Source: a virus. From it: DNA of 30,640 bases. Both the position numbers and the translations under genes were made by a program. Shown here in pieces: positions 1 to 30,640 of the stretch; position 1 is the first letter of the stretch; each line of letters starts with the position of its first letter. Below the pieces are notes generated by a model, which saw only the letters and a program-made list of their open reading frames with translations, was not told the DNA's origin and ran no database searches. Location: positions 1 through 30,640 of IMG/VR virus record IMGVR_UViG_3300046689_000136. The stretch is one strand, 5' to 3'.

Positions 1-2
1 TC

Positions 3-161
3 AACGTGGAGCTTCCGGTTAGCAACACGGCGACCGCGGAGCAGATTGAGTGCGAGATCAGCGACTGTCTGTGCTTGGCTCTCGACGACGTGTCCGCTAC
101 CGACAACGTCCCCGCCCTTGCCGCGAGTAAGTGGTGCATCCCGCTCGCAGAGGAGGTCTAG
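3..161 (+). CDS. 3' end of an unidentified phage protein (truncated by window edge)
   Basis: An open frame runs from the window edge to a TAG at 159-161 and has no start codon inside the window that would make a sensible gene. The visible 52 residues are acidic and end in KWCIPLAEEV. A strong GAGGAGG lies over its last codons and serves the next gene, which begins 3 bases after the stop. This spacing argues that the frame is a real upstream member of the same + strand operon. I do not recognise a family, and the true start lies outside the window. Confidence 0.55.
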   Translation, partial: NVELPVSNTATAEQIECEISDCLCLALDDVSATDNVPALAASKWCIPLAEEV

Positions 162-164
162 GTC

Positions 165-356
165 ATGCCGATTTTTATCGAAGACCGCAAACTGAATCTG
201 CCCGAAGAGATCCCGGTCGCACGCGAGGCGTTCGGAGTTCCGGCGGACGAGTGCTTCGGCTGCTTCATCGGTGATTGTGATCCCGAACTGCACGACCGCC
301 CGTCCTCCTGTGAATACGTAGGCGGCTACGTCTACACCTTGGAGATGTCGTCGTGA
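165..356 (+). CDS. Small acidic hypothetical protein, 63 aa
   Basis: The ATG lies about 8 bases after a GAGGAGG Shine-Dalgarno sequence. The protein is acidic and holds four cysteines (two in the segment ECFGCFIGDCD, one later in SSCEY), so a metal-binding knuckle or disulfide is possible but not demonstrated. It ends in a GTGA overlap with the next gene, so the two are probably translated together. It is one of four compact + strand genes facing the long minus-strand array. No family recognised; the coding call rests on spacing, RBS and overlap. Confidence 0.6.
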   Translation: MPIFIEDRKLNLPEEIPVAREAFGVPADECFGCFIGDCDPELHDRPSSCEYVGGYVYTLEMSS

Positions 357-535
357 GCGCCGAGAAGAAGCAGGCTCTCCGCTGGGTGAAGAGGTCGTCC
401 GACAAGGCGAAGGTTGCCGCTGCCAACCGGGACGACATGATCCGTGACGCGCTAGAGTTCTGCTCGCTGCGTGAGGTTGGAGAGGCAGCGGGACTGTCGC
501 CAGCGAGGATCCACCAGATCCGTCATGGCCGCTGA
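353..535 (+). CDS. Small helix-turn-helix DNA-binding protein, 60 aa
   Basis: The protein starts at GTG (353), sharing GTGA with the stop of the preceding gene. The basic N-terminal half (residues 1-27) is rich in K and R. Residues 38-57 read as a compact helix-turn-helix of the sigma-70 region 4 type: SLREVGEAAGLSP followed by ARIHQIRHGR. The first helix carries the usual small residues and the second is basic. It probably binds DNA as a small regulator, perhaps of the convergent operons. It has no ligand-binding or oligomerisation domain. The function as a transcription regulator is inferred from the fold only. Confidence 0.7.
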   Translation: MSAEKKQALRWVKRSSDKAKVAAANRDDMIRDALEFCSLREVGEAAGLSPARIHQIRHGR

Positions 536-755
536 GTATCGCCCCATCCGCACCGCCGAGGATGTCACCGCGGCGCACATCGAAACTGCTGCCGATTGTC
601 GTGAGGGACTCTACGGCGGCGAAAAGCTCTCTTGGCTGGAGGTAATCGACCGAGTCGAGGCGAGTGACGAGGACTGGGGCAGCGACATGACCAGTCCGGC
701 CATCAAGCACTTGCAACGCGAGGTTAGGAGGGTTCTGAGCGAACGCCAATGCTGA
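525..755 (+). CDS. Hypothetical protein, 76 aa
   Basis: I chose the ATG at 525, inside the last codons of the HTH gene (11-base overlap). An upstream GTG at 471 in the same frame would add residues that merely shadow the HTH gene. The product is acidic in the middle and has a basic C-terminal helix (KHLQREVRRVLSERQC). The segment KLSWLEVIDRVE looks helical. It is the last + strand gene: its stop lies only five bases from the stop of the first minus-strand gene, so the two transcription units converge tail to tail. Family unknown. Confidence 0.6.
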   Translation: MAAEYRPIRTAEDVTAAHIETAADCREGLYGGEKLSWLEVIDRVEASDEDWGSDMTSPAIKHLQREVRRVLSERQC

Positions 756-760
756 CCTTC

Positions 761-1147
761 TCACGACGTAGCGCCATCAAGGGCGGCGAGCGCGGCACGA
801 TTGCGCTCCCGCCCTTTCTCTACCTTCGCGAGCGCCTCGCCCATCTCGCGCTCATGGCGGACGCGGCGAGCCTCAGCTGTGTCGACGGCCATCTGCGCCT
901 CCTCGCCGACGGTCCGCAGTTCCCTCCTCTTGATCCTGCTGCCCCTGGTGCGCGGTCGACGGATCAGCGCCTCGGGATGCTTCTCGCGTCGGTGCTCGAG
1001 CGCAGCCTCGCGCCCTTCGAGCGCTGTCCCTTTGAACTTCCAGCGGCAGAAGAAGCAGGAACTCGTCGTGATCTGTCCGTCCAGCCACGCCTGGTGGGCG
1101 AGGCGCATCGCCTCGGAGGTTTGCTGCGGGACCGGATGCTTTGTCAC
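761..1147 (-). CDS. C2H2-type zinc-binding small protein with basic helix, 128 aa
   Basis: The protein starts at GTG (1145-1147) five bases after GAGGATCTG. Residues 31-57 hold a C-x2-C pair (C31, C34) followed by H52 and H57 in the segment EHRREKHPEA, a spacing like a C2H2 finger. Residues 60-120 are very rich in R, E and A and should form a long charged helix. Such proteins are common accessory products of actinobacterial phages and may bind nucleic acid; that role is inference. It is the last gene of the minus-strand operon and converges with the + strand operon. Confidence 0.72.
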   Translation of the reverse strand: MTKHPVPQQTSEAMRLAHQAWLDGQITTSSCFFCRWKFKGTALEGREAALEHRREKHPEALIRRPRTRGSRIKRRELRTVGEEAQMAVDTAEARRVRHEREMGEALAKVEKGRERNRAALAALDGATS

Positions 1148-1166
1148 CAGATCCTCGCCGGCCCCG

Positions 1167-1628
1167 TCAGCGGTAACCCAAGCAGGGTGGTGATGTGCGA
1201 GGCCATTGTTGCTCCAACCAGCCGACCGAGTAGCCGTTGGCCCGGTACTGCGTCTCCGCGTCCGCGTACACCTCTGAGATCGGGACGGTGTTCCAGTCCG
1301 AGATCGGATACCCGGCCCAGCCTCTGGTCATTTGGAGCGGCCCGGAGTAGGTGCCTGAGGGGTCCCACCCGTTACCTTCGCCGCCGTGTATGCAGTTCCA
1401 CAGGGCTGTGTGGATGGATGATGTGAGATGGGTCGATGCGTTTGCCGTTTGTGTCGACGTAGGCGCTCCCGTAGATCCATAGGTCGTTTCTGAGGTCGCC
1501 AAAGTCTCCTGAACGTATACGGATTGCGCGCGCTGCTTCTTCCGTTTGACTACTGCAAGCCGCTTCGAGGCCGACACGTACAACAAACGGCGTCGATCCC
1601 TGCGTATCGCGTGCCGGCGGATCTTCAT
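1167..1628 (-). CDS. Transglycosylase / Rpf-like peptidoglycan hydrolase
   Basis: The C-terminal 80 residues have the lysozyme-like transglycosylase pattern seen in resuscitation-promoting factors. HTALWNCIHGGEG carries the candidate catalytic glutamate (E84 from the ATG at 1628), then SGTYSGPLQMTRGW, then YADAETQYRANGYSVGWLEQQW, and a final cysteine that can pair with the first. The ATG used here leaves an arginine-rich N-terminus. The same frame continues upstream without a stop for about 60 more codons and encodes a hydrophobic stretch (LTAVTVLAATSTIALTA) that looks like a membrane anchor or signal. That extension has no ATG, GTG or TTG; an ATC at 1749-1751 sits 8 bases after AAGGAG. The enzyme probably cuts peptidoglycan during entry or lysis. 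Confidence 0.75.
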   Translation of the reverse strand: MKIRRHAIRRDRRRLLYVSASKRLAVVKRKKQRAQSVYVQETLATSETTYGSTGAPTSTQTANASTHLTSSIHTALWNCIHGGEGNGWDPSGTYSGPLQMTRGWAGYPISDWNTVPISEVYADAETQYRANGYSVGWLEQQWPRTSPPCLGYR

Positions 1629-1732
1629 GTCCGCCCGGATCGTGTAGTGATGCCTGACCGCCGGCAGGCGTGGGTGTTTCTTGTGTGCGGTGAGTGCGAT
1701 CGTGCTGGTGGCTGCTAGGACAGTTACGGCTG

Positions 1733-1894
1733 TTAGCGTCCATCTGACGATCTCTCCGTCTCCTTGTGAGGGGTCGGGTCCTCGGGGTCACGGCCCCGGC
1801 GTGCGTCGATCCGTCTCCAGTGTTCACGATCGATCATGTCGTTGAGGACGCGGCGGTGATGCCGGCGTAATCTCCATGCTCGTAGGCCGCTCAT
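1733..1894 (-). CDS. Basic microprotein, 53 aa
   Basis: The ATG at 1892-1894 overlaps the TGA of the preceding gene (ATGA) and follows GAGCGAGGACAC, a repeated gene-boundary sequence whose GAGGA acts as Shine-Dalgarno. The product is highly basic, with a cluster RLRRHHRRVL near the N-terminus followed by an acidic/basic tail. It has no membrane segment and no recognisable domain. The C-terminal codons overlap the region where the transglycosylase is expected to begin. Function unknown; nucleic-acid binding is possible from charge alone. Confidence 0.5.
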   Translation of the reverse strand: MSGLRAWRLRRHHRRVLNDMIDREHWRRIDARRGRDPEDPTPHKETERSSDGR

Positions 1895-2088
1895 GTGTCC
1901 TCGCTCGGCGTACCAGCAGCAAGCGCAGCTATCCCCATCGTGTGAGCGGCGCGACGCAGGGCCGAGTACGTCTCCTCGTCGTCTCTTACCGATGCCTCTG
2001 CGAAGCGCGTAGCGGTATCGGCAGCGAGCGCCAATTGTCTCGGCGTCGGCATCCTCGGGCGCTCGCGTTCGGTACGTTCCGGGTTCAT
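1891..2088 (-). CDS. Small hypothetical protein, 65 aa
   Basis: The ATG at 2086-2088 overlaps the TGA of the previous gene. The protein is a mixed helix-rich sequence (ALAADTATRFAEASVRDDEE, then ALRRAAHTMGIAALAA) and ends in GTPSEDT. The last seven residues are encoded by the 20-bp repeat that also closes the next gene upstream. The two coils could form a small helical bundle. Family unknown. The coding call rests on stop-start overlaps at both ends and alanine-rich helical composition. Confidence 0.55.
   Translation of the reverse strand: MNPERTERERPRMPTPRQLALAADTATRFAEASVRDDEETYSALRRAAHTMGIAALAAGTPSEDT
1895..1914 (-). repeat. Copy 1 of a 20-bp gene-boundary repeat
   Basis: On the minus strand GGTACGCCGAGCGAGGACAC encodes the GTPSEDT end of one microprotein, and its GAGGA serves as ribosome site for the next. 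The same 20 bases recur at 2092-2111. Confidence 0.8.
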
Positions 2089-2237
2089 CCGGTGTCCTCG
2101 CTCGGCGTACCGCGCATAAGGGCCGTGAGCCAGACAAGCAGTGGATCAACACGGCGTCGAGGCATGGAAATCACGACGCGGTCCGCCTTCATGAGCCGTA
2201 CGATCTCTCGCTGCCACGGAAGCAAGAGTGCGCTCAT
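2085..2237 (-). CDS. Microprotein resembling the N-terminus of a helicase/terminase, 50 aa
   Basis: I chose the ATG at 2235-2237 because it directly follows GAGCGAGGACAC; a longer in-frame start would overlap the upstream microgene. The sequence LLLPWQREIVRLMKADRVVISMPRRR resembles the adenine-motif/Walker A approach of phage terminases and helicases (P-x-Q ... v-i-s-x-P-R-R), but the expected GK[ST] never follows. The protein ends with GTPSEDTG from the repeated boundary sequence. It may be a remnant of an ATPase or simply a coincidental match. Confidence 0.5.
   Translation of the reverse strand: MSALLLPWQREIVRLMKADRVVISMPRRRVDPLLVWLTALMRGTPSEDTG
2092..2111 (-). repeat. Copy 2 of the 20-bp gene-boundary repeat
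   Basis: Identical to 1895-1914, again at a stop-start junction and again encoding GTPSEDT. A shorter 12-base match, GAGCGAGGACAC, lies at 2238-2249 before a third microgene. Confidence 0.8.
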
Positions 2238-2249
2238 GTGTCCTCGCTC
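2238..2249 (-). repeat. Partial copy of the gene-boundary repeat (ribosome site)
   Basis: GAGCGAGGACAC lies immediately before the ATG at 2235-2237. It shares the 3' twelve bases of the 20-bp repeat and also the following ATGAGC with copy 1. The 5' part (GGTACGCC) is missing. Confidence 0.65.
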
Positions 2250-2325
2250 ATGCGCCCTTCCTCCCCTGCGGGTCATGGCGTTCGCAGCCGGGAGTGATCG
2301 CGCCCTTGCGGCAGGTACAGGTCAC
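2248..2325 (-). CDS. Cysteine-rich microprotein, 25 aa
   Basis: A GTG at 2323-2325 overlaps the TGA of the preceding gene (GTGA). The 25-residue product starts VTCTCRKG and continues PGCERHDPQG, placing C3, C5, C16 and H19 as a possible zinc knuckle. Very short C-x-C ... C-x2-H proteins of this type occur widely in actinobacterial phages, often in early-gene clusters. The assignment depends on this spacing and on the overlap. It is too short to be sure. Confidence 0.45.
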   Translation of the reverse strand: MTCTCRKGAITPGCERHDPQGRKGA

Positions 2326-2429
2326 GTTAGAACCTCGATGAGCTTGACGACCCCGACGAAGACCATGCAGATGAAGGCAACGATGAAGAGCCAGACGCTG
2401 AGGGCGACGAGATCCCAACGCGGCATCAT
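2322..2429 (-). CDS. Single-pass membrane microprotein, 35 aa
   Basis: The ATG at 2427-2429 overlaps the TGA of the preceding gene; a second ATG follows immediately. After MMPRWD comes an uninterrupted hydrophobic helix of about 23 residues (LVALSVWLFIVAFICMVFV), then GVVKLIEVLT. This is a clear transmembrane segment with a short basic tail. It sits next to a second membrane microprotein, so the pair may act together at the host membrane, for example in superinfection control or lysis timing; that is inference. Confidence 0.6.
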   Translation of the reverse strand: MMPRWDLVALSVWLFIVAFICMVFVGVVKLIEVLT

Positions 2430-2572
2430 GACTGCCCAAGTTCGTGCCTGACCATGGGCGAGACGCTGAAGCAGACCAGGCCGGCGATGATCAGCCTCCA
2501 GTCATGCGACCAGAGTCCGAACAGGCAGCAGAGCGCCGCTTCTATGCGGAGGATCAGGAGGAGAGCGCTCAT
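2426..2572 (-). CDS. Membrane microprotein, 48 aa
   Basis: The ATG at 2570-2572 overlaps the TGA of the upstream gene, and the TGA overlaps the ATG of the downstream one. The product has two hydrophobic stretches: SALLLILRIEAALCCLFGLW (residues 2-21) and LIIAGLVCFSVS (about 27-38), separated by a short polar turn SHDWR. It could be a two-helix hairpin in the membrane. No family is recognised, and no enzyme motif is visible. Confidence 0.6.
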   Translation of the reverse strand: MSALLLILRIEAALCCLFGLWSHDWRLIIAGLVCFSVSPMVRHELGQS

Positions 2573-2805
2573 ATCAGGTCGACCTTCGCCTGGATCGTCT
2601 CCAGCGCGGCTCTCAGGTGTCCGCAGGACTCGCTGATCCGTTTCCGCATCGCGTTCATCTCCGGCCCCAAGTCAGGAGCAACTTTGAGCACGCTGTCGAC
2701 CATGTCGGACTGCTGCTCGAGCGCGTGCAGCACGGCCCCAACACGCTCCTGCGCCCTGGTGAGTCGTATCCCCTCAGCCAGGATCTCATCGGTCATCGTG
2801 CTCAT
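2569..2805 (-). CDS. Helical hypothetical protein, 78 aa
   Basis: I chose the ATG at 2803-2805, which follows GAAGGAGGATACGAC and overlaps the stop of the ATPase gene (ATGA). The sequence is almost entirely helical: TDEILAEGIRLTRAQERVGAV, then HALEQQSDMVDSVLKVAP, then MNAMRKRISESCGHLRAALETIQAK. Heptad-like spacing suggests a coiled coil. Its coupling to the ATPase suggests a partner role in DNA recombination or replication, but the sequence does not prove it. Confidence 0.65.
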   Translation of the reverse strand: MSTMTDEILAEGIRLTRAQERVGAVLHALEQQSDMVDSVLKVAPDLGPEMNAMRKRISESCGHLRAALETIQAKVDLI

Positions 2806-3737
2806 GTCGTATCCTCCTTCTCGGCCACGGCCTCGCGCATGCGTTCCACCTGCCGCTTCAACCATTCGCTGAAACCAGGGTTGGGCCTGCGACGGTCGAG
2901 GGCCTCTTCGGTCGTTTGGATCTTGTCAAGACGTTCGGCTAGAGCGAGGAGCTCCTCCTCGAGTTCCGCCGTCTCCACCGACTTCTGGCGCTTCTCCGAC
3001 GAGGTCAGCTTGGTGCCCCCGAGCGCCCATTCGGACATCGCCAGTCCGACGGTCGCGTCGAGCGTGCGGTCGAGCGGGACGAGCGGAGCGAGCGGTGCCG
3101 GCAGCTTGATCGGCTTCGGCAGTCCTGGCTTGTCGGCCATGAGTAGGAAGCTCGCGGTCAACTCGTACGGGAGGTTCTTCTCTGCGATCGGGATCCACCC
3201 GTCCAGTCCGGTCAGGCTCGCCTTCGGGATCACCTTCATCCGCCCCTGCGCGTCCGTCTCGATGTCGACCTTCGCCTCGGCGCGGAAGCAGAGGATGACG
3301 TGCGCCGATGTCTGGAGCAGACGCGTCACCATCCGCTTGTGCGCTTTCTTCGGTTCGATCCAAGCGGTGATGTTCTTCTTCTGGTCGGTGCCCATGATCT
3401 CGTCGTGCCAGTCGAGACACCCGCCGTCCCCGTACCATTCATGGCTGGCGCTGTCGACGACGATCACGGGATAGCCTGCCCCGTCGGCTGCGAGGATCGC
3501 GTCCGTGTAGGTGGAGGGCCGGAACGGTGCCCGGATGTCCGCCACGTCGAAGTCGAACTGGTCGGCGTATGTGGAGGCTCGGCCGTTCTCGGAGTCGATG
3601 ACGACGAACCGTGCGCCCTTGGCGATGCCTTTGGCTAGCTCGAGCGCGCTGTACGTTTTGCCGGATCCGGTGCCGCCGGCGAGGCCGAGCAGGAGCGGGA
3701 GACGCTCACGAACTGCTGGCCGGAAGGTGATGCTCAT
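2802..3737 (-). CDS. RecA-fold ATPase (Sak4-like / AAA_24 type), 311 aa
   Basis: The ATG at 3735-3737 overlaps the upstream gene's TGA. A Walker A motif GGTGSGKT is at residues 21-28, VIDSE at 46-50 follows the first RecA strand, and a Walker B-like VIVVDS lies at 92-96. The order matches the P-loop ATPases of phage recombination systems (Sak4 and the AAA_24 group). The segment HVILCFRAEAKVD (about 145-157) is the family's usual mid-domain strand. The C-terminal 60 residues (ETAELEEELLALAERLDKI) form a coiled coil. It probably loads on single-stranded DNA and drives annealing or repair with the RecE-like exonuclease encoded about 500 bases upstream in the same operon. Whether it is a true recombinase or a replication accessory ATPase is open. 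Confidence 0.82.
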   Translation of the reverse strand: MSITFRPAVRERLPLLLGLAGGTGSGKTYSALELAKGIAKGARFVVIDSENGRASTYADQFDFDVADIRAPFRPSTYTDAILAADGAGYPVIVVDSASHEWYGDGGCLDWHDEIMGTDQKKNITAWIEPKKAHKRMVTRLLQTSAHVILCFRAEAKVDIETDAQGRMKVIPKASLTGLDGWIPIAEKNLPYELTASFLLMADKPGLPKPIKLPAPLAPLVPLDRTLDATVGLAMSEWALGGTKLTSSEKRQKSVETAELEEELLALAERLDKIQTTEEALDRRRPNPGFSEWLKRQVERMREAVAEKEDTT

Positions 3738-3886
3738 GAGTGCCTCCGCTTGGCGATCTGCTCTGACACGAACCAGACGGCCATCACAGCGCCGAAGAGC
3801 AGGAGGCAGAATCGCACGCTGCCCCACGTTGCCTGAACTGCCAGCACCCAGACCGCGACCACTCCCGGTATGAAGACGCCGTTCAT
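3734..3886 (-). CDS. Membrane microprotein, 50 aa
   Basis: The ATG at 3884-3886 overlaps the stop of the preceding gene, and the TGA overlaps the ATG of the ATPase. The product has two hydrophobic stretches, VFIPGVVAVWVLAVQATW and RFCLLLFGAVMAVWFV, with a short polar link between them and a basic end (QIAKRRHS). This is a likely two-pass membrane protein with a cytoplasmic tail. No family recognised. Its position inside the recombination operon does not by itself reveal its job. Confidence 0.6.
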   Translation of the reverse strand: MNGVFIPGVVAVWVLAVQATWGSVRFCLLLFGAVMAVWFVSEQIAKRRHS

Positions 3887-4089
3887 GTCAGTCCTCTCAT
3901 GGTCTTCTGGACGCGCTCGAGTATCTCGGCGTCACGGCGTTGCATCGACCGCAGGACATCGAGCTTCTTCGCGGAAGCCTTTTCGTCTTCGCCAGCTTTG
4001 ATCAGGTCTTTCCGCTTGGCGATGAAGTCGAGTAGGTGCCCCTCTTCAAAGCGGCGCTCGAGCAGCTTGCGGTGCTTGCCGTAGCTCAT
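3883..4089 (-). CDS. Charged helical protein, 68 aa
   Basis: The gene starts at ATG 4087-4089 and overlaps both neighbours by four bases. The product is rich in K, R and E: HRKLLERRFEEGHLLDFIAKRKD, then KASAKKLDVLRSMQRRDAEILE. This should form one or two long amphipathic helices. It lies between the exonuclease-linked gene and the ATPase, so it may be a structural partner in DNA metabolism. No catalytic motif is visible. Confidence 0.65.
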   Translation of the reverse strand: MSYGKHRKLLERRFEEGHLLDFIAKRKDLIKAGEDEKASAKKLDVLRSMQRRDAEILERVQKTMRGLT

Positions 4090-4229
4090 GTCTTCTCCTC
4101 GGTCACGCGTATGGGTGGCCCCCAGGTGCCGTAGGTGTCGTCGCGCAAGGCGACAAACATGCTCCCGTCCGGCCAGATCGTGACAAGGATCTTGCGGTTC
4201 TCGCTGACCCAGATCCGCGTGGTCGGCAA
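4086..4229 (-). CDS. Small hypothetical protein, 47 aa (TTG start)
   Basis: The only sensible initiation codon after the exonuclease stop is TTG at 4227-4229. Further upstream the frame only shadows the exonuclease. The product (PTTRIWVSENRKILVTIWPDGS, then FVALRDDTYGTWGPP) alternates hydrophobic and polar residues like a small beta-sheet protein and ends with VTEEKT. A GAGGA lies about 13 bases upstream. The stop overlaps the next ATG. The start is uncertain, but the composition looks coding. Confidence 0.5.
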   Translation of the reverse strand: MPTTRIWVSENRKILVTIWPDGSMFVALRDDTYGTWGPPIRVTEEKT

Positions 4230-4230
4230 C

Positions 4231-5094
4231 TCAAACCACGTCCTCGGAGGAGCGCTCCAGCCAGCGCGTCTCCTCCCAAGTCGGGACTTCGATCGACGCA
4301 AGCTCCGTGGGGTATCCGGGCCAGAAGTCGCGCTCGAGGCAGGTGGCCCAGAGAGCAAGAGCCTTCTCAACCTTGTCCTCTGCCAGCGCAAGAGCGGACG
4401 GAGCAAGACCCACAACGGAGAACTCGTATGGCGGGTACGTCTCTTGGACGACATACCTGAAAGAGGGTCTGACGCCCGTGATCCTTTCCACTCCTCGCAT
4501 GTAGAACGCGACCTGAACGTCGGCCCCGATGCCGTACATGGTCCTCTCCCACTTGCGGGGGTCGGCGCTCGCGCTCGTCGTCTTGTAGTCGTCGATGGCG
4601 CTGTAGTCGTCGTGCAGCCAGTCGAGTCGTGCGCGGCAGATGACGTCGTGGTCGTCCTTCCAGACGAGCGTCACCTCGGCCTTGCCGTCACAGAAGAGGG
4701 GCGGCTCGATGTTGAGTTCTGCGATCTGCGCGATCGTGTGATCAACCATCGTCCTGACGCTTTCGGCCTGCTCGACGAGGAGCGGGATCTTGCCGAGCGC
4801 TCGCTGCTCTTCGCGGTACTCCTTGGCCTCCTTGGTGCGCCAGTCGCTGCCGATGAAGGTCGCGATCGAGTCGTCACCCTCAAGGAAGAGCTTGTGCGCG
4901 GCGGTGCCCAGATCGAACCTGCTCTCGTCTTTGCGTTCCAGATCGGGATTGAGCTTCGGGTGTGCTGCGCGCGCGTGTGCCGGCGAGCGCCCGATCAGGA
5001 TGTTGGCGATGCTGGCGCTCAGGGTGGGCGTGTCTCCGCAGTCGTCGGCGTGGTACTCCTCTGCCCCGTTGAGGCTGATGCCGGGGGCAATCAT
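4231..5094 (-). CDS. RecE-like PD-(D/E)XK exonuclease, 287 aa
   Basis: The pattern is that of the YqaJ/RecE-type phage exonucleases (DUF3799/PDDEXK group). GTAAHKLFLEG places a conserved histidine at residue 67, AEVTLVW gives E140, and RARLDWL gives D158. IDDYKTT carries the catalytic lysine K171. RTMYGIGADVQVAFYMRGV (about 185-203) is the family's usual downstream helix with glutamine. Enzymes of this group digest one strand of double-stranded DNA ends to leave single strands for annealing. It shares an operon with the RecA-fold ATPase, forming a phage recombination pair. The length is normal and all key residues are present. Confidence 0.85.
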   Translation of the reverse strand: MIAPGISLNGAEEYHADDCGDTPTLSASIANILIGRSPAHARAAHPKLNPDLERKDESRFDLGTAAHKLFLEGDDSIATFIGSDWRTKEAKEYREEQRALGKIPLLVEQAESVRTMVDHTIAQIAELNIEPPLFCDGKAEVTLVWKDDHDVICRARLDWLHDDYSAIDDYKTTSASADPRKWERTMYGIGADVQVAFYMRGVERITGVRPSFRYVVQETYPPYEFSVVGLAPSALALAEDKVEKALALWATCLERDFWPGYPTELASIEVPTWEETRWLERSSEDVV

Positions 5095-5348
5095 CAGACC
5101 CTCTCGTCCTGAATCTCCGCAACGAGTTCCACAGCCTGCGGGTGGGACATCTGGATCTCATATTCGACGAGCAGCGGATCGCGGCTCTTCGTCACGGGAC
5201 TCTTGCTGCCCGGACAGCGCGCGGCCAGCGCGGCGTCCGTCGTGTAGGCCCAGGCGATCGTGTGCGAGACGTTGATGAAACTGAAACGGCATTCGCGGAT
5301 CGCCGCCAGCTGATCGGGGATGAGAGGCTCAACTGCGACTTCGCTCAC
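5094..5348 (-). CDS. Hypothetical protein, 84 aa
   Basis: The GTG at 5346-5348 shares GTGA with the stop of the upstream gene. The product begins VSEVAVEPLIPDQLAAIREC and contains a central FSFINVSHTIAWAYTTDAAL and a C-terminal helix HPQAVELVAEIQDERV. Its stop overlaps the exonuclease ATG in a TGATG arrangement, so the two are likely co-translated. It may assist or regulate the nuclease; that is inferred from coupling only. No family recognised. Confidence 0.6.
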   Translation of the reverse strand: MSEVAVEPLIPDQLAAIRECRFSFINVSHTIAWAYTTDAALAARCPGSKSPVTKSRDPLLVEYEIQMSHPQAVELVAEIQDERV

Positions 5349-5623
5349 TTGAAGATGTCCTTCCATACCACGGGTGGGTAGAGGGGGATGACCACGTTCT
5401 TGAAGTCGGGCAGGCTCGAGTTGTCGTGCTTGCCGCACTCGACGAGCGCCTCCTCCGGCGAGCCGAACGGCCCGTAGGCTCCGACGATCCCGTCCGTCTC
5501 TTCGCTCACCTCGAGCGAGGTGTCGTAGCACATGACGAGCCACGCCATGGCCTCGCGGCGCTGGAAGTTGAAGTGCGCGATCTCCAGGTCGATGAGCAGC
5601 TTCTGTGCGATGCGCTCATCCAT
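5345..5623 (-). CDS. Hypothetical protein, 92 aa
   Basis: I chose the ATG at 5621-5623, near the upstream stop (8-base overlap). A longer in-frame start would only shadow the previous gene. The N-terminal half is helical (ERIAQKLLIDLEIAHFNFQRREA). The middle MAWLVMCYDTSLEVSEETDGI looks like a beta hairpin, followed by GSPEEALVECGKHDN and a proline-rich end IPLYPPVVWKDIF. The SPEEAL ... C segment resembles the small 'sheet then helix' proteins often found in early phage operons. Function unknown. Confidence 0.6.
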   Translation of the reverse strand: MDERIAQKLLIDLEIAHFNFQRREAMAWLVMCYDTSLEVSEETDGIVGAYGPFGSPEEALVECGKHDNSSLPDFKNVVIPLYPPVVWKDIFK

Positions 5624-5816
5624 GCGTAGGGCACTTTCGGCCAATGGGTATGACGCGCGTCTCGTTGAACCCCCGTCCGTAGTAAAGGCAGTTGCAGGAC
5701 TTGCCCTCAAAGACTGCGAGAGGAATTCCGCGCTCGGCCAGATTCACGTCGGCGTTGGCCTGCTGCCAGAAGATGTCCATGGCGTGTTCGATCGCCTCCA
5801 CGTTTTCTTCAGGCAT
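5616..5816 (-). CDS. Cysteine-containing small protein, 66 aa
   Basis: Starts at ATG 5814-5816, 8 bases inside the previous gene's end. The N-terminus is a helix with acidic character (EENVEAIEHAMDIFWQQ). The C-terminal half carries C42 and C44 in GKSCNCLYYGRG and a later C in GRKCPTHG. The C-x-C ... C-x3-H order suggests metal binding. No defined domain is recognised, and it is one of the tightly packed small genes downstream of the promoter at 6309. Confidence 0.58.
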   Translation of the reverse strand: MPEENVEAIEHAMDIFWQQANADVNLAERGIPLAVFEGKSCNCLYYGRGFNETRVIPIGRKCPTHG

Positions 5817-6105
5817 TGCCTTCCCTGCATTTCGCTAGATAGGCAATAACTTCGGATCGTTTCCGGTAGCCGCCATCCCAATACTCCCAGCGATCAGTCC
5901 ACATGCCCTCGTCCAGAGCGGCTGCGATCTGATCGATAGTTGGCATCCCGCCGTCCCAGCGCCAGAGTCCCCACAACTTCGTCCCGTCGTCTTCGTGGTA
6001 CTGCGCGATCCGCCATAGGATCTGGGCGTCGTTGGAGGGAAGCAGGTAGTCGCCCTTCTCCAACCGGATCATCCGATATTGGCGGCGGACGGTTGCCTTA
6101 GGCAT
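5809..6105 (-). CDS. Hypothetical protein, 98 aa
   Basis: I chose the ATG at 6103-6105, which follows the TAA of the upstream gene by overlap and sits after AAGGAGTACGGCG. The protein is rich in W, Y and D: YLLPSNDAQILWRIAQYHED, LWGLWRWDGGMPTIDQI and WEYWDGGYRKRSEVIAYL. The many aromatic residues and alternating polarity suggest a small compact fold. Nothing in it points to an enzyme. It is the second gene of the operon after the promoter. Confidence 0.65.
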   Translation of the reverse strand: MPKATVRRQYRMIRLEKGDYLLPSNDAQILWRIAQYHEDDGTKLWGLWRWDGGMPTIDQIAAALDEGMWTDRWEYWDGGYRKRSEVIAYLAKCREGNA

Positions 6106-6274
6106 CGCCGTACTCCTTGAGCAGCCACGGCGCGTGTCTCTTCGCCCATGCGCGGTGCGCGTGAGCGAGTGCAGCCATGACCGGACTGAGTACCGTGGTT
6201 GAAGTGGCCCCCGTTCCCGCGCGCTTCCCAACGAGGGTTGCAGGGACCACAGGTGGAATCTCTCGGTGGTGCAT
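6098..6274 (-). CDS. Small hypothetical protein, 58 aa; first gene of the early/middle operon
   Basis: ATG at 6272-6274 preceded by a strong AAGAGGAG Shine-Dalgarno sequence. A promoter-like element lies just upstream (6309-6337). The product starts MHHREIPPVVPATLVGKRAG and ends in a helical, alanine/histidine/tryptophan-rich half (MAALAHAHRAWAKRHAPWLLKEY). It has no recognised domain. The position directly downstream of promoter and RBS makes it the likely leader gene of the operon that carries the recombination genes. Confidence 0.6.
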   Translation of the reverse strand: MHHREIPPVVPATLVGKRAGTGATSTTVLSPVMAALAHAHRAWAKRHAPWLLKEYGDA

Positions 6275-6308
6275 CAAAGTCTCCTCTTTAGAGAACTAGA
6301 CGACGAGG

Positions 6309-6337
6309 AAACTAGCACCGCGCCCGGACGGAGTCAA
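6309..6337 (-). promoter_or_regulatory. Candidate sigma70-type promoter for the minus-strand recombination operon
   Basis: On the minus strand TTGACT (6332-6337, five of six consensus bases) is followed by a 17-base spacer and TAGTTT (6309-6314). An extended -10 TG lies one base before the hexamer (TGC-TAGTTT). Transcription would start near 6302 and leave a leader of about 28 bases that includes the AAGAGGAG ribosome site of the first gene. The -10 hexamer is weak, but the extended TG and ideal spacing compensate. Confidence 0.55.
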
Positions 6338-6373
6338 GTCGAGGGCCAGACTCTGACGGATCCGACCCTCGAC
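6338..6373 (-). terminator. Hairpin after the lysis genes, candidate terminator
   Basis: GTCGAGGG (6338-6345) and CCCTCGAC (6366-6373) form a perfect 8-bp inverted repeat with a 20-base loop. It starts ten bases after the holin stop codon on the minus strand. It has no clear uridine tract. It abuts the -35 element of the downstream promoter, so it probably ends or attenuates late transcription there. A competing pairing GAGTC/GACTC overlaps it. Confidence 0.45.
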
Positions 6374-6382
6374 GGGAGAAGC

Positions 6383-6649
6383 CTACTGTGCCGCCGGAGG
6401 CTCGGTCGTGCCGTCCGTGGGAGGCTCGGTCGGGAACAGCATGCTCGGTGTTCCCTCGACCGCCGGCGGGGATGCGACCTTCGCCAGACCGCGCGAGAAC
6501 GCGTAGGCGGCACCCAGGATGCCCTGCACCAGCACGGTGTACTTCGGGTTCATGTAGTTCCAGACCCCGACCGTGTTGAGGAGCAGCAGGACTTGCAGGA
6601 TGCCGTGGAGCCAGAACTCACTGGTCTTGTATCCAGCCTTGGGCTGCAT
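6383..6649 (-). CDS. Holin-like two-helix membrane protein, 88 aa
   Basis: Starts at ATG 6647-6649 after AGAAGGAG. The protein has a polar N-terminus, a hydrophobic helix at about residues 12-30 (FWLHGILQVLLLLNTVGVW), a second at about 36-53 (KYTVLVQGILGAAYAFS), and a long polar proline/threonine-rich C-terminus. Two membrane helices, small size and position directly after the lysin match phage holins that let the lysin reach peptidoglycan. The family is not certain: another small membrane protein in the lysis cassette could be the holin instead. Confidence 0.72.
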   Translation of the reverse strand: MQPKAGYKTSEFWLHGILQVLLLLNTVGVWNYMNPKYTVLVQGILGAAYAFSRGLAKVASPPAVEGTPSMLFPTEPPTDGTTEPPAAQ

Positions 6650-6660
6650 GTCTTCTCCTT

Positions 6661-7353
6661 CTAGGGGATGAGTTGGCAGACGCGCTTCGGCAAGCGCCTG
6701 TCGTACGACTGATGCTCAGAGAGCGGACCCGGCTCGCTGCCGTGCGAGACGACGATCGGATCTGCCCCCGACTGGACGCAGATGGTGACGTGCCAGCCGG
6801 TGCCGGGACCAATCACGATCGGGTCACCCGGCTTGGCGAGCGCGAGGTTGGTCAGCACCTTGCCGTGCTTGTAGGCGTTGGCGAGGATCGTCCCCGTGTA
6901 GCCGAGGTAGGAGTAGTTGAGGCCCGATGGATCCGGAAGTCCGCTGGCCCAGTGGCAGTAGGTAACCCAGCCACTGCAATCCGTCGACATCGGCAGTGTC
7001 GCCTTGGGGCGGTGCAGGAAATCGCCGCGCGCCGTTCCCTCCGTGTAGTGGATCGCCGGGGCATTCGCCACTCCCCACTTGGCCCACTTGACGAGGGCGG
7101 TGCGATGAGAGTTCGCGACGGCGACGGGATCGGTCTGAGCTCCAACCGCCGCGAGGTAGCGCCTCCAGGCCGCGCTCCCCTTCCTCGTTGCTCGAGCCAG
7201 CAGCCACAGCCGCCATGTCCAGAACCACGCCGGTACGCGCTTCGGCGCGTTGCGCGGACGCGGCCCTCGCTTACCACTGGAGAGCCACGCGTTGAGACGC
7301 CACGCCCATAGCGGGATCTTGCGCGGCGCGCTCGTCGGCCTACTCAGTATCAC
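6661..7353 (-). CDS. NlpC/P60-like endolysin, 230 aa
   Basis: GTG start (7351-7353) six bases after GGGAGG. The N-terminal 60 residues are basic and W-rich. The C-terminal domain carries the cysteine peptidase triad pattern. STDCSGWVTYCHW (C about 125) is followed by LAKPGDPIVIGPGTGWHVTICV, whose GWH supplies the histidine, and then VVSHGSEPGP for a third polar residue. This order is that of NlpC/P60 and related amidase/endopeptidases that cut cell-wall peptide stems. It lies next to the holin, as expected for a lysis cassette. No separate C-terminal cell-wall-binding domain is visible; the basic N-terminus could serve that purpose. Confidence 0.83.
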   Translation of the reverse strand: MILSRPTSAPRKIPLWAWRLNAWLSSGKRGPRPRNAPKRVPAWFWTWRLWLLARATRKGSAAWRRYLAAVGAQTDPVAVANSHRTALVKWAKWGVANAPAIHYTEGTARGDFLHRPKATLPMSTDCSGWVTYCHWASGLPDPSGLNYSYLGYTGTILANAYKHGKVLTNLALAKPGDPIVIGPGTGWHVTICVQSGADPIVVSHGSEPGPLSEHQSYDRRLPKRVCQLIP

Positions 7354-7411
7354 TTCACGCCTCCCAGGCAGATAGGTATTGGGAAGATCATCCCCCGCTG
7401 GTCGGATGCCG

Positions 7412-7930
7412 TCACAGCTTCCTCCGCTCTCCGAGCAGACCCAGGATCCTTGTCTGGTTCTCCATGCCAGTCCTCATCTTTTGCATCGCCTCGTCGTGCT
7501 GCCTCGCGAGCAGATCCAGAAGCGAGGAGAGGTCTGTCTTGGAATGCTCGACGGCGAGCAGAGCCTTGACCGCCGCGAGTTCGTTCTTCAGTTCGTGACG
7601 TAGAAGCCTTTGCTGCTCTGCGGCTTCGGCAAGCTGGACGTGGTACTGGTCCTGTAGCTCGAGCATCTGGTTCTCCCTGTCATGGGCGTGCTCCTCGAGG
7701 ACTTTGATCTGCTCCTGCCGCTCCTCCGCGAGGTTGCGCCAGAAGGTACGCATGTTGTTGCGGAAACTGAAGACGCCGCCGGCGATGACGACCAGAGAAG
7801 CGACGATGATCGAGCCGATGGTGATCGTGTCCGAGGCGCGGATGGTGTTGAGCAGGCCATAGGCCACGCCAGAAATTGCGAGCATCCCGGAGCATCCTTT
7901 CGGAAGAAGCAGACCCCACCAGCCTGTCAT
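7412..7930 (-). CDS. Membrane-anchored coiled-coil protein, 172 aa (lysis cassette)
   Basis: The ATG at 7928-7930 forms a TGATG overlap with the previous gene's stop. A second ATG at 7883-7885 follows AAAGGATG and is an alternative start that still keeps the membrane helices. Residues about 16-60 hold two hydrophobic segments (MLAISGVAYGLLNTI; IGSIIVASLVVIAGGVFSF). After a short basic loop comes a long coiled coil (EERQEQIKVLEEHAHDRENQ, HVQLAEAAEQQRLLRHELK) to the end. It may be a holin partner or spanin-like factor, or a membrane tether of the lysin. Neither role is proven. Confidence 0.65.
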   Translation of the reverse strand: MTGWWGLLLPKGCSGMLAISGVAYGLLNTIRASDTITIGSIIVASLVVIAGGVFSFRNNMRTFWRNLAEERQEQIKVLEEHAHDRENQMLELQDQYHVQLAEAAEQQRLLRHELKNELAAVKALLAVEHSKTDLSSLLDLLARQHDEAMQKMRTGMENQTRILGLLGERRKL

Positions 7931-9705
7931 CAGGAAGCCTGCCAGACGTGTAGGCCGACGACTGGCTGGTCGATGCCTCCACCAGATCCACCCTCGACGA
8001 CTCCTGGCGGCACGGTGATCGACGGCGTGCCACCGGCACCCGACGGGAAGCTGACACCTGGGGCGAACCCAGCGCCACCTATGGAGACGCTGCCGGACAC
8101 CGTCCCCCCGACGGTCGGCCCGAAGACGATGTACGGCGCTGCGAACAGAACGACGTACCAGCTGGCACCGAAGAAGTAGGTGCCGTCATCCCAGACCGCG
8201 TCCGGCCCATCGATGTCTTGCGGCCCTGGGAGCTCGACGGAGGGAACGCTGGCGAAGGTGATCCCGTTGCGGTTGATCAGCAGTTGGCAGAAGGTGGCGT
8301 CTGTGCCGAAGCCCGAGTAGACGTACGAGTAGTCGTGCCAGTCCCATGACTGCCAGAAAGGTACGCGGCGGTTCCCCTGACGCACCGCAAGGCAGCACAT
8401 CGGCCAGCCCTTCTCCGAGTAGTGAGGTGACCCGTAGGTGAAGTAGCGGTCTGCGCCGGGGAGTGTGACGGTCGTCCACGGCACTGGGTTCGGTGTGGCG
8501 ATCGGAACGCCAGCCAGTTCGCTCGCGGCCGGTGCGATCCCTGTGACGAGCGGGACGGGGTCCGTCCATTGCCCGTTGACGCTGCCCGTGAACGGGCCGG
8601 GGCCACCGCCGGAGGGGATCGTGTCCACGACGTAGCCGGTGGGATCGGTGAGCGTCACATCGACGTCGCTCGAGTTGACGCGCTTCAGGCCGAACCACGA
8701 CTGGAGGGCGACACTGCGCGTGCCGATGTCGAGAACGGTTGCCTCCGGGTTCGTGTAGCGCACCAGCGCGACATCTCCGGTGATCACATTCGATGTGAGC
8801 AGGAGCGGGTTGGAGAGAGCAGCGGGACAGTCGTCGCTGACCCCTGTGGCAGTTGAGATCGCGTTCGGCTGGGAGGAGTCGCAGCGGTTGGTCCCGCTCG
8901 AGCCAGCACCGGAGTCGAAGACTCCGAGCACCTCGGTGACGTGCATCGGGTAGCGACTGCCGGACAGGTACGCCTGTGTCGAGTCGAAGCAGATCAGCCA
9001 GCCGTGGTAGACGACGCTGCCCGTGCTGTTGATGTTGGCGGTGAACGAGTGAGCGATGTCGCTACCCGCACGAACCGCGAGGTCATAGCTGTCGCTCCAG
9101 GTGACGGTCGCGCCGGCGGTGTGTGACGCGACGGTCGTGTTGCTCAGGCCACGCGAACGGATCTGGTAGCTGCCGAGCGCAATCTGCTTGATGTAGAGAA
9201 CCTCGCTGTCGATGGTGACGACGAAGTAGGCGGTGGTCGGGAGTCCGCTGTCTCCGGTTAGCTCGAGCGTCCCCAGTCCGACCCCGATACTGACGGCGAG
9301 GGTTGGTGTCTCGCTCGTCCCGTTTGGCGCGAGCTCCACCACGAACGTCTCGCCGCCGTTTCCTGGCCCCCCGAATGTCCGGTTCGGGTCGAACTGGCTG
9401 AAGACATCCCAGACGTGCGTCTTCGACGCGATGAATCCGACGCTGATGCCGAGACTCGGCGCGTAGACGACCGTGTGCGACGAGATGAACGAGGCGAATA
9501 TCTGCCCCGGCGAGAGAGTTGGCGCGTAGACGACGGTGACGCTGGAGATGAACCCCGGCTGCTGAAAGATCGTCGGGGCGTAGACCGTGGTGACGCTGCC
9601 GATGAACGGCGGCGAAATGACGGTCTGGGTTGCGCCCTCGGCCCCCGCGAAGACCGGCCAGCCGAAGACCGCCGCCCCGAAGACGGCGTTCGTCGAGCGG
9701 GGCAT
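7930..9705 (-). CDS. Minor tail / receptor-binding candidate protein with VYAP repeats, 591 aa
   Basis: The 591-residue protein follows the tailspike and precedes the lysis genes. Near the N-terminus four imperfect repeats of about 18 residues (consensus FISSxTVVYAP, residues 34-104) form a shaft-like connector. Residues about 115-200 resemble a fibronectin/Ig-like beta domain. The C-terminal half is rich in G, S and T with aromatic clusters (PHYSEKGWPMCC, WQSWDWHDYSYVYSGF) and ends in a glycine-rich tail. There is no enzyme motif. It is probably an exposed tail-tip protein that contacts the host surface. Confidence 0.7.
   Translation of the reverse strand: MPRSTNAVFGAAVFGWPVFAGAEGATQTVISPPFIGSVTTVYAPTIFQQPGFISSVTVVYAPTLSPGQIFASFISSHTVVYAPSLGISVGFIASKTHVWDVFSQFDPNRTFGGPGNGGETFVVELAPNGTSETPTLAVSIGVGLGTLELTGDSGLPTTAYFVVTIDSEVLYIKQIALGSYQIRSRGLSNTTVASHTAGATVTWSDSYDLAVRAGSDIAHSFTANINSTGSVVYHGWLICFDSTQAYLSGSRYPMHVTEVLGVFDSGAGSSGTNRCDSSQPNAISTATGVSDDCPAALSNPLLLTSNVITGDVALVRYTNPEATVLDIGTRSVALQSWFGLKRVNSSDVDVTLTDPTGYVVDTIPSGGGPGPFTGSVNGQWTDPVPLVTGIAPAASELAGVPIATPNPVPWTTVTLPGADRYFTYGSPHYSEKGWPMCCLAVRQGNRRVPFWQSWDWHDYSYVYSGFGTDATFCQLLINRNGITFASVPSVELPGPQDIDGPDAVWDDGTYFFGASWYVVLFAAPYIVFGPTVGGTVSGSVSIGGAGFAPGVSFPSGAGGTPSITVPPGVVEGGSGGGIDQPVVGLHVWQAS
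9394..9606 (-). repeat. Four imperfect ~18-residue repeats in a tail protein
   Basis: Within the tail protein the pattern FIGSVTTVYAP, FISSVTVVYAP, FISSHTVVYAP and FIASKTHVWD recurs at intervals of about 18-21 codons. The matching DNA units are similar but not identical. The final copy is degenerate: VYAP has become VWDV. Repeats of this kind build rigid shafts and can change copy number by slippage. Confidence 0.7.
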
Positions 9706-9708
9706 CAG

Positions 9709-11982
9709 TTAGGAGAGGTAGATCCCGTAGAGACTGTGCTTGCGGCTGTCCGTGCCCTGCGTGGCGCTCTGGCCGTCGACCAGGGCAAACGGGGTCGTCG
9801 TATAGCGCCTGTCCGTGCCGGAGCCGTCATAGAAGATCAGCGGCAGGGTGCCTGTCACTACTGAGTCAGCGGAGAGTTGGAAGCCGATCCAGTAGGGAGT
9901 GGAGGCGGTCAACTCGCACAAGAGCGGAAGCGTGACCCACCGCGCAACCTCTGTGCCCTGATGAAGGTCAATGCCTCCTGCGCCAGCCGAACTGTTGGTG
10001 ATCCCCGGTCGCGATCCAGCTGAGGCGTAAGCGAGTAACTTTCCGATGGCGCTGGAGTTGTCGTCCCAGACACCAGCGTTCAGGTAGAGCACCATGTCGG
10101 CCTGGAACTTGAGGTAGACGGAGATACCGATCAGCGTCCCGGTCGCGCCCGGTGTGATCGTCTTCGCGATCACCTGTCTGCTGGTCGCTGTCACCGATGT
10201 GCCGCCGATGGTGGCGTAGCCAATCTGCGTCTTTGCGAGTCCACCGCCGCCGCCGCCCGACGCGTCGATCTTGATGTTCCCCGCCGACGGACTGTTGTCG
10301 GTGATCGTGATGTTGGTGCCGGCGACGAGAGACACGGCTCCCGTGATCGAGTCGATGGAGGAGACACCAGCGGCGGCGATCCCGGCGTCGACGTACGCCT
10401 TGGTGGCCGCATCCTGTGCTGCGCCAGGGTCGACCACGTTCTTGATCTTGTGCGTTGCGGCGTCCAGGTCGATCGTCGAGAAGCCGAGCCCTGGCGTCTG
10501 CGCGGAGTCAGCGATCAGGATCTTGCCATTCGCTCCGACCGCCAGCTTGGCGTCCACGGTGGTGAACGTCCATAGGTCGCCTTTCGCGGAGAGCGGGGAG
10601 GCGATGTTCGTCTCGAAGTTCTTGATGTTCGTGTTGCCGCCGCCGTCGAAGAACCCGGCCCCGGACCTGAAGATGTTGGGTCCGTGGAGGGCGTTGTCGA
10701 GCTTCGTGAAGTTGATGCTCTTCTGGGATGATCCACCGGCCCTGATCGTGTTGCCGGCGACAACGACTTCGCTGACCTTGTTCGTAACCGCTGGCGCGAC
10801 AGCGACCACCGCCGTGGCGCTGCTCGTTCCGCTCATCAGGAACTCGCAGCCGACGATGAGCAGGTTCGTGAAGATACCTGTGTTACTCGGTCCAGCATGC
10901 TCGAGCAGGAAACCCCAGGTGGTGTTCTCGAGGCTGCATCCGATGATCTGCATGTCTCCGGTTGTCGCACCGTCTTGAAGCTCCATGTCGATGCAAGTGG
11001 TGCAGGTGACTGCGCCGCGCGTGTTGCACTTCGCACCGACGATCTTGGTGCCCCCGCCTGAAAGCCATTGGATGCAGGCAGTCGAGCCGCTGTTCACCGG
11101 ACCGGCCACGAACTCGCCGGACACCCACGCGTCACCGCTGTCGACGTTGTCGACGTTCTGGATGCGGAGTCCGCAGAAGACGAAGTCGTAGACGAAAACG
11201 GACATCTCCATGAACCATTCGCCGCCAGCCTGATGGTCGATGCAGTAGTAGAAGCCGCGCACCGAGAGATTCGGGCCGTAGTGGGTGCTGTTGCCGCCAC
11301 CAGTGACCGTCCTGACTCCTGCACCCGCGGTCGGTGCTGTGACGTGGGTGTTCTGGATGGCGACATCCTGTATCTGGACTCCGTGAACGCTGATCGTGAC
11401 CCCCACGGCTGTCGCATGATCGACGGTCAGGAGGGTGCCGAAGTTCGCCCAGAGCGCATCCGCGCCACCGCGTCCGCGCAGGGTGAGCCGTTTCGCAATC
11501 GCGATCGTCGAGGTGGTCGTCCCGTCGATGATCGCGTACGTCCCCATCTGTAGCTGGACGACACCGCCGGTCGGACAGGCTGTGATCGCGGCAGCGATGG
11601 CAGCGTTGTCGGTCGCGGCCACACCGGTCGGGGCAGCGACAAGAACGACGCTTGGATCCTCCAGGTCGGTGATGACCTTCTTGGTGATCGTGAGCGCGAT
11701 CTGGTCACCGACGACGACGGTGCGAGCCGAGCTCCCCTCCTGGGCGCGAGTGATGGTGAGCACATCTCCTGAACGTGCGGTGCAGCGAACGATCTCGGCG
11801 TTCGTCGTCGAGGGGGCCGTGGCTGTCGGCCAAATGGTGAGGTTGAAAGCCCCGTCCGTGCTGGGCGCGGGGAAGAGAGCGCCGTCCCCTGTTGCGAGTG
11901 TCAGCGACGTGCCGCTGGTCGCCGGCGAAGGAGCGGTCGCGACTGTCGAGTAGGCGAAGTTCTTGTGGGCGTCGTAAGTCAT
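9709..11982 (-). CDS. Tailspike/tail fibre with pectate-lyase-like beta helix, 757 aa
   Basis: Residues 1-110 are a beta-rich virion-attachment domain (TSLTLATGDGALFP, RSGDVLTITRAQEG). A pectate-lyase-3-type start follows (DNAAIAAAITACPTGGVVQL with TYAIIDG, about 125-155). Next come repeated short strands of a right-handed beta helix to about residue 440 (QIQDVAIQNTHV, MQIIGCSLENT, LLIVGCEFLM). A tail-fibre motif LDAATHKIKNVVDP with KAYVDAGIAAAG comes next, then a six-glycine linker near residue 585, then a C-terminal jelly-roll-like domain. It probably binds and perhaps cleaves a surface polysaccharide of the host. I cannot point to catalytic acids. Confidence 0.78.
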   Translation of the reverse strand: MTYDAHKNFAYSTVATAPSPATSGTSLTLATGDGALFPAPSTDGAFNLTIWPTATAPSTTNAEIVRCTARSGDVLTITRAQEGSSARTVVVGDQIALTITKKVITDLEDPSVVLVAAPTGVAATDNAAIAAAITACPTGGVVQLQMGTYAIIDGTTTSTIAIAKRLTLRGRGGADALWANFGTLLTVDHATAVGVTISVHGVQIQDVAIQNTHVTAPTAGAGVRTVTGGGNSTHYGPNLSVRGFYYCIDHQAGGEWFMEMSVFVYDFVFCGLRIQNVDNVDSGDAWVSGEFVAGPVNSGSTACIQWLSGGGTKIVGAKCNTRGAVTCTTCIDMELQDGATTGDMQIIGCSLENTTWGFLLEHAGPSNTGIFTNLLIVGCEFLMSGTSSATAVVAVAPAVTNKVSEVVVAGNTIRAGGSSQKSINFTKLDNALHGPNIFRSGAGFFDGGGNTNIKNFETNIASPLSAKGDLWTFTTVDAKLAVGANGKILIADSAQTPGLGFSTIDLDAATHKIKNVVDPGAAQDAATKAYVDAGIAAAGVSSIDSITGAVSLVAGTNITITDNSPSAGNIKIDASGGGGGGLAKTQIGYATIGGTSVTATSRQVIAKTITPGATGTLIGISVYLKFQADMVLYLNAGVWDDNSSAIGKLLAYASAGSRPGITNSSAGAGGIDLHQGTEVARWVTLPLLCELTASTPYWIGFQLSADSVVTGTLPLIFYDGSGTDRRYTTTPFALVDGQSATQGTDSRKHSLYGIYLS

Positions 11983-12368
11983 GCGATCGAGAAGAGTCCC
12001 GAGGCGTTCCAGATCACGGTGATGTCAGCGCCGGTCGGGGTGTAGGAGGCGATGTCGAAGACGCAGACGAGTCGCGAAGTAGCATCGCTTCCGCTGTCCG
12101 CATACAGGATGATGTGTGTGAACGCCGAACCGGACACGGCGGTGATCGTGATGTCGGCTGCGTCGAAGACACCGTTCGCTGTCGTCTTGCTGGCGAGGTT
12201 CCCTGACCGTGCGACGATCGAACCACCCGTCAAGTCGGAGACGAACTCCCAGGTCGTAGTGATCGCGGCTGAGTAGAAGAGGATCTTGATGTTGTTGGCG
12301 GTCATGTCGACGGCTGTGCTGCCGCCGAGGATGTGGCCTGCTCCCTTGGGGAACAACTGGCTAGTCAT
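11979..12368 (-). CDS. Minor tail protein, 129 aa
   Basis: ATG at 12366-12368 overlaps the upstream stop (TGATG), and its own stop overlaps the tailspike ATG. The sequence is beta-rich: NNIKILFYSAAITTTWEFV, then GGSIVARSGNLASKTTANGV, ADITITAVSGSAFTHIILYA and ADITVIWNASGLFSIA. Small all-beta proteins of this type directly precede fibres and spikes in many actinobacterial phages, where they are thought to sit at the tail tip. The specific role is inferred from place and composition. Confidence 0.65.
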   Translation of the reverse strand: MTSQLFPKGAGHILGGSTAVDMTANNIKILFYSAAITTTWEFVSDLTGGSIVARSGNLASKTTANGVFDAADITITAVSGSAFTHIILYADSGSDATSRLVCVFDIASYTPTGADITVIWNASGLFSIA

Positions 12369-12553
12369 CAGCCAGCCTGCTTCGCGGTTATGCCGTCAGC
12401 GGCAACGTCATAGGTGTCGTCCCCGACGTGGACGATCAGCCCGTCGCCCTCACGCGTGAACGACACCGGCTTGCCGCCGCTCTCCGCGATCAGAGTGTTG
12501 ACCGCCGCGTCCTCTTCCGGCGTGAGCGGGATTCTTCCCTCCTGCAACTCCAT
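12368..12553 (-). CDS. Small hypothetical protein of the tail region, 61 aa
   Basis: I chose the ATG at 12551-12553, seven bases after AGGAGG, rather than a longer start that runs into the upstream gene. The product has a helical start (LTPEEDAAVNTLIAESGG), two strands (KPVSFTREGDGLIVHVGDDTYD) and a short tail. It lies between two minor tail genes and may be a tail-tip assembly factor. No family recognised. Confidence 0.6.
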   Translation of the reverse strand: MELQEGRIPLTPEEDAAVNTLIAESGGKPVSFTREGDGLIVHVGDDTYDVAADGITAKQAG

Positions 12554-12564
12554 CTCTTCCTCCT

Positions 12565-13155
12565 CTAGGCCGTGTCCCAGATGAACTCGCCCGTCGACAA
12601 GAGTCGGCACGGGACGAAGATCCCCGAGTCATCATGCGTGTGGTAGGGCACGTCGTAGTCGTGCGTGTACTCGGGCAGCAGCGTGAACACGATGTCGAGC
12701 GGTGCCAGTCCCGTCACGTCCCCCTGGATCTCGACTTGGTGCTGCGTGTATAGGACGATCGCACCCTCGTCGATGATATTGGGCGGACCAACCGACAGTC
12801 GGTAGCGCAACGGCACCGGGTTCGGGATGTCCATCGTCGGGGCCATGTTCGACCCGTTCTGGAAGATCGACGCGTAGTAGTTCCAGTACGACCACCAGCC
12901 GGATGTCACCCCCGGCTGGATCCCATGGTTCGCCACGGCGTTGACCGAACCTGAAGCTGCCTGATACTGGAAGACGTGGGCGGCATCATCGACGATGTCC
13001 CCGGCTGCGTAGGTCGTCCCAGAAGCCCATGCAGTCCCAGCGGTAAGGACGTTCCGCCACGCATCCGTCCGCGACGGGTCGGAGCCGCGAGGGGCGTGAC
13101 GCTCGCCGTGCTGGCCGTAGATGCGCTGTCCACGGACTCCGGCAATGCCGCTCAT
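12565..13155 (-). CDS. Minor tail protein, 196 aa
   Basis: ATG at 13153-13155 overlaps the upstream stop (ATGA). Residues about 35-75 (AWASGTTYAAGDIVDDAAHV and FQYQAASGS) match the small carbohydrate-binding-like pattern 'W..g..Y..Gd.V...g..y.....' seen in CBM5/12-like modules. The rest is beta-rich with many aromatic residues and a C-terminal histidine cluster (HDYDVPYHTHDDSG). It likely belongs to the tail tip and may touch host or sugar. The carbohydrate-binding reading is a suggestion from the pattern only. Confidence 0.62.
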   Translation of the reverse strand: MSGIAGVRGQRIYGQHGERHAPRGSDPSRTDAWRNVLTAGTAWASGTTYAAGDIVDDAAHVFQYQAASGSVNAVANHGIQPGVTSGWWSYWNYYASIFQNGSNMAPTMDIPNPVPLRYRLSVGPPNIIDEGAIVLYTQHQVEIQGDVTGLAPLDIVFTLLPEYTHDYDVPYHTHDDSGIFVPCRLLSTGEFIWDTA

Positions 13156-14597
13156 ACCCCACCCGGCCAGGCGGGGAAGACGCTGTGTGTGTCCTGCGAC
13201 CAGACTGCCGGCGACACGGCCACGTCTAGCTCGACATAGTCGTAACCGGGTAGCGAGCTCGACAGGGTCGATGCGTTCATCGGGCGTACGCGCATCTGCC
13301 TACCCTCGATGAAGTAATCGTCGGGTGTCGAACCGGTGAAGCCGGTGCCGTGCGGGTAGCCCACCTTGACGTTCAGCATGTCGCTCACATCGGCCTGCGT
13401 CAGGAACGCCCACACGTCTGCCGCTCGGGAGTCGCTCGGGTCGAGCGTCTTGACCTGGAGGGCGGTGATCGCCTCGCGCGGATCCTTCTGGTTCTTGACC
13501 AGGAGCTCGGCGTACTTGAGGCACTCCGTGTAGCGGTCCCAGGTCGGGTGCCCGTTCAGGTTGTCGGTGATCGGCTTACCGGTGAGCAGGTTCTCGATCG
13601 GCGGGGCGGCGTACTGGCCGAAGTCGGTGATGCTCGTCGTGTCCGCGTACACCTGACTGGGGATCTGCGTGTCCTGCGTCCCCTGCGGATAGCAGATCCC
13701 GAGGTTGACGATATTCTGGAGGGCGCGGTCGAACTCGAGGACGCGCATCTGGGTGCGCCCGTCGTCGCGCACGGCCTTGCCGTCACCGAGTTGCCATTCG
13801 TGGTAGTCCCAGCGATCCGTGCCGGCGGCTGCGGCCACAGCAGCGGATGCGATGCGGCCATAGCGCCCGTGGAACACCACGCGGCCCAGGCGATCAACAT
13901 ACAGCGCCGAAATAAATGGGGCGTCAGCTTCGGCGGAATCTCGCAGGGCAGTGAGCGCAGCCTCGTCCGCGTTGTACTTGACCGCTTGGAGCGCGACGTT
14001 GCCGCTGAAGACGACGTACAGCGTGTTCGTGCCGCCGTCGTCGATTCCTGCGTCAGCGAGGATCTGGATGATGCGGACGAACACCTCGTCCGTGGTGGGC
14101 GCGTACCAGACTCCGTCTGCGCCTCCGACGGGAGGTCGGTCACCGGCCAGTCCGGGCGTCAGGCCGAAGCCTGCGAGGTACCCGAACCTGTCCGAGCATG
14201 CCAGCTGGATGTTGCAGTTGATCGGCTGGCCCAGATTGTTGACGGCGGTGTTGTCGAGGACGTAGTGGGCGGCTTCGATGTTGCCGCGGAACTGCGTCTC
14301 CCACGTCTCGAGCACGGGGTCGAACAACTGGAGCATGATCTGCTTGTTGTCGAGCTCCTGGTAGTAGGGCGACGATGCGTTGCGCGGGTCGAAGAGGCCG
14401 TACTTGTTGTCGTTGCAGTAGACGGTCGCCGTCCCCGTATCGGTCGATGCGAGCAAGGTCTGCTTCCCATTGGACAGGTCGAACCCGGACACGAACTGGT
14501 CGGGGAAGTCACCGCCGGGAGCGTCCACCCTCACCCATGTCGGGTTCGGCTCCAGCGGCGTGTCCTCAGGCGCTATGAGTACGCGACCGTCAGGCAC
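13152..14597 (-). CDS. Minor tail protein / tail hub candidate, 481 aa
   Basis: GTG start at 14595-14597 overlaps the tape-measure stop by 8 bases. The protein begins with a strand-rich domain (WVRVDAPGGDFPDQFVSGFD, then TLLASTDTGTATVYCND) followed by a large mixed region and VFVRIIQILADAGIDD. Position directly after the tape measure gene and size fit the distal-tail or hub-like proteins that nucleate the tail in siphoviruses. No lytic motif is visible. The C-terminus overlaps the start of the next minor tail gene. Confidence 0.68.
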   Translation of the reverse strand: MPDGRVLIAPEDTPLEPNPTWVRVDAPGGDFPDQFVSGFDLSNGKQTLLASTDTGTATVYCNDNKYGLFDPRNASSPYYQELDNKQIMLQLFDPVLETWETQFRGNIEAAHYVLDNTAVNNLGQPINCNIQLACSDRFGYLAGFGLTPGLAGDRPPVGGADGVWYAPTTDEVFVRIIQILADAGIDDGGTNTLYVVFSGNVALQAVKYNADEAALTALRDSAEADAPFISALYVDRLGRVVFHGRYGRIASAAVAAAAGTDRWDYHEWQLGDGKAVRDDGRTQMRVLEFDRALQNIVNLGICYPQGTQDTQIPSQVYADTTSITDFGQYAAPPIENLLTGKPITDNLNGHPTWDRYTECLKYAELLVKNQKDPREAITALQVKTLDPSDSRAADVWAFLTQADVSDMLNVKVGYPHGTGFTGSTPDDYFIEGRQMRVRPMNASTLSSSLPGYDYVELDVAVSPAVWSQDTHSVFPAWPGGV

Positions 14598-17301
14598 GGG
14601 CTACGCCGGCGTTCGGGCCGCGGCTCGACGACGGGTTCCCACGCCGGTAGCGCTGCTGGTGGACGGTCGTTCTGGCGGCGATCGGCTTGCTGTCGAGGAA
14701 GACGCGGATGTCGAACGAAGCCTGGATCTGACTCGTCCCGCCGCCGGTTCCGGTCGCATAGCGTCCGTGATGCGGTCGGCGGTGCCTGTGGAGTTGTATC
14801 GGCCGTCCGGTCACCGGGTCGATGATGTAGCCGCCTGCCCCGACGCCACTCTCCGGTGTGGTTCCTCCAGGCCCAACACGCGAAAGCCTCTGCTCGAGTT
14901 CCCGTCGTGCCGCCGCTGTAATGCTGAGGCCGGACGTGAGCGCCTTGACGCTCGCCTTCTTGTAGTCGCCGTAGGCGCTGCTCGTTCCCGATCCCAACTG
15001 CTGGTTGATCGAGTAAATCTGGTTGTAGATGTCGATCTGCTTCTGGATGTTTCCCTTCGACGACTTGAGTGCGCGCTCGAGCGCGGCCTTCTCTTTGAGC
15101 AGGATCGCCGTCTGGTCGCCGCCGAGCGCCTGGGCCTTCGCGAGCGCCAGTTGGAGTCGAGCCGGGATCGTGAACGAGGTGGCGCTCTGCTGCCTGAGCG
15201 ACGCGAGCGCCTGTTGAGCCTGGATCTCGATCTGGAGCGCGGCCAGTTCGCCCTGCTTGTTCTTCTTGCCTGCCGCTACGGCTGCTTTGGCGGCGGCGAG
15301 GATTCCCCGCTCGGCCCGGATGTCGTCAGCACTCGTCTGGGTGAGTTGCGCTCGAGCCTCTGCCAGCTGGAGATCGATCGGCGTCGTGTAGGAGCTCGCC
15401 GCCGCCTTCTTCGCAGCCGCAATCGTCGCTGCCTGCTGCGCTGCCGTTTGCCGTGCGTTGTCGAGGACCGTCTGCTGAGTCTTCTCGTCTTGCAGCGCCG
15501 CGATGAGTTGGGCTCCCTTGAGGTGCCCTGCTGCGATCTCTCGCTTGATCTGAGCGATGATCGCCTTAGCGGCGGCGACATCATCCGTTGTCGTCTTGGT
15601 GAGTGCAGCCTGCGCGGCAGCTATAGCCTGCGCCACGCTCTCCGCGTATTTCGTGTAGACGACGACCGGGTCTTGCCCTGGGGCGAAACGAATGGGTGGA
15701 GCTAGTCCGCCACGGTTCGGGGAGTCTGAGCCTGTAAGAGGTGCTCGCAACCTCGGGCCATTGATGTTGTGGCCGAGGATGTAATCCCCTGCCGTGACCA
15801 CGCTCTTCGTCGCACTGACGAACGACTGACCGAGATCCTTCAGGTTGCTGACGACGAAACCGAACGGACCCAGATCCGACTTGGCGCGGTTCTGGAGGTT
15901 CTTGTAGAAGTTGGAGTTCAGGACAATGACCGCGGTAGCGGCGACGATCGCGGCGATGTTCGCGTTCGACAGTCCACCGAGCGCCGCCCTGCCTTCTGCC
16001 CCGCGCGCAGCGCCGGTAGCACCGGCACCAACGCCAGCGGCTACGGCTCCCTCCTGGGCTGTTGCTGCTGCCCCCGCCGATTCGGCAACCAGCCCCCAAC
16101 TGGCCGCAAGCTTCTCGACGCCGAGCACAGCCTTGAAAATCTCCCTGCCGAGGTAGAGCTCGAAGATGATCTTCAGCGTGTTGCCGAAGCTGCCCGTGAC
16201 CCTGTCGACGGTCGAGATGATCGCGCCGATCGTGTGGAAGACGCCACCGGCAATAGCGAGCGCCTCGTTCAGGTCGCGCTGCAAGTGACCGGTCTGCGTC
16301 ATCTTGGCGAGCCAGTCCGTGATTGCCGTTGTCGCGCGCGTGAACGCCGGCAGGAGCGCGGTGCCGATCGTCTCCTCGGTGTTGACCAGGGCGGCGTGGA
16401 ACTTGTCCGAGACGGTCGCGCCAGCTGCTGCCTGTCCTGCGTACTTCTGCTGCACGAACGTGAGCGCCTCGAGCACACTCGACCCCTTGGGGACGATGAT
16501 GTTCAGGCGGCGAAGGGCGCTGAACGATCCCTCGGCTGCTTTCGCCAGGGCGTTCGATGCGGCGGCGAGACTGATCCCACGCCCACGCGCCACGTCGGCC
16601 GCGACGGAGTTCAGATGGAGTGAGTTGGTGACGTTGTCTGTGGCGCGGAACAGCGTCGTGAATGACTGCAACAACTCCTGGTTCGTGAACCCGGAGATGT
16701 GGGAAAGCTTCAGGTCGGCCTGATCGATCCGCTGGCCGTACTGGTCCCATGACTTGCCGCTTGTCGTGAGTTGCGTGTCGATCTGGCGTTGCGTCTTCTG
16801 AAGCAGGATCGCTGCCCTGATCGATGCCGAGATGAGCGTCGCACCGCCGGCGATGGCGATGAACCCGGTGGAGGCGAACGCAAGCGAACGTCCGAGAGAG
16901 GATGCGGCTCCGGATCCTGCGAGTGCGCCACGCGTGAACTTGCCGAGATCGCGCTCGCCAGTCTTAGCCGCATTAGATGCGCCAAGGGTCGCTGCGGTGG
17001 TGAGTCCTAGCGACGAGTTGAGGCGAGCCTGTCCTCTGTCCGCGAGCAGAGTGGCTCTCGCCCTAGTCTCCGCGCTCGCCGTTGCAGACACAGCGAGTTC
17101 ACGCAATCCAGCAATCTGCCTCTGGACCGCCGCATCGGCCCTAAGCGACGCCTTGACCTGATTGTCCGCCGAGATCGATACCTCTTCACCGACGCCGAGT
17201 GCCGTCTTGCCGAACTTTGTCATCGACGCAGTCGCGGTGTCCTGAGTCTTCAGGAACTGCGCGGCGTCCATGACGAGACGGACGATGAGCGGAGCAGCCA
17301 C
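14590..17301 (-). CDS. Tape measure protein, 903 aa
   Basis: This is the longest gene of the window and follows the G/G-T chaperones and one small gene. GTG start at 17299-17301 shares one base with the preceding TAG. The N-terminal 130 residues form alanine-rich helices (RADAAVQRQIAGLRELAVSA). A hydrophobic stretch follows at about 140-167 (AFASTGFIAIAGGATLISAS). Then comes the tape-measure-like segment KSWDQYGQRIDQADLKLS with FTNQELLQSFTTLFRAT (about 184-220). A second hydrophobic segment lies near 455 (IAAIVAATAVIVLN). The C-terminal 350 residues are repeated A/Q/K-rich coiled coil. It should set tail length; at roughly 0.15 nm per residue this predicts about 135 nm. No lytic transglycosylase or peptidase domain is visible. 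Confidence 0.92.
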   Translation of the reverse strand: MAAPLIVRLVMDAAQFLKTQDTATASMTKFGKTALGVGEEVSISADNQVKASLRADAAVQRQIAGLRELAVSATASAETRARATLLADRGQARLNSSLGLTTAATLGASNAAKTGERDLGKFTRGALAGSGAASSLGRSLAFASTGFIAIAGGATLISASIRAAILLQKTQRQIDTQLTTSGKSWDQYGQRIDQADLKLSHISGFTNQELLQSFTTLFRATDNVTNSLHLNSVAADVARGRGISLAAASNALAKAAEGSFSALRRLNIIVPKGSSVLEALTFVQQKYAGQAAAGATVSDKFHAALVNTEETIGTALLPAFTRATTAITDWLAKMTQTGHLQRDLNEALAIAGGVFHTIGAIISTVDRVTGSFGNTLKIIFELYLGREIFKAVLGVEKLAASWGLVAESAGAAATAQEGAVAAGVGAGATGAARGAEGRAALGGLSNANIAAIVAATAVIVLNSNFYKNLQNRAKSDLGPFGFVVSNLKDLGQSFVSATKSVVTAGDYILGHNINGPRLRAPLTGSDSPNRGGLAPPIRFAPGQDPVVVYTKYAESVAQAIAAAQAALTKTTTDDVAAAKAIIAQIKREIAAGHLKGAQLIAALQDEKTQQTVLDNARQTAAQQAATIAAAKKAAASSYTTPIDLQLAEARAQLTQTSADDIRAERGILAAAKAAVAAGKKNKQGELAALQIEIQAQQALASLRQQSATSFTIPARLQLALAKAQALGGDQTAILLKEKAALERALKSSKGNIQKQIDIYNQIYSINQQLGSGTSSAYGDYKKASVKALTSGLSITAAARRELEQRLSRVGPGGTTPESGVGAGGYIIDPVTGRPIQLHRHRRPHHGRYATGTGGGTSQIQASFDIRVFLDSKPIAARTTVHQQRYRRGNPSSSRGPNAGVARA

Positions 17302-17747
17302 TAGAACGTCCTCGTCACGGTTCCGATGACATGGTCAACCGTGTTCAAGACCTGAACACGGTTCCCCTCGAGTGCGGGGTCGTACGACTTGCCGAGCATC
17401 AGGGTCGCGAAGTTCGGGCGACGGAGCGCCGAGTCATTCCTGGCCCGTGCGCCCTTCTCGGTCGGGACCATGTACACCTCTTTCGTGTTCTGGCCCGTCT
17501 TCTGCACCGACCATGCGGGGAGCACCGGCCCGATGAACGACTTCTTCTTCGCCGCACCCTTCCTGGCCCGTGCCATGCCGCTGATCCGGGTGAGGGCGAG
17601 CCTGTCCGCCTCCCGTTTGATCGGCTGGACGGCGATCGTCAGTCCGATCCGCATCGCCTTGAGGAGTGCGGGGCTGGTCGCCTTCAGGTCACGCTCGAGT
17701 TCCGTGAACCCGGCCAGGATCACAGGGTTCTCAATGCGTCCGGCCAT
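17301..17747 (-). CDS. HK97-gp10-like tail/neck protein, 148 aa
   Basis: ATG at 17745-17747 follows directly after the TAG of the frameshifted chaperone. The sequence LAGFTELERDLKATSPALLKAM then PIKREADRLALTRIS and a beta-rich C-terminus match the HK97 gp10-like pattern of tail-completion proteins. A basic middle segment (RARKGAAKKKSF) is typical. In most phages this family is encoded in the neck region before the major tail protein. Here it lies between the chaperone and the tape measure, so its job may differ from the standard one. Confidence 0.65.
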   Translation of the reverse strand: MAGRIENPVILAGFTELERDLKATSPALLKAMRIGLTIAVQPIKREADRLALTRISGMARARKGAAKKKSFIGPVLPAWSVQKTGQNTKEVYMVPTEKGARARNDSALRRPNFATLMLGKSYDPALEGNRVQVLNTVDHVIGTVTRTF

Positions 17748-18331
17748 CTAGTCCTCCTCGCCGGACGAGAACTTGGCGTCGAACATGTCGACCGCTGCCA
17801 TCAGGTCACCGGGTGTCAACTCGCCAATGCCTCCGGTGTTTCCTGGACCGACGGCCGGGAGGATGTGTCCGATTCGGAAGTCCCAGTAGTAGCGGGGTTC
17901 TCGTCCGAGCTCTCCGAACTCTTCCGCGAAACGCTCCCAGAAGGATCGCTCGTAGAGGGCTTCCTTGTCAGCGATGATTCGTCGGGCTTCGGCGTCGACT
18001 CCAGGTCCAAAGGGACTTCACCGTCGCCCACGCCCTCGAGTGACTTCTGTGCCTCCTCGAGATCCACTTGGCCGACGATCTTCGCGATCTCGTCGAAGCT
18101 CATCTCAGGATGAACGTGCCGGTACGAGATGTGCATGATCGCGGAGATCCCATCCGGGTCGACGTACAAGGCATCGGCCGACTGCGCGGCGAGATCACGG
18201 AAGTTCCAGCCCGTGTACCTCTTGACGATCCGGTGGTCGTCCATGGTGAGGTTCTCCGGCTCCTGGTAGACCTCACCGTCGATCGTGTAGCCGTACTCCT
18301 GCTCAGTCTCCGTTGTGGTTTCAGCGTCCAC
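17748..18331 (-). CDS. Tail assembly chaperone G-T fusion made by -1 ribosomal frameshift, 194 aa
   Basis: The first 108 codons are those of the G protein, up to TTG in CCCTTTG. Slippage back one base puts ribosomes in a frame that reads GPGVDAEARRIIADKEALYE, then RSFWERFAEEFGELGREPRYY and HILPAVGPGNTGGIGELTPG, ending at TAG 17748-17750. This 86-residue T extension has a clear protein-like pattern, whereas the zero-frame continuation is a serine/threonine-rich low-complexity tail. G and G-T chaperones hold the tape measure during tail assembly, as established for lambda and many siphoviruses. Confidence 0.85.
17816..18331 (-). CDS. Tail assembly chaperone G (zero-frame product)
   Basis: I chose GTG at 18329-18331, six bases after GAAAGGG; a GTG ten codons further upstream lacks such a site. 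The product starts VDAETTTETEQEYGYTIDGE and has a compact helical domain (HRIVKRYTGWNFRDLAAQSA, MSFDEIAKIVGQVDLEEAQK). After the frameshift site it continues as an S/T/E/P-rich tail (TRKPSTSDPSGSVSRKSSES) to TGA. The gene lies between the major tail protein and tape measure genes, the classical place of lambda gpG. Confidence 0.83.
   Translation of the reverse strand: MDAETTTETEQEYGYTIDGEVYQEPENLTMDDHRIVKRYTGWNFRDLAAQSADALYVDPDGISAIMHISYRHVHPEMSFDEIAKIVGQVDLEEAQKSLEGVGDGEVPLDLESTPKPDESSLTRKPSTSDPSGSVSRKSSESSDENPATTGTSESDTSSRPSVQETPEALAS
18008..18014 (-). promoter_or_regulatory. Programmed -1 frameshift slippery site CCCTTTG
   Basis: On the minus strand the heptamer is read C-CCT-TTG in the G frame. 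It fits the X-XXY-YYZ rule exactly, with CCT and TTG able to re-pair as CCC and TTT. It lies 108 codons into the G protein, and the -1 frame after it is open for 86 codons with protein-like sequence. This is a recoding site of the kind conserved in tail assembly chaperone genes. Confidence 0.85.
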
Positions 18332-18409
18332 GCGTAGCCCTTTCTGTTGGGAATCCCCCACCCCACGCCGGCAGGGGACTCAGGTGTGATGCGAATGCTC
18401 CGGCACCTC

Positions 18410-18817
18410 TTACGAGGTCGTGATGCCGTTGGTGTCCGCGATCCTGAACGTCGCGGTCGTCTTGTACGGCTGGCCGCGAGCGGCGGAAGGATCGTACGTC
18501 CGCAGCTGGCAGTTGCCGTGGTACGTCGTCCGGGTGTTGTCGATCAACCCGTCCGGTTGCCAGGACACCTGGAAGATCGTCCTGTTCTGATGGAGCGGGA
18601 ACAGGAGCGCTTCCGTCTCCTTGGTGATGAACACGTCTCCGGTGAAGCCCTCCGCGCGGGTACCGGACAATGTCTCGTCCGCACCTGACACGCTGAAGCC
18701 GGACACGTCCACGTCCTGGTCGTCCGACGTGAAGCCGAACGTGTCGAACGCGTTGCTCATGTCGACGCCGTCCACGGTGATGCGATCGTGGAGAGCGACT
18801 TTCTTCGTGTAAGTCAC
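18410..18817 (-). CDS. Major tail (tube) protein, 135 aa
   Basis: ATG at 18815-18817 overlaps the preceding gene's stop. The protein is all-beta: KVALHDRITVDGVDMSNAFD, GFTSDDQDVDVSGFSVSG, GFTGDVFITKETEALLFP and FQVSWQPDGLIDNTRTTYHG. Size (135 aa), beta content and position just before the chaperone and tape-measure genes are those of siphovirus tail tube subunits. It should polymerise in hexameric rings around the tape measure. It has no added Ig-like domain. As the most abundant tail protein and the near neighbour of the glycosyltransferase cassette, it is a good candidate glycan acceptor. Confidence 0.78.
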   Translation of the reverse strand: MTYTKKVALHDRITVDGVDMSNAFDTFGFTSDDQDVDVSGFSVSGADETLSGTRAEGFTGDVFITKETEALLFPLHQNRTIFQVSWQPDGLIDNTRTTYHGNCQLRTYDPSAARGQPYKTTATFRIADTNGITTS

Positions 18818-19050
18818 TTGATTCCTCCTCTCTCGGTGACTGTTGCATCAGCCGACGACGATGTCGGCCAATCCTCGGGGAGTCCGTAATGGCCCTCCGA
18901 AAGCTCGGGGTCGACCTGGGCGATCACGATCACGTTGCCGCGCGCGATGCCGCGCTCGAGCGCAGGGTCGAGCTTCGTCACGAACTGGTCACCCGGCTTG
19001 TGACCCCGGTACTCGCGCTGGCCTTGCACCTCCAGCAGCAGGTACTTCAC
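18814..19050 (-). CDS. Small tail-region protein, 78 aa
   Basis: GTG at 19048-19050 shares GTGA with the stop of the last glycosyltransferase gene. The protein starts VKYLLLEVQGQREYRGHKPG and contains DQFVTKLDPALERGIARGNVIVIAQ, then an acidic tail. The KPGDQF ... ALERGIARGNV order occurs in short phage proteins lying between neck and tail tube genes. Function unknown. The coupling to the glycosyltransferase upstream and major tail protein downstream makes it part of the same translation chain. Confidence 0.65.
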   Translation of the reverse strand: MKYLLLEVQGQREYRGHKPGDQFVTKLDPALERGIARGNVIVIAQVDPELSEGHYGLPEDWPTSSSADATVTERGGIK

Positions 19051-19808
19051 GCCGCCACCAAGGCCAGGGCGGCGTAATAGGAGCGCATCTCGTCGAGTGC
19101 CTCCTCCGGGTAGAAGTCCGCGAGCTCCACGAACGGGTCGGCCGGTGAGGATGCCCCGTGGATCGCGGTCACCTCTTTGTACGAGTTCAACTGGCTTCCT
19201 GGCGTCTTCCAGTCGACAATCTGTCGTGGGTGAAGGTTCCAATGCTTCACCTCCAGGTCGGGATGGGCGATGCGGATGTTGGACAGGATCGAGGTGTCGC
19301 AGCCGCGCATCCGGTCTTCGTCGGCTGGCCGGTAGCCGAGCACCTCGAGCAGCTGCCTCGGGATGATCCTGATGCCCGACCCTCCGTCGTACCTGATCGT
19401 GGGCGAGCAGATTTCCCGGCCATCCTCACGGACGAACGACATCTGCTGGAAGCCGAAGATCGTGTTGGTCGGCGGCAGCGGTTCAGTGAAGAGACGATGG
19501 TCGAGCCAGTCGTCGGATCCGCAGGGGACGACGTAGTCGACCGGGTTCGAGTTGTAGCGCGGGTCGGTCGCCAACTGGATGCCGTCGTTGAACTTGGCGG
19601 ACGTGTAGTCGTTCTCGCGGATCACCCAGCCGAACCTGAGATCGTGCGGCCAGAGATCCTCCAGCGTGTCCGCGTCCGACACGACCACGGCACTCGCCAT
19701 GACCCCGTCCTCAATCAGCGCATCGCACGTCCGGCGTAGCTGGCGCAGGCAGATCCGGGCGAGCTCCAGACGACCGTGGACAGGGACGCAGAACCAGAGC
19801 GTCTTCAC
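19047..19808 (-). CDS. GT-A-fold glycosyltransferase, 253 aa
   Basis: I chose GTG at 19806-19808, which overlaps the stop of the preceding gene (GTGA). The sequence opens with LWFCVPVHGRLELARICLRQ, the N-terminal strand and helix of family 2-like transferases. SAVVVSDADTLEDL is at 39-52, and NDYTSAKFNDGIQLA at 66-80 resembles the family's 'k.naGi..A' helix. VVPCGSDDWLD (93-103) supplies a DxD-like metal/nucleotide-sugar site. The C-terminal half contains IIPRQLLEVLGYRPADED. It would transfer a sugar to an unknown acceptor. It is the last gene of the carbohydrate cassette; the acceptor may be a virion protein. Confidence 0.78.
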   Translation of the reverse strand: MKTLWFCVPVHGRLELARICLRQLRRTCDALIEDGVMASAVVVSDADTLEDLWPHDLRFGWVIRENDYTSAKFNDGIQLATDPRYNSNPVDYVVPCGSDDWLDHRLFTEPLPPTNTIFGFQQMSFVREDGREICSPTIRYDGGSGIRIIPRQLLEVLGYRPADEDRMRGCDTSILSNIRIAHPDLEVKHWNLHPRQIVDWKTPGSQLNSYKEVTAIHGASSPADPFVELADFYPEEALDEMRSYYAALALVAA

Positions 19809-20611
19809 GCGGCCACCGGGGACATGTGGAAGGCATTCGCCCACCAGTCAGGATGGATCAGCATGTGCAGTTGCTTCGGATCGTCTGGGGATTGTGGTGG
19901 CTTTTCCGTCGTGACGTAGGCGCTGAACAGAGCCGAGATGTGCAGGAAGTCTTCCGGGTTCCACTTGCCGCCGGAGTCGCTGAAGCGGAAGTTGTACGGC
20001 AGAGCGCAGAAGAGCGCCTCGTACTCGAGGCCGAAGTCCGCGAGCGGTCGCGGCTGCAAAAAGAGGCTGACCGCACCACGGTTGATCTCGCGCGCGCCCC
20101 CCTCGACGATCGTGTCCCCCACTTGTCCGCGCTTGCACTCGAGGAACTGCTCGTCGTTGGCGAACCATTGCTCGCCCTCTCTCGCCTCGCTGCTGCACAG
20201 CCTGTCGCCGTGTCCGGCGGCACCGATCACGTCGTGCCCGAGGCCGCGCAGCCGCGCAAGCGCCTCCTCGAGGATCTCGTCCGGGTTGCGGCCGGTGCGG
20301 AGCGCATCCGCGAGAGCGTTGACGTGGATGCCGATCTCGTGGCCGTATAGAGCGATCACCTCCAGGTAGGACTCGAACCCTGGCTGATCCCAATAGCCCG
20401 ACCCGTGGAGGATGTAGTAGCTGGAGCGATAGCCGCGCTCAGCCTCCCACGCAGCCATATTCGTAGCGGTGAGAAGCGACATTTGGCTGTCGCAGTCGTG
20501 GCGCATCCCGATCGCGTTCGGAGCACGATCGCCAGCGACGACCTCACGCAGGGGGATGACACGGTCGGCCTTCGACATGAACAGCGTGTCGAGATCCTCC
20601 AGGTCAGCCAT
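19805..20611 (-). CDS. NodB-like polysaccharide deacetylase-type protein, 268 aa
   Basis: I chose ATG at 20609-20611; upstream in-frame codons overlap the previous gene's end. RHDCDSQ (residues 37-43) is like the metal-binding D-D motif of NodB-fold deacetylases. YGHEIGIHVNAL (89-100) gives the H-x4-H pair, and GAAGHGDRLC (130-139) resembles a later active-site loop. The C-terminus LIHPDWW is a typical last histidine strand. Enzymes of this fold remove acetyl or related groups from sugars using a metal. Adjacent glycosyltransferases suggest that the substrate is a nascent glycan. Confidence 0.75.
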   Translation of the reverse strand: MADLEDLDTLFMSKADRVIPLREVVAGDRAPNAIGMRHDCDSQMSLLTATNMAAWEAERGYRSSYYILHGSGYWDQPGFESYLEVIALYGHEIGIHVNALADALRTGRNPDEILEEALARLRGLGHDVIGAAGHGDRLCSSEAREGEQWFANDEQFLECKRGQVGDTIVEGGAREINRGAVSLFLQPRPLADFGLEYEALFCALPYNFRFSDSGGKWNPEDFLHISALFSAYVTTEKPPQSPDDPKQLHMLIHPDWWANAFHMSPVAA

Positions 20612-20624
20612 GTTGAACGGTGCC

Positions 20625-21221
20625 CTAGACCGCATCCCGCACCTCACGTCCACGCCGGATCGCCTCAGTCTTCAAAGCGACGGCGTTCTCCATATGCGCC
20701 ATCCGGTTGTCGGCATTGCCCCAGTCGAGCTCCTCGAAGCGAAGAGGCAACTGCACGGTCGGAGTGATGACGCCGATGATCGTGTCCGACCACATGCGGA
20801 AGAAGTCGTCGTGCGGGTAGTGCTCCAGGTAGCGGAGGTGCGCGTCCAGCCAGAGCTCGCGATTGCTGATCGAACCAGAGCCGGGGAAGACGAGGTCGTC
20901 GTAGCCGCCTTCGATCCCCTGCCGACGCGCTCCGTCCGACCAGTCCTTCCACATGCAGCCGACAAGATGCGTGGGCGAGTATGCGGCCAGGATCTGCATC
21001 TGGCTCTCGGGCGTGTGGACGATGTCGTCGTCCTGGCTGTAGATGATCTCGGTCGGGGCTCGCAACGCGCCGAGCAGCCGCCCGTACGTCATCTGGTCCT
21101 TCTCCTCGCGGCTGTTGTCCCAGACGATCACCTCAGGGAAGACGAGCGTGTCGATGATCGGATCCAGCGGCACATCGCCGCGCGTCACGATCACCGCGGT
21201 CACGTCACTTGGCGACAGCAA
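20625..21221 (-). CDS. GT-A-fold glycosyltransferase, 198 aa
   Basis: TTG at 21219-21221 follows GGGAGG by six bases; GTG at 21203 is an alternative. The short protein begins VTAVIVTRGDVPLDPIIDTL, then EVIVWDNSREE at 30-40. RAPTEIIYSQDDDIVH (54-69) has a clear DDD nucleotide-sugar site, and LVFPGSGSISNRELW suits the acceptor loop. MWSDTIIGVITPTVQ follows. It has the size and motifs of compact bacterial and phage GT-A transferases. It overlaps the preceding transferase gene by 17 bases, which implies coupled translation and a shared pathway. Confidence 0.78.
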   Translation of the reverse strand: MLSPSDVTAVIVTRGDVPLDPIIDTLVFPEVIVWDNSREEKDQMTYGRLLGALRAPTEIIYSQDDDIVHTPESQMQILAAYSPTHLVGCMWKDWSDGARRQGIEGGYDDLVFPGSGSISNRELWLDAHLRYLEHYPHDDFFRMWSDTIIGVITPTVQLPLRFEELDWGNADNRMAHMENAVALKTEAIRRGREVRDAV

Positions 21222-21861
21222 GCCTGTCCTCCCAGCGGTGCATCTCGTAGATGTGCGAGTTCCGCTCGACGAGCGTTAGCTCTCTCGCTCCACGCGTCAT
21301 ACCGTGCCGCATGTACTTGAATCTCGGCCTGTCGCCGGAGGCGAACACAGCGCCGATCCTGGCGAGCCGTCGCCACAGCGCCCAGTCCTGCAACGCGCAG
21401 TCGGGGAACCCGCCGGCGTCGAGCAGAATGTCTGTGCGGACGAACGATCCGGCCACGAACGGGTTGTGGTCTAGCTCGAGGATCTCAGCGTTCTCCATCA
21501 CGGGCGGGATGTACACCTCTCCGTCGCTGCGCTCGTAGCCGCACTGCACGACATCGGCGTCCACATGCTCGATCCCCTCGAGCGCGTCAGGGAAGGCGAT
21601 GTCGTCGATGTCGTGGATCCAGACCCATTCGCTCCGCACCTGATCGAGCGCGCTGTTCAGGTGGAACGCCTGCGGGTACGAGTCGCGGTTCTGGCGACGG
21701 CGGAAGACCTCGAGCACGCTGGTGATGTGTCGGTAGCGGTCGGTGCCGATGACCACTTCGCGCGGTGCCGGGTTGAGCATCCCGACCGCGTGCAGCCAGT
21801 CGGACAGGTAGTCGTCGTGGGTGGCTCCGTACAGGCAGCTGATGATCGTCACGTCGACCAT
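21205..21861 (-). CDS. Family 2-like glycosyltransferase, 218 aa
   Basis: ATG at 21859-21861, 13 bases inside the preceding gene. It opens with VDVTIISCLYGATHDDYLSD and PREVVIGTDRY, and the segment SEWVWIHDIDDIAFPDALEG (78-97) has the DxD site (DIDD, 84-87) with following helix. NPFVAGSFVRTDILLDAGGF (133-152) and CALQDWALWRRL (155-166) match the usual 'g....r...l...GGF.e....ED..l..rl' acceptor region, with Q-D in place of E-D. It is a typical GT2-type transferase of about normal catalytic-domain length, with no membrane segment. Confidence 0.82.
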   Translation of the reverse strand: MVDVTIISCLYGATHDDYLSDWLHAVGMLNPAPREVVIGTDRYRHITSVLEVFRRRQNRDSYPQAFHLNSALDQVRSEWVWIHDIDDIAFPDALEGIEHVDADVVQCGYERSDGEVYIPPVMENAEILELDHNPFVAGSFVRTDILLDAGGFPDCALQDWALWRRLARIGAVFASGDRPRFKYMRHGMTRGARELTLVERNSHIYEMHRWEDRLAVAK

Positions 21862-22490
21862 GCCACGTCTCCTTCCCTGAACCCGACGCGCTCCTTGTAG
21901 AAGCGCAGCCCCTCCTGACCGGAGTCGTGACGGTTGTAGTAGAGGATCCCTTCGTTGCCCGACTGGTCCTCGACCATGCCGGCGAACAGGAGGTACATGA
22001 TCTCGTCGGTGAGGTAGTCGCCGTGGCCGAGGATCATCGACACCATGGCGAGCTCGTTGCTGCGGTGCAGCGTCAGGTAGGCGACGAGGTTGAGCCGCGG
22101 CGAGAGCACACCGTAGGTGCGCGTGTTGTGCAGGTCGCAGGGGAACTGCGCGAGCCGGCCGCGTTCGCAGAACTTCGTGTAGCCAGCCGCCATCGGTCGT
22201 CCCTGGCGCTCGTCGAGCGACGTGTTGATCGCGAAGATGTCGTCCGAGTACTGGCTGTAGTCGACCTCGTTGAAGATGTAGCCGCGCCGCTCGCAGCGGT
22301 CAGAGCGCTTCCGCGCGGTGCGGTGCTCGGAACGCCACTCCTCGAGCGAGGCGGGGCAGACCATGATCGATACGCCTTGCTGATAGCGAATCGGCGCGAG
22401 CGTCCCTGCCAGATGCTGCGCGTGCGCGATGCAGCCCTGCTCATCGCAGTCACCGACGAGGTCGACGGGGAGCGCCAGCGTCTCAATCAC
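21849..22490 (-). CDS. GNAT-like acyltransferase candidate, 213 aa
   Basis: GTG at 22488-22490 overlaps the methyltransferase stop by 8 bases. The segment EEWRSEHRTARKRSDRCERR and YSDDIFAINTSLDERQGRPM (81-100) resembles a conserved region of uncharacterised GNAT-related proteins. LVAYLTLHRSNELAMVSMIL is a central strand-loop, and EGLRFYKERVGFREGD (193-208) is like the 'l..FY...GF' end of GNAT acetyltransferases. It probably adds an acyl group to a sugar or protein. A FemAB-type aminoacyl transferase is an alternative. The assignment is moderate. Confidence 0.6.
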   Translation of the reverse strand: MIETLALPVDLVGDCDEQGCIAHAQHLAGTLAPIRYQQGVSIMVCPASLEEWRSEHRTARKRSDRCERRGYIFNEVDYSQYSDDIFAINTSLDERQGRPMAAGYTKFCERGRLAQFPCDLHNTRTYGVLSPRLNLVAYLTLHRSNELAMVSMILGHGDYLTDEIMYLLFAGMVEDQSGNEGILYYNRHDSGQEGLRFYKERVGFREGDVAWST

Positions 22491-22968
22491 GGCGCATCAC
22501 CAGCCAGCCCACTCGTTCGTTGCGCGGGAAATACGAAGCCGTCCAGGGGTCATCCTCGGGCAACTCCACGTCGCTCTTCACGGTCAGCGTCAGCATCTTG
22601 CGCGCGACCGTCAGCCAGAGGTAGAGCATCTCCCAGGAGCGCTCCTGCATGTGACCCATGAACGGGTCGACCGACACCACATCCCACTCGCGGCCCTCCA
22701 TGGCGGCGCGGCTGGCGAAGTCGTAGGCGTCGTCGACATGGAACGCGTGACCCTCCGGCATCAGCAACGCCATCTCGAACAGCTTGTCCGCGTCCGTGTC
22801 GATGAAGTCGATGGTCAGGCCGGCGCGGATCAGATGGATTCCATCATTCCAGCCCCAGAACCCTGCCGCGAACAGCGACAGAGCCGTGCCTTCCGTCGGG
22901 AGCAGGAACGACGGATACGGCTGCGCCTCGCGATTCAACGCGTCGAACGTCTCCGGCTTGGCGATCAA
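22483..22968 (-). CDS. Class I SAM-dependent methyltransferase, 161 aa
   Basis: The TTG at 22966-22968 overlaps the stop of the preceding gene (TTGA). No other in-frame start lies near, and extension would only shadow that gene. TALSLFAAGFWGWNDGIHLI (28-47) is a motif I-like glycine loop, and LTIDFIDTDADKL (51-63) supplies the acidic end of strand two. WDVVSVDPFMGH (95-106) is the motif IV strand. The protein is a minimal Rossmann-fold methyltransferase. The carbohydrate cassette makes O- or N-methylation of a sugar the simplest role. DNA or protein methylation cannot be excluded. Confidence 0.75.
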   Translation of the reverse strand: MIAKPETFDALNREAQPYPSFLLPTEGTALSLFAAGFWGWNDGIHLIRAGLTIDFIDTDADKLFEMALLMPEGHAFHVDDAYDFASRAAMEGREWDVVSVDPFMGHMQERSWEMLYLWLTVARKMLTLTVKSDVELPEDDPWTASYFPRNERVGWLVMRRD

Positions 22969-23423
22969 CTCTGCGCCTTGATGACGACCACCTGGAGCAG
23001 CGAGCCGAGGAAGAAGCCGTCCCCGTTCACGTCCGTGAAGTCGGTGTAGCCCGACCAGGGGAACCCGTCCTGCCATTTCAGATCCTGCGCCCAGCCGCCG
23101 AGCGAATGGTCTGAGTCGAGCGCCTTGACGATCGACATGTCATCCTCGTCGTCCATCAGGGCGAGCAGGATGTCCTCGCCCGAGTACAGGTCGGCGGTGG
23201 AGACGCGCACCCGGACCGTGATCGGGATCCCGCTGTACAGATCCCCGTACGCGGCAAGGCCAGCCTCGAGGCCGGTCGGGTTCGCGATCAGCATGTCGAT
23301 CGCCGGAGTCTCCGCGATCGAGAATGCGCGAGGCTCGAAGTGCAGCGTCACCGGGGACACCGGCTGGAGCTCGTTCTCAAGTTGTGCGGCCATGGCATCC
23401 ATGACCTGGGCGATCGTCGCCAT
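22965..23423 (-). CDS. Head-tail joining / tail-completion protein, 152 aa
   Basis: ATG at 23421-23423, five bases after the connector stop. The N-terminus is a helix TIAQVMDAMAAQLENELQ. It continues as ETPAIDMLIANPTGLEAGLA, GIPITVRVRVSTADLYSGED and a C-terminal domain ending FTDVNGDGFFLGSLLQVVV. The start MxxxAxQLxxxL, middle strands and location between connector and tail genes are those of tail-completion proteins of siphoviruses. The stop overlaps the methyltransferase start, so this gene is coupled to the carbohydrate cassette. Confidence 0.68.
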   Translation of the reverse strand: MATIAQVMDAMAAQLENELQPVSPVTLHFEPRAFSIAETPAIDMLIANPTGLEAGLAAYGDLYSGIPITVRVRVSTADLYSGEDILLALMDDEDDMSIVKALDSDHSLGGWAQDLKWQDGFPWSGYTDFTDVNGDGFFLGSLLQVVVIKAQS

Positions 23424-23427
23424 CGAG

Positions 23428-24321
23428 CTAGGCGATTCCCCACTGCTGCTTGATCGGCGAGAGCCGCTGCGCGTACCGCTCCCATGAGTAACGACCGAAA
23501 GTCGACGGGACAGCCTCATCGACGACACCCAGGATCCCAGGCGCGCTCTCGCGGTGCCGCCACAGGTCAGCGGCACGATCGATGCAAACGCCCTTCAGAA
23601 GCTCGAGTTCCTGGGTCGTGTACGCAGGACCGTCAGCCGAACGGTCGACCTCCGCGTTGATCTCGATCGTGGCCGTGTCCAAGTCGCCTTGCGCGGCCAG
23701 TGTCTGGTCTGCCGTCGGAGTCTTGATCTTGAGGATGCGGAACAGGTCTGCGGTTGTCGCATAGGACGTGACGCCGACGGGTGTGCCGCTGGTGAACAAC
23801 TCGCTCGCCTGCTGGGTGAACGCTCCTTGGTTCAGCCACAGCGACGCCTCGAACACGGCGTCCAGCGTGCGCGTCGCCACGATCTCCAGCAACTGTTCGG
23901 CTCCGGTAGCCGTGAACGACGTCCCAGCATCCTCGAAGAAGGTGCCTCCGCTGAAGTAGTCGAGGAACAGCGTGTACTGGACCCCGACGGTCAGCGTGAC
24001 GGTGAACGTAACCGTGCGGGAACCGTCGTACGACCAAGTCCCCGCGTGACCACCGCTGCCTGACGACGGCGTTCCGTAGACGAAGTTCTCGCTGGACAGG
24101 AACTCGCCGTTGTTGTTGTCTCTTACGTCGCCGCCGAAGATGACGCCGGCGGTCAGACCGGCCAGGGGCGTGATCGTGCGAAGCATCGCTGACCCGTTCC
24201 CCGTGAACTGGTCGATGTGCTGCGACGACCCGTCCGTGACCGTCAGTTGGTACACGTGCCCGTTGATCGTGTCGACGGTTGCCGAGATCGATGTCGAACC
24301 GGCGTAACTCCAGACGACCAT
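23428..24321 (-). CDS. Head-tail connector with added N-terminal beta domain, 297 aa
   Basis: The C-terminal 107 residues match the gp6-like head-tail connector pattern: TADLFRILKIKTPTADQTLA, TATIEINAEVDRS, YTTQELELLKGVCIDRAADL and FGRYSWERYAQRLSPIKQQW. The first 145 residues are different. They are all-beta and rich in G, S and T (NGHVYQLTVTDG, GTWSYDGSRTVTFTVTLTVG and VQYTLFLDYF), like an Ig- or carbohydrate-binding-type sandwich. A helical linker with TLDAVFEASLWLNQGAFTQQ joins them. The connector fills the portal-tail junction; the extra domain probably projects outward and could be a surface decoration. Confidence 0.7.
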   Translation of the reverse strand: MVVWSYAGSTSISATVDTINGHVYQLTVTDGSSQHIDQFTGNGSAMLRTITPLAGLTAGVIFGGDVRDNNNGEFLSSENFVYGTPSSGSGGHAGTWSYDGSRTVTFTVTLTVGVQYTLFLDYFSGGTFFEDAGTSFTATGAEQLLEIVATRTLDAVFEASLWLNQGAFTQQASELFTSGTPVGVTSYATTADLFRILKIKTPTADQTLAAQGDLDTATIEINAEVDRSADGPAYTTQELELLKGVCIDRAADLWRHRESAPGILGVVDEAVPSTFGRYSWERYAQRLSPIKQQWGIA

Positions 24322-24471
24322 CTAGGTCTTCTTCTTCGCCTTCGGGTTCGGCTTCTGCTCGACCTTCTGTGGAGCGCCGAGTCCGGCGAGATTGTCGGTC
24401 GTGGTCGACTTGGTCGTCACGCCAGTCGGACTGTAGATCCCTGCCTCTCGGCGCTCCCTGTACGGAGTCAT
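24322..24471 (-). CDS. Lysine-rich small protein, 49 aa
   Basis: ATG at 24469-24471; the TAG is directly adjacent to the next ATG, and the start lies two bases after the previous stop. The product is MTPYRERREAGIYSPTGVTT followed by a polar stretch and a strongly basic end KPNPKAKKKT. It has little hydrophobic content and is likely disordered. It belongs to the short genes after the capsid gene, perhaps a head-associated or DNA-contacting factor. Family unknown. Confidence 0.55.
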   Translation of the reverse strand: MTPYRERREAGIYSPTGVTTKSTTTDNLAGLGAPQKVEQKPNPKAKKKT

Positions 24472-24473
24472 TC

Positions 24474-24746
24474 CTAGTTGTCCGGGGTCGGCATGTTCGC
24501 GAACGACTGACCGCCTGCCGCGATCCCGTACGCCTCGATGTTGTGCTCGCCGCCGCCCGTGGGGACGTCTCCCGGCATCTCCACGTCGGGCGAGGCAACG
24601 TCACCGGGCGAGGGAGCCGCGTTCGTGCCGTAGTTGCCGCCGTCGGTGGGCATCTCCTGCCCGGACGGGTTGTACGGCTCCGGGCCTGCCGGCATCCTGC
24701 CCACGTTCTCCTGCGTCCCCGACTCCATTCCTGACATCTCGCTCAT
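24474..24746 (-). CDS. Pro/Gly-rich head-region protein, 90 aa
   Basis: ATG at 24744-24746 after AAAGGAG. The product is of low complexity, rich in P, G, M, S and N (MPAGPEPYNPSGQEMPTDGG, APSPGDVASPDVEMPGDV) with no predicted helix or strand, and acidic overall. It follows the capsid gene and its hairpin. Disordered proteins here may act as head-surface decoration or assembly aids; the sequence does not decide. Serine, threonine and asparagine content would suit glycosylation, but no motif proves it. Confidence 0.6.
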   Translation of the reverse strand: MSEMSGMESGTQENVGRMPAGPEPYNPSGQEMPTDGGNYGTNAAPSPGDVASPDVEMPGDVPTGGGEHNIEAYGIAAGGQSFANMPTPDN

Positions 24747-24764
24747 CCTGTCTCCTTTCGGTTC

Positions 24765-24797
24765 GGGAGGGTCCAGCCCCTGGAGCCAGACCCTCCC
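24765..24797 (-). terminator. Strong stem-loop after the major capsid gene
   Basis: GGGAGGGTC (24765-24773) and GACCCTCCC (24789-24797) form a perfect 9-bp GC-rich stem with a 15-base loop, 20 bases after the capsid TAA/TGA region on the minus strand. No U-run follows, and the RBS of the next gene comes soon after. It may attenuate transcription or stabilise capsid mRNA, giving more capsid than downstream protein. Confidence 0.55.
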
Positions 24798-24816
24798 TTC
24801 CTCAGCGCCCCGTACC

Positions 24817-26067
24817 TTACGAGGCGGTCGTGATCAGTGAGAACGCGCCGTTGTCGACCACATCGGCCTCGAAGGCTCCGATGATGCCGACCTCGACGCC
24901 GCCGATCGCAGGCTCGACGACGCGGAGCTCGACCGGAGCGCCAGCCGTCTCTGCGACGAGCAGTCCAGCGGAGTCCCCGACGATGATCGTGCCAGCGTCG
25001 AGTCCACGCGAGATCACGATGTTCAGCGGCCCGATGTTCTGGCCGTTGACGCTCATGAACTGCGTGAACGCGTTCGACGTCAGCCCCAGGAAGTAGCCGA
25101 AGCGGTCCGGGGCGAGGTAGATCGTGTCAGCGACGCGACCGCTGTTCGTGAACACAGCGCCGTAACCGGCACCGATGCCCGTCATCATCTGGGCGAAGGT
25201 GTCGGTCGCACCGACGGTCGTGCCGATCTTGTTCGTGAACGCCGAGTCGGTCAGCGCCTTGGCGGCGTCCTGCTCCGTCTTCAACGCGTAGTCAGCCGCG
25301 GCCAGGTCGAACCACAGGGACAACGCGTCCGGCGTCGTCCAGTTGATCGCCTGCCACGACAGGTCGCCGCCGCCCAAGTATGTCGACGCGGTCTGCGTGA
25401 CCAAGTCGACGACCATGCCCTGGTTGCCTGCCTCCGTCTTCTGGGTGGCCTGCACCGAGACGATCGGGCGGGTGGTGACCTTCGGGTAGGTGAGCGTGCC
25501 CCGCATCAGCGAGGTCCGCATGGCCGAGTTGACCAGATTCCGGTTCTTGTTGATGATCTGGAAAATCTGGTCGAGGTACTGCGGCGTCTGGAGTCCGGCG
25601 ACGTTGCTCGAGAGCGTGTTCGCCGGAACCCTCTGCAACAGCTGCAACCGCTCGCGAGCCTTGAGAACCTGCTCGTTGCCGCCGGCTAGCTGGGCGATCT
25701 TGTCGCACTGCGTCGTGCCGCGCGTGAGGACCATGTCCCGTGCGTAGCTCGCGAAGTCGCGGTACATGATGCCGTCGCCGTCGATCTCGACGCCCTCCGT
25801 CTCACCCGCCATCAGCCGCCGCAGCTTGCTCGCGTTGGCGATGGCGTTGCGGGTGGACTCGATGTCGTCGGAGAGGGTCGTCGTCTCCGAGTCGATCGTG
25901 GTGACGCGCTCGCGGTACATCAGGACGTGCTCCTGCTCCGTCTCGGAGAGCGACTTGTCGTCACGGGAGTTGATCGACGCGTTCAGCGCCTCCCACTTCT
26001 CCGTGATGATCTGGCGCTCGTCGAGGAGCGTCGCCAGGCGCGTTTCCGCCTGAGTCGTCTCGCTCAT
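24817..26067 (-). CDS. HK97-fold major capsid protein, 416 aa
   Basis: ATG at 26065-26067 after GGAGGTGTAAAACG. The first 90 residues are helical and charged (TRLATLLDERQIITEKWEAL, ETTTLSDDIESTRNAIANAS), a delta-domain-like scaffold removed by the protease in HK97-type phages. Then come the HK97 body features: ANTLSSNVAGLQTPQYLDQI, RGTLTYPKVTTRPIVSVQ for the E-loop/N-arm region, LSLWFDLAAADYALKTEQDA for the spine helix, RVADTIYLAPDRFGYFLGL and a C-terminal P-domain (GLLVAETAGAPVELRVVEPA, GAFEADVVDNGAF). All expected domains are present and the length is normal. It is preceded by protease and portal genes as usual. Confidence 0.93.
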   Translation of the reverse strand: MSETTQAETRLATLLDERQIITEKWEALNASINSRDDKSLSETEQEHVLMYRERVTTIDSETTTLSDDIESTRNAIANASKLRRLMAGETEGVEIDGDGIMYRDFASYARDMVLTRGTTQCDKIAQLAGGNEQVLKARERLQLLQRVPANTLSSNVAGLQTPQYLDQIFQIINKNRNLVNSAMRTSLMRGTLTYPKVTTRPIVSVQATQKTEAGNQGMVVDLVTQTASTYLGGGDLSWQAINWTTPDALSLWFDLAAADYALKTEQDAAKALTDSAFTNKIGTTVGATDTFAQMMTGIGAGYGAVFTNSGRVADTIYLAPDRFGYFLGLTSNAFTQFMSVNGQNIGPLNIVISRGLDAGTIIVGDSAGLLVAETAGAPVELRVVEPAIGGVEVGIIGAFEADVVDNGAFSLITTAS

Positions 26068-26195
26068 CGTTTTACACCTCCGTACTGATTGACATGGACA
26101 TTGCGCGGCGGGTGTCGATGTCAGGGGTGCCGGTCAGTGCCGGGGTGCCTGTTGGCTCGAGGTGCGCCTGTTGTGAGCGGTTCAAGAGTAGAGGA
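26068..26195 (-). other. 128-base leader between protease and capsid genes
   Basis: This is the largest non-coding gap in the window. On the minus strand it carries GGCACC-type short repeats (CAACAGGCGCACC, CAACAGGCACCCC, GACCGGCACCCC) and ends in GGAGGTG, the capsid ribosome site. I see no convincing -35/-10 pair. It may form the 5' leader of a processed capsid mRNA. Confidence 0.4.
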
Positions 26196-27143
26196 TCAGG
26201 TGGATGAACTGGTCGAGTTGAATGCGTCCAGCATCTTCTTCAGCTTGATCTCGGCTGCGTCGCGCTGGGCCTGAGTCGCGTCGTTCGGGAAGCCCTGGCC
26301 GATCCGCGACAGCGCCGCGCGGACACCGTTGACGTTGATCTCGCCACTCGGCTCCTTGTAGGGGAGGTGGCAGTTGTCCTTCGTCTTCGGTCCGCCGGAC
26401 GGGTTCAGGTCGATCGCGGCTGCGGCGCAGTACGCCTCGGGCGTGTCGTAGCGGCCGGCCGATCCGTCCCACGCCGTCTCGACGTAGGAGCGGGAGAGCA
26501 GGATCGCCATCCCTTCTGGGAGTTCGACGCCGAGCTCCGCGCAGCGCTCGAGCAGTTCCTTGTTCGGCGGCGGCGGCAGCATCGACTCGTCCACGATCTG
26601 CTCCTCGCGCAGCGACAGGATCCTGGCGGTCGAGTAGGCGGGGCCGGTGGCGAGCGCGACGCTGTCCAGATGAGCGACCTGGCGCTGCACGATCCCATCG
26701 TTGGTGCGGACAGACTTGATCGGCAGGAACTCGGCGGACACGCCGTCGTAGCCGCCGTTGAGGACGAGCTCGCGCGCGGTCATCGCGTCCGGTGTTTCGA
26801 GGAACGTGAACTCGCCCTCGTAGCCTCCGTCCGTCTCGGTCAGGCTCTTGCCTGTGCCGACGATGCCGGACGTGCCGGACTTGCGGCCACCGTTCTCGTC
26901 CAGCGCAGCATGATCCGACCGCAGGCGGATCCGGTGCGCGTGCGGCACGTTGCGCGCGAACGCGCCCCGCATGAACTGCTCCTTGTACGGCTTGAAGTCG
27001 GGCGGATCTGCCACATCCGCCACCTCGTCAAACGGGACGACGCGCACGTTGATCGTGCGCCCGTCACCCGCGTGTGCCTGGACGGAGAAGGTGCGGACGA
27101 GGATGTCGCGCCCGACCTTGGCCTCTTCCACAACCTCGGTCAT
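26196..27143 (-). CDS. HK97-family prohead protease with C-terminal extension, 315 aa
   Basis: The N-terminal domain (1-175) has the U35 pattern: TINVRVVPFDEVADVAD, KEQFMRGAFARNVPHAHRIR, RSDHAAL with the candidate catalytic histidine H78, and ELVLNGGYDGVSAEF with S136. A proline linker precedes a second domain of about 95 residues (WDGSAGRYDTPEAYCAAAAI, KTKDNCHLPYKEPSGEINVN, GVRAALSRIGQGF). Domains like this second one appear at protease C-termini in many actinobacterial phages. The enzyme cleaves the capsid delta domain during maturation. Its stop lies 128 bases before the capsid gene, and its start overlaps the portal stop. Confidence 0.88.
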   Translation of the reverse strand: MTEVVEEAKVGRDILVRTFSVQAHAGDGRTINVRVVPFDEVADVADPPDFKPYKEQFMRGAFARNVPHAHRIRLRSDHAALDENGGRKSGTSGIVGTGKSLTETDGGYEGEFTFLETPDAMTARELVLNGGYDGVSAEFLPIKSVRTNDGIVQRQVAHLDSVALATGPAYSTARILSLREEQIVDESMLPPPPNKELLERCAELGVELPEGMAILLSRSYVETAWDGSAGRYDTPEAYCAAAAIDLNPSGGPKTKDNCHLPYKEPSGEINVNGVRAALSRIGQGFPNDATQAQRDAAEIKLKKMLDAFNSTSSST

Positions 27144-28411
27144 CAGTTCCTCCCCAACCCGACCAGCCGTGGCTGCGGCGGGTTGTTCTGTTGTGCCGGA
27201 GACGCGCCGGCGGTTGGCGGTGCAGGCTGTGCCTGCGGATAGTCCTGCGACTCAGCAGCGGCCTGCGGATCGTCCTCTTCAGTGGCGAACGGTCCGGCGG
27301 CGACGCCCTGCTCCAGGTGCAGCGGCATGAACGTGTCGTTCGCGTCGAACCAGACCCACTGCCCTGACGGCAGCGCCTGCGAGGTAAACGCGTCCGCGAT
27401 CCTCTTCGCGGTCGGGCGCAACTCGAAGCGCCACCACATCTCACCCAGCATCCCAGGGTTCTGGTAGGTCAGACTCGCGTTGCCGCGACCGCCGCCGACC
27501 GTCAGGTTCAACAGGATGGCGGGGATGCCGAAGGCGGCAGCGAGCGCGACCGCGTTGAAGTCCTGGTTCTCGAGCAGCGACAGGTCCTTCGGGTTGAAGG
27601 ACAACTCGGTGAAGTCGAGCTCCGGCGGCAGCACGGGCGGTGCACCCGACCGTGTCGCCGTTCTCGCCTGCCACTGGGTCTGGATCGCCTCGGCCTGCGC
27701 CGAGTCCAGCTTGCGCTGCGACTTGAGCGCCACCTTCGGGATCCCGCCCGTGTTCACCTCGAGCGCCGCGTTGCCGGCGGCGAGCAGACCCCAGGCCAGC
27801 TGCGCGTAGGCGCGGATCGTCGGAGTCCCGTGCGCCTGGAAGGTCGCCTGCGCGCCGGGGTTGCGGTCGATCTGGATCACGTCGGCCGGGTCGAGAGTGT
27901 CCCCGCCCAGGATCTTGTACTCGCGCACACCGTCGCGCCACAGCGGCTCGCAGATCCGGGCCGGGATCGTCGTCCAGTTGCGCGGGAAGCCGTTCGCGTA
28001 CCGCTGCGTGATGTAGGCGAGCGCGTACCCCCAGCCGTACATGTCAGCGACGAGACTGAAGATCGCGTCCGAGACACCGTTCGGGTAGAAGAGCGGGTCC
28101 GGGTTGCAGACCCACATCGGCTCCGTCGCGTCCGCCACGTTCGGTGCCTCGAAGCGCAACGGCATAGAGGCGATCTGCTGCGCGTTCATCTGGATGCAGC
28201 GGTTCGAGATCCAGGTCCGCTCCGCGAGCAGTCCGTTACCGGGCCAGAACATCTGGCCTGCGGCGTTGAGCCCGTTCTCCGTCCAGAAGTTCGGGATGAT
28301 CGAATCCCAGAGGGACATGTTGGTGCCCTCGAGCGGTTCGACATCGCGCTCCAGCAGTTGCTCGCCACGCACCGGCCTGACTCCTCTGGTCATCCTCTCG
28401 AACAGGCTCAT
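27143..28411 (-). CDS. Portal protein, 422 aa
   Basis: I chose ATG at 28409-28411 (MSLFERMTRG), which overlaps the stop of the small membrane protein. The portal pattern is present: RTWISNRCIQMNAQQIASMP for the N-terminal wing, LVADMYGWGYALAYITQRYA, ADVIQIDRNPG with YAQLAWGLLAAGNAALEVNT, LDFTELSFNPKDLSLLENQD for the hairpin, and AAAFGIPAILLNLTVGGG with ENP-like region near the crown. The C-terminus is a proline/glutamine-rich disordered tail. Twelve subunits would form the DNA channel. Gene order terminase, portal, protease, capsid confirms the call. Confidence 0.9.
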   Translation of the reverse strand: MSLFERMTRGVRPVRGEQLLERDVEPLEGTNMSLWDSIIPNFWTENGLNAAGQMFWPGNGLLAERTWISNRCIQMNAQQIASMPLRFEAPNVADATEPMWVCNPDPLFYPNGVSDAIFSLVADMYGWGYALAYITQRYANGFPRNWTTIPARICEPLWRDGVREYKILGGDTLDPADVIQIDRNPGAQATFQAHGTPTIRAYAQLAWGLLAAGNAALEVNTGGIPKVALKSQRKLDSAQAEAIQTQWQARTATRSGAPPVLPPELDFTELSFNPKDLSLLENQDFNAVALAAAFGIPAILLNLTVGGGRGNASLTYQNPGMLGEMWWRFELRPTAKRIADAFTSQALPSGQWVWFDANDTFMPLHLEQGVAAGPFATEEDDPQAAAESQDYPQAQPAPPTAGASPAQQNNPPQPRLVGLGRN

Positions 28412-28560
28412 GCGCGCATCCTCTCGACGACCTGTGCCGCGACGAGAGCGCTCAGGCAGACGACGATCCAGCCCTCCGTCTTCCAGACGCCACCCCACAG
28501 CACGTCCACGACCCCGACCAGTCCCGCGCCGAGAGAGATCAGAAGCAGTCCCCTCACCAT
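28408..28560 (-). CDS. Small membrane protein between terminase and portal, 50 aa
   Basis: ATG at 28558-28560; ATGA overlaps link it to both the terminase stop and the portal start. The sequence VRGLLLISLGAGLVGVVDVL is a long hydrophobic segment, followed by WKTEGWIVVCLSALVAAQVV and a basic end. Two membrane helices are likely. A membrane protein between terminase and portal genes is unusual but recurrent in actinobacterial phages. Its function is unknown. Confidence 0.6.
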   Translation of the reverse strand: MVRGLLLISLGAGLVGVVDVLWGGVWKTEGWIVVCLSALVAAQVVERMRA

Positions 28561-30074
28561 CAGAAGATCATCACCTCGCTGTTCGCAATATCCCTGTCCA
28601 TAGCCGACCACAACGCCACCGACGCCGAGATCACCGGACCCGGATCCGTCTTCGACTTCGACCGCGACCACGCCCAACGATCAACGAGTGGCCGCGTCCT
28701 CGCGCCCCGCACCGAGGTCGACAACTCCTCCTGGCCCAGATGAACCAGATCGTCCTCCTCCACGGCGGTCGCGAACTGCCCGCAAGCGTCCGCGTACTCG
28801 CCCGTCTTGATCCGCCGCACATCCAGCCCCGTCTGCTCCTCAATCCTGTTCGCGATCCCGTTGCCCGGACCGAACCCGTCACAGACGAGTTCCATCACCT
28901 CATGGTTCGCGCACAAGGACGCCATCGCCTCAGCCACCCAGCCCGTGCCGGCGCGGCAATGGATCAACTCGACCATCTTGCGTCCCTTGTCATCCATCCC
29001 CGCCGCCGTGACCGTCGTCCGCCGACCCGGTGCCACATCAAACGCGATACAGACCGGATCGACCATCATCGCCTCCGCGTCCTCGCGCGCCTCCCACTTC
29101 TCCTGCGAGATCTCCGCGTTACCGATCAGGTCGGTGTCCGGGTAGTCGCCCACGTTCAAGAGCTCGGTGATGAACTGCCGCCAGCCGAGCAGACGGATCT
29201 CCTTCGTCATGTGCTTCTCCGTCACACGACCCCTCACCATCGCCCAGTTCACCTCGAGCCAAGACGCAGGGTCGCGCGCCACATCCTCAGGCACCTCGTC
29301 CGGCGACTCAAAATCCAGCGAATACTCGTGGTAGACGAGCGAAGGGTCATCACCCTCGATGCCGCGCTCACGCACCCGCGTCCAGACCACCGCATGGTCG
29401 TCCTTGTCCTGGTCGGGAGCGTTGCCGGCGTACACCAGCTGCGGCCCCCGCGGCGCAGTCGACGCGCGCAAGGTCGGCACCATCGTGCCGTGCGCCCACT
29501 CGCTCAGGATCTGCGACTCATCGAGCACCAGCAGCGACACGTCGTCCACACCCTTCAGGCCCGACTTCGTCCGGGTGCGGAACTCGATCATCCGCCCGTC
29601 CTGCAACTTGATCGACTCGTCGCCGTGCGAGTAGCGGAACCCAACCATCCGCATCGTCCCGATCTCCGACCGCTCAACCTGGGCCAGCAGATCAGGGTTC
29701 GCGCGAATCGCGATCTCCAGCCGCTTGAAATGCCGAGCCGAAGTCTTGAACTCATGCGCCGAGTGGATGATCAGCCCCTCCTCGAGCACGAACAAGCCGT
29801 AGAGCTCGCGCGCCAACAGCACTTCGCCCTTGCCGTTCTGGCGAGGCGCGGAAACCCCGAACTCGAACGACTGCCAGCGCCCGTCCTCGTCCACGCCGAG
29901 CATCGAGCGCAGCATGAACTCCTGCTCGAGATCCAGCCGCAACTTGTGGTCGCGGCACCACTCGACCGCCTCATCCGCGAGCGACCAGTCGATCGCCGAC
30001 GGCACATGGCAGATCCGCGGCCGAACGATGTCGGGCGGAACCGGCAGCGCAGATGTGCGCGCCGTGATCTCCAT
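28560..30074 (-). CDS. Terminase large subunit, 504 aa
   Basis: I chose ATG at 30072-30074, two bases after the preceding stop; GTG at 30083 is possible. Walker A SAPRQNGKG lies at 75-83, and Walker B LLVLDESQIL at 181-190 with catalytic glutamate E186. The coupling motif YAGNAPD is near 215-221. The nuclease domain begins with CIAFDVAPGRR (D346) and continues with ELVCDGFGPGN (D399). All ATPase and RNase H-like nuclease motifs are intact, so the enzyme should cut and package concatemeric DNA. No separate small terminase is seen in the window; the HNH gene upstream is a usual neighbour. Confidence 0.92.
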   Translation of the reverse strand: MEITARTSALPVPPDIVRPRICHVPSAIDWSLADEAVEWCRDHKLRLDLEQEFMLRSMLGVDEDGRWQSFEFGVSAPRQNGKGEVLLARELYGLFVLEEGLIIHSAHEFKTSARHFKRLEIAIRANPDLLAQVERSEIGTMRMVGFRYSHGDESIKLQDGRMIEFRTRTKSGLKGVDDVSLLVLDESQILSEWAHGTMVPTLRASTAPRGPQLVYAGNAPDQDKDDHAVVWTRVRERGIEGDDPSLVYHEYSLDFESPDEVPEDVARDPASWLEVNWAMVRGRVTEKHMTKEIRLLGWRQFITELLNVGDYPDTDLIGNAEISQEKWEAREDAEAMMVDPVCIAFDVAPGRRTTVTAAGMDDKGRKMVELIHCRAGTGWVAEAMASLCANHEVMELVCDGFGPGNGIANRIEEQTGLDVRRIKTGEYADACGQFATAVEEDDLVHLGQEELSTSVRGARTRPLVDRWAWSRSKSKTDPGPVISASVALWSAMDRDIANSEVMIF

Positions 30075-30076
30075 CG

Positions 30077-30349
30077 CTACCACGGCATCTTCGTTCCGGT
30101 CACTCGGACCCCTGTCGACCAGCGCTCTTCGCCGCGCATCCAGCTAGCTCTGCCCGAGCCGATCAGCCAGCCCGGGCGGAAGCTCGCGGCGATGATCGTC
30201 CACCCGCGCTCGCGAGCGATCAAATCGAGCTCGCGCACCTTCCCTCCGAACTCGGCCCACTGGCGGCGGCGAAGGATCGGCTGCGCGACCAGTTGGAAGA
30301 TGAAGCTCACCGCGAGGAACGAGCCGAGCCAGATCCCAACCGTCACCAT
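30077..30349 (-). CDS. Hypothetical protein with N-terminal membrane helix, 90 aa
   Basis: ATG at 30347-30349, overlapping the HNH stop by seven bases. The N-terminus VTVGIWLGSFLAVSFIFQLV is a clear membrane helix. The rest is basic and amphipathic (RRRQWAEFGGKVRELDLIAR, ERGWTIIAASFRPGWLIGS). A membrane protein in the packaging module is not expected. It might be a membrane tether or a small host-interaction factor. No family recognised. Confidence 0.6.
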   Translation of the reverse strand: MVTVGIWLGSFLAVSFIFQLVAQPILRRRQWAEFGGKVRELDLIARERGWTIIAASFRPGWLIGSGRASWMRGEERWSTGVRVTGTKMPW

Positions 30350-30600
30350 TTCCTCGACCTCCGCTTCCCGCGCTTCGCGTTCCCGCGACGCGCACCCTCA
30401 CTCCGGTTGCAACTCGCGTGCGCCACTCCCCGGTAACCAGTCCGGTCGGGCGTGTGATCCAGATCCCAGGCCGAGCCCGGAACGATTGTTTCGCCACACA
30501 GGCAGCACCTCGCCGATCCCCCATCGACGATCGCCTTCCATCTGCGGCGAAACGACTGATGCTGATTGCCCAAGCCCCGTCGCGTCGTCGAAAGCCTCAT
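30343..30600 (-). CDS. HNH endonuclease, 85 aa
   Basis: ATG at 30598-30600. The short protein carries CCLCGETIVPG (C32, C35), then WDLDHTPDRTGY (D46 and H49 in DLDH) and GVAHASCNRSEGA (H61, C64, N65). This is the complete C-x2-C ... DxDH ... H-x2-CN pattern of the zinc-bound HNH nucleases encoded beside terminase genes in many cos-type phages, where the enzyme helps the terminase cut DNA. The basic N- and C-terminal ends fit DNA binding. It is the first minus-strand gene in the window. Confidence 0.85.
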   Translation of the reverse strand: MRLSTTRRGLGNQHQSFRRRWKAIVDGGSARCCLCGETIVPGSAWDLDHTPDRTGYRGVAHASCNRSEGARRGNAKRGKRRSRKW

Positions 30601-30640
30601 GCCTGCTCGTTTCGTTCTCAGGGATGGAAATCTGCCTCGG

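Follow-up and report, generated by a model that had tools for sequence, protein, structure and literature searches.

A six-gene cassette in the structural operon of a soil actinobacterial phage is a probable virion-glycosylation pathway

Our analysis suggests that six genes of a soil actinobacterial phage probably form a late-expressed pathway that glycosylates the virion. They lie on the minus strand at 19047-22968 of the window, by which we mean the whole stretch of 30,640 nucleotides analysed, and encode, in order, a methyltransferase (MT), a GNAT-fold transferase (GNAT), two glycosyltransferases (GTa and GTb), a deacetylase (NodB) and a third glycosyltransferase (GTc). The cassette is placed between the genes of the tail terminator and the tail tube, within the capsid-and-tail operon. 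Glycosylation of phage virions is known from a few cultured mycobacteriophages, such as Che8 and Corndog, and its chemistry past the transferases is poorly described. Virion glycosylation as such is not new; what is new is a core made of a de-N-acetylase and a FemAB-like GNAT. The pathway is compact and testable, and its constant core, a de-N-acetylase with a probable amine-capping enzyme, is conserved in a large clade of uncultivated actinobacterial phages.

Results

The cassette begins with MT (22483-22968; 161 aa, TTG start), classed as a class I SAM-dependent methyltransferase, whose first 4 bases overlap the end of the tail terminator gene (22965-23423; phrog_17840, 6e-5), the upstream structural flank. 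It continues with GNAT (21849-22490; 213 aa, GTG start), a FemAB-like (PF13480-type) GNAT-fold transferase; GTa (21205-21861; 218 aa, ATG start), a GT2-type glycosyltransferase; GTb (20625-21221; 198 aa, TTG start), a GT-A-like glycosyltransferase; NodB (19805-20635; 276 aa, ATG start), a NodB/CE4-like polysaccharide deacetylase; and GTc (19047-19808; 253 aa, GTG start), again of GT2 type. The genes of a conserved small protein, s18 (18814-19050; 78 aa), and of the tail tube (18410-18817; 135 aa) follow, and that of the major capsid protein (MCP) lies upstream (24817-26067; phrog_2263, 1e-35), all on the minus strand. From tail terminator to tail tube, successive genes overlap by 4, 8, 13, 17, 11, 4, 4 and 4 bases. 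The earlier note had placed the same six ORFs at this position, and we find them to be real and on the minus strand: dozens of relatives carry the same set, at a protein identity similar to that of the capsid, so none of the six is a random ORF. Its account of the coupling with structural genes, through overlaps of 4-17 bases that extend to both flanks, also stands, but the 13-base gap that it reported is an artefact of starting NodB at 20611. In the alignment of relatives the N-terminus of NodB is conserved as M/V-R-D/S-x-APF, which places the start at 20635, so that this junction overlaps as well; the alignments and the model used a start at 20638, that is, one additional leading residue.

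Among 33 relatives gathered by MCP sequence alone, the cassette directly follows the tail terminator in 30. What had been taken for an unusual insertion is thus a stable arrangement of the clade. Among the relatives examined, none was both syntenic and free of the cassette; in two loci (L038 and L172) a different gene follows the tail terminator, and these contigs end about 1.3 kb further on. In phages with unrelated capsids the cassette comes immediately after the MCP gene (L010, L094, L115 and L116, phrog_267/283-type; L119, phrog_10-type), and in L113 it is relocated between terminase and portal, still within the structural operon. A search with NodB alone gave 38 loci after removal of exact duplicates, and GNAT is nearby on the same strand in 36 of them, GTc in 35 and MT in 32. 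The invariant core is GTc, NodB and GNAT, usually with MT, while GTa and GTb are optional; elsewhere, other sugar genes fill the slot. A 39-kb phage contig in an actinobacterial MAG has GNAT-MT-NodB-GTc only, and carries an integrase-like ORF, so that this phage may be temperate. In L114, a lectin-like protein (Laminin_G_3) is encoded inside the cassette region.

We found no cultured member of the clade. Neither blastn with 17500-24500 for close cultured relatives nor tblastn with NodB and GTc against phage records gave a match, and tblastn with GNAT gave chance matches only. A scan of bacterial genomes for NodB returned 135 pattern matches and 0 relatives. Three GNAT profile matches in bacterial genomes (L298-L300) were all short and local and were treated as false positives; two of them were read as a conserved but unrelated motif, RxGRPMSNQY, which by eye looks DUF58-like.

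The enzyme classes proposed in the earlier note are borne out for all six proteins, GTb being the weakest case. We compared the cassette profiles with bacterial family sets (hhalign), using off-diagonal pairings as controls, and unrelated pairings all stayed below 5% except inside the GNAT superfamily. For the FemAB family (PF02388) the host-order sample contained too few sequences to build such a set. Direct Pfam and PHROG scans gave significant support to GTa only, and both an NCBIfam scan and a comparison of the six profiles with sequences of solved structures gave weak matches only, by chance in the former. GTa matches PF13641 (Glyco_tranf_2_3) at E=2.4e-5, a PHROG glycosyltransferase at 7e-9 and PF00535 at 96% (hhalign), and its profile also matches gp104 of mycobacteriophage Tweety. 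GTc matches PF00535 at 82%, its relative in L056 exceeds the curated cut-off of that family (1.4e-6), and its GSDDW motif is invariant. Similarity to the PF00535 clan and a DxD-type motif thus class GTa and GTc as GT2 enzymes; GTb is a weaker candidate (59%, E 9e-5; other sets at most 0.4%), with a QDDD motif invariant in 16 of 16 aligned relatives. Profile comparison revealed no recognisable homology between the three. MT matches the bacterial PF13649 set at 95% (E 3e-8; other sets below 2%), and its weak PDB profile matches are mostly enzymes of the class I methyltransferase fold; family similarity over the SAM-binding half places it among class I SAM methyltransferases.

AlphaFold2 models cover GNAT and NodB. 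NodB matches PF01522 at 78% on a short segment (other sets below 1%), and the best Foldseek matches of its model (pLDDT 89.7) are CE4 chitin de-N-acetylases (E 0.006-0.02, TM 0.4). Its motifs HDxD, GHExGxH, HG and HP are invariant in 12-16 relatives, and the spacing of HDxD and GHExGxH is unlike the classic TFDD/HxxxH. By predicted fold and Asp/His metal motif, NodB is a divergent member of the CE4/NodB family (PF01522). GNAT matches PF13480 at 91%, Acetyltransf_1 at 21% and LPG_synthase_C at 8%, with no significant sequence match among solved structures; its model (pLDDT 92.6) has Sbb17/Sba18, MprF, L-PGS and FemX as best Foldseek matches. FemX-type enzymes have two GNAT domains (PMC12945691), whereas we read the secondary structure of the model as one complete GNAT core and an N-terminal part, and we did not file the protein as a FemABX member. 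It is a probable N-acyl- or N-aminoacyl-transferase.

The tail tube is named by its position and length, because a direct PHROG scan gave no significant match. It is conserved in relatives, and its C-terminal residue is Ser or Thr in all divergent tails. Judged by capsid, the nearest cultured phages are Corndogvirus (mycobacteriophage cluster O), whose MCP is 26.5% identical to that of the window. MCP C-termini differ in the second head lineage, so that a single common acceptor motif is not required. The small protein s18 is conserved in relatives and, in the window's clade, always adjoins GTc; scanned as a longer ORF form containing it, it had no Pfam or PHROG match. PADLOC defence protein models matched none of the seven proteins scanned, and we rejected a defence-system reading.

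Discussion

Virion glycosylation, as the earlier note had proposed, is the most likely role of the cassette. This fits its linkage to structural genes, including its position directly after the MCP in unrelated head lineages, and the homology of GTa to a Tweety glycosyltransferase. It also has precedents, since virion glycosylation has been reported for Che8, Corndog and Myrna (PMC12363180, PMC11600133). In the proposed pathway, the glycosyltransferases would draw sugars from the host nucleotide-sugar pool and attach them to side-chain hydroxyls of an abundant virion protein, with the capsid and tail-tube proteins as the likeliest acceptors. GTc would always take part in starting and extending the glycan, joined by GTa and GTb in the window's subgroup. 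NodB would strip the N-acetyl from a HexNAc residue, GNAT would re-cap the free amine, using either aminoacyl-tRNA as the source of an amino acid or CoA as the source of an acyl group, and MT would add a methyl group. We infer this order and these substrates, as well as the benefit, which may be shielding of the particle or altered adsorption. Such virions would carry amino-sugar glycans with unusual caps. The suggestion that the glycan is acetyl-tailored becomes doubtful, because NodB would remove the acetyl and the nearest folds to GNAT are aminoacyl-tRNA-dependent transferases, some of which aminoacylate an amino sugar.

It is close to an even question whether GNAT uses acetyl- or acyl-CoA like an ordinary N-acyltransferase and swaps the acyl group or protects the amine without any tRNA. 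The profile it matches, PF13480, is named 'Acetyltransferase (GNAT) domain', its length allows one complete domain against two in the FemX type (PMC12945691), and 21 of 53 distinct relatives have a CoA-type loop, Q/RxxGxG/A, where one would expect it. Yet the loop is gone in the other 32, including the window's GNAT, and of the 25 solved structures that best match the model nearly all are aminoacyl-tRNA-dependent transferases, with larger chain coverage than single GNATs. Moreover, a Phe/Tyr-Lys dyad is conserved (K199 in 53/53), which by motif, and not by superposition, is likened to FemX Lys305 and DhpH-C Phe328-Lys329 (PMC12945691). The choice of donor concerns one step of the pathway and does not compete with virion glycosylation. 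In its most specific form, which we regard as tentative and rather unlikely, GTc, NodB and GNAT, with or without MT, would build a sugar on a virion protein, exchange its N-acetyl for an amino acid from aminoacyl-tRNA and then methylate it; the attachment site may be the Ser/Thr at the C-terminus of tail tube and capsid. If so, a virus would encode a tRNA-dependent aminoacylation of glycans bound to protein.

Other readings change the target of the cassette. It is unlikely that it alters the cell-wall or surface glycan of the host during infection, for example against superinfection or adsorption to debris. Wall-modifying chemistries do include de-N-acetylation, aminoacylation and glycosylation, and the integrase-like ORF of the MAG contig suggests a possibly temperate phage. 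But genes of host-envelope modifiers are usually outside the structural operon, whereas in each of the three head lineages the cassette is within it and its start and stop codons overlap, and inspection by eye revealed no long hydrophobic stretches in its products. A glycan restricted to tail fibre or tail tip proteins, for receptor binding, would suit the window's clade, where the cassette is in the operon's tail half, and the lectin-like protein of L114; we consider it improbable, because other lineages have the cassette after the capsid gene and because in the precedents, including the Corndogvirus enzymes, the reported targets are capsid and tail tube (PMC11600133, PMC12363180). Some phages do encode glycosyltransferases that act on DNA (Pyle et al. 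2024, as cited in PMC12619734), but that the cassette hypermodifies phage bases against restriction, by glycosylation and tailoring, is very improbable. We rejected this reading because its partner genes (base-hydroxylating, thymidylate-synthase-like, kinase) are not obvious by eye in the window or the 39-kb MAG contig; in addition, NodB/CE4 is a family of HexNAc enzymes, and the cassette is linked to structural and not to replication genes. Reading by eye the translations of the rest of the window, we saw no obvious genes for nucleotide-sugar synthesis either.

Like the glycosylating mycobacteriophages, the window's phage encodes its own glycosyltransferases, three GT2/GT-A proteins. In Corndogvirus (Firecracker gp33-gp36), a methyltransferase and annotated glycosyltransferases are likewise encoded by overlapping genes in the head operon, near a capsid gene distantly homologous to ours. 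However, this O-methyltransferase and these glycosyltransferases lie between portal and protease and not between terminator and tube, the six cassette profiles give no match to the four Corndog-type proteins, and that stretch of the operon lacks NodB and GNAT. Cluster F includes Che8, with reported virion glycosylation (PMC12363180), and Tweety, whose gp104 is homologous to GTa. In contrast to the cassette, the Tweety genes sit close to the right genome end and apart from structural genes, gp108 (a second glycosyltransferase) and gp103 have no cassette counterpart, and the Che8/Tweety glycosyltransferase genes come without NodB or GNAT. The cassette profiles gave no significant match to the Tweety gp108/Firecracker gp36 type that is common to clusters F and O.

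The logic of the proposed pathway resembles Nod-factor tailoring or the biosynthesis of the antibiotic BD-12. Tailoring by NodC, NodB, NodA and NodS comprises GT2, de-N-acetylase, GNAT-fold N-acyltransferase and SAM methyltransferase steps, the same kinds as in the cassette; this is an analogy only, and gene neighbourhood and product differ. The closest solved folds to the GNAT model, Sbb17, Sba18 and Orf11 (BD-12 and related streptothricins) and FemABX, have, by motif, a similar Phe/Tyr-Lys pair, but identity is about 14% and they have two domains where the 213 aa of GNAT hold one full domain. In BD-12 biosynthesis a glycyl group is transferred onto an amino sugar in a tRNA-dependent manner (PMC12945691). 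If the proposed pathway is right, the GNAT-MT-NodB-GTc of the MAG contig would be a minimal four-gene set for laboratory reconstruction.

Organization and conservation of the cassette

The 30,640 bases of the window (64% G+C) make up a complete IMG/VR record. Its structural genes lie on the minus strand in the order TerL, portal, protease, major capsid protein (MCP), adaptor, tail terminator, cassette, s18, tube-like, chaperone-like and probable tape-measure genes. The cassette comprises six minus-strand genes: the SAM methyltransferase MT (22483-22968), the FemAB-like transferase GNAT (21849-22490), the glycosyltransferases GTa (21205-21861), GTb (20625-21221) and GTc (19047-19808), and the deacetylase NodB (19805-20635), whose start was taken from the N-terminus conserved in relatives. 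By sequence, consecutive genes from the terminator through the tube overlap without exception, by 4, 8, 13, 17, 11, 4, 4 and 4 bases in turn; the single 13-base gap of an earlier note vanishes once NodB begins at 20635. Cassette G+C is 0.64-0.65, and both G+C and GC3 are near structural-gene values, which gives no indication of recent import. The minus-strand s18 gene (18814-19050, 78 aa) encodes a conserved R-x-YRxxxPGxxF motif and is always adjacent to GTc in the clade. The chaperone-like protein (17816-18361) has a long, low-complexity, Ser/Thr-rich C-terminal tail.

The embedding of this set in the structural operon, as the earlier note described it, is real, well supported and recurrent beyond one phage. 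What had looked unusual there is no oddity of a single genome: of 33 loci found by capsid sequence alone and reaching past the terminator, the cassette directly follows the terminator in 30, although some of these are fragments that overlap one another and come from identical or near-identical phages. Of the other three, L146 carries it between the terminase and portal genes; the L038 and L172 loci break off too early to show whether it is present. On the contig shared by L113 and L146, a GNAT-MT-GTb-NodB block lies relocated between terminase and portal, and GTc-s18 between adaptor and terminator. Of 38 loci found by NodB alone, 36 also have GNAT, 35 have GTc, 32 MT, 26 GTb and 12 GTa; GNAT, NodB and GTc are present in all loci spanning terminator to s18, an ascertainment that favours these three. 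Phages with unrelated capsids carry the same core directly behind the MCP gene (phrog_267/283 type in L010, L094, L115 and L116; phrog_10 type in L119). The enzymes form a coupled set that has kept its place beside virion genes, both where the gene order was rearranged and from one head lineage to another.

One slot within the cassette varies, holding a GT-B enzyme (L077), a second methyltransferase (L080), or a hexapeptide acyltransferase with a GT4 (L126); a Laminin_G_3 protein lies within the cassette of L114.

In an Actinomycetota MAG, one 38.9-kb contig (JACDCN010000001.1; L131, L186, L187) has GNAT-MT-NodB-GTc at the same position. This suggests an actinobacterial host, although MAG binning may mislead. 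By eye, this contig also has integrase-like and DNA methyltransferase-like ORFs.

Enzyme classes and GNAT chemistry

Single-sequence scans identified only GTa among the six products. We therefore built profiles from the collected relatives and ran them with hhalign against sets of bacterial Pfam members, all drawn from the genomes of a single actinobacterial order. The three glycosyltransferases matched PF00535, at 96% for GTa, 82% for GTc and 59% for GTb; NodB matched PF01522 (78%), MT PF13649 (95%) and GNAT PF13480 (91%, against 21% for Acetyltransf_1 and 8% for LPG_synthase_C). The remaining pairings stayed below 5%, and this clean diagonal supports the classes first proposed from sequence. 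A GTc relative from L056 exceeds the PF00535 cut-off. Structure prediction, which the earlier note had proposed as a check, was run for NodB and GNAT and agrees at the level of models: the NodB AlphaFold2 model (pLDDT 89.7) first matches CE4 chitin de-N-acetylases, with modest E-values (0.006).

Whether GNAT would use aminoacyl-tRNA or acyl-CoA is a roughly even choice on models and sequence. Four points favour aminoacyl-tRNA. The best matches of its model (pLDDT 92.6) are aminoacyl-tRNA-dependent transferases, namely Sbb17/Sba18 with streptothrisamine, MprF, L-PGS, A-PGS and FemX, and these matches cover the chain more broadly. Of the 53 distinct relatives, 32 have lost the CoA loop. Lys199 is invariant within a Phe/Tyr-Lys dyad that resembles, by motif, Phe328-Lys329 of DhpH-C and Lys305 of FemX (PMC12945691). 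The acyl-CoA reading draws on the 21 relatives that keep the loop and on a length suggesting a single full GNAT domain. A passage in PMC12945691, citing Maruyama et al. 2016, describes Orf11 of the BD-12 pathway as Gly-tRNA-dependent and acting on an amino-sugar antibiotic intermediate, a direct precedent for aminoacyl capping of an amino sugar. We do not assign GNAT to FemABX.

A proposed virion glycan and its candidate acceptors

We infer that the cassette product is a virion glycan. In Corndogvirus, the nearest cultured relatives by capsid, a methyltransferase and glycosyltransferases adjoin the capsid gene, and passages in PMC11600133 and PMC12363180 describe modification of capsid and tail tube by enzymes of this type. 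GTc would transfer HexNAc, NodB would de-N-acetylate it, GNAT would cap the amine and MT would methylate the product, with optional transferases extending the glycan. Sugar donors would be supplied by the host, since the rest of the window has no obvious nucleotide-sugar synthesis genes. The cassette would be a new form of phage virion glycosylation, which is itself already known, and its interest lies in the constant core of de-N-acetylase plus amine-capping enzyme.

The C-terminal Ser/Thr residues of tail tube and MCP are possible acceptor sites, a tentative lead. The tail tube (18410-18817) ends in Ser/Thr in every divergent relative (16/16 groups, 17/17 under a slightly different grouping; baseline 23%), and its end has no overlap with the next gene that could force this residue; the sequences compared do, however, share ancestry. 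The window MCP (24817-26067) ends in a conserved ITTAS-like motif, and nearly all clade MCPs end in -(T/S)(T/A)(A/G)S; those of the second head lineage end differently. A further caution is that terminators end in Ser as well, a residue that gene overlap may force there. For mycobacteriophages, glycans are reported on the C-terminal ends of both the capsid and the tail-tube protein (PMC12619734).

The fibre-like protein of the window (9709-11982) has an N-terminal domain of ~110 aa that recurs in L022, L027, L028 and L031, where it lies between g24474 and the adaptor, adjoining head genes. The arrangement looks like the insertion of an additional fibre or head-decoration protein at that point.
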